Assembly: GCF_009720675.1 (NCBI RefSeq)
Contig: NZ_WNJO01000002.1
Span: 62,001 to 126,000 of the forward strand
Length of the DNA stretch: 64,000 bases
Direction of reading: 5' to 3'
From: Secundilactobacillus folii
GTDB taxonomy: Bacteria; Bacillota; Bacilli; Lactobacillales; Lactobacillaceae
Of the stretch, positions 1-64,000 are shown one piece after another; the first letter of the stretch is position 1, and each line of letters starts with the position of its first letter. Position numbers and translations under genes: made by a program. Under the pieces are notes generated by a model that saw only the letters and a program-made list of their open reading frames with translations, ran no database searches and had not been told where the DNA came from.

Positions 1-1231
1 TGACGTAGGGTGCCTTACCAAGCGCTCGTAACCCGGCATTGATACCAGCCATGATTCCTTGCCCGGCAGCCTCTTCATAGCCCGAGGTACCATTAGTTTG
101 ACCCGCAGTATAAAGGTTTTTAACCAGCTTTGTTTCCAAGGTTGGCCGCAATTGATATGGTGAAACAACGTCATACTCAATGGCGTAGCCAGGACGCATC
201 ATTTCAGCGTTTTCGAGACCCTTGATAGAATGGAGGATCTTTTGCTGAACCTCTTCTGGCATAGAAGTCGAAAGACCTTGAACGTACCACTCATCCGTAT
301 TCCGTCCCTCTGGCTCCAAGAAGAGCTGGTGGCGGCTCTTGTCCGCGAACCGAACGATCTTGTCTTCGATCGACGGACAGTAACGGGGACCGACACCCTC
401 GATCACACCCGTAAACATTGGGGCACGATCAAGGTTCTCGCGAATAATGGCGTGTGTCTTCTCATTCGTATAGGTCAGCCAACACGACAGCTGATTCTTC
501 AGGGCGAGATAATTTTCGTCTGGCGTCTCAAAACTGAAGTGGTTGGGCTCTTTATCTCCTGGCTGTTCTTCCGTTTCATCGTACTTAATCGTATTTCCGT
601 CCACTCGCGGTGGCGTCCCGGTCTTAAACCGCTCGAGTTCAAAGCCGTACTTTTCCAAATTCTTAGTCAGCTTCTTAGCAGGTTGTGAATTATTTGGACC
701 TGATGAATACATCAATTCGCCAATGATGATTTTACCTCGTGCAGCTGTACCAGCAGCAATGACCACCGTCTTAGAGTGATAATGGGCACCAGTATTAGTG
801 ATCACACCCTTGCAAACACCATCTTCTACGATCAGATCATCGACGATCCCTTGCCGCAACGTTAAGTTCGGCTCCTTTTCCAATGTATGTTTCATTTCAG
901 CGTGGTAGGCGTGCTTATCAGCCTGAGCACGTAATGCTCTAACGGCTGGCCCCTTACCCGTATTTAACATCCGCATCTGCACGTAGGTCTTATCAATATT
1001 GCGACCCATTTCACCGCCCAGAGCGTCAATTTCGCGGACGACGATCCCTTTAGCTGGCCCACCCACTGAAGGGTTACATGGCATAAAAGCGACCATGTCT
1101 AAATTAATCGTCATTAGCAATGTTTTGTTTCCCATTCGCGCAGCTGCCAATGCTGCTTCGACACCGGCATGACCGGCACCCACGACAATGACATCGTAGT
1201 CCTTGCCTTGATACGCTTGAATCTCAGGCAT
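1..1231 (-). CDS. mnmG: tRNA uridine-5-carboxymethylaminomethyl modification enzyme MnmG (partial)
   Basis: FAD-dependent half of the MnmE-MnmG complex, which installs the carboxymethylaminomethyl group on wobble uridine 34 of tRNAs. The translation begins [20 protein letters not shown], giving the Rossmann FAD-binding GAGHAG near residue 18, followed by the family segments [13 protein letters not shown] and [20 protein letters not shown]. About 410 residues are present; the family is about 630, so the C-terminal MnmE/tRNA-binding part lies beyond the left edge. The start ATG at 1231 has an AGGAGGAA ribosome binding site. It follows mnmE by 30 bp on the same strand, so the two are probably co-transcribed. 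Nothing looks damaged in the visible part. Confidence 0.97.
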
Positions 1232-1261
1232 GTTTGTTCCTCCTAAAATACACTGACTTCG

Positions 1262-2653
1262 TTATTTTCCAACACAGAATTGGCTGAATAATTGGTCGAG
1301 CAGTTCATCTTGATAGCTGTCGCCCGTAATTTCGCCAAGCTTGTTCCAGCAACGGGTCATATCGATTTGAACAAGGTCAACCGGCATGCCGGCTGCAATG
1401 CCACTTAAGACATCATCTAAGGCGTGATCAGCTTGCTTCAATAGGCCAATATGACGAGCATTGGTTACCATCACATTGCCACGGCCAGATTCAATTCCCT
1501 CGTCAAAGAATAGGTGGCTGATTTCACTTTCCAGTTGGTCAACCCCTTGGCTCTTGGTCATTGAAGCGTGAATGATTTTGGTATCACCGGCAAGCTCCTT
1601 CAGTTCATTAAGGTCTAGTTTAACGGGTAGATCCGTTTTATTAAGAATGATGATCCGCTTTTCATCCTGAGTATCAGTTAGCAATTGTCGGTCTTCATCG
1701 GTCAATGCTTCACTGGCATTCAAAACGAGTACCACAAGATCCGCAGCCCCAATAGCTTTCTTGGAACGTTCAACACCAATCTTTTCGACTTTATCGTCAG
1801 TATGATGAATACCGGCAGTATCGATCAATTTTAGAGGTACTCCGCCAACGTTGACGTATTCTTCGATCACATCTCGAGTGGTTCCAGCAACATCCGTCAC
1901 GATCGCCTTATCTTCATGAAGCAGCTCGTTTAGCAAACTGGATTTACCAACATTCGGCCGGCCTACGATAGCCGTTGCGAGGCCGTCACGAAGGACTTTC
2001 CCCTGCTTAGCAGTCCGTAATAGCTGGTGGATGGAACCTTTAACTTCCTTCGCTTTTTCCAGCAACATTTTAGTGGTCATCGTTTCCACGTCATCGTATT
2101 CGGGGTAGTCAATGTTGACCTCAACTTGGGCGAGGACTTCCAAAATATCCTGGCGCAGATTCTTGATTAGCCGGGAAAGATTGCCATCCAGCTGATTGAG
2201 AGCCACTTTCATGGAACGGTCGGTTTTGGCTCGAATGAGGTCCATGACGGCTTCTGCCTGACTCAGATCGAGGCGCCCATTGAGAAATGCACGCTTGGTG
2301 AATTCACCGGGTTCGGCCATCCGAGCACCCTGACTGATGACAAGCTGCAAGATCCGGTTGGTGGCCAGTAACCCACCGTGACAATTGATTTCGAGCACGT
2401 CTTCGCGGGTGTAAGTCTTCGGAGCACGCATGACGGATACCATGACTTCATCGACTTCAGACTGGCTGTCTGGATCGATAATATGGCCGTAATTAATCGT
2501 GTGACTTTTCACGTGACGTAACGATTTACCCTTAAAAAGGGGTTCCACGGCATCAAAAGCGTGGTCACCACTGACCCGAATAATTGAAATACCACCTTCA
2601 CCAGGCGGCGTAGCAACGGCTGCAATAGTGTCAAATTCACTTGTCGTCGTCAT
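1262..2653 (-). CDS. mnmE: tRNA modification GTPase MnmE (TrmE)
   Basis: GTPase partner of MnmG in wobble-uridine modification. The N-terminal formyl-THF-binding domain begins [20 protein letters not shown]; a helical domain follows; the G domain has G1 [12 protein letters not shown] near residue 231, G3 DTAG and G4 NKTD; the protein ends in the hallmark FCVGK, whose Cys is catalytic in the family. I chose ATG 2653 (463 residues) because TGGAGGGA lies just upstream; the longer in-frame start at 2698 would add 15 residues with no family match and no good ribosome binding site. It lies upstream of mnmG. Its leader carries a consensus promoter and a terminator-like hairpin, suggesting attenuation. 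Confidence 0.97.
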
Positions 2654-2698
2654 ATTAGTCCCTCCATTTATATAGTAGTTGTTCAATATTTCACGCAC

Positions 2699-2746
2699 AA
2701 AAAAAGTGCCGACTCCATGCCCCTAACAGCATGGATAAAGCACTTT
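2699..2746 (-). terminator. terminator-like hairpin in the mnmE leader
   Basis: On the minus strand AAAGTGC (2746-2740) pairs with GCACTTT (2709-2703), with an inner CCATGC/GCATGG stem, followed directly by seven U residues. It lies downstream of the promoter at 2786-2814 and about 45 bp before the mnmE start, so it would end transcripts before mnmE unless bypassed. It could be an attenuator or the end of a short leader RNA. Confidence 0.75.
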
Positions 2747-2785
2747 GACTACTTTATCTATTTAAGATAAGAATGATTTAGTATC

Positions 2786-2814
2786 ATAATAGACTGGAAT
2801 TGGGGGGGTGTCAA
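2786..2814 (-). promoter_or_regulatory. sigma-A promoter for mnmE-mnmG
   Basis: Reads TTGACA, 17 bp, TATTAT on the minus strand: a perfect -35 and a near-perfect -10 at optimal spacing. The predicted start is near 2779, giving a leader of about 125 nt before mnmE. Confidence 0.8.
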
Positions 2815-2829
2815 GTAAAAAAGGTGCGG

Positions 2830-3202
2830 ATCAAGGCGGTTTGGGAACGGCGTACATGGCGACTCTGGCGGAAATCCCGGGCTTGGATTTATGCCAGAGT
2901 TGACTTGTACATAGTTCCTGGCCTTGAGGAGCCCAGTTCCGCATGATAAAAGACACAACACCACCAATAAAAAACTGATTCACCGCCAACTTATCGATGC
3001 CAAAGATCTCATTTTCTCTCAAAACTACCCTGTATAAATCATCAGACCAGCAGCTCAAGCAAAAACCTTCAAAATGGAGTATACAAAAAATAACCATTTC
3101 ATTCACAAATTATTCACACAATAAGTTTTAAGTTATTGTATATTAGAAATACGCCCAACATTTCTTACCGTTAGCAGTTTCATGACAGAAAGGATGATTT
3201 AG
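2830..3202. other. non-coding gap between the mnmE promoter and the glsB operon
   Basis: No convincing gene. The minus-strand reading frames here lack ribosome binding sites and resemble no family I know. The right end must hold the promoter of the glsB operon; a TATATT at 3139-3144 is a possible -10 but lacks a well-spaced -35. A single TTATTCACA (one mismatch to a DnaA box) lies near 3110. Confidence 0.5.
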
Positions 3203-3463
3203 ATGTTGAGTCTTATTTGGACACTGATCATTGGTGCCCTGATTGGTGTCATCGCGGGTGCAATTACCAGCCGTGATTTACCAATGGGTTGGATCGGCAA
3301 CGTTGTGGGTGGTCTACTTGGTGCTTGGTTAGGTGAATCCTTACTGGGTTCTTGGGGACCCCAGTTAGCTGATATTGCAATTGTACCGGCAATCCTTGGT
3401 GCAATTATCGTCGTTCTCCTAGTCTCTTTTTTAACCCGCAGCCTAGCTAAAACTAACCGTTAG
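3203..3463 (+). CDS. glsB: GlsB/YeaQ/YmgE family small membrane protein
   Basis: An 86-residue, very hydrophobic protein with three glycine-rich membrane segments (about residues 3-21, 29-48 and 57-78). It matches the GlsB/YeaQ/YmgE ('transglycosylase-associated') family in length and in its G-x-I-A-G-x-I and GxxGAxLG patterns. In Enterococcus and Lactobacillus these are stress-induced membrane proteins encoded with Asp23/Gls24 proteins, as here. AAAGGATG precedes the ATG. It is the first gene of a five-gene plus-strand operon. The biochemical role is unknown; the family name is historical and does not prove enzyme activity. Confidence 0.9.
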   Translation: MLSLIWTLIIGALIGVIAGAITSRDLPMGWIGNVVGGLLGAWLGESLLGSWGPQLADIAIVPAILGAIIVVLLVSFLTRSLAKTNR

Positions 3464-3486
3464 TTGCGAGAGAAAGGAGGCTGCGT

Positions 3487-4050
3487 ATGAACAAAAGCGA
3501 GAAAGTTTTACTGCTTCTAGTCGGACTGTTAGCGATTGTGCAGAGTGTGTGGTTAATCGCTGTGATCATTCCTCTAGGACAGGTTTCAACTTGGTTACTA
3601 ACAACCATTCAGACAAAGCAGACTGCAGTTGAGACATCCGCTATAGTCATCAGTGGCTTACTAACATTTATTGGGTTACTCGCGATATTCATCGCGCTCA
3701 TGGCCCCCGGCAAAGTTGATCGGCTAATTTTCCGTTTTCGAAACGGGCAATTGAGTATTTCAAAAAAGGCCGTTGAAAATACTTTACGTGCGGCCATTCT
3801 TAACCAGGAAGATGTTACTGCAGTGAGTGTAAAAGTTAAAATGACAGCCCGCAGCCAGCACGTTCGTGTTACTATCAAGGCCGTCAATCGCGACGATAAT
3901 GACTTGGTTGAAAAGGGAAAGCGCATTCAGGAGTTAGTGGTGGCTGAAACTAAAAGGATCCTAGCAGTGCCAGTTAAAAGGGTAAAGTTGCGACTAAAAC
4001 CTTACCAAACTTTAAACCAAAAAATGCCACGACAGTCTCGAGTTGTGTAA
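3487..4050 (+). CDS. amaP: alkaline-shock response membrane anchor protein AmaP
   Basis: 187 residues with two N-terminal membrane segments (about 6-28 and 50-72) and a cytoplasmic domain of Asp23-like character (LTFIGLLAIFIALMAPG, then NGQLSISKKAVENTL, VTIKAVNRDDNDLVEKGKR). In Staphylococcus AmaP anchors the abundant Asp23 protein to the membrane; the same pairing is seen here, with two Asp23-family genes downstream. AGAAAGGAGG precedes the ATG. It is 23 bp from glsB and 13 bp from the next gene, so it is mid-operon. Function is assigned from family and context. Confidence 0.9.
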   Translation: MNKSEKVLLLLVGLLAIVQSVWLIAVIIPLGQVSTWLLTTIQTKQTAVETSAIVISGLLTFIGLLAIFIALMAPGKVDRLIFRFRNGQLSISKKAVENTLRAAILNQEDVTAVSVKVKMTARSQHVRVTIKAVNRDDNDLVEKGKRIQELVVAETKRILAVPVKRVKLRLKPYQTLNQKMPRQSRVV

Positions 4051-4063
4051 AGGAGCGACTAGT

Positions 4064-4249
4064 ATGAATATGACCACGGTATATGGCGGGCTAATAGGTA
4101 TGCTTGTTGGGCTTGTTTGGGCGTTGGGTGGCTTTAACGCCGTCTTGTTAATGCTTACGCTGGGCGCAGTCGGCGTCATTATCGGCGCCGTTATCAGCAA
4201 ATTTGGCGGTCTTAAAGCACTCATTTCTCAATTAGTTGATGGCGAATAA
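4064..4249 (+). CDS. DUF2273 family small membrane protein
   Basis: A 61-residue protein (MNMTTVYGGLIGMLVGLVWA...) with two glycine-rich membrane helices, matching DUF2273, which travels with amaP and asp23 in Firmicutes. ATG 4064 is chosen because AAAGGAGCG sits just upstream; a TTG seven codons earlier overlaps that ribosome binding site and the amaP stop. The role is unknown; membrane location with AmaP is inferred from the neighbours. Confidence 0.85.
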   Translation: MNMTTVYGGLIGMLVGLVWALGGFNAVLLMLTLGAVGVIIGAVISKFGGLKALISQLVDGE

Positions 4250-4263
4250 AGGAGTGGAACTAA

Positions 4264-4692
4264 ATGATGGAAAACAAAAAGGCAACCCTGAGTCGAAAAT
4301 TAACGTTTGACGATGCTGTGATCGAAAAAATTGTCGGTTTAGTTTGCCGCAACGTGGAAGGTATCCTGTCACTAGATGGTGGCGTAATTAGCGAATTAGC
4401 TGGCCGGTTATCAAAAAAAACGGATCCAACAAAGGGAATCGACGCCGAAGTTGGCGACACGCAGGTTGCTTTGGATATGGATGCTACCATTGAATACGGA
4501 TCGGAAGCCCCCAAAATTTTTGATGAGGTTTGCAACCGAACTCAACAGGCCATTAAAAATTACACCGGGTTAGACCTCGTTGAACTAAATCTCAATATTA
4601 ATGATGTGCTGACTAAAAAAGAATGGCAGGCTAAAAGTGAGCGTCAAAAAGATGAACTGGCGACCGCTGGAGCTAATGAACGGGTTCAATAA
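4264..4692 (+). CDS. Asp23/Gls24 family envelope stress response protein (copy 1)
   Basis: 142 residues, soluble, with the Asp23/Gls24 core: FDDAVIEKIVGLVCRNVEGILSLDGG at residues 15-40 and a conserved stretch (VALDMDATIEYGSEAPKIFDEV) at about 75-96. Members form a membrane-associated layer tethered by AmaP. Two adjacent ATGs (4264 and 4267) follow AAAGGAGTGG; either could be used. The C-terminus is charged (KSERQKDELATAGANERVQ). It is about 24 bp from its paralogue; the two are clearly related but diverged, implying an old duplication rather than a recent one. Confidence 0.93.
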   Translation: MMENKKATLSRKLTFDDAVIEKIVGLVCRNVEGILSLDGGVISELAGRLSKKTDPTKGIDAEVGDTQVALDMDATIEYGSEAPKIFDEVCNRTQQAIKNYTGLDLVELNLNINDVLTKKEWQAKSERQKDELATAGANERVQ

Positions 4693-4715
4693 TTCAACTT
4701 AAAGGAGGAATTTAG

Positions 4716-5123
4716 ATGGCTCAAAATGACGTTTCAACAATTCTGACTTATAACGACGAAGTGCTAGCGAAAATTGCGGGTAAAACTGTCCGCGAAGTGG
4801 ACGGTGTACTCTCACTGGAAGGCAACTTATTCAATTCCGTGAAGGACCGCTTTTCTGACCAGGACGATCCGACAGCTGGGGTCACTGTTGACGTTGATAA
4901 CGATGAAAAAGAAGTCAAATTAGCCATGGATGCCGTGCTGGAATATGGCAAGAGCATTCCCAGTGTATTTGACAAAATCACTACTAAATTATGTGGCGCT
5001 TTAAAAGACATGACGGACTTAAAGCCCACTGAGATCAAGATTCATATCAAGGACGTCAAAACCCGTGATGAATATCTCAAAGAACAGCAAAGAGACGCTA
5101 AAGGTGATAAGAAGAAGTCCTAA
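4716..5123 (+). CDS. Asp23/Gls24 family envelope stress response protein (copy 2)
   Basis: 135 residues, same fold as the preceding gene: YNDEVLAKIAGKTVREVDGVLSLEGN near the N-terminus, VKLAMDAVLEYGKSIPSVFDKI in the middle, and a very basic end (GDKKKS). AAAGGAGGAA precedes the ATG. It closes the glsB-amaP-DUF2273-asp23-asp23 operon and is followed by a strong terminator. As a pair the two proteins may form mixed assemblies, which is inference. Confidence 0.93.
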   Translation: MAQNDVSTILTYNDEVLAKIAGKTVREVDGVLSLEGNLFNSVKDRFSDQDDPTAGVTVDVDNDEKEVKLAMDAVLEYGKSIPSVFDKITTKLCGALKDMTDLKPTEIKIHIKDVKTRDEYLKEQQRDAKGDKKKS

Positions 5124-5130
5124 ATAATCA

Positions 5131-5166
5131 CTAAAAATACCTCCCAACCAGGCGAGGTATTTTTAG
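5131..5166. terminator. bidirectional terminator after asp23
   Basis: Perfect 13-bp inverted repeat CTAAAAATACCTC / GAGGTATTTTTAG with a 10-base loop, U-rich on both strands. It separates the asp23 operon (plus) from the convergent flavoprotein gene (minus). Confidence 0.85.
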
Positions 5167-5218
5167 TCTAAAAAAGCCCACCACACAGTTCGCAGTGAAC
5201 CCTTAAAACTAATAACAA

Positions 5219-6562
5219 TTATGCTTGGGACAGCATACCCGCCAGAAGATCCAAAATCCCACTTGTGGAACTTGGGAAAGCGAAGATCTGTTGTCGAAGC
5301 TGGCTACCAGTAAAATGACCGTTGATAACCATCGTCAAAACGTTGATCAATTCTTCGGCGTCATCTGCGTAAACACTGGCACCAACAAGGTCGCCTGCAT
5401 GGTCAAAAACCAACGTCATTTCAGCGTCTAAAGCATGTTTATATTCAAATGCCAATTGTTTTCCAAACGGGACAACTTGAGTGTGGTACTCATCATCCGC
5501 CTGAGCTGTGGCCAGCGTCACGCCGACTTCAGCGATTCGAGGCATTGCAAAAACCACGCTAGGGATGGCGGGATAACTGATTGGTTCTGTGTTCCCTAAA
5601 ATCTGACCAGCAATATAGTTTGATTCAAAAGTTGCGGTGGGTGTCAGCTTAGGTTGTTTTTTATCAATAATATCGCCACTCGCATAAATGTTTGGCACAC
5701 TCGTTTGTAAATGATCATTGACCGGAATACCACGGCGAGAAGCTGCGATCCCCAGCTCTTCAAGCCCCAAATTTTCAACGTTAGCAACCCGACCAGTTGC
5801 ACCCAGTACGTAATCCGTCTGGATCGTCAAGCCAGCCTTGGTTGTCACCGTCAATCCTTCAGCCGTCTTGGTAACGGCATTTACTGCTTCACCAAAGTGG
5901 AACTGGACACCCTGCTGGGCTAATTTAGCTTGCAAGCGGTCAACGTAGGTTTTGTCAAATGCACTTAAGGCCCGTTCAGTAAACTCGACAACGTGGACTT
6001 CACGACCCATGGTAGCGGCCATGGCTGCAAATTCAATGGCAATGACCCCCGCACCAATGAAGGTCAGCCGTTGTGGCATATCAGCCAGACTGAGAAATTC
6101 TCGGCTATCATGAATGTACTCAGCGCCGTCGATGTTTAGGGAAGCAGGTCGTTGACCCGTGCCAATCACGATTTTATCAGCAGTATAAGATCGTTCGCCC
6201 ACTTTGACGGTGTGCGCATCCGTCAAAACGCCATCACCAGTAATCATTTCAATCCCCATCTTTGTGAACATTTGGCTCATCGAAGGTGCCAGCGGATCGA
6301 TAACCTGGTGTTTGTAAGCCATTAGGGACGGCCAATCAATCGTCACGTTACCTTTGACGCCGCTGCCATTAAAGCGAGTAAGCTGTTCTGTCAGCTGAAG
6401 TGGGGCATCAAGAGCAATCTTGGCATCACAACCATAATTGGTACAGGTTCCGCCAACTAGGTCTCGTTCAACAATTGCCACGTGTTTACCCGCCTGTAAC
6501 AGCGCAACAGCGGCGTGCCAGGTGGCGTGTCCTGAACCAATAAAAAGCACATCAAAATCCAT
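5219..6562 (-). CDS. FAD-dependent pyridine nucleotide-disulfide oxidoreductase, atypical
   Basis: 447 residues of the class I disulfide reductase family (lipoamide dehydrogenase, MerA, RclA). FAD motif LFIGSGHATWHAA at 6-18, redox pair GGTCTNYGC with Cys40 and Cys45, NAD(P) motif FIGAGVIAIEFAA mid-protein, second FAD motif YASGDI, and a C-terminal dimerisation domain. The usual interface His-Glu motif (HPTxxE) is replaced by AFPSSTS, so the normal acid/base dyad is missing. The ATG at 6562 follows TGGAGG. A palindromic operator lies directly upstream and an OhrR-type sensor gene 60 bp upstream, so it is probably induced by oxidants or reactive electrophiles. The substrate is unknown. Confidence 0.85.
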   Translation of the reverse strand: MDFDVLFIGSGHATWHAAVALLQAGKHVAIVERDLVGGTCTNYGCDAKIALDAPLQLTEQLTRFNGSGVKGNVTIDWPSLMAYKHQVIDPLAPSMSQMFTKMGIEMITGDGVLTDAHTVKVGERSYTADKIVIGTGQRPASLNIDGAEYIHDSREFLSLADMPQRLTFIGAGVIAIEFAAMAATMGREVHVVEFTERALSAFDKTYVDRLQAKLAQQGVQFHFGEAVNAVTKTAEGLTVTTKAGLTIQTDYVLGATGRVANVENLGLEELGIAASRRGIPVNDHLQTSVPNIYASGDIIDKKQPKLTPTATFESNYIAGQILGNTEPISYPAIPSVVFAMPRIAEVGVTLATAQADDEYHTQVVPFGKQLAFEYKHALDAEMTLVFDHAGDLVGASVYADDAEELINVLTMVINGHFTGSQLRQQIFAFPSSTSGILDLLAGMLSQA

Positions 6563-6585
6563 AATAAAACCTCCAGTATTCATTT

Positions 6586-6601
6586 TAGTCGTGCACGACT
6601 A
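6586..6601. promoter_or_regulatory. palindromic operator for the OhrR-type regulator
   Basis: Perfect 16-bp palindrome TAGTCGTGCACGACTA in the 60-bp gap before the flavoprotein gene. A close copy lies before the regulator gene itself (7066-7083). Confidence 0.75.
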
Positions 6602-6622
6602 TTATCTTAAAACAAACCGACT

Positions 6623-7051
6623 CTAATCACTTAGAGCCGTAATCAATTTTTCGTTAAGTGCTAGTGCTCTTTGATAATCATCCCTTGTTAACGCGTACTT
6701 GCCCAAACAGTCAGCCAAAGTCTGATGAATTGGGTCTTCATTTTCTCGGCCCTTCTCCGTTAAACTGACGACTAGTCGGCGTTTATCATTAACTGGATGC
6801 AGGCGGTTGACCCACCCGTTTGATTCTAACCGGCGAACAAGCGGCGTCAGCGTGTTGGAGCTTAAATGCAACGCGGCTCCAAGTTCGCGCAGTTCCTGAT
6901 TATCATGTTCCCACAGTGCCGTCATAACCAGATACTGTGAGTACGTCAGTTTGTAAGGTGCTAACGCTTCTTGATAAAATTTATTGAATAGGCGATTGAC
7001 GTTGTAGACGCTAAAACAAAGCTGGTCTGCTAAATTAACGTGGTTTGTCAT
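6623..7051 (-). CDS. OhrR/MarR-family redox-sensing transcriptional regulator
   Basis: 142 residues with a winged helix-turn-helix: LRELGAALHLSSNTLTPLVRRLE then a wing around NDKRRLVVSLTEKG. The N-terminus LADQLCFSVYNVNR places a Cys at position 12 exactly where OhrR carries its peroxide-sensing Cys, and LTYSQYLVMTALWE is also typical of OhrR. Oxidation of this Cys releases DNA in the family. The ATG at 7051 follows GGAGGAAAC. It is upstream of, and co-directional with, the flavoprotein gene, and operator copies flank it on both sides, so it likely represses itself and the reductase. The ligand (organic peroxide, HOCl or quinone) cannot be told from sequence. Confidence 0.88.
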   Translation of the reverse strand: MTNHVNLADQLCFSVYNVNRLFNKFYQEALAPYKLTYSQYLVMTALWEHDNQELRELGAALHLSSNTLTPLVRRLESNGWVNRLHPVNDKRRLVVSLTEKGRENEDPIHQTLADCLGKYALTRDDYQRALALNEKLITALSD

Positions 7052-7065
7052 CTGTTTCCTCCATA

Positions 7066-7083
7066 TTAGTCGTGCAAGATTAA
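7066..7083. promoter_or_regulatory. second operator copy, upstream of the OhrR-type gene
   Basis: TTAGTCGTGCAAGATTAA matches the left half of the palindrome at 6586-6601 exactly and keeps a degenerate right half. Its place just before the regulator ribosome binding site fits autoregulation. Confidence 0.6.
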
Positions 7084-7205
7084 TTTCTAGTATACACCCT
7101 TAGCAACAAAAAACCAGCAACGTTTTAATCATTGCTGGTATCAGATGGATTTATTTACTAGTTTCATATTTAGCAAGAAATGATGCAATCCAGGAATGTG
7201 TCGCA

Positions 7206-7976
7206 TTAACGTAAGGTAATTACTACGGCTCGCTTGGGTTCAGTACCCGCGGAATAGGTCATCACGTGTTCATTGTCTGCCAGTACGCTGTGAATCTGTT
7301 TACGTTCAAACGAAGGCATCGGATCCAAATAAACGGGTTTCCCAGTGGCAACGACTTCTCGTGCCATATTTTCAGCTAACCGAGTCAACGTTTCAACACG
7401 TCGTTCACGGTAGTTAGCTACGTCCAAGGTCACTTCAAGCTTAGAAAAGCGCTTATGATTCAAGAAAACCTGTGCCAGACTTTGCAGTGCGTTAATAGTC
7501 CGACCATGCTTACCAATCAATAAGCCTTCCTGTTCAGTTTCAAAATTGATCGTTAATCGGCGATGAACCACCTCAACCGAACTGGTCGCATCAATACCTA
7601 ATTGGTTCACGATTTCTAATAAATAAGTATTTAATTCATCAGCTACACGCTGATATTCGGCTTGGCGACTAGCTGGTTCTTGAGTCTGTGGGGCCGGTTT
7701 CTCTGGTGCTTCATCACCCGCTTTTTGGGATGGAGCCGCTGATTTGGAAATTACTGCAGAATCAGCTGGAGCCGATGGCGCTGCTTTAGCAACTGGCTTT
7801 TCAGCAGGCTGCACCAACGGTTTAACGTCAACTTGTGCCTTCCTGGCACCAAAGCCTAAAAAGCCGCGCCGTGGTTTAGCCACCACCGATACTTCCACTT
7901 GAGACCGGTCTAGTTGAAGTTGTTGAAGTGCCTCCTCGATTGCATCATCCACGGTCTCGCTCTTGAATAAAGTCAT
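7206..7976 (-). CDS. jag: RNA-binding protein Jag/KhpB
   Basis: 256 residues. Jag-N domain at 1-50 (MTLFKSETVDDAIEEALQQL, with RRGFLGFGARKAQV), a low-complexity Pro/Ala/Lys linker of about 60 residues, a KH domain with the GKHGRTINALQSL loop near 155-167, and a C-terminal R3H domain (VANYRERRVETLTRLAENMA...ERKQIHSVLADNEHVMTYS). KhpB acts with KhpA as an RNA chaperone linked to cell elongation. Normally jag directly follows yidC in one operon; here a terminator and a separate extended -10 promoter lie between them. ATG at 7976 preceded by GGGAG. Confidence 0.95.
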   Translation of the reverse strand: MTLFKSETVDDAIEEALQQLQLDRSQVEVSVVAKPRRGFLGFGARKAQVDVKPLVQPAEKPVAKAAPSAPADSAVISKSAAPSQKAGDEAPEKPAPQTQEPASRQAEYQRVADELNTYLLEIVNQLGIDATSSVEVVHRRLTINFETEQEGLLIGKHGRTINALQSLAQVFLNHKRFSKLEVTLDVANYRERRVETLTRLAENMAREVVATGKPVYLDPMPSFERKQIHSVLADNEHVMTYSAGTEPKRAVVITLR

Positions 7977-8011
7977 GACTGCTTGCTCCCTTCAATAAAC
8001 TACTTATGTAT

Positions 8012-8020
8012 AGTATAGCA
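8012..8020 (-). promoter_or_regulatory. extended -10 promoter for jag
   Basis: Minus strand TGCTATACT: TGn plus TATACT, with no good -35. It lies 36 bp before the jag start and downstream of the yidC terminator, so jag can be transcribed separately. Confidence 0.6.
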
Positions 8021-8120
8021 TGTGAAAGCCGGTTATCTGGCGGGTTTTGAAAATGGTAATATTACAATTTATCAAATCATAGAAAATTCAGTTGTTTTCT
8101 CCCTAAAAATGATTCTTTAC

Positions 8121-8165
8121 AAAAAGGTCCTTGAACAACTGAACTTAATCAGTCGTTCAAGGACC
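8121..8165 (-). terminator. terminator of the rpmH-rnpA-yidC operon
   Basis: Minus strand GGTCCTTGAAC pairs with GTTCAAGGACC over 11 bp, extended by an inner ACTGA/TCAGT stem, followed by UUUUU. It sits 37 bp after yidC. Confidence 0.85.
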
Positions 8166-8201
8166 CTCACAATCGTAACGGTTAAGCACCACCGTCAGAA
8201 A

Positions 8202-9032
8202 TTACTTCCGCCGGCTTTGTTTAGCACGCCGAATTGCTTTTCTAACTTGTCGATCGTGCTCTTTTTGTTTACGATCTTTTTCCTCACGTTCGCGGCGAAT
8301 CTTCCAAGGATTTTGAATGACCAAGGTTTGACCCACTTGGAAAGCGTTGGTGATCACCCAGTAAAGGGAAAGCGCACTTGGCAAGTTTAGCGCGGTGATA
8401 AAGATAATCACGGGTGTGGTTACCGTCATCATAGTCGTCATGGTATTGGACTCCGGTTGACCTTTCATCATGAGCCATGAACTTAAAAAGGTAAAGACAG
8501 CAGCTAAGATCGGCAAGACCAAGTATGGATCTCGAGAACCAAGCTGCAACCATAAGAAGTGACCTGAACGTAAAACGTCAGTCCGCCAAATGGCCTGATA
8601 CAAAGCCCAGATAATTGGCAGTTGCACGATCATTGGCAAACAGCCAGCAACCGGATTAACGCCGGCTTCGCTATAGAGCTTTTGTTGCTCTTCACGAAGT
8701 TTAGCCATTGTTTCCTGGTCGCGCGACGAATACTTTTTCTGCAACGCTTTTAACTGTGGCTGAATCTCCTGGGTCTTTCGCATACTGCGAGTTTGGAAGA
8801 TCATCAGCGGTAAAATAATGATCCGCACGATGATGGTGAAGACAATGATCCCCATCCCGTAACCGCCAAACACGTGTGCCAACCAAATAATTGCCCGGGA
8901 GAAGTTTAATAGGATAACACCATCCCATAGTCCCGTGCTATGCTCAGTAATCGGCTGGTTACCACAGGCGGTCAGCAGGACAGCCAACCCAACGATCCCA
9001 AACATAGTTATAAATCGTTTTAATTTTTTCAC
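8202..9032 (-). CDS. yidC: membrane protein insertase YidC (lipoprotein form)
   Basis: 276 residues of the short Gram-positive YidC/SpoIIIJ type. A lipoprotein signal peptide ends in LLTAC with Cys23 as the lipidation site. The body has about five membrane segments: MGIIVFTIIVRIIILPLMIFQ carries the conserved groove Arg, the C1 loop contains KYSSRDQETMAKLREEQQKLY, and GCLPMIVQLPIIWALYQAI follows. The tail is very basic (RKAIRRAKQSRRK), as needed for ribosome docking. The GTG start at 9032 shares one base with the rnpA stop, so the two are translationally coupled. Confidence 0.97.
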   Translation of the reverse strand: MKKLKRFITMFGIVGLAVLLTACGNQPITEHSTGLWDGVILLNFSRAIIWLAHVFGGYGMGIIVFTIIVRIIILPLMIFQTRSMRKTQEIQPQLKALQKKYSSRDQETMAKLREEQQKLYSEAGVNPVAGCLPMIVQLPIIWALYQAIWRTDVLRSGHFLWLQLGSRDPYLVLPILAAVFTFLSSWLMMKGQPESNTMTTMMTVTTPVIIFITALNLPSALSLYWVITNAFQVGQTLVIQNPWKIRREREEKDRKQKEHDRQVRKAIRRAKQSRRK

Positions 9033-9391
9033 TAGTCTCCCTCGCTGTAGTCATTATCGAGCAATTTCGCAAGTTTCAAGACGTGGATCAAGTGCTTCTT
9101 AATCTCTGGCATCGGCATTTCAGAAGTGGTTGGTCGTGCAATGACCAAAAAATCCACATCCTGTTTCAAATTCGGCTTCAGCTCAGTGAGCGACTGCCGG
9201 ATTCGCCGTTTGACCCAGTTTCGGTGAACGGCATTACCGATCTTTTTGCCGACCGAGATTCCCACTCGAAAGTGCGGCTGGTCCTGACGTTCCAACTGGT
9301 AAACCACAAATTGACGGTTAGCCACCGAATGTCGCGCCTCAAAGACCTCTTGAAACTCCGCTTCTTTTTTTACGCGGTAAGATTTTCGCAT
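9032..9391 (-). CDS. rnpA: ribonuclease P protein component
   Basis: 119 residues, basic, with the RnpA signature [17 protein letters not shown] near 53-69 and the N-terminus [17 protein letters not shown]. It is the protein cofactor of the ribozyme that matures tRNA 5' ends. The ATG at 9391 follows TTTTGGAG. It lies between rpmH and yidC in the conserved order. A terminator-like hairpin separates it from rpmH. Confidence 0.97.
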
Positions 9392-9423
9392 ATTGCATCT
9401 CCAAAACGTCTGTTGCCCATTTT

Positions 9424-9458
9424 AAAAAAATAAAAGACCACTGATTGGTCAGTGGTCT
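9424..9458 (-). terminator. terminator between rpmH and rnpA, overlapping the rpmH stop
   Basis: Minus strand AGACCACTGA pairs with TCAGTGGTCT (10 bp, 4-base loop) followed by a U-rich tract. The stem begins inside the rpmH stop codon. It would make L34 mRNA more abundant than rnpA mRNA. Confidence 0.75.
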
Positions 9459-9591
9459 ATGCAGACAAGACTTTTCTTCCTCGTTGACGTCGACGTGCTA
9501 AAACCTTACGGCCGTTGCTCGTGCTCATCCGCTTACGGAAACCGTGAACGCGTGAACGATGACGTTTCTTAGGTTGATATGTTCGCTTCAT
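9457..9591 (-). CDS. rpmH: 50S ribosomal protein L34
   Basis: A 44-residue protein [18 protein letters not shown]... with the L34 signature [21 protein letters not shown] split across the middle and the expected [12 protein letters not shown] end. ATG 9591 follows CAGGAGGTG. It is the first gene of the minus-strand rpmH-rnpA-yidC operon, divergent from dnaA across oriC. Confidence 0.97.
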
Positions 9592-9668
9592 AAAACTTAC
9601 ACCTCCTGATCCTCAGGCATGAAGCCAATATTTACATCTATTTACATCTCTAAATGCATTTCTAAAAT

Positions 9669-9696
9669 ATAATATCATATCTGAAGCCAACATCAA
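9669..9696 (-). promoter_or_regulatory. promoter of the rpmH operon
   Basis: Minus strand TTGATG, 16 bp, TATTAT, with an extended TGA before the -10. It lies about 80 bp upstream of the rpmH start. Confidence 0.65.
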
Positions 9697-9759
9697 AGAC
9701 TAAATTGAGAATTTCCGCTTTTTTTTGCGAGAAATAAAATTTGTTTCATGAAATAGGCC

Positions 9760-10028
9760 TGTGGATAACCTGTGAATTTTAGATTTGATTTTTCTGCATT
9801 TCAACAGACTTATCCACTAGTCCACAGGCTGTTGTTTCCCAAAAATAGAACCCTGTTAATTCTGGGGACGAACTTGTGAAACACTTGCTGTATCAGTGTT
9901 TGTTTTGCACAAGAGGTTGTGGATAAAAATGTTTCACAGCCATTTTTTAAAAGTTATGAACAGCCTTGTGGAAAACTTTATACCAGCCTGTGAAACAATT
10001 ATCCACAAGTTAAAAAGGCTGTGGAAAA
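9760..10028. other. oriC: oriC, upstream DnaA-box region
   Basis: Exact DnaA boxes TGTGGATAA at 9760-9768 and 9918-9926 and TTATCCACA at 9999-10007; near matches TTATCCACT at 9810-9818 and TGTGGAAAA at 9967-9975 and 10020-10028. The last overlaps the -35 of the dnaA promoter. This is the upstream half of the bipartite origin. Confidence 0.92.
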
Positions 10029-10050
10029 CTTTTTTACAGCATGCTAAACT
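10022..10050 (+). promoter_or_regulatory. dnaA promoter
   Basis: TGGAAA, 17 bp, TAAACT, with TGC before the -10 (extended). The -35 lies inside a DnaA-box-like TGTGGAAAA, which fits autorepression by DnaA. Confidence 0.55.
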
Positions 10051-10084
10051 AAATTTATCACTTTAAAGATGGGGAGGAAGAAAA

Positions 10085-11416
10085 GTGCTTGATTTAGACA
10101 CACTTTGGGGTGAAATCAAAGACGGTTTCCAGCAGAAAATCGCCCCGACAGCATTTAAGACGTGGATCTCATCAGCAGAACCCGTTAAATTAACGAACAA
10201 TCGTCTGACAATCAAGCTACCATCGGAACTACATCGAGACTACTGGCAACGCAATTTAACCCAAACGTTAGTTGAGCTGGCTTATGAATACGCCCAAGCG
10301 GATATTCAGCCAGTTTTTGTTGTCGCAGACGAAGATGAGTCCAAGGTATCCACACTTAACCACTCCGCAGCAGCACCGACAGCGTTTAGTCAAAGTGCCA
10401 AGCTGAATCCTAAATATACCTTTGATACTTTCGTCATCGGTAAGGGTAATCAGATGGCACACGCTGCTGCGTTGGTCGTTTCAGAGGAACCTGGCGTCAT
10501 GTATAACCCACTATTCTTCTATGGTGGTGTTGGGTTAGGGAAAACCCACTTGATGCACGCGATCGGTAACAAGATGTTAGCAGACGACCCGACGACTAAG
10601 ATTAAATACGTCACGAGTGAAGCCTTCACAAACGACTTCATCACGGCCATTCAATCAAAGACGCAAGATCAGTTTCGAGAGGAATATCGTAACGTCGACC
10701 TACTATTAGTTGATGATATTCAGTTCTTTGCTGATAAGGAAGGAACCCAGGAGGAATTCTTCCATACCTTTAACGATCTCCACGACGATGGAAAGCAAAT
10801 TGTTTTGACTTCTGATCGGTTGCCAAATGAGATTCCGAAGTTGCAAGATCGTTTAGTTTCTCGCTTTGCTTGGGGCTTGTCGGTGGACATCACACCACCT
10901 GATCTGGAAACACGAATTGCCATTCTGCGGAACAAAGCAGAGGCAGACAATATTGCGATCCCTGATGAGACTTTGAGCTACATTGCTAGCCGAATCGATT
11001 CTAACGTGCGGGAGCTTGAAGGTGCGCTTGCGCGTGTGCACGCCTACTCAAAGATGGTTCACCAGCCGATTACGACCGAGTTGGTTGCGGGCGCGCTGAA
11101 GAGTTTGAAGCTTGATAAGCGTTCCAGCGAACTCACGATTCCGCTGATTCAGGAAAAAGTCGCCAAGTACTATCATGTATCACTGACCGACTTAAAGGGC
11201 AAAAAACGGATGAAAACAATCGTGATGCCGCGCCAGATCGCCATGTATCTATCCCGCGAAATGACGGATAGCTCACTACCAAAGATCGGCAATGAATTCG
11301 GCGGTAAAGATCACACAACCGTGATCCACGCTTATGATAAGATTGCTGATGCACTTAAAACCGACAGCGATCTAGCAGCCGAGATCAGTAATTTAAAGAC
11401 TGAGATCGAACGTTAA
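10085..11416 (+). CDS. dnaA: chromosomal replication initiator DnaA
   Basis: 443 residues. Domain I ([20 protein letters not shown]) at 1-80, a linker, the AAA+ domain with Walker [17 protein letters not shown], Walker [11 protein letters not shown] and sensor regions, and domain IV with [15 protein letters not shown], the DnaA signature that contacts the box. A GTG start at 10085 follows GGGGAGGAAG. It is flanked by DnaA boxes on both sides, as in Bacillus-type origins. Confidence 0.98.
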
Positions 11417-11426
11417 TTCGTTGATG

Positions 11427-11472
11427 AAGGAGTTCTTGTTTGGGATCATAATTCAAGGCGGCTCCTTTTTTT
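11427..11472 (+). terminator. terminator after dnaA
   Basis: AAGGAG (11427-11432) pairs with CTCCTT (11462-11467) with an inner CTTG/CAAG stem, followed by a U run. Confidence 0.6.
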
Positions 11473-11518
11473 AAATGTGTTAATAGGCTATTATAAAGAA
11501 GACTTTAAAAGTAGCGGT

Positions 11519-11627
11519 GTGGACAACTTAAAAAGTTGTGCACAGGTTATCCACATGTGTATAACTTACAGCTGAACGGTGTTTCTCAAACTTATCCACA
11601 ATATCCACCGCCCTACTATTACTATTC
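11519..11627. other. oriC: oriC, downstream region with DnaA-trio unwinding element
   Basis: Exact DnaA boxes TTATCCACA at 11547-11555 and 11592-11600, plus TGTGGACAA at 11519-11527. After the last box a short GC-rich stretch leads into CTACTATTACTATTC at 11613-11627, which on the complement reads 3'-GAT GAT AAT GAT AAG-5', the DnaA-trio pattern. AT-rich DNA follows up to dnaN. This is the basal unwinding system. Confidence 0.85.
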
Positions 11628-11663
11628 TTTTTATTTATATTATGGATTATAAGGAGTGCAACC

Positions 11664-12803
11664 ATGAAATTTACGATCAATCGTGCCGCGTTCATTAAAG
11701 AACTTAATAATGTTCAACGAGCTATTTCGTCAAAGACCACTATTCCGATCCTAACTGGTTTAAAACTGGTTGCCGATGATAATGGTCTAACGTTAACGGG
11801 TTCGGATGCTGATATTTCTATTGAAACGTTAATCCACGCTGATAACCCAGATAATCAGCTAGCCATTCAAAGTACAGGTGCCATTGTGTTACCCGCACGT
11901 TTCTTCAGTGACATTGTGAAGAGACTGCCAGAAGACAACATGACATTAGATGTTACAGAAGGTTTTCAAACCGAAATCACGTCTGGTTCAGCCTCCTTTA
12001 CGATTAACGGCTTGGATGCCAATAATTATCCACGCTTGCCTGAAATCGATGCCACGGATGAGATCACTCTGGCCGGAGACGTTTTCAGTGAACTGATCAA
12101 CCAGACTGTCATTGCCGTTTCAAATCAAGAAAGCCGGCCGATTCTAACCGGGGTGCACTTTACCCTAGTTGATAATCAGCTGTTAGCTGTCGCTACTGAT
12201 AGTCATCGGTTGAGCCAACGGAAGATCAACCTACCTGAATCAGCTTCAACCACCTACGACGTGATCATCCCTGGTAAGAGTCTCACAGAGTTAGCCCGGA
12301 TGATCGGTGATGACAATCCTGATGTTGAGATGCGCCTCTCAGAAAACCAGGTCCTGTTTACCATTGGTGACACACTGTTCTACTCCCGTTTATTAGAGGG
12401 CAACTATCCAGACACATCACGGCTGATTCCAGAAGATGCTACCACCACGGTCGAATTTGATGCCAAAGCGCTTCTATCCGCCATTGAACGGGCTTCGCTG
12501 CTGTCTCATGAATCACGAAACAACGTGGTTAAACTGACGCTAGATCCTGCAAATAACCAAGCGACTATTTTCGGTAACTCGCCTGACGTTGGTAACGTTG
12601 AAGAGGCACTTACTCCCAGTGAGATGACGGGTGATGAACTCGAGATTTCCTTTAACCCTGATTACATGAAGGATGCGCTGCGTTCATTTGGAGCAGCTGT
12701 AATCACGATTTCCTTTACGTCACCATTGCGACCATTCACTCTGGTGCCAACTGAAGATAAGGAAAACTTTATCCAGCTGATCACACCGGTTCGGACGTTC
12801 TAG
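11664..12803 (+). CDS. dnaN: DNA polymerase III sliding clamp, beta subunit
   Basis: 379 residues with the three-fold clamp architecture: MKFTINRAAFIKELNNVQRAISSKTTIPILTGL at the start, LPARFFSDIVKRLP in domain 1, RPILTGVHF and ATDSHRLSQRK in domain 2, and the C-terminal LRPFTLVPTEDKENFIQLITPVRTF. It gives processivity to the replicative polymerase. AAGGAGTGC precedes the ATG. It lies directly downstream of the origin unwinding element. Confidence 0.98.
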   Translation: MKFTINRAAFIKELNNVQRAISSKTTIPILTGLKLVADDNGLTLTGSDADISIETLIHADNPDNQLAIQSTGAIVLPARFFSDIVKRLPEDNMTLDVTEGFQTEITSGSASFTINGLDANNYPRLPEIDATDEITLAGDVFSELINQTVIAVSNQESRPILTGVHFTLVDNQLLAVATDSHRLSQRKINLPESASTTYDVIIPGKSLTELARMIGDDNPDVEMRLSENQVLFTIGDTLFYSRLLEGNYPDTSRLIPEDATTTVEFDAKALLSAIERASLLSHESRNNVVKLTLDPANNQATIFGNSPDVGNVEEALTPSEMTGDELEISFNPDYMKDALRSFGAAVITISFTSPLRPFTLVPTEDKENFIQLITPVRTF

Positions 12804-12844
12804 TTTGATCTTTTCAAGATTCAAACTAAGTTTAAAGATTTCCA

Positions 12845-12885
12845 AAAAGCTCAAATGATCTGTCACGGTCATTTGAGCTTTTTTT
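12845..12885 (+). terminator. terminator after dnaN
   Basis: AAAAGCTCAAATGA (12845-12858) pairs perfectly with TCATTTGAGCTTTT (12869-12882), followed by more U. Confidence 0.9.
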
Positions 12886-12974
12886 GCTTTTTCAGGCTTC
12901 TAATTTTTAAAAAGAAGGGCTAAATCCACTAAAAAGCCATTATTGATTCAAAAAACGCAATTTTTAGGTTCTAA

Positions 12975-13080
12975 GCGTTTTTAGAGTATTTTGGGGTAAA
13001 GACCTTACAATTATCAAAAAACGCTCAAAACGCTCAAAATGAAACTGAAACTATACTTTTACCCCTAAAAAGCGTATAAT
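12975..13080 (+). promoter_or_regulatory. nested inverted repeats and -10 upstream of yaaA
   Basis: Outer arms GCGTTTTTAG (12975-12984) and CTAAAAAGCG (13065-13074) enclose inner arms GGGGTAAA (12993-13000) and TTTACCCC (13058-13065). The loop holds direct repeats of CTCAAAACG. TATAAT at 13075-13080 follows at once, so the repeats overlap the presumed promoter of yaaA-recF-gyrBA. The -35 is poor. Confidence 0.5.
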
Positions 13081-13109
13081 TATAAGAGAAAATGAAGGTG
13101 GGTGAAGCC

Positions 13110-13337
13110 GTGAAAAAGGAAGTTTTCATTGAACCACCCTTTATCACTTTGGGTCAGTTACTGAAAGAAGAGGCAGTTGTTGGTTCAGGTGGTCAGGCAA
13201 AGTGGTTTTTGAAAGAACATGCGGTTGATGTGAATGGTGAACCGGATGATCGGCGTGGACGAAAACTATATCCAGGAGATACGGTCGATGTCAAAGATGT
13301 CGGGCTGTTTTTTATTCGCTTAAATCAGGCTGAATAA
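13110..13337 (+). CDS. yaaA: S4 domain-containing protein YaaA
   Basis: 75 residues, an RNA-binding S4 domain ([46 protein letters not shown]) as in Bacillus YaaA (RlbA), which always lies between dnaN and recF. I chose the GTG at 13110 because [16 protein letters not shown] aligns with the family and AAGGTGG lies upstream; an ATG at 13092 would add six residues. Its stop is 4 bp before recF, so the two are co-translated. A role in ribosome maturation is only suggested. Confidence 0.92.
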
Positions 13338-13341
13338 GCTT

Positions 13342-14460
13342 ATGAAATTAGAAGAATTAAGGTTGCATAACTTTCGTAATTATCAAGCCTTGGACGTTTC
13401 ATTTGGTCCTGGGGTCAACGTTTTACTTGGCGAAAACGCTCAGGGTAAGACCAATCTGCTGGAAGCCATTTATTTTTTGGCTCTTGCTCGAAGCCACCGG
13501 ACTAGCAATGATCGTGAGCTCATTAATTGGCAAGCCGAGACGGCTCAAGTTTTAGGTCGGGTACAAAAGCACAGTGGCATCACCCCTTTGGAACTCGATT
13601 TATCCAAGCATGGTAAAAAAGCGAAAGTGAATCATTTGGAACAGGCCAAATTATCTGGTTACGTTGGTCAGCTGAACGTCATTTTGTTTGCCCCTGAAGA
13701 TTTGAGCCTGGTTAAGGGCGCACCTCAAGGACGACGTCGGTTTATGGACATGGAATTTGGTCAAATGAGTCATAAGTACTTATATGATATAGCTCAGTAC
13801 CGAACAATCTTGAGACAGCGCAATCGCTACCTCAAAGAATTGGGCGCCAAAAAGCAATCTGACATGGTATTACTGGACGTATTGTCCGATCAGCTGGCAG
13901 CCTATGGTTCCGAGATCATTAACGCCCGCGTGACGTTGTTGAAACGCTTGGAAGTTTGGGCTGCCCAGATTCACCAGGAGATCTCCCAACAAAAAGAACG
14001 GTTAGCCTTTCACTATGCGACGACCGTTTCAGAGGCTGACCTAGTGGATACCCAGCACACCTATGATGCTCTAAAAAAGCTTTACCGGGAACGGCGCGAA
14101 AAAGAACTTTTTCAGCGGACGACCTTGATTGGCCCGCACCGTGACGATTTAAAGTTTCTGGTCAATGATAAGGACGTTTCCAGTTTCGGTTCGCAAGGAC
14201 AACAACGCACGACAGCGCTTAGCGTTAAGCTAGCTGAGATCGATTTGATGCATGAACAGACTGGGGAATATCCAGTGCTGCTGCTAGACGACGTTTTATC
14301 AGAATTGGATGATAATCGGCAAACCCACTTATTGACAGCAATTCAAGATAAGGTTCAAACGTTTCTGACCACCACCAGTTTGAGCGGTGTGGCACAGAGA
14401 CTGATACACCAACCAACGGTATTTAACATCCGTAATGGCGAGATTTCGACTGATGATTAG
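13342..14460 (+). CDS. recF: DNA replication and repair protein RecF
   Basis: 372 residues of the SMC-like RecF family: [10 protein letters not shown] at the start, Walker [21 protein letters not shown] at about 30-49, the [11 protein letters not shown] segment, and the C-terminal ABC signature and Walker B ([20 protein letters not shown], then [13 protein letters not shown]). It loads RecA at gaps. It starts 4 bp after yaaA and precedes gyrB by 33 bp, so it belongs to the yaaA-recF-gyrB-gyrA operon. Confidence 0.97.
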
Positions 14461-14481
14461 TTGTTTCGGGATTTAGAGTGA

Positions 14482-16440
<1,959 letters not shown>

Positions 16441-16517
16441 TGACCGTTTAAGAAGGTTTAGAAGCTTAACTGATCGGGTGAAACCAATACCCGTGATGCA
16501 TTATGGGAGGTATTAAT

Positions 16518-19163
16518 TTGGCGAATGAAGAACTGCCAAGCCGCATCACTGATGTCGACCTAGCTAAAACCATGCGAACTTCATTTCTGGACTATGCCAT
16601 GAGTGTTATTGTTGCTCGGGCGCTACCAGATGTTCGTGATGGATTGAAACCCGTTCACCGACGGATTCTTTACGGGATGAGCGAACTGGGTGTCACACCG
16701 GAAAAACCATACAAAAAGTCCGCCAGAATCGTCGGTGACGTCATGGGTAAGTTTCACCCCCATGGTGACTCGGCAATCTACGAAGCCATGGTTCGAATGG
16801 CTCAAGATTTCAGCTATCGTTACATGTTAGTTGATGGTCATGGTAACTTTGGTTCAGTCGATGGTGATGGCGCAGCTGCTATGCGTTATACCGAAGCTCG
16901 TTTGAGTAAGGTTGCCATGGAAATGCTGCGTGATATTAACAAGGATACAATTGATTATCAGCCAAACTATGATGGTACTGAAAAGGAACCGGTTGTTTTA
17001 CCGGCTCGTTTTCCCAATCTGCTGGTCAACGGCGCTTCTGGAATTGCCGTTGGGATGGCGACAAATATTCCGCCGCATAATCTGGCCGAAGTAATTAGCG
17101 CAATTCATATTTTGATGAAAAATCCCGACGCGACAACTGCTGACCTGATGGAAGCTTTGCCGGGACCAGACTTTCCAACTGGAGGTGTGGTCATGGGCAA
17201 GTCCGGGATTCGGAAAGCCTACGAAACTGGTAAGGGTACGATCACTCTGCGCGCAAAGGTCGAGATCGAAGAGGATAAAAGCGGTAAACAGCGGATTATT
17301 GCCACCGAAATTCCTTACATGGTCAATAAGGCTCGTTTGATTGAACGAATTGCTGAATTGGCACGTGACAAACGAATTGAAGGCATTACGGATGTTAACG
17401 ATGAGTCTGACCGGGAAGGGATGCGGATCGTTGTTGATGTCCGTCGCGATGCCAGTGCTGAAGTGATTTTAAATAATCTTTACAAGATGACGCTCATGCA
17501 AACGTCATTTGGCTTTAATATGCTGGCAATCGTCAATGGCTCACCGAAAGTACTGAGTCTAAAGGAAATTTTGCAGTATTATCTGGCTCACCAATTGGAA
17601 GTCATTCGTCGCCGGACTGAATTTGACCTGAAAAAAGCAAAAGCCCGAGCCCATATTCTTGAAGGATTGCAGATTGCGCTGGATCATATTGATGAGATCA
17701 TCTCGATCATTCGTAATTCACAGACTGCTGAAGTTGCTAAGAATGAACTGATCAACCGGTATCCACTTTCTGAAAAGCAAGCTCAAGCAATTTTGGACAT
17801 GCGTCTGGTTCGGCTGACTGGGCTGGAACGTGACAAGGTTGAAAATGAGTATGCAGACCTGCAGAAGTCGATTACTGAATATCAGGGTATTTTGGCAAGC
17901 AAGGATAAGCAAAACCAAATCATTTATGAAGAGCTGCTAGAGATTCAAAATAAGTTTGGCGACCCTCGTCGAACTGAACTCATGGTTGGCGAAGTTCTGA
18001 GCCTTGAAGACGAAGACTTGATCGAAGAAGAAAACGTGATGATCTCGCTGACTCATAACGGCTACATTAAGCGGTTGCCAACGGCTGAATTTAAAGCCCA
18101 GAACCGTGGCGGCCGGGGCGTTCAAGGCATGGGTATTCATGATGATGACTTCATCGAACACCTAGTTTCTACTTCAACGCACGATGTTTTGCTATTCTTC
18201 ACTAACGCTGGTAAGGTCTACCGGATGAAGGGCTATGAGATTCCTGAGTATGGTCGTTCTGCTAAGGGTATTCCGGTGATCAACTTGCTTAACATTGAAG
18301 ATGGCGAACGGATTCAAGCCGTTATTAACGTGTCTGATGCTGCGGGGGATCAGAACAAATTCCTGTTCTTCACCACGCTGCATGGGACCGTTAAGCGAAC
18401 GTCTGTTAGTGACTTTTCAAACATTCGCAGTAACGGTTTAAAAGCACTGAGTTTGAAAGATGATGATGAACTGATCAACGTTTCTATCGTTGATAAAGAC
18501 CAAGCTATGATCATTGGGACCCACTCCGGGTATGCAGTTAGCTTTAAGGCCAGTGACGTTCGGTCAATGGGTCGTTCGGCTACTGGGGTTCGCGGTGTTC
18601 GGCTTCGGGATAACGATTACGTTGTCGGTTCTGCTATCCTGGAACCAAACGATAACGTCTTTGTCATCTCTGAACGTGGTTACGGTAAGCAGACACCTGC
18701 TAGTGAGTACGCAATAAAAGGCCGTGGTGGTAAAGGAATCAAGACCATCAACGTGACTGAAAAGAACGGTCCTTTAGCTGGCTTGACAACCGTCAACGGC
18801 GAGGAAGATATCATGCTGATTACCGACAAAGGCGTGATGATTCGCTTTGGCGTCGAGAACGTTTCACAAACTGGTCGAGCAACACTCGGTGTCCATTTGA
18901 TTCGTTTGGATGATGACTCAAAAGTCGCCACAATGGCCGTTGTTGAAAAGGAAGCATCAGATGATGATGATGATGCGGCTCAAAACGACGCAGATAGCAG
19001 TTTAAAGAGCTCTGATGATGACCAGAGTGATCATGCTGATGGTCATGATGGTGATACATCATTGAATCGTTTGATCGATCGGGCTACTGATGATGATTCT
19101 AACGACGATGAATCGACTGATGATTCCTCGGATCCTAATTCAAACGATGATTCAGATGACTAA
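16518..19163 (+). CDS. gyrA: DNA gyrase subunit A, with long acidic C-terminal tail
   Basis: 881 residues. The winged-helix/tower region has [20 protein letters not shown] (quinolone region with wild-type Ser and Glu) and the catalytic Tyr in [13 protein letters not shown]. The C-terminal pinwheel has the GyrA box [10 protein letters not shown], separating it from ParC. The last ~65 residues are almost entirely Asp, Ser, Asn and Glu, coded by GAT-rich DNA. I chose the TTG at 16518 because GGGAGG lies between it and an ATG five codons upstream. The acidic tail may tune supercoiling activity. Confidence 0.97.
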
Positions 19164-19182
19164 TAATCAAGACTAATTTTTT

Positions 19183-19213
19183 AAAAGGACGGCAAATTTT
19201 GTCGTCCTTTTTT
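19183..19213 (+). terminator. terminator after gyrA
   Basis: AAAAGGACG (19183-19191) pairs with CGTCCTTTT (19203-19211) and a U run follows. Confidence 0.88.
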
Positions 19214-19337
19214 GCGTAGTTAGGAGTATAACCACATCTCTTGTCAGGTTTAGTTGTCTATTTGTTACTATGGGTCCCAGCAGCCAAGTGTGAGGTGAAA
19301 TAACTGGTTTGCTGTGAGGAAAGACTGTAAAATACCA

Positions 19338-19366
19338 TTGCACTTTAGTCTGAACTTTGGTAGAAT
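19338..19366 (+). promoter_or_regulatory. promoter of rpsF-ssb-rpsR
   Basis: TTGCAC, 17 bp, TAGAAT. The predicted start near 19374 leaves an 85-nt leader before rpsF. Confidence 0.65.
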
Positions 19367-19373
19367 AATAATC

Positions 19374-19440
19374 TGTGAGTAATCCATTCGGAAGACTCTC
19401 CTTGCTCTCTTAAAACTCAAAGAAGAGGGCCTGAAGTCCA
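19374..19440 (+). promoter_or_regulatory. rpsF leader, candidate S6:S18 autoregulatory element
   Basis: The leader can fold with CTCTT/AAGAG at the tip (loop AAAACTCAAAG) and further pairing of the GAAGACT and GAAGTCC regions. The S6:S18 complex is known to bind a leader hairpin in many bacterial rpsF operons. Position fits, but I could not place the CCG bulge of the published motif with certainty. Confidence 0.35.
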
Positions 19441-19458
19441 TAAGGAGGTGCAAATTTC

Positions 19459-19746
19459 ATGAAGTATGAAATTACCTACATCATTCGTCCAGATCTTGAC
19501 GACGCAGCTAAGAACGAGTTAGTTGAACGTTTTGACAAGATTTTGACCGACAATGGTGCAGATCTAATTGATTCAAAAGATTGGAAGAAGCTTCGTTTTG
19601 CATACGAAATTGGCGGTTACAGTGAAGGCGTTTATCACGTCGTTAACTTGAACGCTGACAACGATGCACCATTAAACGAATTCGATCGTCTTTCAAAGAT
19701 CAATGACGATATTCTTCGTCACATGATTGTAAAACGTGAAGACTAA
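19459..19746 (+). CDS. rpsF: 30S ribosomal protein S6
   Basis: 95 residues, [20 protein letters not shown] start with the S6 fold and conserved [20 protein letters not shown] near 40-60, ending [13 protein letters not shown]. It pairs with S18 on the 30S platform. ATAAGGAGG precedes the ATG. First gene of rpsF-ssb-rpsR. Confidence 0.98.
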
Positions 19747-19780
19747 TTTTGACATTTAACTACTGAGAGGAGCGGGTCGT

Positions 19781-20305
19781 ATGATCAACCGGGCAGTACT
19801 TACCGGACGCTTGACAAGAGATGTTGATTTGCGGTATACCCCAAGCGGGGCGGCAGTTGGAAACTTTACGTTAGCTGTTGATCGGCAATTTACCAATCAA
19901 AACAACGAACGTGAAGCTGATTTTATCAACTGTGTTATTTGGCGGAAATCGGCTGAAAACTTTGCTAACTTCACTCACAAGGGATCGTTAGTAGGGTTGG
20001 ATGGTCGAATCCAAACCAGAAACTACGAAAATCAGCAGGGTCAACGGGTCTACGTTACTGAAGTTGTTGTTGAAAACTTTGCATTATTAGAACCGCGTTC
20101 AGCAAATAATAATGCTGGTGCTAACAACACTAACGGTAATCAGAATGCACCCACTAGCAATGCTCCTCAAAACACAAATCCGTTTGGTGATCCAAACACC
20201 AACGGGGCGGCTAACAATAATCAAAATAACGGACAGAATCAAGCGGATCCATTTGCTAATAATGGTGATTCGATTGACATCTCCGATGATGATTTGCCGT
20301 TCTAA
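19781..20305 (+). CDS. ssb: single-stranded DNA-binding protein
   Basis: 174 residues. The OB-fold occupies 1-105 ([57 protein letters not shown]), followed by a low-complexity Asn/Gly/Gln linker and the acidic tip DISDDDLPF that recruits repair partners. GAGAGGAGCG precedes the ATG. It lies between rpsF and rpsR, as usual. Confidence 0.98.
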
Positions 20306-20329
20306 ACGGACTGAATTGGAGGGAATACC

Positions 20330-20566
20330 ATGGCTCAACAAAGAAGAGGTGGCCGTCGTCGTCGTAAAGTCGACTTCATCGCCGCAAACCACATCGAATA
20401 TATTGATTATAAAGATACTGACTTACTGAAGCGTTTCGTTTCAGAACGGGGTAAGATTTTACCTCGTCGGGTGACTGGTACTAGTGCCAAGAACCAACGT
20501 AAGTTAACGATCGCAATTAAGCGTTCACGGATCATGGGCTTAATGCCATTCGTCGTTGAAGACTAA
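20330..20566 (+). CDS. rpsR: 30S ribosomal protein S18
   Basis: 78 residues, basic; core [23 protein letters not shown] and [20 protein letters not shown] is diagnostic of S18. TTGGAGGGAA precedes the ATG. It is the last gene of the operon and is followed by a strong terminator. Confidence 0.98.
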
Positions 20567-20578
20567 TTGCATCAGAAA

Positions 20579-20613
20579 AAAACGCCTACCAACCAAACTT
20601 GGTAGGTGTTTTT
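20579..20613 (+). terminator. terminator after rpsR
   Basis: AACGCCTACCAA (20581-20592) pairs with TTGGTAGGTGTT (20599-20610) with one G-U pair, then a U run. Confidence 0.9.
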
Positions 20614-20863
20614 TGTTGGTCTTGACTACCGTTTGGCAAAACGATTCTTGGCCTAAAGTTTAAGCAATCAATTTTAAACGGGGTTGAAAAGGTGCCATTG
20701 TCCTATGTTACAATCAAGACGATTCAAGGCATTTAGAGTGGGGTTCATGTTGCCTTGATAAGTTGACCTGATGCAGATAAAACTCGACAATAGAAAATTC
20801 TAGAACGTGATGACGATGATGGTGTGAGTAATCATGGGGCAATGCGTTACGGAAGGACAAATG

Positions 20864-21355
20864 ATGAAAAGTCGATTGATGAAACTTGTTAGTTTAATAG
20901 CTTGTGGCAGTGTGGTAGGCTTTGGTAGCTTGGTGACATGGTTACTATGGCAAATGGCGGCTGACACGGGTAATAACCGTTTGGCTGCGCAGATCGCTTT
21001 GATCCTTGGATTAGTCATAGTCATCGGTGGCTTCATTTTCTGTACGATTCAAGCCTGGCGTTTATTTTCCATTATCAACTTGGAGGCCACTTTTCGCTAC
21101 CAAACTTTATCGGTGCTGAACTGGTTAAAACGCGGAATGCTGGTCGTGACGATTGGTCTACTGATCGATTGGTGGCCAGTGTACGTCGTGGCTAACCATA
21201 ATAGTTCGCCGATTATGATTTTAATTATTGTGATCATTACCGTCCTTTTCGGTTCCGTAGCCATTCTAGCAGCCATGTTTCAGGATATTTTGATCACGTC
21301 ACATATTTTGAGTCACGATTCAAGCCCCAAGAAGCCGGTCAAAAAAGATCAATAA
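20864..21355 (+). CDS. four-helix membrane protein, possibly DUF2975
   Basis: About 163 residues with four membrane segments (roughly 8-28, 38-58, 87-105 and 115-140), an Arg/Lys-rich short loop between helices 2 and 3 (FRYQTLSVLNWLKRG) and a charged C-terminus (SSPKKPVKKDQ). The layout resembles DUF2975 proteins of Gram-positives, which often pair with an HTH regulator; no such regulator is adjacent. GGAAGGAC lies before the ATG pair at 20861 and 20864; I prefer 20864 for spacing. It stands alone between terminators. Function unknown. Confidence 0.7.
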   Translation: MKSRLMKLVSLIACGSVVGFGSLVTWLLWQMAADTGNNRLAAQIALILGLVIVIGGFIFCTIQAWRLFSIINLEATFRYQTLSVLNWLKRGMLVVTIGLLIDWWPVYVVANHNSSPIMILIIVIITVLFGSVAILAAMFQDILITSHILSHDSSPKKPVKKDQ

Positions 21356-21425
21356 ATAACTCTTTTGGCGGCTCGAAAGCGGTGATTAGAAAGCTTAGTA
21401 GATAAATCCAGTAATCTTAGAAGTC

Positions 21426-21470
21426 AAAAGGTGGCAGATTTCCGCGTTCAGAAAATCTGCCACCTTTTTT
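21426..21470. terminator. bidirectional terminator
   Basis: Perfect 16-bp inverted repeat AAAAGGTGGCAGATTT / AAATCTGCCACCTTTT with U tracts on both strands, between the membrane protein gene (plus) and the convergent MFS gene (minus). Confidence 0.9.
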
Positions 21471-21504
21471 GTATTTGTAATGAAAAACAACTTAATAATT
21501 TAAC

Positions 21505-22917
21505 TTAGGCTTTCTTGAATGATCGAGTCGTTAGGGCAATGATCAAAGCGATGATAGCCAAAGCTGCTGGCAAGTAAATTGCAACGTGTACGCCGGCTGT
21601 AAAGGTCGTTTGGGCATTGCCACTGCTAAGTGCTTGACCGATGCCTAACAGGCTGGTTGCCAGGGCTGTTGAAATCGCGCCAACGATTTGTTGCAAGGTG
21701 TTCATGATCGTACTACCATCACCAGATGTCCGACCAGTTAAAGAACTCAAAGCATGTGTCTGAGCGGGGGACATTGCCAGTGGGCAACCAATCATCAAAA
21801 CAACGTGAGCGGCAATGATGAAACCGACACCAGTCTTTGTGTTGGTGGTCAGTAACATGATAGTACCAATTAAGGCAATGATGAACCCAGCACGGGTCAA
21901 CCACTTTGCACCAATACTGTCAAAGAGACGGCCAGAAACGGCTGAAACTAAGGCGTTAACGATGCCACCTGGTAACATGATGATCCCAGTCATTGCAACC
22001 GGCAAGAGCAACCCCTTTTGCATGTACATTGGTAAGATATACATTGCTGACAAAATGATGCCAAAATCAAGCATCATCATTAGGGCACCAGCACGAAAGG
22101 CTGCGTTTTTAAAGATCTTCAGGTTCAAAATTGGTTCCTTGATGTGAACTTGACGGTAACTGTAAAAGGCAATGATGATGATACCAATAACTAATAAGCT
22201 AAGCACGACGGGAGAACCCCAACCATGCGAACTTGCAAAGCTGACCCCGGTAACAATGCTTGAAAAACCAATTACACTAGCCAAAATTGACAATACATCC
22301 ACTTTAGGGTGTGAGACATCGCCAACGTTTTCTAGTGATGAGAAGGCAAAAATCAATGCGATAACGAGGAATGGGACAAACGCCCAGAAGATCCAGTGCC
22401 AAGATAACTTGGCAAGAATCAAACCAGTTAATGTCGGGCCGATAGCTGGCGCGAACATGATGACTAATGCGCAGACTCCCATTGCAGTTCCTAATTTAGC
22501 CGGCGGAAAGACTTGCATCGCCACTGTGAACATCAGTGGTAAGATCAAGCCAGTTCCAACACCTTGGATCATTCGGCCAATTAACAAAACCGCAAAATTT
22601 GGTGCTAATGCGGCAATCACTGCGCCGACCAGAAAATCAAATAAACCAAAAATGACAACTTGACGAGTCGTCCACCACTTAGTAATCAAACTATTCAATG
22701 GTAGAATAATACCAATAATCAACATATATCCGGTAACTAACCACTGAACAGTGGCGGTCGTAATCCCTAAACTAACCATTAGTTTAGGTAATGCAATATT
22801 AAGCGATGTTTCAGAAAACATCCCCACAAAAGCACCAATTAACATGCTGACCATCGCAAGTTTAGGGTGTTTAACTAATACCCGTGGCTTGCTGGCACTT
22901 ATTGTTGCTTGTTCCAT
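21505..22917 (-). CDS. MFS drug:H+ antiporter, DHA2 (14-TM) family
   Basis: 470 residues of the QacA/EmrB-type DHA2 family. Motifs: MFSETSLNIALPKLMVSLGI in TM1, WLVTGYMLIIGIILPL in TM2, LIGRMIQGVGTGLILPL for motif B, and GPTLTGLIL for motif C. It has about 14 membrane segments, short loops and a lysine-rich tail. DHA2 pumps usually export hydrophobic or cationic toxic compounds; the substrate here is unknown. The ATG at 22917 follows AAAGTAGG. A candidate catabolite-response site lies 107 bp upstream, before the divergent gdpP. No local regulator gene is visible. Confidence 0.9.
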   Translation of the reverse strand: MEQATISASKPRVLVKHPKLAMVSMLIGAFVGMFSETSLNIALPKLMVSLGITTATVQWLVTGYMLIIGIILPLNSLITKWWTTRQVVIFGLFDFLVGAVIAALAPNFAVLLIGRMIQGVGTGLILPLMFTVAMQVFPPAKLGTAMGVCALVIMFAPAIGPTLTGLILAKLSWHWIFWAFVPFLVIALIFAFSSLENVGDVSHPKVDVLSILASVIGFSSIVTGVSFASSHGWGSPVVLSLLVIGIIIIAFYSYRQVHIKEPILNLKIFKNAAFRAGALMMMLDFGIILSAMYILPMYMQKGLLLPVAMTGIIMLPGGIVNALVSAVSGRLFDSIGAKWLTRAGFIIALIGTIMLLTTNTKTGVGFIIAAHVVLMIGCPLAMSPAQTHALSSLTGRTSGDGSTIMNTLQQIVGAISTALATSLLGIGQALSSGNAQTTFTAGVHVAIYLPAALAIIALIIALTTRSFKKA

Positions 22918-23023
22918 AATTATATCAAACCTACTTTCTCTGTCTGTTTACACAATTGGTTACAATACCAGAAAAAAATTCATTTCGTAAGTCATTTTTT
23001 CAGAAAATTCTACTTTTATCAAA

Positions 23024-23037
23024 AGCAAGCGCTTACT
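23024..23037. promoter_or_regulatory. candidate CcpA catabolite-response element
   Basis: AGCAAGCGCTTACT is near-palindromic around AAGCGCTT, the cre core. It sits between the divergent MFS gene and gdpP. The outer bases differ from the usual TGTAA...TTACA. Confidence 0.4.
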
Positions 23038-23128
23038 ATTTTCATTCCTAGTGCCAGACCGACACCTTGTGCTCATTTGTGATAAAATATAACTACTATT
23101 ATTGTCGACAAAATAGGGGAGTCTGAAG

Positions 23129-25153
23129 ATGAAGAGATTTTTTTCAAGGGATAATTTACCCGAATTTTTAAGTAATAGACGTCTTCGTGGCATTGCGCTG
23201 TTTATGATTGCGTTGTCCGTTGCTGGTATCGTCTTGGCCTTTTTGTTTTCGTGGATTCTTGGTGTTTTGGCACTTGCGGCAGTTGTGACTAGCTTGGTAT
23301 TTGCATTTAATACCATGAACGAAATTAGTTCTGACATGAACCGATACATAGCTGACCTATCTTTTCGAATTAATCGTGGAGAACAGGAAGCACTAATCGA
23401 TATGCCGGTTGGTGTCTTGATTTTTGGAGCTAACGATGTCATTGAATGGGTCAATCCATATTTGCAGCAGTACTTTGGCGATCAAACCGTTTTAAGTCAG
23501 CGCTTGGACGACGTGGACGCCGAACTTGAACAGTTGATCAATGCGCATGCTGATGATGAAAAACCGACGACGGTCACTTGGAAGGACCGTCAATTTTCAT
23601 TTTTAGTTCAAAAGGACTTTCGGTCGGTCTACTTGATGGAAGTCACTCATTTCACTCAGATCGAGCAGCGCTACGAGAATGAACGTATCGCTATCGGTCA
23701 AGTTTTTCTTGATAACTACGATGAAATCACGCAGTCAATGACTGATCAAGATATTTCAAATTTAAGAAATTACGTGACCAATGAGCTTTCTGTTTGGGCA
23801 CAGCACTTTGGGATGTACTTGAAGCACCTAGATGATGATCACTTCTTGGTGTTCATGTACGCTAAGGCGATGAAAGCTGTGGAGGAAGATAAGTTTAGTA
23901 TCTTAGACACCATTCGTGAGAGTACGTCAAAGCAAAATTTCCCGTTAACGCTAAGTATTGGAATCGCTTACGGTGGTCCCGACTTAACTCGGTTGGCTGA
24001 TCAGGCCCAGAGTAACTTGGACTTGGCACTTGGCCGTGGCGGTGATCAAGTCGTTGTTCGGGCTCAAGATGAAGAGGCGCGGTTCTATGGCGGCAAGACG
24101 AACCCAATGGAAAAACGGACGCGTGTGCGTGCACGGATGATCTCACAGGCGCTTCAAGAATTAATGAACCAGTCGGATGCCATTTTCGTGCAGGGCCACC
24201 AGCAGCCCGATATGGACTCTATCGGTGCTTGTTTGGGGATTCGACGGATTGCCCAGATGAATCAAAAGAAGTGCTACATCGTTTTGGATCAAGACAATCT
24301 TCACAGTGATGTTCAACGGTTGCTTGATTCGCTGCGTGACTATCCCGAAATTTATGAAGCCATCATCACCCCTGAAGAGGCCATGAATAAGGTTACTGAT
24401 CAAAGTCTGCTGGTCATGGTTGACCACTCGAAGCCGTCACTTTCAATGTCACCAGATCTTTATGAGCGGTTGGAAAATCGGGTGATGATTATTGACCATC
24501 ATCGTCGTGGGGAAGAATTTCCAGAAAACCCAATGCTGGTTTACATTGAACCTTACGCCAGTTCCACCTGTGAGCTGATTACCGAAATGTTTGAGTATCA
24601 GTCACAGGAAAGTGAACCAATTAATAAAATCGAAGCCACTGCCATGTTGACGGGGATCTTCATTGATACCAAGTCGTTCTCACTCCGAACAGGATCGCGG
24701 ACGTTTGATGCTGCCAGTTACCTTCGCTCTGCTGGTGCTGATTCAGTTCAAATGCAGCAGTTTATGAAGGAAAACGTTGATAGTTACTTGCAACGGAATC
24801 ACTTGATCGAACTGGTCACCTTTGTTAATCAAGATATGGCAGTGATTGCTGGCGAAGAAGATGAAACCTATGATTCAGTCACAGCTGCTCAAGCAGCCGA
24901 TGATCTGCTCAATATGTCTGGCGTTGATGCTTCGTTTGTGATTACGAAACGAGAAGATGGCCGCATTGGGGTCTCAGCCAGAAGTATGGGTGAGATCAAC
25001 GTTCAAGTCATCATGGAAAAAATGGGTGGTGGCGGTCACCTATCTAGTGGTGCCACCCAGGTAGCTGATAGTACGGTCGCTGAGGTTAAAGATCAGCTGG
25101 TCAATATCTTGACGGGTAAGGATGAAAAGAAAGCACTCGCTACTGAGTCATAG
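23129..25153 (+). CDS. gdpP: cyclic-di-AMP phosphodiesterase GdpP
   Basis: 674 residues. Two N-terminal membrane helices (about 18-60), a degenerate PAS domain, a degenerate GGDEF domain (SIGIAYGGPDLTRLADQAQSNLDLALGRGGDQ), and a DHH/DHHA1 phosphodiesterase: VQGHQQPDMDSIGA, MIIDHHRRGEEF and GGGGHLSSGAT carry the metal ligands. It hydrolyses c-di-AMP and thereby affects potassium balance, wall stress and beta-lactam tolerance. It lies upstream of rplI and dnaB, as in most Firmicutes. All catalytic motifs are intact. Confidence 0.97.
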   Translation: MKRFFSRDNLPEFLSNRRLRGIALFMIALSVAGIVLAFLFSWILGVLALAAVVTSLVFAFNTMNEISSDMNRYIADLSFRINRGEQEALIDMPVGVLIFGANDVIEWVNPYLQQYFGDQTVLSQRLDDVDAELEQLINAHADDEKPTTVTWKDRQFSFLVQKDFRSVYLMEVTHFTQIEQRYENERIAIGQVFLDNYDEITQSMTDQDISNLRNYVTNELSVWAQHFGMYLKHLDDDHFLVFMYAKAMKAVEEDKFSILDTIRESTSKQNFPLTLSIGIAYGGPDLTRLADQAQSNLDLALGRGGDQVVVRAQDEEARFYGGKTNPMEKRTRVRARMISQALQELMNQSDAIFVQGHQQPDMDSIGACLGIRRIAQMNQKKCYIVLDQDNLHSDVQRLLDSLRDYPEIYEAIITPEEAMNKVTDQSLLVMVDHSKPSLSMSPDLYERLENRVMIIDHHRRGEEFPENPMLVYIEPYASSTCELITEMFEYQSQESEPINKIEATAMLTGIFIDTKSFSLRTGSRTFDAASYLRSAGADSVQMQQFMKENVDSYLQRNHLIELVTFVNQDMAVIAGEEDETYDSVTAAQAADDLLNMSGVDASFVITKREDGRIGVSARSMGEINVQVIMEKMGGGGHLSSGATQVADSTVAEVKDQLVNILTGKDEKKALATES

Positions 25154-25301
25154 TTCCTTTAGGGTGTATATTGAGAAATTCAAAACGTGATTTCCGCTTA
25201 TTTAAACGGGTCGCGATTTATGGTAAAGTTATTAGTTAGAAGTTCCCTTTTTAGGGTCGATTATGTCATGACACGCACGGTGTCAGATGGGAGGACTTAT
25301 T

Positions 25302-25754
25302 GTGAAAGTGATCTTTTTGCAAGATGTTCGCGGCAAAGGTAAGCGCGGCGAAGTTAAAAATGTACCAGACGGCTATGCCCAAAATTTTTTATTCAAGCAG
25401 GGGAAAGCAAAAGCTGCTACGGCCAGCGCAATAAGCCAGCTAAAGGGCCAGCAAAAAGCTGAAGAAAAACGTGAAGAAGAAGAACGCCAAGAAGCTGAAG
25501 CCGTTAAAAAGGTTTTGGAGGATCATAAGACAATCGTTCAGTTAACTGCTAAAGCTGGAACTGACGGGCGTTTGTTTGGCTCGATCCCAAGCAAACAAAT
25601 TGCCCAGGCGCTTGATAAGCAGTATGGTATTAAATTAGATAAGCGCAAGATTGAGTTACGTGAGCCAATCAAAGTGATGGGCTTTATCAACGTACCCGTA
25701 AAATTACATCAAGACGTGACTGGGCGTATTCGTGTGCACATCACGGAAAAGTAA
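25302..25754 (+). CDS. rplI: 50S ribosomal protein L9
   Basis: 150 residues: [22 protein letters not shown]-domain (split here), a long charged helix rich in Glu/Lys/Arg at 45-75, and the C-domain ([16 protein letters not shown]). The GTG at 25302 is chosen since GGGAGGA lies between it and an upstream in-frame ATG. It sits between gdpP and dnaB, the standard order. Confidence 0.97.
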
Positions 25755-25774
25755 TTTCAGTCACATGTGTTTCA

Positions 25775-25808
25775 GGGGTCGTCGGCAAATCGATTTTTCC
25801 CCGACCCC
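25775..25808 (+). other. hairpin between rplI and dnaB
   Basis: GGGGTCG (25775-25781) pairs with CGACCCC (25802-25808). No U run follows, so it is more likely an mRNA-stability or partial-termination element than a full terminator. Confidence 0.5.
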
Positions 25809-25838
25809 TTCGTTCATCATAACAAGGAGTAATGACTA

Positions 25839-27230
25839 ATGAGTGAAGGGTTGAGAGATCAAACGCCACCTCAAAATATTGAGGCGGAAAAAGCGGTGCT
25901 TGGGGCCATCTTTCTAAACGGCGATGCCCTAGTCGACGCAATGGAACAGCTGACCGCTGATGATTTCTATCGTCGTGCGCACGGACTAATTTTCCAAACC
26001 ATGGTTAATTTAAATGACCGTGACGAGGCAATCGATGTGGTTACGGTGTCAGATGAGCTGACCCGCCTTAATCAACTTGAAGATGTGGGCGGCATGCCAT
26101 ACATTGCAGAACTAGCAGCTTCTGTACCAACGGCGGCCAACGTTGGCTATTATGCAAAAATCGTTGCTCAAAAAGCACTGGTTCGGCGACTGATTCAAAC
26201 GGCTACTAAAATTGTAACCGATAGCTATTCTGAAGACGTTCCAGTTGATGAATTATTGGATCAGGCTGAACAGTCGATCATGAACGTTAACGAATCACGG
26301 AATCAAGCGGGCTTTAAAGTTATTAAAGACGTCTTGAATTCTACGTTTGAGGAGATCGACAGACTTTCTCAACAGGGCGATACAGTGACTGGTTTATCGA
26401 CTGGTTATCCGGATTTGGATAAGATGACCACTGGGCTGCACGATGATGAGTTGATGATTTTAGCGGCTCGGCCGGCGGTTGGGAAAACTGCATTTGCACT
26501 CAACATTGCGCAGAATGTGGGAACCAAAACGGACAAAGCTGTCGCTATTTTTAGCCTAGAAATGAGTGCTGAGTCGTTGGTTAACCGGATGTTATGTGCT
26601 GAGGGCAGTATCAACGCTAATCACCTTCGGACTGGTCAGCTTGAAGAAGGCGAATGGCAGAACTTGATTGTTGCCATGGGCAGTCTGTCTAAGGCAAAGA
26701 TTTTTATCGATGATACAGCTGGCATCAAAATGTCTGAGATTCGGGCAAAATGCCGTCGACTGGCTAAGGAACAAGATGGTAATCTAGGCCTTGTGGTAGT
26801 TGATTATCTGCAACTAGTTGAAAGTACTGGTGCGGAAAACCGTCAACAAGAAGTTTCAGCTATTTCCCGGCAGTTAAAGAAGCTGGCAAAGGAGTTGCAC
26901 GTGCCAGTGATTGCATTGTCGCAATTGTCTCGTGGTGTGGAACAGCGTCAAGATAAGCGACCTGTGCTGTCAGATATTCGTGAGTCCGGATCAATTGAAC
27001 AAGATGCTGATATCGTTTCATTTCTATACCGTGATGATTATTATGAACGTGATGACGACGATGACGATGATAACAGTGGTGGCGGTGCAGACGACACTCA
27101 AGATGTGGGTGAAGTCGAAGTCATTATTGAAAAGAACCGTTCAGGTCCCCGGGGAACCGTTAAGTTACTATTCGTTAAGAGCTACAATAAGTTCTCTAGT
27201 ATTGCGTACGGAGCAGAACAGGGCGGCTAA
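25839..27230 (+). CDS. dnaB: replicative DNA helicase
   Basis: 463 residues (called DnaC in Bacillus). N-terminal domain QTPPQNIEAEKAVLGAIFL, linker, then the RecA-like motor with Walker A ARPAVGKTAFALNIA, Walker B LVVVDYLQLV and the DIRESGSIEQDADIVSFLYRDDYY end. Near 410-425 a run of Asp and Gly (ERDDDDDDDNSGGG) is inserted before the last strands, a common but variable acidic loop in lactobacilli. TAACAAGGAG precedes the ATG. It drives fork unwinding. Confidence 0.97.
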   Translation: MSEGLRDQTPPQNIEAEKAVLGAIFLNGDALVDAMEQLTADDFYRRAHGLIFQTMVNLNDRDEAIDVVTVSDELTRLNQLEDVGGMPYIAELAASVPTAANVGYYAKIVAQKALVRRLIQTATKIVTDSYSEDVPVDELLDQAEQSIMNVNESRNQAGFKVIKDVLNSTFEEIDRLSQQGDTVTGLSTGYPDLDKMTTGLHDDELMILAARPAVGKTAFALNIAQNVGTKTDKAVAIFSLEMSAESLVNRMLCAEGSINANHLRTGQLEEGEWQNLIVAMGSLSKAKIFIDDTAGIKMSEIRAKCRRLAKEQDGNLGLVVVDYLQLVESTGAENRQQEVSAISRQLKKLAKELHVPVIALSQLSRGVEQRQDKRPVLSDIRESGSIEQDADIVSFLYRDDYYERDDDDDDDNSGGGADDTQDVGEVEVIIEKNRSGPRGTVKLLFVKSYNKFSSIAYGAEQGG

Positions 27231-27410
27231 CACGATTTATTGCTTAGCTGAGTGAGATGACGGCATTTGGATGTCACCAGTTCAAACAACCAATCCGATA
27301 CCACAGAGGCTGGGATAGAACTACAATCGAACTTAACTTTCAATCATTTCAAGACTGTTATCTAGCGTAATCATAAGTTAAAACTTAAATCACACATATA
27401 GTGATCAAAA

Positions 27411-27445
27411 AAAGAAATTTCCCACGTGTAGGAAATTTCTTTTTT
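27411..27445 (+). terminator. terminator after dnaB
   Basis: AAAGAAATTTCC (27411-27422) pairs with GGAAATTTCTTT (27431-27442), U run follows. Confidence 0.88.
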
Positions 27446-27500
27446 GTTGCTAGACACTGTAATCTAAACGAGTTTTATCAAATGCACTTTTAAATTTAAA

Positions 27501-27579
27501 TAAAAAAGCGGCGAGCCCGCCGACCTTCGGAACGCACGAATGCGCCGATCTTTGGAGTCTCGCCATGGTTTGGCACCAG
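27501..27579 (-). ncRNA. candidate small RNA
   Basis: A minus-strand transcript of about 78 nt is predicted from the strong promoter at 27585-27613. It is GC-rich and structured: GGCGAG (27564-27559) can close with CTCGCC (27515-27510), an inner GCGCA-UUCG-UGCG hairpin is possible, and CGGCG/CGCCG followed by six U ends it. It contains no open reading frame with a ribosome binding site. I do not recognise it as SRP RNA, 6S, tmRNA or a known riboswitch. Confidence 0.55.
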
Positions 27580-27584
27580 CTGAT

Positions 27585-27613
27585 AGTATCGCATGGTTGC
27601 GGAATGGTGTCAA
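27585..27613 (-). promoter_or_regulatory. promoter of the candidate small RNA
   Basis: Minus strand TTGACA, 17 bp, GATACT: a perfect -35 and near-consensus -10. No protein gene lies downstream on that strand before the terminator-like hairpin. Confidence 0.65.
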
Positions 27614-27708
27614 GCTTTGAAATCCGCTCATTTTAGTTATTTCGGCTGGCAACCACCATTTGAAGGATTGCCACCGAGGTGTTGAACTTAGTTTGATAAT
27701 TCGCCACA

Positions 27709-27743
27709 AAAAAGCTCTGCCACATTAGGGGTTGTGGCAGAGT
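27709..27743 (-). terminator. minus-strand terminator-like hairpin
   Basis: CTCTGCCACA (27716-27725) pairs with TGTGGCAGAG (27734-27743); on the minus strand UUUUUU follows. No minus-strand gene lies directly upstream of it. Confidence 0.6.
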
Positions 27744-27760
27744 AGAGGGGGAGGATAACG

Positions 27761-27838
27761 TGTATTCAGGGTTGTCTTTCTAATGTTTGGGGGAGGAAAA
27801 AACATTGAAAATATCGTTATCTGTTTTAAGGGGTTAGC
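27761..27838 (+). other. two micro-ORFs each with a strong ribosome binding site
   Basis: GGGGGAGG (27748-27755) is followed after five bases by GTG and seven codons to a stop (MYSGLSF). A second GGGGGAGG (27790-27797) is followed after eight bases by TTG and ten codons (MKISLSVLRG). They lie about 145 bp before the MFS gene at 27984. They could be leader peptides or leftovers. Confidence 0.3.
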
Positions 27839-27983
27839 CAATTAACTTCTTAATTGACTATGTGTACATCATAAGCAACAATTGTGATGAAAATGTGAAC
27901 TTTTTCATGCGACTTATTAAAAGAAACGTTAAGGAAAGTTAAAGCACCTCAAACACTTATGTCAAATTGAAAGGGATGAGGTC

Positions 27984-29165
27984 TTGAAAACAATTCAATT
28001 AAAATGGCTTCTCATTGGGGCTTTTATTGCCAGTGTTGGTAATAGTTTTATCTGGCCACTGACCAGTGTGTACCTACATAACGATTTACATCAGTCGCTA
28101 ACGACAGTTGGCATTATTTTACTACTCTATTCCGGTGCTAACATCGTCGGTAGTTACGCCAGTGGCTGGCTCTTTGATCATCATAACCCCTATCACTTAA
28201 TGTTGGTCGGCGTATTAGTAGCTGGAATAACCACTGCATTCCTGATTTTATATCATGGCTGGCCGGCTTATCCAATTGCGCTGATATTTTTGGGTCTGGG
28301 GACTGGTTGGCTGATGACATTGACCAACGCCTTAGGCACCACCATCAAGGGGCGTGATGGGCGTTATATCTTCAATATGCTGTATTTCTGTCAAAATTTG
28401 GGCATTGTGGTCGGTACTTCCGTGGTTGGATTTGTCTACAGCGTTAGTCTAACGTTGCCCTTTGCTATCGTCACTGCCTTTTACGTTATTTTGTTGTTGG
28501 TAGTGTTTATCAAATACCGACCAGCCGCAAATATTAGGCATAGTCCGCAGCGGGAGAAAACGGCTAGTTCAATTAAATTGTCACCTGTCAATGCTCGCGT
28601 TATCATCACCGTTTTCTTCGCTCTAGCAGTTGTCTGGATAATGTATCAGCAATGGGTTTCTAACCTGTCCGTTTATATGACGGGAATGGGCATTCCGATG
28701 CGTGATTATAGTTTACTTTGGACGTTAAACGCTGGCTTGATCGTCGTTTTTCAAATCCTGATCAACTGGTTGTCTCAACGTGTTCGTGGTGAATTTTGGC
28801 AAATTTACTTTGGTTTGTTTTTCGTTACACTATCGTTTTTCGTCTTAATTTGGGCGCATCAATATCGCATCTTTGTGATTGCTATGACTGTTTTAACGAT
28901 TGGAGAAGCAACAGCTTTTCCTGCGATCCCGGCACTGGTAAACGATTTAACACCAATGACTCTTAAGGGTAAGTATCAAGGACTGACGAACGCTTGGGCA
29001 TCTGCCGGTAAAGCGTTAGGTCCACTGATCGGTGGGCTAATAATTGAAGCCCTTTCGTATCGATTTCTCTTTATTCTGGCCGGAACCACCATTTTAATGA
29101 TTTTGATGATGGTGATTTACGTCACGCAAGCCAACGCAAAGAAAATGACCCATTACCAAGGATGA
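27984..29165 (+). CDS. MFS transporter, 12-TM multidrug-type
   Basis: 393 residues with about 12 membrane segments. GSYASGWLFDHHNPYHLMLVG is the TM2-TM3 motif A, and the C-half has GEATAFPAIPALVNDLTPMTLKGKYQGL, seen in LmrP/YttB-like multidrug pumps. The start is TTG at 27984, preceded by AAAGGGATGAGG. It is monocistronic with a long (about 750 bp) upstream gap holding the candidate small RNA and micro-ORFs. The substrate cannot be read. Confidence 0.85.
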   Translation: MKTIQLKWLLIGAFIASVGNSFIWPLTSVYLHNDLHQSLTTVGIILLLYSGANIVGSYASGWLFDHHNPYHLMLVGVLVAGITTAFLILYHGWPAYPIALIFLGLGTGWLMTLTNALGTTIKGRDGRYIFNMLYFCQNLGIVVGTSVVGFVYSVSLTLPFAIVTAFYVILLLVVFIKYRPAANIRHSPQREKTASSIKLSPVNARVIITVFFALAVVWIMYQQWVSNLSVYMTGMGIPMRDYSLLWTLNAGLIVVFQILINWLSQRVRGEFWQIYFGLFFVTLSFFVLIWAHQYRIFVIAMTVLTIGEATAFPAIPALVNDLTPMTLKGKYQGLTNAWASAGKALGPLIGGLIIEALSYRFLFILAGTTILMILMMVIYVTQANAKKMTHYQG

Positions 29166-29426
29166 AAATATTGGTCGGTATTCGACCAGATGTAGTTTAG
29201 TGTCGATGATTAAATGGCCGTAAAGTCAGAATTACGAGTAATAGCTGACGTTAAAAAATAAAGTACTCCAGCCGTTAAAACTAAATTAGAGTTGGGTAAT
29301 CAAAGTATTGGGCTGATTCAGAGATGATTCGAACTCGGGAAATAGGACTAGTATCCTAATTTAACGGTGTTTCGGTCTACCCAAATGGATGATTTAAGTG
29401 AGAACTAACGGCTGCTTTAATGACCA
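29166..29426 (+). other. gap after the MFS gene
   Basis: No gene. Around 29318-29385 the complement has a GAGTTCGAATC T-loop-like segment and a TAGGA/TCCTA stem, but no acceptor stem closes, so it is not a tRNA gene. Confidence 0.5.
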
Positions 29427-29457
29427 AAAAGATTGACCCTTTGCGGTCAATCTTTTT
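29427..29457. terminator. bidirectional terminator between convergent MFS genes
   Basis: Perfect 12-bp inverted repeat AAAAGATTGACC / GGTCAATCTTTT. It overlaps the stop codon of the minus-strand MFS gene. Confidence 0.88.
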
Positions 29458-30628
29458 TCGTATTACGCCAAGCCAGTTGGGCGCTGAATAGCGCCAGAAT
29501 TGAAATGACGTAAATAATCAAAATGGTACTGACCCAGCCAAATTGGGCATAGGCTGGTTCGGGCACTAGACCGCCGAAGGTACCGCCGAGATAATATGAC
29601 ATTAGGTAGAGCCCCACGGCAGCTGACTTATTTTGGTGGACATGATCGCTCACAAAACCCAACGCGCAGGACTGGCCTGCGAAAACCGAGACGCAAGAAC
29701 AAGTTAGTCCAAAAATCATCGCCCAGAGATTTGAAATTAACGCGACTGCTAAACCGATAATACCCAACACACAGGTAATCATAAAGGTTTTTGTCACGCC
29801 GATCTTTAGTATCAATCGCCCAATCAAGGGGGTTAGAATAGTTGGAACGAGAAACACGATGAACACGAACCCAACTGCCACTGTATTTAGATTAATTGGG
29901 GCTTCTTGAAGCCTCAATGAACCATACGTGAAAGTGGCGACCTGCTGAAATAGCAGACTGGCACCCACGAAACAAGTCAGCAATAAGCGCCAGTCATGCA
30001 AGTGGGCACCAATGCCAGTGAAGCTTGCCAAAGCAGAACGACTTGCAACGAAGCGGGTATCTTGAGGCAGCCAGCGTAGCGTCATTAGGTAAGCTAGGAT
30101 TAGAATCAACACCATTGGTATGAAGATGCTGGCAATGGTATGAAAAGTATCAAAGAACAAGCCAGCAAAGAATCTGCCTGAAAAGCCGCCAAATGCCGTT
30201 CCCGCTACATAGACACTATTGAGCCGAACTGCATCTTCTGTGGCAAAGGTTTCGTTGATGTAAGCGACAGCTACCGCGAATACAAAGGGTGTGGCAATGC
30301 CTTGGATCAGCCGACCTAATAGCAATAAAACAAAGTTCGGGCTAAGCAGACACAGCACTGTCGCAACTGCCATTGCCAAAATGGCGCCAAGCATGATTTT
30401 TCGGCGGCCGTAGCGGTCGGAAATGGCACCGGCAAACGGGGCCGTGATGGCCACCCCCAGTGTAGTAGCGCTGATTGTCAAGGTTGCGGCGCTGATCGAG
30501 ACACTGTAGCTGACCGCCATTTGCTTTAAAACCGGTTGCGTGGCGTATAAGTTTAATAGTGCACACATGCCTAAAAAGAAAATAGCTGAATTAGTTCGCC
30601 AGTTAGTTTTGGCGAGGGTGCTTTGCAT
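29447..30628 (-). CDS. MFS transporter, YnfM/arabinose-efflux-like
   Basis: 393 residues with about 12 membrane segments. FFLGMCALLNLYATQPVLKQMA in TM1, ITAPFAGAISDRYGRRKIMLGA as motif A (residues 60-81), and LLLGRLIQGIATPFVFAVAVAYINETF are typical of the YnfM/arabinose efflux group. The ATG at 30628 follows AAAGAAG. It is convergent with the previous MFS gene and shares a terminator with it. Substrate unknown. A parS site lies about 110 bp upstream. Confidence 0.87.
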   Translation of the reverse strand: MQSTLAKTNWRTNSAIFFLGMCALLNLYATQPVLKQMAVSYSVSISAATLTISATTLGVAITAPFAGAISDRYGRRKIMLGAILAMAVATVLCLLSPNFVLLLLGRLIQGIATPFVFAVAVAYINETFATEDAVRLNSVYVAGTAFGGFSGRFFAGLFFDTFHTIASIFIPMVLILILAYLMTLRWLPQDTRFVASRSALASFTGIGAHLHDWRLLLTCFVGASLLFQQVATFTYGSLRLQEAPINLNTVAVGFVFIVFLVPTILTPLIGRLILKIGVTKTFMITCVLGIIGLAVALISNLWAMIFGLTCSCVSVFAGQSCALGFVSDHVHQNKSAAVGLYLMSYYLGGTFGGLVPEPAYAQFGWVSTILIIYVISILALFSAQLAWRNTKKD

Positions 30629-30735
30629 ACTGTCAACTTCTTTCTTTTGCTCAAATTAACTTTACTTTAGCACAGCCGAAGTAAATCGAGTAATTGAAAT
30701 AAATTGCACGATATGTATAAATAAAAGAAAAATTA

Positions 30736-30751
30736 TGTTTCACGTGGAACA
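30736..30751. other. parS: parS site 1
   Basis: TGTTTCACGTGGAACA; its complement TGTTCCACGTGAAACA is the exact Bacillus subtilis parS consensus bound by ParB/Spo0J. Degenerate copies follow at 30780-30795 (AGTTTCACGTAAAACA) and near 30799. Confidence 0.9.
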
Positions 30752-30828
30752 TTTTTAATGCAGTAATTAGGTAGTTAAAGTTTCACGTAAAACATTCTTT
30801 CACGTTTAACTGCGGTGACTTACGACAA

Positions 30829-31287
30829 TTAGGAAATCATTTTTTGGTAGTGTTGACCAAGCGGCTCATGGGTCATCTTGATGTGTGGCGTAGAATTGTA
30901 AATAAATGGCTGCCCAATCGTTTTAAATCCGAAGCGCTTATAAAAATTGGCAACTGGAACTTGGGCTTCAATTTCAATGGGTAGTTGAGGAAAGTTCTCT
31001 GAAATAGTAGTCAAGACGTGATTCATCAGTTGGTTACCTAATCCCACACCACGGTGCTTTGAATCGGTGACGATGCGACCAAAGGTAATGTGATCATTGT
31101 CGAGGAAAACGCGGGCGTATGCAATCACATGCTTATCTTGATCAAAGACGTGCAGAGCCGCTAGATCGTGATCATCAACTTCTTGATAGATTCGCTTCTG
31201 AGCGACAACAAAAGTTGCCACGCGTAACCGGTAAATTTCAAACAGTTCCTGAGTTGATAGTTCTGAAAACGATTTAATTTGCCACAT
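30829..31287 (-). CDS. GNAT acetyltransferase, ElaA family (copy 1)
   Basis: 152 residues. ELFEIYRLRVATFVVAQKRIYQEVDDHDL near 13-41 is the ElaA signature and GRIVTDSKHRGVGLGNQLMNHVL carries the acetyl-CoA loop (R/Q-x-x-G-x-G/A). The ATG at 31287 follows AGAAGGGG. It diverges from a MarR-family gene across a 144-bp gap with two palindromic operators, so it is probably repressed by that MarR. A clear paralogue lies on the other side of the MarR gene. The acceptor substrate is unknown. Confidence 0.9.
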   Translation of the reverse strand: MWQIKSFSELSTQELFEIYRLRVATFVVAQKRIYQEVDDHDLAALHVFDQDKHVIAYARVFLDNDHITFGRIVTDSKHRGVGLGNQLMNHVLTTISENFPQLPIEIEAQVPVANFYKRFGFKTIGQPFIYNSTPHIKMTHEPLGQHYQKMIS

Positions 31288-31324
31288 TTTACATTACCCC
31301 TTCTAATTAATAAAAGTATATCTA

Positions 31325-31344
31325 TTCATTGCATATGCAATGAA
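31325..31344. promoter_or_regulatory. MarR operator 1
   Basis: Perfect 20-bp palindrome TTCATTGCATATGCAATGAA. It covers the upstream part of the minus-strand promoter of the GNAT gene (TATACT lies just beyond). Confidence 0.75.
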
Positions 31345-31365
31345 TACTCAAATCGTATCACTAAA

Positions 31366-31383
31366 TCATTGTATTTACAATGA
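31366..31383. promoter_or_regulatory. MarR operator 2
   Basis: TCATTGTATTTACAATGA, a palindrome with the same TCATTG half-sites, centred 40 bp from operator 1. It overlaps the -35 (TTGTAT, 17 bp, TAGATT) of the MarR gene. Confidence 0.75.
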
Positions 31384-31431
31384 CTTTCCTGTAGATTAAA
31401 GTCATAGAAGTTAAAATGAGAGGCGGATTCC

Positions 31432-31833
31432 ATGTTTGAAATTATTCGTGATATCGGTGCCATTACGCGGCAAATCCAAAATGTCAGTAATGCAGAATTT
31501 CGAAAATTAGGGCTTGCTAATAACGCTTTTATTTACGTGATTCGAACCTATGAACAACCTGGCATGTTTCTTGGAGAATTAGCTGACTCGGTTCAAATTG
31601 ATAGAACCACAGCGTTTAGAACGGTGCAGAAATTGGTCCAAAGTGGTTACTTGGAGCTCCAACATGACGCGCACGACAAACGCTTACGGCGGGTCTTCGT
31701 GACTCCAAAAGGCGCTGCTATTTATCCGGAACTCCACGCGTTTGAACAGCAGTGTTCTGACCGGCTAGTCTCGCAACTGACAGGAAAGCAACAAGCGGAA
31801 CTAAAATTATTGTTGTCAAAATTAGTCTATTAA
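31432..31833 (+). CDS. MarR family transcriptional regulator
   Basis: 133 residues with a winged helix: MFLGELADSVQIDRTTAFRTVQKLVQSGYL at about 46-75 and wing HDKRLRRVFVTPKG. It has no N-terminal Cys like OhrR, so it probably senses a small ligand. AGAGGCGG precedes the ATG. Two operators upstream suggest control of itself and the divergent GNAT. It overlaps the convergent second GNAT gene by four bases. Confidence 0.9.
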   Translation: MFEIIRDIGAITRQIQNVSNAEFRKLGLANNAFIYVIRTYEQPGMFLGELADSVQIDRTTAFRTVQKLVQSGYLELQHDAHDKRLRRVFVTPKGAAIYPELHAFEQQCSDRLVSQLTGKQQAELKLLLSKLVY

Positions 31834-32264
31834 TTAAACGCTGCGTGGGTCATTTTGATATGGGGCGTTGATTCAAAGATAAATGGCTTGCCAACGGTCT
31901 GAAAATCAAACTTCTTGTAGAAATCAGCTACTTGGGTCTGAGCTTCGATTTCAACTGGTAGGTGTGGGAAATGGGTTCTGATAACAGCTAGAACGTTATT
32001 CATCAACTGAGTTCCCATACCGATTCCGCGGTGAGCTGGGTCCGTAACAACACGGCCAAACGTTACGTGATCGCCGGTTTTAAAAACCCGTGCGTAGGCT
32101 GCTACTTGGTCGTCTTGATAGAAGACGTGCTGAGCAATTAGGTCCTGTTCGTCAACTTCTTGATAGATTCGCTGCTGAGCCACCACGAAGGTCGCTACTC
32201 GCAGACGGTAGATCTCAAATAGCTCTTTGGTAGATAATTCGGAAAAAGATTTTGTTTGCCACAT
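31830..32264 (-). CDS. GNAT acetyltransferase, ElaA family (copy 2)
   Basis: 144 residues, closely similar to the copy at 30829 (both start MWQ-KSFSELST-ELFEIYRLRVATFVVAQ), with acetyl-CoA loop GRVVTDPAHRGIGMGTQLMNNVL. ATG at 32264 is preceded by TGGAGGTC. The two copies flank the MarR gene, so a duplication of the acetyltransferase around the regulator is likely. I see no copy of the MarR palindrome upstream of this one. Confidence 0.9.
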   Translation of the reverse strand: MWQTKSFSELSTKELFEIYRLRVATFVVAQQRIYQEVDEQDLIAQHVFYQDDQVAAYARVFKTGDHVTFGRVVTDPAHRGIGMGTQLMNNVLAVIRTHFPHLPVEIEAQTQVADFYKKFDFQTVGKPFIFESTPHIKMTHAAFN

Positions 32265-32432
32265 GTGTTGACCTCCAGATAAATCAATAAAGTTATGTAA
32301 TTTTGATGAGAAATACAGTTAGGTTGTTAAAAAGACTTTTTAAAATAATTTTTGAACATCAATAAATCCCATTATAGCAGCGCATAATTGGATTTCAAAT
32401 GACTAAGATTAAAATTAATTTATTAAAAACGT

Positions 32433-32462
32433 TTGACATTTTCTCATGTTAAGAGCTACACT
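32433..32462 (+). promoter_or_regulatory. promoter of the T-box operon
   Basis: TTGACA, 18 bp, TACACT. The start is predicted near 32469, just before the T-box leader. Confidence 0.7.
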
Positions 32463-32469
32463 ACTTACA

Positions 32470-32746
32470 ACATTTCAAATACGACAACAAGATTTGACCC
32501 GGTGGATTAGGATCATAGCCTTATGAAGAGAGTACCAATTTGGTGAGATGGTATTAGGACTATGATTTGAAAGATTGAGTTTGACGGGTTCGCTTCTCGA
32601 GGCGAACTGGTGGCACCCATTATCGTGCAGCGTATCGCAAGCAGTTTTTGCCGTACGTGCTGAGGAACTACTGCAATGGTAGTTTGAAATAAGGTGGTAC
32701 CGCGTTACTAAACGCCCTTTGGTCTTTGACCAAAGGGCGTTTTTCG
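32470..32746 (+). promoter_or_regulatory. T-box riboswitch, specifier best read as isoleucine (AUU)
   Basis: The T-box sequence AAGGTGGTACCGCG lies at 32691-32704, and a 15-bp terminator (AAACGCCCTTTGGTC, 32710-32724, with its complement 32728-32742, then U) follows. Stem I has a middle helix ATCATAGCCT/AGG-CTATGAT and a distal loop with GGTGAGA. The specifier loop reads GAAAGATTGAG at 32569-32579. AUU followed by G fits Ile; GAU (Asp) is disfavoured because the bulge UGGU (32695-32698) pairs with a tRNA whose discriminator is A, whereas tRNA-Asp normally has G. It controls the next two genes. Confidence 0.88.
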
Positions 32747-32791
32747 TTGTCGAAATGATGAATTTACATAAAAACTAAAGGAGTGGTTGTA

Positions 32792-33796
32792 ATGAAATAT
32801 GGCATTATTGGCGCAGGAGCAATGGGTTATCGGTATGGTGTTATGCTTCAAGAGAATGCGGGTGTTGAAGTTGACTTCATCGACACTTGGGAACCTAACG
32901 TTAAAAAAGTCCGTGAACAAGGTGGCGTTTCAGTTGCCCGCGACCACGAGAATCGGCGAATTGTGCCGATCAATATTTACTATCCAGAAGAGTATAAGGG
33001 TCATCCAGATGTTTGGATCATCTTTAAGAAGCAGATGCAATTAGCCGAGGAACTCGAACGAGACAGTAAAGCTGGCATTTTCCATGACGATCAATATGTA
33101 TTTTCAGCTATGAATGGCATGGGTCATTTCGAGAAGATCGAAAAGTACTTCCCTAAAGACCAGATCGTCTGTGGGACTGCAATGATCGCTACTCGCATGG
33201 ACGGCCCAGCTAACGTCGACTTTATGGGTCCCGTTAATAGCGAAGTGATGCACATGGCACCTTATAACAATAAGCAGCCAGACGAAATCATGCAAAATAT
33301 TTTTAATGATTTCACTGCCGCTAAGATGGGTCCAGTCATGGTGGACGAGTGGAAGGGCATGTGTATGTCAAAGGTCGTCTTCAACGCCGTTACTAACACG
33401 CTATGCACGATGTTTGAAATGCAGATGGGTCAGTTTATCGAGTACAAAGGTGTTAAGCAAATGTCCGAAACACTTTTCAACGAAGCTTTTGACGCCTGTG
33501 AACGCGCTGGTATTCACCTCATTGAAACCCGTCAAGAAGAGGTCGATTCCGTGATCCCAATTAGTGAATCATACAAGTACCACTACCCATCAATGTACCA
33601 AGACTTCTCTAAGGGTCGTCCAACTGAAGTTGATTACATCAACGGTTATATCGCCAAGATTGGCCGCGAACATGATTACGTTTGCCGGGTTCACGAATTT
33701 GTCGTCCAAGAAGTTCACATGGCAGAAATGATGCGCAAGTATCACAAACCACAGGAAAACGTGGCGGATCCAAAACAAGTTGAGGTGGAAGCATAA
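32792..33796 (+). CDS. ketopantoate reductase-family (PanE/ApbA) 2-hydroxyacid dehydrogenase
   Basis: 334 residues. NADP-binding YGIIGAGAMGYRYGV at 3-17, the catalytic Lys194 in KVVFNAVTN, and the C-terminal GRPTEVDYINGYI with the conserved Glu. True PanE makes pantoate; lactic bacteria also use PanE-like enzymes to reduce branched-chain 2-oxoacids to D-2-hydroxyacids. The T-box and the adjoining aminotransferase favour the second role. The ATG at 32792 follows AAAGGAG; its stop overlaps the next start (TAATG). Confidence 0.85.
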   Translation: MKYGIIGAGAMGYRYGVMLQENAGVEVDFIDTWEPNVKKVREQGGVSVARDHENRRIVPINIYYPEEYKGHPDVWIIFKKQMQLAEELERDSKAGIFHDDQYVFSAMNGMGHFEKIEKYFPKDQIVCGTAMIATRMDGPANVDFMGPVNSEVMHMAPYNNKQPDEIMQNIFNDFTAAKMGPVMVDEWKGMCMSKVVFNAVTNTLCTMFEMQMGQFIEYKGVKQMSETLFNEAFDACERAGIHLIETRQEEVDSVIPISESYKYHYPSMYQDFSKGRPTEVDYINGYIAKIGREHDYVCRVHEFVVQEVHMAEMMRKYHKPQENVADPKQVEVEA

Positions 33797-34995
33797 TGAT
33801 TAAATATCAATTTTCAAACAACGTTCCAGAAAGCGATGAAGATCCGGTTGGCAACATTTTAAAGGTGGCTGGTGATCCTAAGATCATTTCCTTTGCGGGT
33901 GGTTTACCCGCCCCAGAGTTATTCCCAGTTGAAGACCTCAAAAAAGCGACCAATGAAGTTTACGATGAAGCTGGTCGGTCAGCTTTACAGTACAGCATTG
34001 CGGCTGGTCTACCGGAGTTACGAAAGCAAATTGCCGAGCGGATGAAGCGCTCTGGAATTGCGTGCGATATTGATAACATTATGATCACCACCGGTTCACA
34101 GCAGTCGATTGACTTAACAGCGAAAATCTTCGTTAATCCCGGAGATACAGTCATCGTTGAGCAACCAACATACCTTTGCGCCCTCGATGTATTTCGCAGC
34201 TACGGCGCTCATATGGTTGGTGTGCCAATGGATGATGATGGGATGAAGATGGATGCCTTAGAGCAAGCGGTGAAGGATAATCCCAACACTAAGTTCATCT
34301 ATACCATCCCCAGTTTCCAAAATCCAACTGGTCGAACGATGCCTGCAGAACGGCGTCAAAGAATGATTGAAATCGCTGAGAAATACAACGTGATGATTCT
34401 TGAAGACGATCCATACGGCGCCATTAGATTCGCTGGTCAAGACGTTGCTCCGGTCAAGACGTTTGATCAGGAAGGCCGCGTCATCTACATGAGCACCTTT
34501 TCAAAGATTTTAGCGCCGGGTCTTCGAATCGGCTGGATCGTCGCTGAGAAATCATTGGTTAAGAAGTTTACTTTAATGAAGCAAACTGTTGATGTCCACT
34601 CGGATAATTTAACGCAGCACATTATTGCTAAATACATGGCAGACTATAATATCGACGACCACATCGCAAAGATCCGAGAGGTTTACCGTAAGCGGGAGGG
34701 GATCATGATGGCTGCTATTCAGAAGTATTTCCCACAAGAAGCTCATTACAGCCATCCTGAAGGCGGTCTATTCATCTGGGCAGAAGTTCCTGGCGTTGAT
34801 ACCCAGACACTCTTTAACACTTGCATTGAACACGACGTTGCCTTTGTACCAGGTGAACCATTCTACGCCGATAAAGTTATTCCCGGAACGTTCCGTTTGA
34901 ACTACTCTAATATGAAGGAAGATCAAATTGTTACCGGCATCAAACGGTTAGGAAATGCCATTAAAGAAGCGATTGGCAGCCAGGTCGAAGTCTAG
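33796..34995 (+). CDS. PLP-dependent aminotransferase, LysN/MocR-like class I
   Basis: 399 residues, fold type I. IISFAGGLPAPELFP at about 30-45, LQYSIAAGLPELRKQIAERM, ITTGSQQSIDLTAKIF, YTIPSFQNPTGRTM, and the PLP-binding Lys237 in STFSKILAPGLRIGW. The family includes 2-aminoadipate and aromatic or branched-chain aminotransferases. With the upstream dehydrogenase it forms an amino acid to 2-oxoacid to hydroxyacid route. The ATG overlaps the previous stop by one base, implying coupling. Confidence 0.9.
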   Translation: MIKYQFSNNVPESDEDPVGNILKVAGDPKIISFAGGLPAPELFPVEDLKKATNEVYDEAGRSALQYSIAAGLPELRKQIAERMKRSGIACDIDNIMITTGSQQSIDLTAKIFVNPGDTVIVEQPTYLCALDVFRSYGAHMVGVPMDDDGMKMDALEQAVKDNPNTKFIYTIPSFQNPTGRTMPAERRQRMIEIAEKYNVMILEDDPYGAIRFAGQDVAPVKTFDQEGRVIYMSTFSKILAPGLRIGWIVAEKSLVKKFTLMKQTVDVHSDNLTQHIIAKYMADYNIDDHIAKIREVYRKREGIMMAAIQKYFPQEAHYSHPEGGLFIWAEVPGVDTQTLFNTCIEHDVAFVPGEPFYADKVIPGTFRLNYSNMKEDQIVTGIKRLGNAIKEAIGSQVEV

Positions 34996-35030
34996 TTTCT
35001 AGCTAATAGTCGTCCTCTCAAATCGTTAAT

Positions 35031-35193
35031 CACACATAGTTAGAACGTTCTTTTCTTCGGGTTGACCGGAGACACATAATGGGCTGTTCATTAAAACAGT
35101 CATGTCTGACACACATAGAAGTTCCAATTTAACTCCAAGTATGAGTACACATATATTATTAGCACTCCTCAATTCTAAGTTAGTTACACATAG
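35031..35193. repeat. five ACACATA boxes at ~39-bp spacing
   Basis: ACACATA begins at 35032, 35072, 35111, 35147 and 35186, spacings 40, 39, 36 and 39. Three are ACACATAG. The intervening 28-32 bases are unrelated to each other. There is no long repeat, so it is not an ordinary tandem repeat or CRISPR. It lies in the gap after the aminotransferase gene. Confidence 0.5.
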
Positions 35194-35268
35194 TAACATG
35201 GCACCACCCACATACACCTATTAATCTTCGGGGCGAGACACCACTTGGCGACGCTCCCAGATAGAATA

Positions 35269-35329
35269 AAACAAAGCGAGAATAGACGTTTTTCAAAGTT
35301 TGGAAAATGCTTCTATTCTCGCTTTGTTT
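35269..35329. other. 18-bp perfect hairpin, terminator-like on the minus strand
   Basis: AAACAAAGCGAGAATAGA (35269-35286) pairs with TCTATTCTCGCTTTGTTT (35312-35329), 25-base loop with further pairing. The minus strand ends UUUGUUUUAUU. No minus-strand gene precedes it, and it is 270 bp after the aminotransferase stop, so its role is unclear. Confidence 0.55.
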
Positions 35330-35456
35330 AGCATAGATGGAGTCGATGTGCGGTGAAGATTCAGGTGCCTGATTCAGCCTGTTTTCAAATCCTTTCACAA
35401 CTATACGACACGGCTCTAAGACACAGCCAAACACGTTTCGTAGCGGTTTGAAATGC

Positions 35457-35485
35457 TTGCATTTAACCGTTATTCAGTTTATATT
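35457..35485 (+). promoter_or_regulatory. promoter of the zinc-independent oxidoreductase gene
   Basis: TTGCAT, 17 bp, TATATT, about 45 bp before the start codon. Confidence 0.6.
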
Positions 35486-35529
35486 ATCGGCAAATTCATG
35501 AAGAGCGGTTTTGAAAGGATGCGAAACTG

Positions 35530-36450
35530 ATGAAAGCAATTGTGATCGATCGTTATGGCAGTGCTCAAGAATTACATGAGGCAGAGTTACCGGTGCCCCA
35601 AATCGGTGCGGATGAAGTGCTGGTTCAAACCAAAGCAACCAGTGTGAACCCGATCGATTGGCGTACTCGAAGCGGTCAAGCAGGCCGTAGCTGGGATTTT
35701 CCGGTTGTGCTGGGCTGGGACGTCGCCGGTGTGATTACTCAAATTGGCGCACAAGTTAAACGCTTTAAGGTTGGGGACGCCGTGTTTGCGCGTCCGGACA
35801 CTTCTTCGCGCGGGGCGTACGCAGAATACGTTGCAGTTAAGGAAGATAAACTGGCATTTAAACCGGATAATATTAGCTTTGATGAGGCCGCTGCAATTCC
35901 ATTGGCGGGCACCACAGCTTACCAAGTGATCGTTGAACAACTCAAAGTCGGTGAAGGTGATAAGGTACTCGTTCAAGGCGGTGCCGGGGGTGTGGGCTTA
36001 TTTGCAGTCCAAATTGCTAAGTCCCGGGGAGCTTACGTGGCAACCACTGCTAGTGCGGAGTCCCGTGACCTATTGCTGTCACTGGGGGTTGATGAAGTGA
36101 TCGATTATCACCAATTTAAGGTCGCGGATGTGTTACAGAACTTTGACGCTGTATTTGACACCACCGGCGCTTTTGAAGACGGACTAGCCATTTTAAAACC
36201 CGACGGCTTGTTAGTCACGATTGTTGGCCGACCGACTCCCGCCCAACAGTCAGGTCACCCTGCAGCTCGGCACTGGTGGCTGCACCCTAGCGGTGAAGAT
36301 CTAGCGGAGGTTGGAAAGCTAGTTGCCTCAGGTGCCGTCAAGGTTGTGATCGATAGTAAATTCCCGTTGACTACGGAAGGTCTTAGAGCTGCTCATGAAC
36401 GTAGTGAATCCCGTCACGCACACGGTAAGATCGTTATTACGGTAAACTGA
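35530..36450 (+). CDS. NADP-dependent quinone oxidoreductase-like protein (MDR superfamily)
   Basis: 306 residues. GroES-like N-domain (MKAIVIDRYGSAQELHEAELP; VLGWDVAGVITQIG; GDAVFARPD) and a Rossmann domain with VLVQGGAGGVGLFAVQIAKSRGA near 139-161 and VVFDTTGAF-like DAVFDTTGAF. No structural zinc Cys cluster is visible, so it belongs with quinone/enone reductases. GAAAGGATG precedes the ATG. It is a single gene; substrate unknown. Confidence 0.88.
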   Translation: MKAIVIDRYGSAQELHEAELPVPQIGADEVLVQTKATSVNPIDWRTRSGQAGRSWDFPVVLGWDVAGVITQIGAQVKRFKVGDAVFARPDTSSRGAYAEYVAVKEDKLAFKPDNISFDEAAAIPLAGTTAYQVIVEQLKVGEGDKVLVQGGAGGVGLFAVQIAKSRGAYVATTASAESRDLLLSLGVDEVIDYHQFKVADVLQNFDAVFDTTGAFEDGLAILKPDGLLVTIVGRPTPAQQSGHPAARHWWLHPSGEDLAEVGKLVASGAVKVVIDSKFPLTTEGLRAAHERSESRHAHGKIVITVN

Positions 36451-36541
36451 ATCGGCTCAGTGTCAGTTATCTATGGTACGTGTTTTTAAGCGGCGCAGAG
36501 CGTATAATATAGGTAATCGTAAACGAAAGTGAGCCGTGAAA

Positions 36542-37051
36542 ATGAGTATGAAAATTAGTTTTAAGTATGCCAAGAAGAAGGACCTGCCGACGATTACCGC
36601 AATTTACAATCAGGTGATTCCTAGCCGCATGGCGACGGCGGACCTTGATCCGGTTTCAGTTGAATCAAAACAGGACTGGTTTGCTGCTTTTGACCCGCAA
36701 AAGCGGCCAATTTGGGTGCTGAAAGATGACGGTAAAATTGCCGGGTGGGTCAGCCTAGAGTCGTTCTACGGCCGGCCAGCCTACCTGCACACTACGGAGA
36801 TCAGTATCTACATTGATAAAAAGTATCGGCATAAGGGACTCGGCCAACAAGCGTTAGAGTTTGTGTTTGGCCAACTTAAAACGCTTGATATCGATACGCT
36901 GGTTGCGTTTATTTTTCACCATAATGTGCCCAGCTTAGGCCTGTTTAAGAAAAACGGGTTTGAAACTTGGGGTCACCTGCCAAACGTAGCCGAAATGGAC
37001 GGTCAGCTACGGAGTTTGGATATTTTGGGACGACGGTTTAAAAACAATTGA
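36542..37051 (+). CDS. GNAT acetyltransferase, phosphinothricin acetyltransferase-like
   Basis: 169 residues. KKDLPTITAIYNQVIPSRMATADLDPV near the start is typical of PAT/YwnH-like N-acetyltransferases, followed by GWVSLESFYGRPAY, TEISIYIDKKYRHKGLGQQAL (acetyl-CoA loop) and HHNVPSLGLFKKNGFETWG. The ATG at 36542 is chosen over GTG 36536 for spacing from GAAAGTGAG. Such enzymes often acetylate methionine sulfoximine or related amino acids; the substrate here is not proven. Confidence 0.88.
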   Translation: MSMKISFKYAKKKDLPTITAIYNQVIPSRMATADLDPVSVESKQDWFAAFDPQKRPIWVLKDDGKIAGWVSLESFYGRPAYLHTTEISIYIDKKYRHKGLGQQALEFVFGQLKTLDIDTLVAFIFHHNVPSLGLFKKNGFETWGHLPNVAEMDGQLRSLDILGRRFKNN

Positions 37052-37067
37052 AACGCAAGAGTAGAGC

Positions 37068-37109
37068 AATAGCGTCGTGGGTTCCTGGTCTGGAATCTGC
37101 GACGCTATT
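37068..37109 (+). terminator. hairpin after the GNAT gene
   Basis: AATAGCGTC (37068-37076) pairs with GACGCTATT (37101-37109) with an inner GGTTCC/GGAATC stem. The U tract is weak (TTTGTTT). Confidence 0.55.
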
Positions 37110-37352
37110 TGTTTACATGGCCAAAATCTGAGTTTTGGCGCGGTGCTTTTATTATTTCCAGGGAAATATCTGAACGCTGAGCCTGATTTAAAGTTTTAAT
37201 GTTACTACTCATAACGAGATAGGCGGAGTTGGATGACTCGACGATTTCGTGAGTGTTAATGAAATGAACCTTGAAGCTTTAATAACCACCGATAAAGCTA
37301 GTGACACGATGGGTAATACTGCTATTTTCAATCAACTACGAGTTTAAATTAG
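37110..37352. other. gap before the TSUP gene end
   Basis: No gene, clear terminator or repeat found in these 243 bases. Confidence 0.5.
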
Positions 37353-38126
37353 TTAGAAATAGGCGGTATAAAATAGGTAACCTGCTAGCCCAAAGGCCGC
37401 TAGTCCGATACAGATACTTAGAGGACGTGTTGGGACGTGGCGGACAATAATTGGCCCAATATAACCACCAGTGAACATCCCTAATCCCAGCGGAATCACC
37501 AATAACCAGTAGACCTTCGTTGTAAAAGTATAGATAACGATCGCCACGAGGTTGGAAATTAAAGAAGTAAAATTTTTGATAGCGTTACTGACGGGTAACG
37601 AAACCGGCAGCGAAAAACTTAGAATGGAGAGAATTACGATTCCTGCGGCAGCACCGAAATAGCCGCCATAGATGCCCACAAGAAAGATTGCTAGTCCACT
37701 TAAAGTGGATTTTAAAAGCGAGGGCTTCACTGCTTTTTCTTTAATGAGAGACTGCTTTTTCTTCCTTTGGGAGAGGAGCATCAAACAGCCAGCCATAAAG
37801 ATGAAAAAGGGAACGACCCGCTCAAATACTTTTGCGGGAGCCAGAGTTAACAAAAAGCTACCCACAATCGAACCTAGTAATGAGATGATTGCAACTCTAA
37901 TCGTTTCTGAGCGGTGGGAGTTCAGTTCTGTCATTGAAGATAAGCCAGAACCAATTCCCGTAAAGATCAGCGCTGCGGTATTTGTCACGTTGGCCCCCAC
38001 TGGTGGGATACCCAAACTGAGTAAAACTGGGTATGAAAATAACGATGCCATTCCGGCAATTGAACTGATCAGGCCTGCTGCCATGCCTGCAACGAGTAGG
38101 TACAGAAAAATCAGAACTGCATGCAT
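37353..38126 (-). CDS. TSUP family (TauE/SafE) sulfite/organosulfur exporter
   Basis: 257 residues with about eight membrane segments in two repeats. LVAGMAAGLISSIAGMASLFSYPVLLSLGIPPVGANVTNTAAL is the TauE/SafE repeat motif (AGxxsgigGxgG type), repeated loosely as LVGIYGGYFGAAAGIVILSIL. The ATG at 38126 is chosen because GGAGGCGGAGAG lies just upstream; the longer frame to 38189 has none. Members move sulfite, sulfoacetate or similar anions. Substrate unknown. Confidence 0.87.
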   Translation of the reverse strand: MHAVLIFLYLLVAGMAAGLISSIAGMASLFSYPVLLSLGIPPVGANVTNTAALIFTGIGSGLSSMTELNSHRSETIRVAIISLLGSIVGSFLLTLAPAKVFERVVPFFIFMAGCLMLLSQRKKKQSLIKEKAVKPSLLKSTLSGLAIFLVGIYGGYFGAAAGIVILSILSFSLPVSLPVSNAIKNFTSLISNLVAIVIYTFTTKVYWLLVIPLGLGMFTGGYIGPIIVRHVPTRPLSICIGLAAFGLAGYLFYTAYF

Positions 38127-38242
38127 ATAACTCTCCGCCTCCAAGCAAAATAACACTATAGCATACGCTTTTTTAGCGGAAGTTGCCATGGTAAGTTTGG
38201 TAGCAAACGTGACAATTCCGGCCGAAATTAAAATTAGGGCAC

Positions 38243-38288
38243 AAAAAAATCAGTTTCCCCGGTGTCGTGCACGGCGTGAAAACTGATT
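38243..38288 (-). terminator. terminator of tRNA-Lys
   Basis: Minus strand AATCAGTTT (38288-38280) pairs with AAACTGATT (38257-38249) followed by seven U. It lies about 20 bp after the tRNA. Confidence 0.8.
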
Positions 38289-38306
38289 AGTGGTTTGTTG
38301 CTATGA

Positions 38307-38379
38307 TGGGCAGTCAGGGGATCGAACCCTGGACCCACGGATTAAGAGTCCGTTGCTCTGCCAGCTGAGCTAACTGCCC
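38307..38379 (-). tRNA. tRNA-Lys (anticodon CUU)
   Basis: 73 nt on the minus strand: acceptor GGGCAGT/ACTGCCC, D arm GCTC...GAGC, anticodon stem ACGGA/TCCGT with loop CTCTTAA giving CUU, T arm CAGGG-TTCGATC-CCCTG, discriminator A. CCA is not encoded. Confidence 0.97.
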
Positions 38380-38434
38380 ATTTTCGTTTTTGTAAAACGT
38401 AATGGTTAAGCAATCTGCTTAATCAACGCTTACT

Positions 38435-38463
38435 AATATATCATGTTAAAAACAGCTTGGCAA
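38435..38463 (-). promoter_or_regulatory. promoter of tRNA-Lys
   Basis: Minus strand TTGCCA, 17 bp, TATATT, with the start near 38428, about 50 nt before the mature tRNA. A TTAAGCAATCTGCTTAA inverted repeat lies in the 5' leader. Confidence 0.6.
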
Positions 38464-38627
38464 CAATTTTTTGCCAAAAAGTGGCAGAATATTTACCAGC
38501 ATGCATAAGTTACGTTTTAAAATTGTTAGCTGCATTAATCATTGTAGCATACAGATAGTTTGAAATTTAATCTTACAAACCCGTGATACACGGCACTTTT
38601 GGTGTTTTCGCGTAATGTAATAGACTG

Positions 38628-38636
38628 TGATATAAT
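38628..38636 (+). promoter_or_regulatory. extended -10 promoter of the wal operon
   Basis: TGATATAAT (TGn plus perfect TATAAT), about 150 bp before walR; the -35 is poor. Confidence 0.5.
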
Positions 38637-38785
38637 AATGCTTGTGTAGGCATGAATCAAATATGACTACTACTCTATCTTGTAAGATCCTGCGTGGCCC
38701 GTGCTACTACGTTGGAATGACCGAAAGCACTTAAATTAAACTATTATACCTGAACGAATCGTTATCTGAAGGAGGACATATTCAG

Positions 38786-39508
38786 ATGAAAAAAGTTATT
38801 CTCGTTGTCGACGATGAAAAACCAATTACTGATATTATTAAATTTAACCTAACTAAAGAAGGATACGAAGTGGCTGTTGCTCATGATGGGGAGGAAGCCC
38901 TTCAACAAGTCGAAGAAGTTAACCCAGATTTAATCATTTTGGACCTCATGTTACCGAAGATAGATGGTCTTGAAGTTGCCCGTCAAGTACGAATGAAACA
39001 CGATATGCCAATTATTATGGTGACGGCAAAAGACTCTGAACTCGATAAGGTTTTGGGGTTGGAATTAGGCGCTGATGACTACGTTACCAAGCCGTTTTCA
39101 AACCGTGAACTAGTGGCTCGGGTCAAGGCGAACTTACGCCGTCAAAACACGGTAACTGCTGCCCAACCCGAAGAAGAAGAAAACAAGGATATTGAGATTG
39201 GCGATTTGGTTATTCATCCAGACGCTTATTCAGTATCGAAACGTGGTCAAAATATCGAATTGACCCATCGTGAGTTCGAACTCTTGCATTACTTGGCTCA
39301 ACATATCGGTCAAGTTATGACCCGTGAGCACCTGCTTCAAACGGTATGGGGTTACGATTATTTTGGCGATGTTCGAACAGTTGATGTGACCGTACGTCGG
39401 CTGCGTGAAAAGATTGAAGATAATCCTAGTCACCCAACGTGGTTAGTTACGCGTCGTGGGGTTGGTTATTATTTACGGAATACAGAAAGTGAGTCAGGCC
39501 AGGCGTAA
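38786..39508 (+). CDS. walR: response regulator WalR (YycF)
   Basis: 240 residues. Receiver domain with phospho-acceptor Asp53 ([16 protein letters not shown]), acidic Asp9/Asp10, Lys in [26 protein letters not shown], then an OmpR-type winged helix ([53 protein letters not shown], split). It is the essential regulator of wall hydrolases in Firmicutes. GAAGGAGGAC precedes the ATG. It heads walRKHIJ-htrA. Confidence 0.98.
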
Positions 39509-39546
39509 TCTTACGCATGAACGACGTGTAAGGGGTAAACGATAGC

Positions 39547-41421
39547 GTGAAACGAAAAATTAAATGGTACCATTCGATTCAATTCAAAATCGCCTTTGTT
39601 TTTGCGATGATGTTGATCATCACTTTGGAAATTGTCGGCGCTGTTTTTGTGCAACAGTTGGAGACGCAAAACATGCGGCAATTTAAAAGCCAAATTTCGC
39701 TCCAGCGTTACGTTAGCACAAACTTAACGTCGCAATTGTCACGGTCCAATACCACCGCGGCCAATAGACAAATCCGCATCCTCTTGTCTGATGCCAATAT
39801 TCCTAGCACGGCGAACGCGCAAATCCGCGTCATCGACAATAAGGGCACCATTCGAGGGACAAATGAGGCCAACAACCAACAGGTCGTTGGCCAAAAGACC
39901 ACTGATGACACTGTTAAAAAGGTCATTTATAATAACAGTGCTGGCAGTGAAACAACCACTTTTGATGCGGCAACCAATCAGTATTACTACATTAAAGTTA
40001 CACCATTGATCAAGCAAAGCAGCGGGAGCAGTACGCCCGTGGGTGTCGTTTACATCCGTGCTAGCTTGCAAAGTGTGTATGACAGTATTAGCAAAATTAC
40101 GGCAATCTATCTTTTAGCGGCGGCCGTCGCAGTTGCGATGGGGCTGGTTTTGTCGTTTGTTATTTCCCGGGCAATTACTGTTCCAATCACCGAGATGAAG
40201 GAACAAACCCAAAGGATTGCGCGTGGTGACTATTCTGGCCAAGTTCAAATTTACGGTAATGACGAATTAGGCCAATTAGCCAGTGCAGTCAATAACCTAT
40301 CTGTCCGGGTGGAAGAGGCACAAGAATCTACTGAATCCGAACGGCGACGGTTGAATTCGGTAATGGCTCACATGACTGATGGCGTTATTGCTACCGATCG
40401 GCGTGGTAACGTCACGATCATCAATGAAACCGCCGTTGAATTTCTAGATGTTGACACTGACCAGGCGATTGGCCAGTCAGTCTTGGACATTTTAAACATC
40501 CGTGACCGGTATACGCTACGTGATTTGTTAGAGGATCCAGATGAAATCATGCTGGACTTCTCAACTGATGATCACGACTTGATCTTGCAGGCTTATTTCT
40601 CGCTGATTCAACGTGAATCAGGCTTTATCAGTGGGCTAGCCTGTGTCCTTCATGACGTTACTGAGCAGCAAAAAATTGAAAAGGATCGTAAGCAATTCGT
40701 GTCAAATGTTTCCCACGAATTGCGGACGCCTTTAACCAGTGTTCGTTCTTATATTGAGGCCTTATCAGACGGGGCTTGGAAGGATCCCAAGATTGCGCCT
40801 AAATTCTTAAAGGTGACGCAGGAAGAAACGGACCGAATGATTCGAATGATCAATGATCTGTTGACCTTGTCACGAATGGATTCAGGGACTCAGAAGCTGG
40901 ATCTAGAATTAGTTAATCTGAATGAACTGTTTAATTATGTTTTGAACCGGTTTGATATGATCATCGACAGTGATGAGCAAAAAGACCGTTCTGATAAGCA
41001 CTATACAATTAAGCGTGATTTCACCAAACGTGATCTGTGGGTTGAGATCGATACTGATCGTTTCACGCAGGTTTTGGATAACATTATGAATAACGCTATC
41101 AAGTATTCACCTGATGGCGGTGTCATTACCTGTCGCTTGATTGAGACACAAAACAACGTAATTTTGAGCATCTCCGACCAGGGACTCGGTATTCCAAGAA
41201 ATGATATTCCACACGTGTTCGACCGGTTTTACCGGGTTGATAAAGCTCGGTCTCGTGCTCAAGGCGGAACTGGACTTGGTTTAGCAATTTCAAAGGAAGT
41301 TGTCCAGTCGCTTGGTGGTAAGATTTGGGTCGAAAGTCGTGAGGGTCACGGCTCCACCTTCTACATTTCACTACCATATGAGCCATATGATGAGGGGGAT
41401 GATCTCTGGGATGAAGCTTAG
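39547..41421 (+). CDS. walK: sensor histidine kinase WalK (YycG)
   Basis: 624 residues. TM1 at about 13-36, an extracellular sensor domain of about 145 residues, TM2 at about 184-208, HAMP (RAITVPITEMKEQTQRIARGDYS), PAS domain, HisKA with His390 in NVSHELRTPLTSVRSYIEAL, and an ATPase domain with NNAIKYSP, DQGLGIP and GGTGLGLAIS. It phosphorylates WalR. A GTG start at 39547, 38 bp after walR. The 3' end overlaps walH by 11 bp. Confidence 0.98.
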   Translation: MKRKIKWYHSIQFKIAFVFAMMLIITLEIVGAVFVQQLETQNMRQFKSQISLQRYVSTNLTSQLSRSNTTAANRQIRILLSDANIPSTANAQIRVIDNKGTIRGTNEANNQQVVGQKTTDDTVKKVIYNNSAGSETTTFDAATNQYYYIKVTPLIKQSSGSSTPVGVVYIRASLQSVYDSISKITAIYLLAAAVAVAMGLVLSFVISRAITVPITEMKEQTQRIARGDYSGQVQIYGNDELGQLASAVNNLSVRVEEAQESTESERRRLNSVMAHMTDGVIATDRRGNVTIINETAVEFLDVDTDQAIGQSVLDILNIRDRYTLRDLLEDPDEIMLDFSTDDHDLILQAYFSLIQRESGFISGLACVLHDVTEQQKIEKDRKQFVSNVSHELRTPLTSVRSYIEALSDGAWKDPKIAPKFLKVTQEETDRMIRMINDLLTLSRMDSGTQKLDLELVNLNELFNYVLNRFDMIIDSDEQKDRSDKHYTIKRDFTKRDLWVEIDTDRFTQVLDNIMNNAIKYSPDGGVITCRLIETQNNVILSISDQGLGIPRNDIPHVFDRFYRVDKARSRAQGGTGLGLAISKEVVQSLGGKIWVESREGHGSTFYISLPYEPYDEGDDLWDEA

Positions 41422-42706
41422 ACAACTATGGTTACCAACTTGCTTAGGCATCGCCGTTTTAATCAGTTTGGGATTATCTGGCCTGCTGTGGACGAATCCA
41501 GCCCATTCAAATCTCAGTACTAGAATCAAAGTGACGAAGAGCACTGATAATTCAACTAACACGACATTTCAAGATATTTATCTGCCTTCTCAGATTATTT
41601 CTACTGACAAGCAGGGTAATCAAGAAGTGCTCACCAATAATCGGGTCAATGTGGCTTCTGAGTTACGTGATAAGATCAGCAAATTCACGGGTACTGACGT
41701 CCAAACTGTCAGTCAACATAATAGTAAGAAATATCTTCAACAGTTACGGCGGAAGGATACAATTCTTTTGAATTATAATTCGGCAATGACTGTGACCTTC
41801 TTTCGCAAGGCGTTTGGGAATCAATTAAAGATACCAAACCAGAAATTTAACCGGATGCAGCTTTTGTTAAACGATCCAAACCATATGTATTTGCTAAACG
41901 ACCAGACCCTTCGTGTGGTTCGTGTGAAGTTAAAGAATAATCATGCTGGGAAACTGCGACACGTTTTAGCGGATAAAATGATCAAGCATCCTGCGTCATT
42001 TATAATGCTGAATGGTAAGCCAATCATTAGCTACAATAGAGCTGTAAGGGTTCGCACATACAGTTACCAACTAACGCAGCAGACTCAGAGTTATTACGCG
42101 AACCGGATCATGACGACCAATTCCAACAGCAATATGCAGATCAAGCGACACAGTAACCGCACAACGTATGACGACCATGGTTTCCGTCATATGTCGGTCA
42201 ATAACAAAACGGATACGGTCACCTTTACGAACTATAATTCAACGGTTAAAAGTAGCAGTTTCCTACAAACCATGAATCACATTTATCAACAATTGGTGAT
42301 GGTTGGGATGCCACTGGATAACGTGCGTTTCTACTCTTACGACAGCGGTAACGAGACCGCGGTCTTTCGGACCTACATCGGTGGTTTACCAGTTTTTGAC
42401 CAAAGTGATTATGGTGCGGTTCAAATGAAGGTGCTGGATCAGACTTCATACCAGATGATCTTTTCGCTGGATAGTCTGCAGGTTCCGATTCCACCGGTAC
42501 AAAATACCGCCTCCGTCGAATCCACTAAGACCCTGATGGCACAGCTTAAAGCTGCTGGTATTCGCCGCAGCAGGATTCAAGGCCTGCAACTTGGGTATCA
42601 ATGGACCCGAGATAAGTCTCTACCGAAAGTGGTTGATCTTTCTCCAACTTGGTACGTTGAAATTGGCGGTCAATGGCAGACTTATCGGTCACTTATCAAT
42701 GGATAG
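41411..42706 (+). CDS. walH: WalK regulatory protein WalH (YycH)
   Basis: 431 residues. Cytoplasmic MKLRQLW, a single membrane helix at about 8-28, then an extracellular YycH domain (VVDLSPTWYVEIGGQWQTY at the end). In Bacillus YycH and YycI restrain WalK through their membrane helices. ATG 41411 is preceded by TGAGGGGG, which lies 12 bases upstream; a nearer ATG at 41399 is too close to it. The gene overlaps walK, as usual. Confidence 0.93.
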   Translation: MKLRQLWLPTCLGIAVLISLGLSGLLWTNPAHSNLSTRIKVTKSTDNSTNTTFQDIYLPSQIISTDKQGNQEVLTNNRVNVASELRDKISKFTGTDVQTVSQHNSKKYLQQLRRKDTILLNYNSAMTVTFFRKAFGNQLKIPNQKFNRMQLLLNDPNHMYLLNDQTLRVVRVKLKNNHAGKLRHVLADKMIKHPASFIMLNGKPIISYNRAVRVRTYSYQLTQQTQSYYANRIMTTNSNSNMQIKRHSNRTTYDDHGFRHMSVNNKTDTVTFTNYNSTVKSSSFLQTMNHIYQQLVMVGMPLDNVRFYSYDSGNETAVFRTYIGGLPVFDQSDYGAVQMKVLDQTSYQMIFSLDSLQVPIPPVQNTASVESTKTLMAQLKAAGIRRSRIQGLQLGYQWTRDKSLPKVVDLSPTWYVEIGGQWQTYRSLING

Positions 42707-42725
42707 AGAAAGGGGGTAGCCGGCT

Positions 42726-43556
42726 GTGAACTTTAAACGTATTCAGCTGATTTTTCTAGCAATCTTCATTGCCATGGATGTCTTCTTGTTTTGGTCATTT
42801 AACCGTAGCAGTGTGGGTAATTCTGATGCTTCAAGTAGCAATAACGTTTTGGAAGAGATGCGTAAAGATCAAATCACCTTTACGAAGCCGACTACCAAGA
42901 CGCATGAAGGCTATTATTTCTCGGGAAATAATGGTTCAGAGCTCCGTCAAGTGGCATCGTCACTGCAGGATCAAAGCCTTCGCTTCAACGGTACGGAATT
43001 GGTCAGTGAATTTAAGAAGCCAATCAAGTTAACCAGTGGCGAGACTAAGAAGACTTTGGATAAAGTCGTAAACAACCCGCTGGTGATTGCCAAAGGTGAT
43101 CATTACAGTTACAGTTCTCGTTTATCTAGTGACAGTCAAATCGTTTATGTGCAGCGAGTGGCTGCTGGACCCGTTTATTCGCATTACGGACAAATTCGGT
43201 TTGCCGTCAATAATCAAGATCGGGTGATTGGATATAGTCAAAACTATCTGGAAAACGTTAAAATATTGAAGGAAGCTTCAAAGACTATTAGTGAGGAACG
43301 AGCGTTAACTTGGTTATACCAGTACAACGAAATTCCGAATGGTGCTAAGATCTCCTGGTCGAACTTGGCTTATACAAGGCTGCTAACAGCCCGTGGCCAG
43401 TACGTTTTCCTACCGACCTGGGTCTTTGCCGTTAAGATCAGCAGTTCATCCACCGTTGTTTTGAAGCGGGTGAACGCCTATACTGGTGAAATAATCAAAA
43501 CCGGTGATGGTAATCAGAGCAGTAACTCAAACTCCGAAATTTTTACCATGACTTAA
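42726..43556 (+). CDS. walI: WalK regulatory protein WalI (YycI)
   Basis: 276 residues. Short cytoplasmic N-terminus MNFKRIQ, one membrane helix at about 8-26 (LIFLAIFIAMDVFLFWSF), and an extracellular YycI domain with RALTWLYQYNEIPNGAKI and FLPTWVFAVKISSS. GTG start at 42726 follows AAAGGGGGTAGCC. Works with WalH to control WalK. Followed by a hairpin terminator. Confidence 0.93.
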   Translation: MNFKRIQLIFLAIFIAMDVFLFWSFNRSSVGNSDASSSNNVLEEMRKDQITFTKPTTKTHEGYYFSGNNGSELRQVASSLQDQSLRFNGTELVSEFKKPIKLTSGETKKTLDKVVNNPLVIAKGDHYSYSSRLSSDSQIVYVQRVAAGPVYSHYGQIRFAVNNQDRVIGYSQNYLENVKILKEASKTISEERALTWLYQYNEIPNGAKISWSNLAYTRLLTARGQYVFLPTWVFAVKISSSSTVVLKRVNAYTGEIIKTGDGNQSSNSNSEIFTMT

Positions 43557-43573
43557 TGTTTTAAGGATTGATC

Positions 43574-43617
43574 AAACAGCAGATCGGTTTCCAGAGGGAA
43601 ATCATCTGCTGTTTTAC
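43574..43617 (+). terminator. terminator-like hairpin between walI and walJ
   Basis: AAACAGCAGAT (43574-43584) pairs with ATCTGCTGTTT (43604-43614) with an inner GGTTTCC/GGAAATC stem, then U. It may reduce read-through into walJ. Confidence 0.75.
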
Positions 43618-43808
43618 TGTTTTCTCCGGTATTTAATGAAAATTTGAAACCAAATCAATATTTTCTAATTGCGTTTCGTCGTCAAATGCGTTGTAATAGT
43701 AACGACAAGCAATTCTTGGCGTCATCGTGAAACATTATTCACGACCCACCTGATAATAATGACGGTGAGGTCTCTTGTACTATAGAGAAAAGGGAAGTTG
43801 GACAGTGT

Positions 43809-44618
43809 ATGCAAAAGCAAAATGACGGGTTAAAGGTAAGTGTTCTAGCAAGTGGAAGCACTGGCAACTGTACTTATTTGGAAACGCCGGAACATAAAAT
43901 TTTGATCGATGCCGGTTTGAGCGGGAAAAAGATCGAGGCACTGATGCTGTCTATCGGCCGTGACTTGAACGACGTGGACTCACTATTTGTGACTCACGAA
44001 CATTCTGACCACCGGAAAGGCGTTGGGATTCTAGCCCGGCGCTATGGGATGAATGTATACGCTAATCAGGGTACGTGGGACGCTATGGCTAGTAAAATCG
44101 GCAAGGTACCTCTGGAGCAAAAACACATCATTGCACCTGATTCGGTTTTGAGTCTAGGTGATATGGATGTGGAGAGCTTTAGTGTCTCCCACGATGCTGC
44201 TGAGCCGCAATTTTATGCGGTTCACAGTGGCGGTAAGAGTTTTGTGGTTCTCACGGATACAGGCTACGTTTCCGACCATGTGGAGGGTGTTATTAAGGAT
44301 GCGGATGCGTACCTAATGGAATGTAATCATGACGTTGAAATGCTGCGGATGGGCAGCTACTCTTGGCCGCTCAAGCAGCGAATCCTGAGTGACACCGGTC
44401 ATTTGAGCAATGAAGATGGTGCGGACGTTTTAATGGATGTCTTAGGTAACCGCACTAAGCGCATTTTCCTGGGACATTTGAGCCAGGAAAACAACATGAA
44501 GTCACTTGCACATCTTACCGTTGCGTCTCTAATGGAAGACCATGATTTCGGCGTGAATCACGATTTTAAAATCTTGGATACCGACCCTGCAAAGGCCAGT
44601 CGGTTGGTGACACTTTAA
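43809..44618 (+). CDS. walJ: metallo-beta-lactamase fold hydrolase WalJ (YycJ)
   Basis: 269 residues. LASGSTGNCTYLETPEHKILIDAGLSGKKIE at the start and the metal site THEHSDHRKG (HxHxDH) near 60-66, then SVSHDAAEP and DTGH. YycJ/VicX family proteins are nucleases linked to DNA mismatch processing and wall/division phenotypes. ATG at 43809 in a 250-bp gap after walI. Probably transcribed partly from its own promoter, which I could not define. Confidence 0.93.
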   Translation: MQKQNDGLKVSVLASGSTGNCTYLETPEHKILIDAGLSGKKIEALMLSIGRDLNDVDSLFVTHEHSDHRKGVGILARRYGMNVYANQGTWDAMASKIGKVPLEQKHIIAPDSVLSLGDMDVESFSVSHDAAEPQFYAVHSGGKSFVVLTDTGYVSDHVEGVIKDADAYLMECNHDVEMLRMGSYSWPLKQRILSDTGHLSNEDGADVLMDVLGNRTKRIFLGHLSQENNMKSLAHLTVASLMEDHDFGVNHDFKILDTDPAKASRLVTL

Positions 44619-44623
44619 TAAAT

Positions 44624-44651
44624 TTGCAATGATTTAGTAAAAACTTATACT
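44624..44651 (+). promoter_or_regulatory. promoter of htrA
   Basis: TTGCAA, 16 bp, TATACT, giving a leader of about 155 nt. It starts 6 bp after the walJ stop. Confidence 0.6.
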
Positions 44652-44783
44652 TTATTCGGGATAATATTCAAACATTTTTCATAACTGCTGGGTAAAATGG
44701 ACTTTAAAGTAGATGGATCGCAGTCAGGGGCTGTGCCACACGAAAAAAGGGTCATCACGTTGCCTAGAACAGTGGTGATATAA

Positions 44784-44813
44784 AGGAGGCAAGCGCGATT
44801 TGCGCGAAGTATG
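44784..44813 (+). promoter_or_regulatory. htrA ribosome binding site split from ATG by a spacer hairpin
   Basis: AGGAGG (44784-44789) lies 21 bases before ATG 44811. Between them GCGC-GATTT-GCGC (44793-44805) can form a hairpin; removing it leaves an 8-base spacing. No other start codon is in frame nearer the ribosome binding site. Confidence 0.6.
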
Positions 44814-46091
44814 GATAATCAACAAGCACCACAATCAAATGAACCAAAGCGGCAGCCAAATAGCAATCGAAGTTTACTGATCAAGGTTGCCGTGACAGCG
44901 TTAGTTGCCGGTTTAGTCGGGGGTGGGATCGCGTATGGCGGTGCCAGCTACTTTAGTAATCGTGATACGACTTCTGTTCCTGCTGGTTCTAATAAGACCG
45001 GGACAGCGACTACCAGCAATATGAAGGTCAATGTGAGTTCACAGGCTTCCAAGGCGTTTTCAACCGTTAAAAATTCCGTCGTTTCCGTTATCAATCTACA
45101 AAAGCAAAATCAATCATCCAACAGTCTCAATGGAATTTTTGGTAATAGCAGTTCTAGCGGCTCTTCGTCTTCTGGTAGTCTGGAAGCCAGCTCTGAGGGT
45201 TCAGGTGTCATTTATAAGAAGTCCGGTAACGCTGCTTACATCGTTACTAACAACCACGTGGTTTCAGGTTCCAACGCCCTTGAGGTCATCTTGAGCAATG
45301 GAAAGAAGCTGGATGCTAAACTTGTTGGTAAGGATTCGGTGACTGATTTAGCTGTGCTGAAGATCAACAGTGCCGACGTTTCAGAAGTTGCCAGCTTTGG
45401 TAATTCTAACAATATCAAAGTCGGTGAAACGGCGCTGGCCATTGGTTCACCACTGGGGTCCCAATATGCTACTTCACTGACGGAAGGTATTATTTCCGCC
45501 AAGAAGCGGACGGTGGCTACAACGGATGAGACGACTAATCAGCAGACTGGCAACGCGACGGTCATTCAAACCGATGCTGCAATCAATCCCGGGAACTCTG
45601 GTGGTCCGCTGATCAACTTAGCGGGTCAGGTTGTCGGTATCAACTCAATGAAACTGGCTAGTGATAACTCGGGTACCAGTGTTGAAGGAATGGGTTTTGC
45701 AATTCCAAGTAACGAGGTTGTCTCGGTCATTAACCAGTTGATCAAGAATGGCAAGATCGTTCGGCCGGCATTGGGTATCAAGTATGTTGACCTCTCTGAA
45801 ATTTCTAAGACCCAGCAAAAGTCAATCTTGAAGTTGCCATCAAGTGTTGAAAATGGGGTTGTTGTCATGACAACGCCAAGTGCTTCCACGCCTGCTGGTA
45901 GGGCTGGTATTAAGAAGTACGATGTCATCACTGCTTTAGACGGCAAGAAGATCAGTACTAATTCGACATTGAGGGATCTGTTGTATAAATACAAGGTTGG
46001 TGATACGGTCTCAATCACTTATTACCACAATGGAAGTCAAAAGACGACTAAGGTGAAGTTGACAGAAACCACATCGCAGTTGAATAACTAA
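44811..46091 (+). CDS. htrA: serine protease HtrA (DegP-like)
   Basis: 426 residues. Cytoplasmic tail, one membrane helix at about 23-45 (LLIKVAVTALVAGLVGGGIAYG, 22 residues in all), a Ser-rich linker, a trypsin-like protease domain with His in VTNNHVVSG, Asp in VTDLAVLKI and Ser263 in NPGNSGGPL, and a C-terminal PDZ domain (LGIKYVDLSE...YDVITALDGKKISTNSTL). It is a surface quality-control protease. It ends the wal gene block and is followed by a terminator. Confidence 0.97.
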   Translation: MDNQQAPQSNEPKRQPNSNRSLLIKVAVTALVAGLVGGGIAYGGASYFSNRDTTSVPAGSNKTGTATTSNMKVNVSSQASKAFSTVKNSVVSVINLQKQNQSSNSLNGIFGNSSSSGSSSSGSLEASSEGSGVIYKKSGNAAYIVTNNHVVSGSNALEVILSNGKKLDAKLVGKDSVTDLAVLKINSADVSEVASFGNSNNIKVGETALAIGSPLGSQYATSLTEGIISAKKRTVATTDETTNQQTGNATVIQTDAAINPGNSGGPLINLAGQVVGINSMKLASDNSGTSVEGMGFAIPSNEVVSVINQLIKNGKIVRPALGIKYVDLSEISKTQQKSILKLPSSVENGVVVMTTPSASTPAGRAGIKKYDVITALDGKKISTNSTLRDLLYKYKVGDTVSITYYHNGSQKTTKVKLTETTSQLNN

Positions 46092-46114
46092 ACAGGTTAA
46101 AATCATCTGATAGA

Positions 46115-46153
46115 AAGACTGAAACCGAACTCATTTGGTTTCAGTCTTTTTTG
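46115..46153 (+). terminator. terminator after htrA
   Basis: AAAGACTGAAACC (46115-46127) pairs perfectly with GGTTTCAGTCTTT (46138-46150), U run follows. Confidence 0.92.
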
Positions 46154-46277
46154 TAGGGAATGAAAATGCGAATATTCGGATTAAGTTTAGAATGAATTTC
46201 GGGCTTTTTAGGCGCAGGTCTCATATGCGAACCGAATAACGAAAGCGGTGTCCACAATGAAGATTCGTAAGTGGTGG

Positions 46278-46569
46278 AAATCCACAGGTGCCTGTGGATA
46301 ACTTTGTGGATAACATCTGAGTTGGTATAATTACCGTCATCACTGTATTTAACCGGGTGTTCCTCGACAACTATCAACATCTTGTGGATAACTCGGATAA
46401 TTTTTGGACCGAACATCGTTAAAACATTGATATGTCAGCGTTCCTACTGGTATAATTAATGCGTTGAACACGTCATTATGAAAATTAAATTGCAGTCTGA
46501 TTGTTGAACAACGCCTAAAAAATGGAACTGTTTTCAATCCACAAGGCCTGTGGATAACTTTGTGGACAA
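46278..46569 (+). promoter_or_regulatory. DnaA-box cluster with rlmH promoters
   Basis: TGTGGATAA at 46293-46301, 46305-46313, 46383-46391 and 46549-46557, and TGTGGACAA at 46561-46569. Two pairs have exactly 12-bp register. Two extended -10 promoters (TGGTATAAT) lie at 46323-46331 and 46448-46456; the second has TTGATA 18 bp upstream. The first box pair overlaps the -35 area of the first promoter. It is outside oriC. Confidence 0.8.
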
Positions 46570-46590
46570 CTTAAACTGAGGGGATAAGTT

Positions 46591-47070
46591 ATGAACATCA
46601 AGCTTGTAGTTGTGGGTAAATTAAAGGAGAGATATTTTAAACAAGGGATCGCAGAATACGCTAAACGACTGTCGCGTTTTTGCAAATTCAACATTGTGGA
46701 AGTTCCGGATGAGAAGGCACCAGAATCACTCAGTCAATCTGAGATGGATCAGGTGATGGCTAAGGAGGGAGCACACATACTTGATAAAATCAAGGAACGA
46801 GAGTATGTTTACGCTTTGGCAATTTTAGGTCAGGAGCGGTCATCCGAGGAGTTTGCGAAAGAAATTGCAGACTTGACTACTTACGGGCATTCAGACATCA
46901 CCTTTGTGATCGGAGGTTCACTGGGCTTAGCACCAGAAGTATTAAAGCGAGCAGATACGCAGATTTCATTCGGGCGGTTTACGTTGCCACATCAACTAAT
47001 GCGTTTGGTGCTATCAGAGCAGATTTACCGGGCATTTATGATCAATGAGGGTTCGCCATACCATAAGTAG
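46591..47070 (+). CDS. rlmH: 23S rRNA (pseudouridine1915-N3)-methyltransferase RlmH
   Basis: 159 residues of the SPOUT family: [20 protein letters not shown] start, [15 protein letters not shown], and the knotted SAM site [14 protein letters not shown] plus [33 protein letters not shown] at the C-terminus. It methylates the pseudouridine at 1915 in helix 69. GAGGGGATAAG precedes the ATG. Its leader has a striking cluster of DnaA boxes. Confidence 0.98.
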
Positions 47071-47107
47071 GCATGTGCTGTTGTTAAATATTGGAAAACT
47101 AAAGTGG

Positions 47108-47140
47108 CCGGGAAGATCAATCTTGATCTTCCCGGTTTTT
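47108..47140 (+). terminator. terminator after rlmH
   Basis: CCGGGAAGATCAA (47108-47120) pairs perfectly with TTGATCTTCCCGG (47123-47135) followed by five U. Confidence 0.92.
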
Positions 47141-47353
47141 ATTTGGAGGGAATAATAAATGTCACACTTAGCATTAGAACACTAGTAACCTTGATTTGTG
47201 AGCTGTTCGGGAGTTTTATCAGGGCTACACGATCATGGCGCGGCTCATCCTGCCACCAGTTAAAGCAGCTCATATTTGGTTCATTAAGTTGCCAGCTAGC
47301 AGTAATTTGGTTATGTCATCCTCCAATAAACAGAGCCAGTTTTGCCGTTTGGA

Positions 47354-47369
47354 TGTTTCACGTGAAACA
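47354..47369. other. parS: parS site 2
   Basis: TGTTTCACGTGAAACA, a perfect 16-bp palindrome matching the Firmicute parS family (flanking bases extend it to ATGTTTCACGTGAAACAT). It lies in a gene-free gap after rlmH. Confidence 0.92.
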
Positions 47370-47370
47370 T

Positions 47371-48053
47371 TAGTTGAGTATCATATATTTGAGTATATCA
47401 ATATGATACATGTTCTAGCATTACGTTCTATATGGCAAACAAGTAAAAAAGGATCAATAAATCTAAGTTACAAGCCCAACTATTAAGCTGAATGATTAGA
47501 TAGGCGGCTAGCAGGGAAGGCCTAGTGTGTTTTTGGAAAATCCTGCAATCAATAAATTACTGCTGGGCCGGACTTACTATCAGAATAATTCAAAAACTTG
47601 CCTATTTAATCCATAGCTAGTTTTAGTCTTTGTAGGACATATTATCGTTAATTAGCATCGTAATCATGGTTGATTTTGAAGCTGTGTACAGTCCTCAATA
47701 AATACCAATATAAAATTAATCGCATCGGCTGTTTATCTATCTCTAAATTTAAGCCTATAAACTTATAAATTTAATAAATTTTTTTAAATACAACAGGGAA
47801 CTAAGAGATTTTTTAAAACGGGTAGGAACGCTATTGAAATTCGTTTAAAAAGCAATATCTGGTCCTCTTTATTTGCTAATTAAATGGTAGACATTTATAT
47901 ATAACCCGTTGTTTGGGGCTAATACTTAGGCTTGTATCTACCTTATAATTAAACTACAATTTATGCGAAACATATACGTGACATAGGTGGGCTGTTTTAT
48001 GGGGATTTTTTAAAATGCCAACCTGTAATTTAGGGAACGGAGATGATTTCATA
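47371..48053 (+). other. AT-rich gap upstream of the adhesin gene
   Basis: No gene supported: short frames here lack ribosome binding sites and family signatures. The stretch from about 47500 is markedly AT-rich compared with its neighbours and probably holds the adhesin promoter (a TATAAT occurs near 47944, without a convincing -35). Confidence 0.5.
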
Positions 48054-51000
48054 TTGCGCAATAAAGTTAAAAATATGAATGAAGTTAAACGGTATAAATT
48101 GTATAAAGCCAAGGCTCATTGGGTGGTTGCCACTTTGGCTGCTTTTTCCTTTGGTCTAGCTGGTTTGACTAGCTTTAATATTAGTGCAAATGCTGCTACC
48201 ACGACTGAGCAAACCCAAACGGCCAGTGCAAGATCTACTGCAACGGGTTCGGCTGATCAAACCACCGCTAAGTCTGCAGAGAATCAAGCAACGCCGGTTT
48301 CAAATGTAGGGACAACTGATGGGTCTCAGCAGCAAACGACTTCTACAAACGATTCAGCAACAAAGACTTCCGCTGCGACTAATCAAGCAGTAGTAAAACC
48401 AGCTGAAAAGCCATCAGTGAGTCAGTCATCTGCTGGAAGTGTATCGACAGCTAAGGCAGTCACTGAAAATAGCACCCCTAAATCAACCAGCGTTCAGAAT
48501 GTAAAAACGACTAATTTGGGAAGTGCCAATCAGGCGACAGTTGAGCAAGTAAAACAACAGGCGAAGCAAAATTTGGCTCAAACTGGTCAAGCTCAAAAAG
48601 TGACGGCGGCTGATCCAAGTGCAGCAGCAAGTCCTTTAATTACGGCAAAAGATACAAATGGTAAAGCTAGTCTGGATCCGACTGGGACAAGTAACTTAGA
48701 CAAAACCGTGACCAAGGATAATGCGTCGCAACACCTTACAGCCCATACAGTAGATGGGACCGCGTTGACCTTTAATGGCGCCAGCGTGAATATCACTAAT
48801 GGTCATGAAAATACTACTAATTATAATTATACGAAGTCCACTGGTTTATTGACGGCGAACGATCCCATTGACTTCACGCAAGATTTCGGTTTAAACACGA
48901 CCTTGAACGTGAAATGGGATAGTACTATGACTGATTCTAATTATGGTACGAAATATGGCTTTGGCGGTGATGGGATGGCCGTCATCTTTGAACAGCTCCC
49001 CCCAGCACAGGCTTTAAAAACAGCTCAACCCGGCGATAAAATGGGCATTACTAGTGACAATGTCGATAAAGTCGCATATATTGTGTCCAATAATGCCGAG
49101 GGCGGTTCTCCCAATGACAGTCAATATCCGCACAATACCTGGGTTATTTACCAGGCCCAAGACGGTGATCCCAGCACTGCGGTGAATACGACTGATAATG
49201 CACCGATTGAAACCAACGAGTCTAGTGCCTTAAGTGACACCAAGACTTCGGGGTCGCTTCAATACACCTTTAATATTCAATATACAGCCAGCAACAAAAC
49301 TTTAACGACACAAGTCTTGGACGAGAACAATCAAGTTGTTAAAACTTGGACTTATGTTGTTCCGGATGATTATATTGGTAAATACTTCACAATGGCTGTA
49401 TCTGGGAGTAGTGCAGCTTCCCATGCTGCTTATAGTGCAACCATTAATTCATACACTTATGTGGAACCTGCACCGGAGCTAAATATTACTAGCAGCGGGT
49501 TGCCAGATGGGGTTACTGGCCCAAATCAAAGTGACGTTGTTGGTGATGCTAACTCCGTGGTTGCATTTTACCCTGCCGGGACTACTGCGCCAACTAAAGA
49601 TAGTAATGGTAACTCAGTTTCAGTTGCTGTTTCCGTACCAAAGGTTGGCGATTACGCTTTAAATGGGCCTCAATTTGTAACCTTGAAGGATGCTACCAAC
49701 ACCATTAATTTGGCTTATGTACAGACTGCGTCGGCTACGGTTTCTTTTCACGATGAAGATGGTAATACTGATTTGCCAGCCAGTGATAACCAAACTCTAA
49801 CTGGGGTAGTTGGGCAGAGTCCAACATCGCAAACGATTACAATTCCAACCAATTACGTGGTCGATACAACAACCAGTAATCCAAACGTGACGGTCAACAG
49901 TGATGGGACTGTGACTTACACGGGGAAAATCACCGCTGATGATACCGATAATGTGACCCTGAATTTGAAACACAAAATCACTCAGACCAACAAAACCGTC
50001 CCGTTAACTGTTACCTATCAAGGATTACCAAGTAACTTAGCAGTAGCAAACAAAACGGCTCAGATTCCGTATACGGAAAATACTGATGCGGTTACCGGGA
50101 AGGTCACGTATACCTATACTTCCACGCCGGTAGTTATTGATAGCCCAACTGTGAAGGATTACACGCCAAGTCTGCCAAAAGTTTCCCTTACCGTACCAAG
50201 TTTGAATAGTGGGGTGCCTGGTGATACCAACGTGACGGTGACCTACACCCAAACTTCTGCCAGTGCGTTGATTTCTTACCATGATACTGATAGTAACGTT
50301 GACTTGCCAGCCAGTGACGACCAGGGTCTATCAGGGGAGATCGGACAGATTCCAAAGACCAATGCTGTGGCCATTCCACAGGGCTATGTCATTGATACCA
50401 CGGCCATTAATCCCAACATTAATGTCGCTAAGAACGGTGCGGTCACTTACGTTGGCAAAATTACAGCAGATAATACGGATGACGTTGTTATAAATGTAAA
50501 GCACCACTTAACTACTGCAAATAAATCAGTTAACGTGACTGTTAAATACACCGGGTTACCAGCCAATTTAACACCAGCGGATAAACAAACGTCCTTTTCG
50601 TATACGCAAAACACAGATGATATTACTGGCAAAATCACGTATACCTATGGCCCAAGCGTCTCGGTTGATAGTCCTGATGTAGCGGGTTATACACCCGAGG
50701 CAAAGACTGAAGTTATCACTCAGCCAGACCTGGATGCTAACGGAGTGCCAACCGCAACTACTAAGTCGGTGGCTTATACACCTAATAGTGTGACAGCAAA
50801 CGTGTCCATTCCAAGTAACAAGGGTAATCAAACCGTAGCAAATGTTACTGGTAAAACTGGTGATGACCTCACTGTGAACGTTCCTGGCGTTCAGGGTTAT
50901 ACGCCTGATAAGACCACTGTTACGGCTACCGTTAATCCGGATGGTTCGATCACCGTTGATGGACCAAGTGCTAAGTCCGGTGACAAAGGTTACGTGACAT

Positions 51001-54000
51001 ATACCGCTGATCCGCAAAGCATCAATTTAAACTACGTGGATGATGACAATAATGGCACAGCAGTTGGGACGCCGACTAAGGTTTCCGGTGTCACCGATGG
51101 TAGTGTTACTTGGACGGCAGCCGAGCCGACTAATTATCAGTTAGCTACTAACCAGGCTGCAACAGGATCAGTCACCTTTAAGGCCTCTGGTAATAGTGAT
51201 ATTACGGTTCACTTAGTTCATAAGCATAGTAGCACCCTACCCACTGGCTTTACTGGTAAGACTACGCGAACCATTAATTATACGGGAGCAGGTAGCAAGA
51301 CTCCGACTTCAGTAACTCAGACTTTAAATTGGACAACGGATACTGATTTAGTAACGGGTACTGTTACCTATACTCCCGCTGCTGATAGTGGTTACGTGGA
51401 GGTTGATACACCAACCGTTGCCGGATACACCGCTGATCAAGCTAGTGTTCCCGCAGTTACCGAAACCGCCACTACCAAGCAGCCGGGCGATAGTAGTAAC
51501 GTCACAGTAACTTACACAGCAAACAGTGTCATAGCTGATGTGACTGTACCAAGCAATAAGGGTGATCAAACAGTTAAAGGCGTAACCGGCAAAACGGGTG
51601 ACCAAGTTAAGGTCAATGTGCCAGCCATTGCTGGTTACACGGCTGATAAGGCGACAGTGACAGCTACTGTTAACACAGATGGCTCGATCACGGTCAATAC
51701 GCCCGATGCTAAAACTGGTGACGCTAATTACGTGACCTATACCGCTGATCCGCAAAGCATCAACCTAAACTACGTGGATGATGACAATAATGGCACAGCA
51801 GTTGGGACGCCGACTAAGGTTTCCGGTGTCACCGATGGTAGTGTTACTTGGACGGCAGCCGAGCCGACTAATTATCAGTTAGCTACTAACCAGGCTGCAA
51901 CAGGATCAGTCACCTTTAAGGCCTCTGGTAATAGTGATATTACGGTTCACCTGGTTCATAAGCATAGTAGCACCCTACCCACTGGCTTTACTGGTAAGAC
52001 TACGCGAACCATTAATTATACGGGAGCAGGTAGCAAGACTCCGACTTCAGTAACTCAGACTTTAAATTGGACAACGGATACTGATTTAGTAACGGGTACT
52101 GTTACCTATACTCCCGCTGCTGATAGTGGTTACGTGGAGGTTGATACACCAACCGTTGCCGGATACACCGCTGATAAGACCAGTGTTCCCGCGGTTACCA
52201 ATACCGTCACCACCACGCAACCGAGCGATAGTAATATCACAGTAACTTACACGCCCAACAATGTGACGGGCAACGTAATCATTCCAAGTAACAAAGGCAA
52301 TCAAACCGTTAAAAACGTTTCTGGTAAAACGGGGGATGACCTCACTGTGAACGTTCCTAGCGTTCAGGGTTATACGCCTGATAAGACCACTGTTAGTGCG
52401 ACTGTTAATCCAGATGGGACCATCACGGTTGATGGACCAAGTGCGAAATCCGGTGATAAGGGTTACGTTACCTATAATCCGAATACGGTGACGGGTAACG
52501 TTACCATTCCAAGCAACAAGGGTGATCAAGTTGTGACCGGAGTTACTGGTAAAACTGGCGATCAGGTTAATGTCAATACACCTGGAATCACTGGTTATAC
52601 GCCAGATAAAAAGACCGTTACCGCAACGGTCAACCCGGATGGCACCATTACCACGACGGATAAGGTTACGTATACGGCAGATGATCAAAATGTCGTTGTT
52701 AACTTTGTTGATGAAAAGGGTCAATCCTTAGGCAGCACGACTATCAAAGGGGTTACGGATGGCACCATCGACTACAGTAGTGCATTTGCCAAGGAACAAG
52801 ACCTGATCAATAACGGCTATACACCAGTTAAAGGCAACGTGAACGGTTTAGCCGGTGCCGATAGTAAGTTTGATACCAATGATAGTGTTGATCAAACCTA
52901 CACCGTTGAATTAACGGCAGTTCAAAACGTCAAGGTCACCACGACGATTACACCAGTTGATAGTGCTGACAATCCAATTCCTAATAGTTCAGCTACCACA
53001 GTCAATGACTTTCCTGGCACGACTGTTAACGCACCCACTGTTAAGGGTTATACCCCGACAACACCAACAGTCACCATTCCAGCCGCTAAAGACGGGAATG
53101 TCAACGTTACCTATACGCCGGATGCGCAAAATGTCGTTGTTAACTTTGTTGATGAAAAGGGTCAATCCTTAGGCAGCACGACTATCAAAGGCGTCACGAA
53201 CGGCACCATCGATTACAGTAGTGCATTTGCCAAGGAACAAGACCTGATCAATAACGGCTATACGCCGGTTAAGGGCAACGTGAATGGTTTAGCCGGTGCC
53301 GACAGTAAGTTCGATACCAATGATAGTGTTGATCAGACCTACACCGTTCAATTAACGGCAGTTCAAAACGTCAAAGTCACGACGACGATTACACCAGTTG
53401 ATAGTGCTGGTAAGCCGATTCCTAATAGTTCAGCGACCACGGTCAATGACTTTCCTGGCACGACCGTTAACGCACCAACTGTTAAGGGTTATACCCCGAC
53501 AACACCAACAGTCACCATTCCGGCCGTTAAAGACGGTAATGTCAACGTCACTTACACGCCAAATAGCGTGACAGGTAACGTGACCATTCCAAGCAATAAA
53601 GGTGATCAAACCGTTGCTCACGTCACTGGTCATACCGGAGATGACGTTACTGTAAATGTGCCAACTGTTCAGGGTTACACACCTGATAAGTCGACTGTCA
53701 CAGCCACGGTCAATCCAGACGGTTCCATCACTGTGGATGGACCAGCTGCTAAAACTGGTGATAAGGGTTACGTCACTTATAACCCGAACCAAGTTACTGC
53801 AGCCGTCACTATCCCAAGTAATAAGGGTGATCAAATTGTTCAAGGCGTGACTGGTAAAACGGGCGATAAAGTCGATGTTACTGTACCAACGATTGCTGGT
53901 TACACGCCTGATCAGACCACGGTGCCGGCGACTGTCAATCCAGATGGCACGATTACCACGACTGATAAAGTCACTTATACCGCCAGTCCACAGTCCGTTA

Positions 54001-55958
54001 ACTTGAACTACGTTGATGACAATAATAAAGAAGCCGTCGTTGGCAACCCAACCAAGGTTTCCGGTGTCACGGATGGGAGCACGACTTGGAAAGCCGTTGC
54101 GCCTTCGGGGTATGATTTTGCTGCCAACCAAGCAACGACCGGTTCCATCACGTTTAAAGCGACTGGTAACAGTGATATCACCATTCACTTGGTTGAACAT
54201 CACGATACCGGCACCATCACGACCACCAATACCGTGACTTTGACGGGTGTGCCAGCTGGTGCGCCAACGACTGCGTCTGGAATCACGACTTGGAATACTG
54301 ATACCAACACCGCCACTGGCGTCACCACTTATACGCCGGCAGATAATCCAGCGGTTACCCTGCCAAGTGTTGAAGGGTACACGCCAGCACAATCGAGTGT
54401 CAACTTTGACGTGGCTGCTACGACGACTAAACCAGCTGGACAAACGGCTACAATAGCTTATACGCCAAACAGCGTCACAGCTGATGTTACGGTGCCAAGC
54501 AGTCAGGGTAATTTGACCGTTCACAACGTCACTGGTAAGACTGGCGACCAAGTTTCGGTTAAGACGCCAGATATCCAAGGCTATACCCCAGATAAATCAA
54601 CCGTGACTGCTACGGTTAACCCGGATGGCACCATTACGGTTAACGGGCCGAAGGCGAAACCGGGAGATGCCGGTTATGTGAACTATTTGCCAAATACAGT
54701 TACCAATACGGTGACGATTCCTTCTAATAAGGGCGATCAAAAAGTAGCTGGCGTCACCGGTAAGACTGGTGACACAGTTAACGTGAAAGTGCCTGATATT
54801 GCTGGTTACACGCCAGACAAGATCACCGTTCCTGCCACGGTTAATCCCGATGGCACGATTACCACGACCGATAAAGTGACCTACACACCTAATAGTCAAA
54901 CCATTGTCGTCAACTTCATTGATGATCATGGTAACGTCTTAGGTACCAGCACTTTAACGGGGGTTACCGATGGTTCAGTGGATTACAGTCCGGCCTTCAC
55001 CGAAGAGCAAAAGCTGATTGATCAAGGCTATACTCCTGCTAAAGGTAATTTGAACGGCTTAGCTGGTGCAACGCAAACCTTTGGAACAGATCAAGTTGCT
55101 TACACGGTTCAGTTGAGCAAGGTGACTGCGATTAAAAAGACCCAAGTACCTGGGGACGCACCACACACCACCACTACGCAAAATCCAAATGGTGATCTTG
55201 GAGTGACACCAGATGAAAGTGGTTCAACGCATGTTTATACTAAGGTTCAAGTGCCGACGGATGCGCCACATACGACGATGGCCAATAATCCGAATGGTAG
55301 CTTAGGTGTGACACCAACTGAGGATGGCAGCACCCATGTTTATTCAAAGGTTCAAGTACCTGGGGATGCGCCGCATACGACGATGGCCAATAATCCGAAT
55401 GGTAACTTAGGCGTCACACCAACTGAAGATGGCTCGACTCATGTTTATACCAAAGTCAGTTCCCCAGATGGGCCATTTGTCACGCCAAACGATTACTATG
55501 ACAACACGAAGCCAACTGCGCCAGTTACTCCAACTAATCCAACGAACCCGAAGAATCCACAGCAGCCTCAGCAACCGAATAAAGGAAATTCAGGCAGTGG
55601 ACAGCAACCCGAGGGCAACGTCATTGGTAGGTTGAAACAGCACCACAATAATGGTAACGATCAAACAATGCAGGGTGGTTCAAATACCACTGGTATGAAT
55701 ACTGGTCGAAATGGGAATGGTGCTTCTAAGATGTCTGCGGCTGGCGGTAATCAGGCTGCTAACGTCGCCAGTGCCACTGTTGAACCAACTCAGAGTGCTC
55801 AAAATAGGACTCAGAACACAACTGATCAGCAAGGTAAACTACCTCAGACCAGTGATGCTAATGAACGTAACTCAACGCTCTCTGGACTGGGCATCCTAGC
55901 ACTTTTGGGTACCTTGGTCAGTGGTGCTTGGTTCCGTCGTAAGAAGACTAATAAGTAA
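48054..55958 (+). CDS. giant LPXTG-type surface adhesin with L-type lectin domain and MucBP-like repeats
   Basis: About 2634 residues. KxYKxGKxW-type signal (RYKLYKAKAHWVVATLAAFS) with cleavage near NANAA; a Ser/Thr/Gln-rich stalk; an L-type lectin-like domain at about 211-472 (GFGGDGMAVIFEQ, LQYTFNIQYTASNKTL); then to about 2465 many 70-150 residue repeats (VTIPSNKGDQ...GKTGD...TPDKTTVTATVNPDG; VNFVDEKGQSLGSTTIKG); a Pro/Asn-rich wall region; and a sortase signal LPQTS near 2596, hydrophobic helix and RRKKTNK tail. I chose TTG 48054 for its GGAGAT ribosome binding site; ATG 48075 and ATG 48015 are alternatives. It binds host or plant glycans or biofilm partners by inference. Confidence 0.93.
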   Translation: MRNKVKNMNEVKRYKLYKAKAHWVVATLAAFSFGLAGLTSFNISANAATTTEQTQTASARSTATGSADQTTAKSAENQATPVSNVGTTDGSQQQTTSTNDSATKTSAATNQAVVKPAEKPSVSQSSAGSVSTAKAVTENSTPKSTSVQNVKTTNLGSANQATVEQVKQQAKQNLAQTGQAQKVTAADPSAAASPLITAKDTNGKASLDPTGTSNLDKTVTKDNASQHLTAHTVDGTALTFNGASVNITNGHENTTNYNYTKSTGLLTANDPIDFTQDFGLNTTLNVKWDSTMTDSNYGTKYGFGGDGMAVIFEQLPPAQALKTAQPGDKMGITSDNVDKVAYIVSNNAEGGSPNDSQYPHNTWVIYQAQDGDPSTAVNTTDNAPIETNESSALSDTKTSGSLQYTFNIQYTASNKTLTTQVLDENNQVVKTWTYVVPDDYIGKYFTMAVSGSSAASHAAYSATINSYTYVEPAPELNITSSGLPDGVTGPNQSDVVGDANSVVAFYPAGTTAPTKDSNGNSVSVAVSVPKVGDYALNGPQFVTLKDATNTINLAYVQTASATVSFHDEDGNTDLPASDNQTLTGVVGQSPTSQTITIPTNYVVDTTTSNPNVTVNSDGTVTYTGKITADDTDNVTLNLKHKITQTNKTVPLTVTYQGLPSNLAVANKTAQIPYTENTDAVTGKVTYTYTSTPVVIDSPTVKDYTPSLPKVSLTVPSLNSGVPGDTNVTVTYTQTSASALISYHDTDSNVDLPASDDQGLSGEIGQIPKTNAVAIPQGYVIDTTAINPNINVAKNGAVTYVGKITADNTDDVVINVKHHLTTANKSVNVTVKYTGLPANLTPADKQTSFSYTQNTDDITGKITYTYGPSVSVDSPDVAGYTPEAKTEVITQPDLDANGVPTATTKSVAYTPNSVTANVSIPSNKGNQTVANVTGKTGDDLTVNVPGVQGYTPDKTTVTATVNPDGSITVDGPSAKSGDKGYVTYTADPQSINLNYVDDDNNGTAVGTPTKVSGVTDGSVTWTAAEPTNYQLATNQAATGSVTFKASGNSDITVHLVHKHSSTLPTGFTGKTTRTINYTGAGSKTPTSVTQTLNWTTDTDLVTGTVTYTPAADSGYVEVDTPTVAGYTADQASVPAVTETATTKQPGDSSNVTVTYTANSVIADVTVPSNKGDQTVKGVTGKTGDQVKVNVPAIAGYTADKATVTATVNTDGSITVNTPDAKTGDANYVTYTADPQSINLNYVDDDNNGTAVGTPTKVSGVTDGSVTWTAAEPTNYQLATNQAATGSVTFKASGNSDITVHLVHKHSSTLPTGFTGKTTRTINYTGAGSKTPTSVTQTLNWTTDTDLVTGTVTYTPAADSGYVEVDTPTVAGYTADKTSVPAVTNTVTTTQPSDSNITVTYTPNNVTGNVIIPSNKGNQTVKNVSGKTGDDLTVNVPSVQGYTPDKTTVSATVNPDGTITVDGPSAKSGDKGYVTYNPNTVTGNVTIPSNKGDQVVTGVTGKTGDQVNVNTPGITGYTPDKKTVTATVNPDGTITTTDKVTYTADDQNVVVNFVDEKGQSLGSTTIKGVTDGTIDYSSAFAKEQDLINNGYTPVKGNVNGLAGADSKFDTNDSVDQTYTVELTAVQNVKVTTTITPVDSADNPIPNSSATTVNDFPGTTVNAPTVKGYTPTTPTVTIPAAKDGNVNVTYTPDAQNVVVNFVDEKGQSLGSTTIKGVTNGTIDYSSAFAKEQDLINNGYTPVKGNVNGLAGADSKFDTNDSVDQTYTVQLTAVQNVKVTTTITPVDSAGKPIPNSSATTVNDFPGTTVNAPTVKGYTPTTPTVTIPAVKDGNVNVTYTPNSVTGNVTIPSNKGDQTVAHVTGHTGDDVTVNVPTVQGYTPDKSTVTATVNPDGSITVDGPAAKTGDKGYVTYNPNQVTAAVTIPSNKGDQIVQGVTGKTGDKVDVTVPTIAGYTPDQTTVPATVNPDGTITTTDKVTYTASPQSVNLNYVDDNNKEAVVGNPTKVSGVTDGSTTWKAVAPSGYDFAANQATTGSITFKATGNSDITIHLVEHHDTGTITTTNTVTLTGVPAGAPTTASGITTWNTDTNTATGVTTYTPADNPAVTLPSVEGYTPAQSSVNFDVAATTTKPAGQTATIAYTPNSVTADVTVPSSQGNLTVHNVTGKTGDQVSVKTPDIQGYTPDKSTVTATVNPDGTITVNGPKAKPGDAGYVNYLPNTVTNTVTIPSNKGDQKVAGVTGKTGDTVNVKVPDIAGYTPDKITVPATVNPDGTITTTDKVTYTPNSQTIVVNFIDDHGNVLGTSTLTGVTDGSVDYSPAFTEEQKLIDQGYTPAKGNLNGLAGATQTFGTDQVAYTVQLSKVTAIKKTQVPGDAPHTTTTQNPNGDLGVTPDESGSTHVYTKVQVPTDAPHTTMANNPNGSLGVTPTEDGSTHVYSKVQVPGDAPHTTMANNPNGNLGVTPTEDGSTHVYTKVSSPDGPFVTPNDYYDNTKPTAPVTPTNPTNPKNPQQPQQPNKGNSGSGQQPEGNVIGRLKQHHNNGNDQTMQGGSNTTGMNTGRNGNGASKMSAAGGNQAANVASATVEPTQSAQNRTQNTTDQQGKLPQTSDANERNSTLSGLGILALLGTLVSGAWFRRKKTNK
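51000..52175 (+). repeat. direct duplication inside the adhesin gene (438-bp units)
   Basis: Bases 51000-51437 recur at 51738-52175 (offset 738) with about four differences by eye. The 300 bp between the copies are a diverged repeat domain. Near-identity points to recent duplication or gene conversion. Confidence 0.85.
52687..53559 (+). repeat. tandem 441-bp repeat inside the adhesin gene
   Basis: Bases from about 52687 recur from about 53128 (offset 441, 147 codons), coding two nearly identical VNFVDEKGQSLGSTTIKG... domains. Differences are mostly silent. Confidence 0.8.
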
Positions 55959-55981
55959 CGTTAGACTGAGCTTTAATCACT

Positions 55982-56018
55982 AAAGAGAACCCCTATTTTC
56001 ATAGAGGTTCTCTTTTTT
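55982..56018 (+). terminator. terminator after the adhesin gene
   Basis: AAAGAGAACC (55982-55991) pairs with GGTTCTCTTT (56006-56015) with inner CTAT/ATAG, U run follows. Confidence 0.9.
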
Positions 56019-56096
56019 AGTGCTGATTTTCGTTAGTTTATTCGGTGGCTGTTTTTCAGCTCACATTTAGTTTAAAAAGCGAATGGCTTCGCACTA

Positions 56097-57458
56097 TCAA
56101 CCTTCACTTTGTAAAGACGATTTTGGATGGATTCCCCAAGCAGCAACCGCCACAACCAGACTGAGGCCAAACAATAACGCGTAGCACCACCAAGCACTAT
56201 TTGCTGTGGCGGCGGCAGTTGTACCCCGCATTGCCAACATAGCCGCCATCAAAGTGGTACCCAGAGAGCCAGCGTATTGTTGCAGAGTGTTAAAGCTGGC
56301 ATTGCCATCGCCGATATTTTGCTTCGGCAGTTGTTGTAAGCCAAACGTTAGTGTGTTGTTAAATACAGCACAGAAGCCCAATTCATAAAGAATATTGCCA
56401 GCAAGCATGATCGGCAAAGTTAGGTGACCAGCCAGCAGCCAGGTGCCAGCAGTACTGATCAGCATTAAAGAACAGCCGACAGCTAAAACAAACCGAATCC
56501 CGTACTGATCGAACCAGCGGCCAGTAAGTGGTCCTAAAAAGGCGGATAGCACAGCGCCGGCCATCAATATTAGCCCCGCACCAAACGAGCCCAAATGCCA
56601 GACGATTTGTGCGTAAGTCGGGATCAGTATCGTTTGACCGATTTGCATGAACTGAACCAAAAAGTAGATCAGTACCGCACGGATGAAAGTTCTGTGGGTA
56701 AAAATACGTACGTCAATTAACGGTTGCCTGATATGGGTAGCCATCCAAATAAAACCGGTCAGCGCGATAAGACCGATTACCAGCGCTGCGACACCCAGTA
56801 GTTGACGAATTTCGGTGATGCCAATCACGAGGCCGCTCAGTGCAACGGCAATCAGGCAAAATTGGACCAGTGGGAAATGGCGTTTATCCGTGGGTGTCTT
56901 AATGGTATTTACAGCGGCTAGCGTGCCAAAAATGATACCAACCGGTAAAATGAACCAAAAAATCATTCGCCAGTTCAGCATCTGGTTGACCAGACCGCCG
57001 TAAGTGGGGCCAAGAGAGGGGGCTAGGGCAATGACGACGCCACCGGTCCCAACGTAGATTCCTTGACGGCTGGCTGGAACTTGCCGCATGATGGTACTGA
57101 AAAATAAGGGAATCGCTATACCTGTAGCAACGCCTTGGATGACCCGGCCGGTGAGTAACCAGATCAGATTCGATGCCAACGCGCAAATCACCCCACCGAT
57201 AACAAATAAGCTGGTACCAGTGATAACCAGTTGTCGAGCAGTAAAGCGGGTTTCTGAAAATGCAGTGACGCTCATCGTGATCGCCACCACGAGCAAATAA
57301 GCGGTGGTGACCCACTGTGCAGCAGTTAGACTGACGTTAAACTGCCGCATTAGCGTTGGAAAGGTGACGTTGAGTGAGGTTTCAACTAGAATGCCGCAAA
57401 AGGCCAATCCCGCGAGACCCAAAATAGTAAGTTTAGTGCGTAACGAAACAACTGTCAA
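56097..57458 (-). CDS. MFS drug efflux pump, DHA2 (14-TM) family, attenuator-controlled
   Basis: 453 residues. VETSLNVTFPTLMRQFNVSL and QWVTTAYLLVVAITM in TM1-2, LTGRVIQGVATGIAIPLFFS (motif B), GPTYGGLVNQML (motif C), about 14 membrane segments. The start is TTG at 57458 preceded by AGGAGG at an 8-base spacing; that ribosome binding site lies inside the 3' arm of a terminator hairpin in the leader. The organisation resembles drug pumps induced by attenuation. It is a distant paralogue of the DHA2 gene at 21505. Substrate unknown. Confidence 0.9.
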   Translation of the reverse strand: MTVVSLRTKLTILGLAGLAFCGILVETSLNVTFPTLMRQFNVSLTAAQWVTTAYLLVVAITMSVTAFSETRFTARQLVITGTSLFVIGGVICALASNLIWLLTGRVIQGVATGIAIPLFFSTIMRQVPASRQGIYVGTGGVVIALAPSLGPTYGGLVNQMLNWRMIFWFILPVGIIFGTLAAVNTIKTPTDKRHFPLVQFCLIAVALSGLVIGITEIRQLLGVAALVIGLIALTGFIWMATHIRQPLIDVRIFTHRTFIRAVLIYFLVQFMQIGQTILIPTYAQIVWHLGSFGAGLILMAGAVLSAFLGPLTGRWFDQYGIRFVLAVGCSLMLISTAGTWLLAGHLTLPIMLAGNILYELGFCAVFNNTLTFGLQQLPKQNIGDGNASFNTLQQYAGSLGTTLMAAMLAMRGTTAAATANSAWWCYALLFGLSLVVAVAAWGIHPKSSLQSEG

Positions 57459-57559
57459 AAAAAGACCTCCTGAGCCAAAGCCTCTTACACGGGGCTTTGG
57501 GACCGAGGTCCTTACGGTTTATCCGAGCCACACATGTGTGGCTTTGGCGAAAATATCTA
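57457..57559 (-). promoter_or_regulatory. leader RNA with alternative hairpins over the pump RBS
   Basis: Minus strand, 5' to 3': A segment GCCAAAGCC (57548-57540); palindrome GCCACACATGTGTGGC (57542-57527); GGACC/GGTCC hairpin (57511-57500); B segment CCAAAGCC (57500-57493); C segment GGCTTTGGC (57482-57474). C can pair with A (9 bp) or B (8 bp). GACCTC (57510-57505) pairs with GAGGTC (57469-57464), followed by seven U, making a terminator that hides AGGAGG (57471-57466). An ATG-to-TAA frame of seven codons (MCGSDKP) spans 57535-57512 but lacks a clear ribosome binding site. Confidence 0.7.
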
Positions 57560-57565
57560 GTGCTT

Positions 57566-57594
57566 ACTTTAGCAAATTTAAAAAATCCTTGCAA
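57566..57594 (-). promoter_or_regulatory. promoter of the pump leader
   Basis: Minus strand TTGCAA, 17 bp, TAAAGT, with TGC before the -10. The start is predicted near 57559. Confidence 0.7.
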
Positions 57595-57620
57595 GTGCAA
57601 TTCACCAGGCGGTTCATGCA

Positions 57621-58790
57621 CTAATGATTCTGGTCATACAATTCAACTAATCGTTGTCTCAAAGCATCATCGTAAGCGGTCAGATACAGCCCGTACTTAC
57701 CACGCTTCATTAATACGTTTAATACGTTAGCGATGAAGGTTTTGTACTCCTCGCGGGTAAATTTGATATCCTTGCGCTTCTTGAAGACTTCCTTATGTGA
57801 ATACTTTTCCGGAATGATCGTCATGGTATCAGTTTTAGCATCATAGCCAAAGGAAGGCCCAATAATCATGCCGACGTAGTTCAAATCAAAGCCTTGCAAG
57901 GTATAAATCGTTCCAACTTGAGTAATTGAGCCTTCACGCTTTGCCCAGTGCGTTCGTTGCGGATCCCACTCATCCCATGGCAGACTGAAACTGTCCATTT
58001 CGACGTTGTGGCGCCCGTCGATTCGTGGAAAACCAGACGTGGCCACAACCCGGCTCATACCATACTCCTTGTTGCGCTTTTTAATGTCTTCAAATAGTGC
58101 ACCGGCAGTATCGTAAACCTTGAATTCAAAATCACTATTGTCTGGAAAGGGCTTGAGTGGTTTTTCTTCGGTTAAGTCATCCATCCACTGCACCTGTTCA
58201 TCGCTGGCAACCATTCGATACTGAAAATTCATGTCGAACATTTTGTACGGGTGGTTGCCAATTGTTTTGAACAGGAGGTCTTTATCCCAGTACATCTTAG
58301 TTTGGAAAACCTGGTCGAAGTCGTAAACGACGACCACCACTTTAGCAAGGTTCATCAGGTCGGTCAGTTGGTTGGGACCGCGATAATGCGCGTAGGGCTC
58401 AGGCTTTGAATAGAGCAGGTGCGCTTCATCAACGAAAATAATGTCGTACTTTTGGTGGTTTTTTTGAGCGTAGTTGATCAGCGATGTTGGGCGACGAATG
58501 TCACCGGCCTTCATGTGTGGAATTGACTCGGCCAGATCGCGGTAAGCCTTATAAAGTTCGGGGTGATTGACGACCAGAGAGGTTTTGTAGTGCTTATCCG
58601 TCATGTATTTTCGAACCAGCTCCATCAGCACGACTGACTTTCCGGTTCCAGCGGCACCGTCAATAATTGCCACGGACGTCTTTTTGTCATTTAATGTCTG
58701 TTGAATATAATCATTAATATTGGTGATCACAGTTTTTTGATCGTCGGACAGGTCATCCACGAAAAACTGCTCCTTTAAAATTTCATTCAT
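57621..58790 (-). CDS. DUF2075 superfamily 1 helicase-like ATPase
   Basis: 389 residues. Walker A IIDGAAGTGKSVVLMEL near 42-58, Walker B YDIIFVDEAHLLYS, and C-terminal SF1-like TIYTLQGFDLNYVGMIIGPSFGYD and YLTAYDDALRQRL. This is the DUF2075 domain, elsewhere fused to nuclease (GIY-YIG) or other domains in predicted defence or RNA/DNA-processing proteins; here it stands alone. The ATG at 58790 follows AGGAG. A role in stress or phage defence is only a possibility. Confidence 0.88.
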   Translation of the reverse strand: MNEILKEQFFVDDLSDDQKTVITNINDYIQQTLNDKKTSVAIIDGAAGTGKSVVLMELVRKYMTDKHYKTSLVVNHPELYKAYRDLAESIPHMKAGDIRRPTSLINYAQKNHQKYDIIFVDEAHLLYSKPEPYAHYRGPNQLTDLMNLAKVVVVVYDFDQVFQTKMYWDKDLLFKTIGNHPYKMFDMNFQYRMVASDEQVQWMDDLTEEKPLKPFPDNSDFEFKVYDTAGALFEDIKKRNKEYGMSRVVATSGFPRIDGRHNVEMDSFSLPWDEWDPQRTHWAKREGSITQVGTIYTLQGFDLNYVGMIIGPSFGYDAKTDTMTIIPEKYSHKEVFKKRKDIKFTREEYKTFIANVLNVLMKRGKYGLYLTAYDDALRQRLVELYDQNH

Positions 58791-59048
58791 TGGAAGAACT
58801 CCTAATTATGTTTTCATTTACGATTTTATGATAATGTCATGACCGTTTTCAGTCAGACCCATATTATACTGCTTAGTTGGGGTGGATTTCCAGTCAATGG
58901 CAGGCCCTTCTAAAATTCTACGGGGTAGGTGGCAATGGCTCCCAATCAAAAAGCGACACTAGTAAAATCCCCATTAAGTTGGGGATTCAGCTGGTATCGC
59001 CCTATTGTAAAATCAATTATTCAATTCTATGCGGCCAGACTAGGGTGA
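58791..59048. other. gap between DUF2075 and the secreted protein gene
   Basis: No gene. It holds the DUF2075 promoter and a hairpin AATCCCCA/TGGGGATT at 58966-58987 without a U run. Confidence 0.45.
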
Positions 59049-59468
59049 TCAACGCTTAAAAATAATTGCCCCAAAGTCTTCCGTGCCCTTGTAATTACCC
59101 GTAAGTCCATAAGTGTGTTTGGGAATAAAATCAAAGTGCTTAGAACTATAGATTTTGATCTTAATCAGCTGGGAAGATTTCTTTGAATAGTGCAGGCGAC
59201 CATAATAGATAGTTTTGCTGTGACGTTTGAGACCGGTCAGGTTCCAGTGGTAATAGTGGCCATAGCTTTTAACGGTCATCCTATTACCCTTAAAGATCGT
59301 TTTATCGTGGTACCCACCTTGAGTCCCGTCAGTTGTCCGGTAAAAAACGTGGCTGCGAATCGAACGTGGCAGGTAGGTTGTTTTGGCGCTTGCCGTGTTA
59401 GCAGCCGTCCCTAGCGGCATGATAAAGGCAAGTGAAAATAAGGCCGGTGCGATGACTTTTTTCATCAT
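59049..59468 (-). CDS. small secreted basic protein of unknown function
   Basis: 139 residues. Sec signal peptide MMKKVIAPALFSLAFIMPLG with cleavage near TASA-KTT; the mature part is Tyr/His/Lys-rich (YGHYYHWNLTGLKRHSKTIYYG) and cysteine-free. It has the look of small secreted proteins common in lactobacilli with no assigned function. The ATG at 59468 follows AGGGGGAT; ATG 59465 is an alternative. Nothing links it clearly to its neighbours. Confidence 0.75.
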   Translation of the reverse strand: MMKKVIAPALFSLAFIMPLGTAANTASAKTTYLPRSIRSHVFYRTTDGTQGGYHDKTIFKGNRMTVKSYGHYYHWNLTGLKRHSKTIYYGRLHYSKKSSQLIKIKIYSSKHFDFIPKHTYGLTGNYKGTEDFGAIIFKR

Positions 59469-59634
59469 AATAATATCCCCCTAAATAGATGTTTGATCGA
59501 TTTCATTATATCCTAAAAGAGATAGGTTATTAAGGAAAATTCAGTTGCCATGGTACAATTATTAGGAGAATTAATTTCTGGATACAGGATAACAACTAGG
59601 ATTCATAAGAGTTCCAACGAAAGGGGTGTTGGTA

Positions 59635-60966
59635 ATGAAACAAGAGTCACTGTTTTCTGATCCGCAAAGGGATACACCTCTAGCAAGCCGTGTTCGTCCA
59701 AAAGATCTCGATCAGTTTGTTGGTCAGCAGCATTTGTTAGGACCGGGAAAGATTTTAAGAGAAATTATTGAAAATGACCAAGTTTCTTCGATGATCTTCT
59801 GGGGGCCGCCGGGAGTGGGCAAAACGACCCTAGCTGAAATCATTGCCCATAAAACTAAGTCGCAGTTTCTTAGTTTTAGCGCGGTTGACAGCAGTATCAG
59901 CAAAATCAAGAAAATTATGAAACAGGCTGAATCAGACCGTGAAGTCGGTACGCGAACAACGGTCTTTGTCGACGAGATCCATCGCTTTAATAAGGCCCAG
60001 CAGGATGCCTTTTTACCCTATGTCGAACGGGGCGTGATCACATTGATTGGGGCAACGACTGAAAACCCGTCGTTTGAGGTTAATTCAGCGCTGCTTTCAC
60101 GCTGCAAGGTATTTGTGCTTAAGGAACTGACCCAAGATGATATTGTTCAGCTACTTAAAAATGCGTTGAACAATCCCGATGGGTTCCCCAAGCAGCACAT
60201 TGAGATCGGTGAAGATGAGATTCAAGCAATCGCTAACTTTGCGGATGGGGACGCTCGGATGGCATTGAATACACTCGAAATGGCCGTTTTAAACGGCATT
60301 AAAGATGGCGATAAGGTGACCATCAACATGGACGATTTAAGTCAGTTGATCACCAAAAAATTTGTGCTCTACGATAAGAACGGCGAAGAACACTACAATA
60401 TCATCTCAGCGCTGCACAAATCCATGCGTAACAGTGATGTGGATGCCGCTATTTACTGGTTATCACGGATGCTGGAAGGCGGTGAAGACCCGCTCTACAT
60501 CGCTCGTCGACTAGTCCGGTTCGCCAGTGAAGATATTGGTTTGGCTGATACTAATGCACTTAACGTGGCAATTAACGTTTTCCAGGCCTGTCAATTCATT
60601 GGGATGCCAGAGTGCGACGTTCACCTGGTTGAGGCTGTGACCTACTTATCGCTAGCACCAAAGTCCAACGCGATTTATAAAGCGCGCCTGGCAGCAGCTC
60701 AAGATGTGAAGCACACTGCTAATGATCCCGTACCACTGCAGATTCGCAATGCACCAACTAAATTGATGAAGGATCTGGGCTACGGTGCGGGGTACGAATA
60801 TGCCCACAGTACCAAAGATAAGTTAACGACGATGAATACGATGCCGCCGTCAGTTGCCGGGCACGAGTATTACGAACCGACGGAGCAGGGAAACGAGAAA
60901 CGCTTTAAGGCCCGTCTTGAGCAGATCAAAGCCTGGCACCGACAACATGATGGTCAGGAGGATTAG
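59635..60966 (+). CDS. rarA: replication-associated recombination protein RarA (MgsA)
   Basis: 443 residues, clamp-loader-like AAA+ ATPase. SRVRPKDLDQFVGQQHLLGPG at about 17-37, Walker A WGPPGVGKTTLAEIIA, Walker B VFVDEIHRFNKAQQDAFLP, sensor GATTENPSFEVNSALLSRCKVF, then the MgsA tetramer domain (SEDIGLADTNAL, APKSNAIYKA, YGAGYEYAHSTKD). It acts at stalled forks. ATG 59635 is chosen for AAAGGGG upstream; a TTG three codons earlier is possible. Confidence 0.97.
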   Translation: MKQESLFSDPQRDTPLASRVRPKDLDQFVGQQHLLGPGKILREIIENDQVSSMIFWGPPGVGKTTLAEIIAHKTKSQFLSFSAVDSSISKIKKIMKQAESDREVGTRTTVFVDEIHRFNKAQQDAFLPYVERGVITLIGATTENPSFEVNSALLSRCKVFVLKELTQDDIVQLLKNALNNPDGFPKQHIEIGEDEIQAIANFADGDARMALNTLEMAVLNGIKDGDKVTINMDDLSQLITKKFVLYDKNGEEHYNIISALHKSMRNSDVDAAIYWLSRMLEGGEDPLYIARRLVRFASEDIGLADTNALNVAINVFQACQFIGMPECDVHLVEAVTYLSLAPKSNAIYKARLAAAQDVKHTANDPVPLQIRNAPTKLMKDLGYGAGYEYAHSTKDKLTTMNTMPPSVAGHEYYEPTEQGNEKRFKARLEQIKAWHRQHDGQED

Positions 60967-60993
60967 CAGCCTGATTGTTAAAATGACGAATGG

Positions 60994-61038
60994 GTCTCAC
61001 TGGAATGTTCCACATGAAACATTTCAGTGAGACTTTTT
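60994..61038 (+). terminator. terminator after rarA with an embedded parS-like site
   Basis: GTCTCACTG (60994-61002) pairs with CAGTGAGAC (61025-61033), inner AATGTT/AACATT, then five U. The loop region contains TGTTCCACATGAAACA (61006-61021), one base from the parS consensus. Confidence 0.85.
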
Positions 61039-61270
61039 GGTGGTTGATTATCAAATGCTTTGACTGATGTGCTGAGTAAATTCAAAATTGACTTATCGCC
61101 TGATATATTAAATCCAGGAGGGGTCAGATGATTGGCATGGAAGCCTTTCATCAAGTGTTTATCTGGCGAACAAATAGGGTATTGGCGGATGAAAATTGCT
61201 AGACCACTATCCACTTCTTATAGTCATTCACATGCTATAATCTGGGTGATTATGAGAGGAGGGGAGTGGC

Positions 61271-62269
61271 ATGAACAACCTAAGCCAGTACTTGAAGCAT
61301 GAGGGTTCGCATTTAGCTGTTGCTGAGGAACAGGAGATCAAAAAGCTGCAGACGGCACTGCGATCGCTGTGGATCAATATCGTAACCTACTTAGCCATTA
61401 CCGCCATTGAGTTTTGGCTGGCTGATCTGGGCCACTCTCAGGCGCTGCGGGCAGATGCGATGAATAATTTGTCGGGCGTTATTTCAACGCTCTTTCTAAT
61501 CGTTGGCTTGCATACCGCGACGGACTCCGATGATCACTTTTTGGTGGGTAAGCGCATCCCGTTACTTAACGGGCGAAATGATGACCGAATGCAGCTCTCA
61601 CGGTTCCGGATGGCAACGATTTTCACGTTGATCACCAGTTTTATCATTATCTACATGTCAGGGCAGATCATTTATCAAAGTTCGTTTGCATTACTCACGC
61701 GCGGTATTAGTCATCACCCCAATATTTTCTCGGCATACGGGGCAGCTGCAGCGACCCTAATGATGGGTGTGGTTTGGTACCTGAACTGGCATAATGGGAA
61801 ACGGTTGAATAATTCTGTTTTGCTGGCAGCTTCAAAGGACAGTATGGGTGACGTTGCAACTAGCTTGGGGACTTTAATTACTGTCACAGCCGCTTCGCTT
61901 TTTGATTATCCCTGGCTGGACAGCATTGTTAGCATTATCATTGGTTTATTTGTCCTGTGGTCCGGACTAGTAATTTTTCAGGAATGTACGTTGAACCTTG
62001 CTGATTACGTTGACCCTAACTTAGAAGACCGGATCAAAGCAGCGGTTGCTCATTTTGATGAGGTTCACCGGATCCTGGAATTTCGCAGTCGGTATAACGG
62101 GGATGTCCTGATCGTTGAAATGCTGATTATGGTGGATGCCAATATGAATGTGATGGCACTGTATGAACTGACCGAAAAAATTGAGAAACAATTAGAAAAA
62201 CAGTTTCAAATCTTCGATGTTACGACGCAAGCAGTACCTGATCCGGGGGATATCCTAGATGAATCATGA
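61271..62269 (+). CDS. cation diffusion facilitator (CDF) family metal transporter
   Basis: 332 residues with about six membrane segments. RADAMNNLSGVISTLFLIVG in TM2 and LLAASKDSMGDVATSLGTLITV in TM5 carry the Asp/Asn/Asp metal-site residues, and a C-terminal cytoplasmic domain (AAVAHFDEVHRILEFRSRYNGDVLIVEMLIMVDANMNVMALYELTEKIE, split) follows. The D-N-D pattern fits manganese or iron rather than strict zinc export, which is inference. GAGAGGAGGGGAGTGGC precedes the ATG. Confidence 0.92.
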   Translation: MNNLSQYLKHEGSHLAVAEEQEIKKLQTALRSLWINIVTYLAITAIEFWLADLGHSQALRADAMNNLSGVISTLFLIVGLHTATDSDDHFLVGKRIPLLNGRNDDRMQLSRFRMATIFTLITSFIIIYMSGQIIYQSSFALLTRGISHHPNIFSAYGAAAATLMMGVVWYLNWHNGKRLNNSVLLAASKDSMGDVATSLGTLITVTAASLFDYPWLDSIVSIIIGLFVLWSGLVIFQECTLNLADYVDPNLEDRIKAAVAHFDEVHRILEFRSRYNGDVLIVEMLIMVDANMNVMALYELTEKIEKQLEKQFQIFDVTTQAVPDPGDILDES

Positions 62270-62412
62270 ATGGAAAATCCGTTTGATGCAGTTTAAAAAC
62301 ATACGGAAAGTTTGCCACTATTACGGTATTTTTAAAATAGCTAGAAAGCTGATTAATTCAGCTTATTACAGGGATTAAATCGAATCTTCTTACAGGATAC
62401 TCGCATGAATCA

Positions 62413-62526
62413 TTGCCCATTAAATAACGATATGTTATTCTCAACTTGGGTAATTCCTCTGCCGCCGGGCAGCACACCGCAAGCACATCCAGCAAAACTT
62501 GATCTGGGTGCAGTTGCGGTGTTTTT
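62413..62526 (+). ncRNA. candidate structured small RNA or leader
   Basis: Promoter TTGCCC, 17 bp, TATTCT with extended TGT (62413-62441); start near 62448. CTGCC/GGCAG (62459-62472) forms a hairpin; then ACACCGCAA (62474-62482) pairs with TTGCGGTGT (62514-62522) with inner CATCCAG/CTGGGTG, ending in U. It lies 115 bp before the TetM-like gene and 180 bp after the CDF gene. Confidence 0.5.
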
Positions 62527-62640
62527 CTGTCATGGGGAGCAACAATTTCTTGTTTCTACCTCAAAGAGTTGACCGGTTGATTAATATCTTTAAAATGAAA
62601 TAATAGTCTTATTGAATTTTTTTGTAAGGGAGGTTAGCTC

Positions 62641-64000
62641 ATGAAACGTATCGTAACTGGAATCATCGCCCACGTGGATGCAGGCAAGACGACTTTATCA
62701 GAGGGCTTGCTCTACCAGGCGGGTGCGCTTCGGCAATTGGGGCGAGTCGATAACGGTGATGCGTTTTTAGACCCGGACGCGTTGGAGAAAAAGCGTGGTA
62801 TCACGATCTTTTCGCATGAAGCGCAATTTGACTACCAGCAACTGCATGTGACCCTGCTGGACACTCCCGGACACGCGGATTTTGGTGCCCAGATGGAGCA
62901 AGTTTTAAACGTTCTCGACTACGCTATCCTGGTGATTTCAGCTACCGATGGCGTCCAGGGTTATACGCGAACACTGTGGCGGTTGTTAGACCGGTATCAA
63001 ATCCCAACGTTTATTTTTGTGAATAAAATGGATGCTCCAGGGGTTGATCAAGTGGCTTTAATGACACAGATCCAGTCTGAGTTGTCAGCTGGTGCACTGC
63101 CATTTGCTGGGGAGATTAGCGATCAGTATGATGACCTGGCGTTGCAAGACGATACTGTGCTGGAGGATTATATGAGTTCTGGTACCCTGAGTCAGGATAC
63201 CATCCGGCAGATGATCAGCAAACGAGCTGTATTTCCAACCTACTTTGGAGCGGCCCTGAAACTAAATGGGGTTGAGACGTTAATGGCCGGCCTTCAAACG
63301 TGGACGGTTGAACGGGCAGCGCAACCTGATTTTGGAGCGCGAGTCTTCAAAGTTTCCCATGATGAAAAAGGGGAACGACTGACGTGGGTCCGAGTTTTAG
63401 GGGGTGCGCTTCATCCCCGAGATGAGGTGCTACCCGACCAGAAGCTAAATGAATTAAGGGTGTATAACGGGGTTAAATACACGGTGAAATCCTCAGTAAC
63501 TGCTGGTGAAGTCTGTGCAATTACTGGGCTGACGGGAACCCGACCTGGTCAAGGCCTTGGCGTGCTGAAAGATAGTTCTGCACCGCTTCTCCAACCCGTT
63601 TTGAACTATCAAGTCGATCCTCGAGGAAACGATTTACACGCCTGTCTCACAGCTCTTCAGCAATTGGAAGATGAAGATCCCCAGCTGCACGTTACATGGT
63701 CCAATGAACTGCGGGAGATTCGGGTGCAATTGATGGGTGCCATGCAGCTGGAAGTGCTTCAGCAAATGCTTCACAATCAATTTCACTTAGACGTTGGTTT
63801 TGATACCGGCAGTATCCTTTACAAGGAGACGATTACTGCGCCGGTGGAGGGTGTCGGCCATTTTGAGCCGCTCAGACATTATGCCGAAGTGCATCTGCTC
63901 ATGACACCGCTTAGCCCTGGCAGCGGCATTACATTTGATGATAACTGTTCGCTGGAAGTGCTGAATAAAAGCTGGCAGCACGCAGTCTTGACTAATTTGG
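62641..64000 (+). CDS. TetM/TetO-like ribosome-protection-type GTPase (partial)
   Basis: At least 453 residues; the C-terminus is beyond the window. G1 IIAHVDAGKTTLSEGLL, G2/G3 KKRGITIFSHEA and LLDTPGHADFGAQMEQVLN, G4 VNKMD match EF-G-like translational GTPases of the TetM/TetO/TetS group, including domain II and later EF-G-like domains. AAGGGAGG precedes the ATG at 62641. Many lactobacilli carry such chromosomal genes without tetracycline resistance, so a housekeeping or stress translation role is just as likely. Confidence 0.88.
   Translation, partial: MKRIVTGIIAHVDAGKTTLSEGLLYQAGALRQLGRVDNGDAFLDPDALEKKRGITIFSHEAQFDYQQLHVTLLDTPGHADFGAQMEQVLNVLDYAILVISATDGVQGYTRTLWRLLDRYQIPTFIFVNKMDAPGVDQVALMTQIQSELSAGALPFAGEISDQYDDLALQDDTVLEDYMSSGTLSQDTIRQMISKRAVFPTYFGAALKLNGVETLMAGLQTWTVERAAQPDFGARVFKVSHDEKGERLTWVRVLGGALHPRDEVLPDQKLNELRVYNGVKYTVKSSVTAGEVCAITGLTGTRPGQGLGVLKDSSAPLLQPVLNYQVDPRGNDLHACLTALQQLEDEDPQLHVTWSNELREIRVQLMGAMQLEVLQQMLHNQFHLDVGFDTGSILYKETITAPVEGVGHFEPLRHYAEVHLLMTPLSPGSGITFDDNCSLEVLNKSWQHAVLTNL

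Follow-up and report, generated by a model that had tools for sequence, protein, structure and literature searches.

A leader with two predicted alternative folds before a drug-exporter-like gene of Secundilactobacillus folii, probably a divergent representative of a riboswitch-like family not yet catalogued

The leader of the Bacillus subtilis resistance gene vmlR, as portrayed in parts of PMC9226507, carries an upstream open reading frame (uORF) within the hairpin SL-1. Its anti-antiterminator hairpin, antiterminator and terminator are mutually exclusive and its Shine-Dalgarno (SD) sequence is hidden in read-through RNA, an arrangement that the leader analysed here resembles. By the same partial account, vmlR needs a translated uORF with its own SD, whereas the uORF here is unsupported, and vmlR has separate terminator and SD-hiding hairpins where one hairpin here would do both. 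The mef/mel attenuator of Streptococcus (PMC5418344, in excerpt) likewise attenuates transcription of a Gram-positive MFS pump, in response to macrolides. The guanidine-IV riboswitch is also a terminator-controlled ON switch before an exporter gene, and the sections of PMC7736828 considered describe a Lactococcus lactis construct with a 7-U terminator before the start codon, as here. The ABC-leader of a multidrug export operon in Lactobacillus gasseri and L. johnsonii (extract of PMC2965389) is another uncharacterised attenuator of a lactobacillar drug exporter; it belongs to an ABC operon in other species and is likened to our leader by description. The phenolic-induced L. plantarum pumps named in a portion of PMC8772861 could not be mapped onto this gene. 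Searches of an open-access library listed no paper recognised as dealing with this leader.

The leader lies on the minus strand of a 64,000-nt stretch of the S. folii genome (contig NZ_WNJO01000002.1, positions 62,001 to 126,000; hereafter the window) and spans about 100 nt upstream of a drug-exporter-like MFS gene. A search of the window against Rfam 15 at the gathering threshold left the leader unmatched, the sole match being a tRNA elsewhere; the region 57420-57640 at E<=10 gave three weak matches, the best of them at 16.2 bits where the cut-off is 46. Unlike the guanidine-IV class, which we take to be included in Rfam 15, the window leader thus has no Rfam match. All orthologue loci outside the window except L046, L049, L052, L056 and L060, twenty in number and including the 18 that carry the motif described below or its loose form, were scanned at E<=5: every above-cut-off match fell outside the leaders, and one weak match (26.4, cut-off 84.5) overlaps the L051 leader on the opposite strand. 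The view that no named riboswitch has this layout, put forward in an earlier note on this DNA, therefore holds for Rfam in the window and these 20 loci. Upstream of the L050 pump, rli28 (81 bits) and the RatA RNA antitoxin (49.2, cut-off 49) matched on opposite strands (821-1010, plus, and 1072-1161, minus), perhaps marking a type I toxin-antitoxin locus.

Two alternative folds in the window leader

The pump protein matches PF07690 (MFS_1), TIGR00711 (EmrB subfamily) at 1e-65 and the LmrB model at 3.4e-58, the last two under their curated cut-offs. Its start was placed after GGAGG, as in most orthologues. The gene upstream on the same strand, which ends at 57621, contains a Schlafen group 3 helicase domain. 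The gene arranged tail to tail with that of the pump, at 48015-55958 on the plus strand, encodes a repeat-rich surface protein of 2647 aa whose C-terminus looks like a sorting signal. The elements of the leader are as follows.

57458-56097, minus strand: pump gene, DHA2/EmrB-LmrB-like MFS exporter of 453 aa, TTG start at 57458-57456
57594-57566, minus strand: possible promoter read by eye, TTGCAA, 17 nt, (TGC)TAAAGT
57548-57540, minus strand: segment A, GCCAAAGCC, putative antiterminator strand and the more distant partner of D
57543-57526, minus strand: perfect 18-nt palindrome, AGCCACACATGTGTGGCT
57543-57537 with 57532-57526, minus strand: palindrome hairpin, AGCCACA with TGTGGCT, CATG loop
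57535-57512, minus strand: seven-codon frame, ATG TGT GGC TCG GAT AAA CCG TAA (MCGSDKP-stop)
57510-57493, minus strand: segment C, terminator 5′ side, GACCTC (57510-57505) and CCAAAGCC (57500-57493)
57482-57474, minus strand: segment D, GGCTTTGGC, partner of A (ON) or C (OFF)
57471-57457, minus strand: terminator 3′ arm, GAGGTC (57469-57464) then U7 (57463-57457)
57471-57466, minus strand: SD sequence AGGAGG, within the terminator 3′ arm

The double pairing that drew attention to this leader is real: the minus-strand letters confirm that A and the 57500-57493 part of C are both complementary to D, over 9 bp and 8 bp respectively and with no mismatch in either. Equally borne out is the claimed terminator, GACCTC/GAGGTC plus seven U, that would bury the ribosome binding site; the window has the SD within the 3′ arm, the U tract and, behind them, the orthologous MFS gene with its start codon. 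The palindrome reported along with them exists too, its true length being 18 nt where 16 bp had been given. The possible promoter has eight of 12 consensus matches, falls under the cut of the promoter scan and is absent from its list; as a candidate, it would place the RNA 5′ end near 57559.

Folding of a 161-nt stretch gave z = -2.59, with one of 200 shuffles equally good, and two separate upstream partners of this strength for one 3′ strand arose in none of 400 dinucleotide shuffles. Window A alone as partner of D was matched by 20/2000 and 6/1000 shuffles of the upstream region (p ~0.01). From 57560, the minimum free energy fold (-39.0 kcal/mol) consists of the palindrome hairpin and the terminator; with A:D forced, the energy is -34.3 kcal/mol and the AGCC of C finds its partner in the palindrome's 3′ half, so that 1:2 and 3:4 give way to 1:4 and 2:3. 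As the 3′ end grows, C:D comes first (P 0.85 at 57477), A:D then reaches 0.97-0.99 for ends at 57473-57467, and the terminator dominates once GAGGTC and the U tract have emerged, P(C:D) being 0.90 at 57465 and 0.99 from 57463. These figures are equilibrium values for an assumed RNA 5′ end and do not tell which state cells reach. They support, as predictions, the idea of two mutually exclusive folds coupling termination to SD hiding, and the window RNA is predicted to be poised between two states.

In the OFF state, the palindrome hairpin would form and take up the end of A, C would pair with D, and the finished terminator, stem plus U7, would stop transcription; any read-through RNA would keep its SD locked within the stem. 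In the ON state, A would pair with D and the palindrome 3′ half with the AGCC of C, so that the terminator would be unable to form and the SD would be free.

Pairing conserved upstream of orthologous pumps

Pump matches with E below 1e-105 were obtained from 26 of 397 genomes of the same family, the window included, the next match being at 5e-98. Because the 26 proteins form a single clade (support 100/99) apart from eight paralogues, they are called orthologues; the leaders of 17 remote relatives (23-32% identity) were left out of the comparison. The window protein has a long branch beside that of L060, also long, and this placement was flagged as unsure. Neighbouring genes vary across the 12 orthologue loci listed and none recurs throughout. 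An iron-dependent-repressor-type gene lies upstream in L044, which a neighbour in L047 resembles by eye, and a LysR-type gene in L059. A plasmid search with the pump returned zero matches. DNA searches with the leader itself matched the window alone among 15 genomes of the genus and, beyond the window, yielded just pieces of at most 40 bases at E 5e-4 or worse among the 397 genomes of the family.

In many leaders the nucleotides immediately ahead of GGAGG form the 3′ arm of a hairpin resembling a terminator and also fit a second stretch farther upstream. In a one-sided test of the best upstream partner of D against shuffles of the upstream region, 15 of the 26 orthologue leaders reached p<=0.05 and nine p<=0.01, with 0.006 for the window. 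Four controls (substitutes for D drawn from two coding-region positions, D reversed, and D complemented without reversal) gave 1, 2, 1 and 1 of 26 at the first level and 0, 0, 0 and 1 at the second. Among the 21 paralogues, a start could be set in 20, of whose leaders one passed at p<=0.05 and none at p<=0.01. The letters of A and D vary by lineage and stay complementary (CCAAGG/CCTTGG, CGCGGG/CCCGCG, CTGAAGCAC/GTGCTTCAG, and GCCAAAGCC/GGCTTTGGC in the window); since they differ among genera with complementarity kept, we read them as compensating change. For A:D together with the stem of the motif described below, neither the covariation score nor the number of cells changed on both sides in ten leaders was reached in 500 shuffles (0/500 each). 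Conservation and covariation upstream of orthologous pumps, whose absence the earlier note had named as one ground for refuting its proposal, were thus found.

The 15 passing leaders are not independent, since a single genus (g38) supplies seven. Two others that pass, L046 and L049 of genus g12, have no evident terminator, which lowers the number fitting the model from 15 to 13. By eye, all four g12 orthologues (L046, L049, L052, L056) seem to have no terminator directly before the start; control there would then have been lost or replaced. The 11 leaders failing at p<=0.05 are L039 (0.056), L040, L050, L051, L059, L060, the g6 leaders L048, L054 and L061, which are all that genus has here, and half of the four g12 leaders (L052, L056). 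The motif is present in five of the 11 (L039, L048, L051, L054, L061), and its loose form in two more (L050, L059). An ungapped test for double partners put the window, L038, L057 and L058 at 0/400 shuffles and L039, L047, L055 and L060 at <=0.05; the remaining 18 leaders were unremarkable, partly because their terminators contain mismatches. The one-sided A:D test was preferred to it as the principal one.

Fourteen leaders picked after the first A:D test, L039 and L042 at p 0.05-0.07 among them, were folded with an assumed 5′ end 8 nt before A. Before the SD arm exists, P(A:D) is >=0.92 in 12 of the 14 and just 0.37-0.44 in L057 and L058; at full length it is <=0.06 in all 14.

An internal-loop hairpin seen, in the genomes searched, only before this pump

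Fourteen of the 26 orthologue leaders share a motif that lies between A and D, a hairpin having a 7-bp stem and the internal loop CUU-GUAUA-UC / GA-A-AAG (GUAUA/A). A looser script recovered the motif in four further leaders (L050, L053, L055, L059), in which the stem model R2 gave no match. Two models were built: R1, comprising A:D and the stem, from 10 leaders, and R2, the stem alone, from 12. R1 matched exactly its 10 source genomes among the 397 of the family. R2, run with stricter filters and 14 candidates scored per genome, matched 14 of 395 family genomes, each time within the leader of this pump gene and nowhere else. As R2 was built on 12 leaders, just L042 and L054 are new. It found none in 335 genomes of the order, among which the 14 positive genomes, the natural positive control, evidently are not.

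Across 12 of these leaders, 88.6% of cells in the motif stem pair, versus 48.5-56.7% in slid versions. For the stem alone, seven cells changed on both sides were reached by 18/500 shuffles and the covariation score by 32/500; the corresponding figures for pairs changed on both sides and for further pair types were 183/500 and 447/500. This covariation signal is moderate because the core is invariant. With A:D forced, the stem around GUAUA refolds freely in seven of the ten leaders having both motif and A:D (two with a wider loop), and a three-way junction results. In g6 (L048, L054, L061), at about -97 to -31 from the start codon, a clean terminator of its own comes after the motif hairpin and leaves the ribosome binding site outside; here the motif sits on a platform for termination only. 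The L060 leader has no motif and shows a 22-bp terminator-like hairpin at -87 to -40 from the start codon, with an upstream AGGGTGC that can pair with the 3′ arm (8/400 shuffles).

The motif is absent from the window: in 57400-57700 the best scores were 4.3 bits (R2) and 8.9 bits (R1), both at chance level, the latter being merely the outer stem placed on C:D. As the window keeps the platform without the motif, the sensor would have diverged or gone. In the protein tree, both sister groups include leaders with the motif (fork supports 81/82 for the one holding the window), which makes loss or replacement in the window's lineage the simpler history.

Competing readings and significance

The computational basis consists of the two folds, their order in the growing transcript, the compensating changes in A:D and a motif tied to one pump. 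Because the same arrangement recurs in other letters before the same pump in relatives, it is probably a genuine uncatalogued RNA switch. We consider it likely that the window leader is a two-level attenuator of transcription and translation and belongs, as a diverged member, to an uncatalogued riboswitch-like family whose ON form a signal stabilises, with the sensor replaced or lost in the window. On this model it would descend from an old leader of the pump clade, many members of which would place the GUAUA/A hairpin between A and D in a three-way junction when ON. The likeliest signal is a pump substrate or the stress it causes; it would favour the ON form, and the sensing part would have been exchanged or lost in the window. 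The leader family is new, its mechanism class (termination plus SD hiding) is known, and the window leader stands apart in it by having no core loop. The most economical account is that a small molecule or a stress signal acts on the RNA, either directly or via a factor, with a ribosome-based one next. More tentatively, the family may represent a new riboswitch class for one exporter, in which the GUAUA/A loop of an A:D-closed three-way junction would bind the pump substrate and so block the terminator that hides the ribosome binding site, the window possibly joining this platform to a different sensor.

A decayed switch, which has kept its platform, lost its sensor and sets a constant, lower pump level in this species, is a somewhat doubtful proposition. 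The missing motif, the long protein branch and the presence of the motif in both sister groups agree with it, yet both A:D and C:D are free of mismatches, and decay should have cost the unused one.

Sensing by the ribosome, as in erm-, vmlR- or mef-type attenuators, appears unlikely. An antibiotic-stalled ribosome on a short frame would free A or mask C, letting A:D form. The seven-codon frame overlaps the palindrome hairpin much as the vmlR uORF lies within SL-1 (by the partial text of PMC9226507), and in seven of the 14 motif leaders a frame with an SD before it runs across the motif. The frame in the window exists as the earlier note gave it; a role for it is unsupported, for no SD-like sequence precedes its ATG, and it is probably not translated. 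The relatives' frames differ from it, with 11, 25 or 70 codons in two phases, and are absent from the other seven motif leaders, so the letters are conserved rather than a peptide; coding of a peptide by the motif was rejected on these differing phases. A short leader frame with an SD, kept across relatives and characteristic of such attenuators, was not found.

Quite improbable is a plain intergenic terminator of the upstream gene, with the A:D match a chance event and the pump transcribed from a promoter-like TTGACA-17-TAAACT at 57458-57430 on the minus strand. That site has 10 of 12 consensus matches, begins at the pump's own TTG and is probably fortuitous, and the upstream gene does end nearby on the same strand; yet the SD and start codon sit within and directly behind the hairpin here and in many orthologues, initiation inside the gene would truncate the N-terminus, and A:D is conserved. 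Least probable of all, the palindrome would be a repressor operator and the RNA folds incidental: it is perfect, lies near the presumed RNA start, is the longest of the 26 leaders (the next perfect one has 12 nt) and has a palindromic CATG loop that a bare hairpin would not need, but its 16-nt core has a single site in the genome even with up to two mismatches, which excludes a regulon and leaves a repressor with one target conceivable, the pump has no regulator gene directly next to it in the window, and the other 25 leaders have no such palindrome.

Direct sensing of drugs by RNA is a disputed idea, as noted in a part of PMC5418344. A conserved leader tied to one exporter clade and having no conserved leader peptide offers a testable candidate for a drug-sensing RNA, and a ligand, if found, would reveal what the pump exports. 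The window leader suggests, in addition, that a platform in which one strand has two partners can outlive its sensor.
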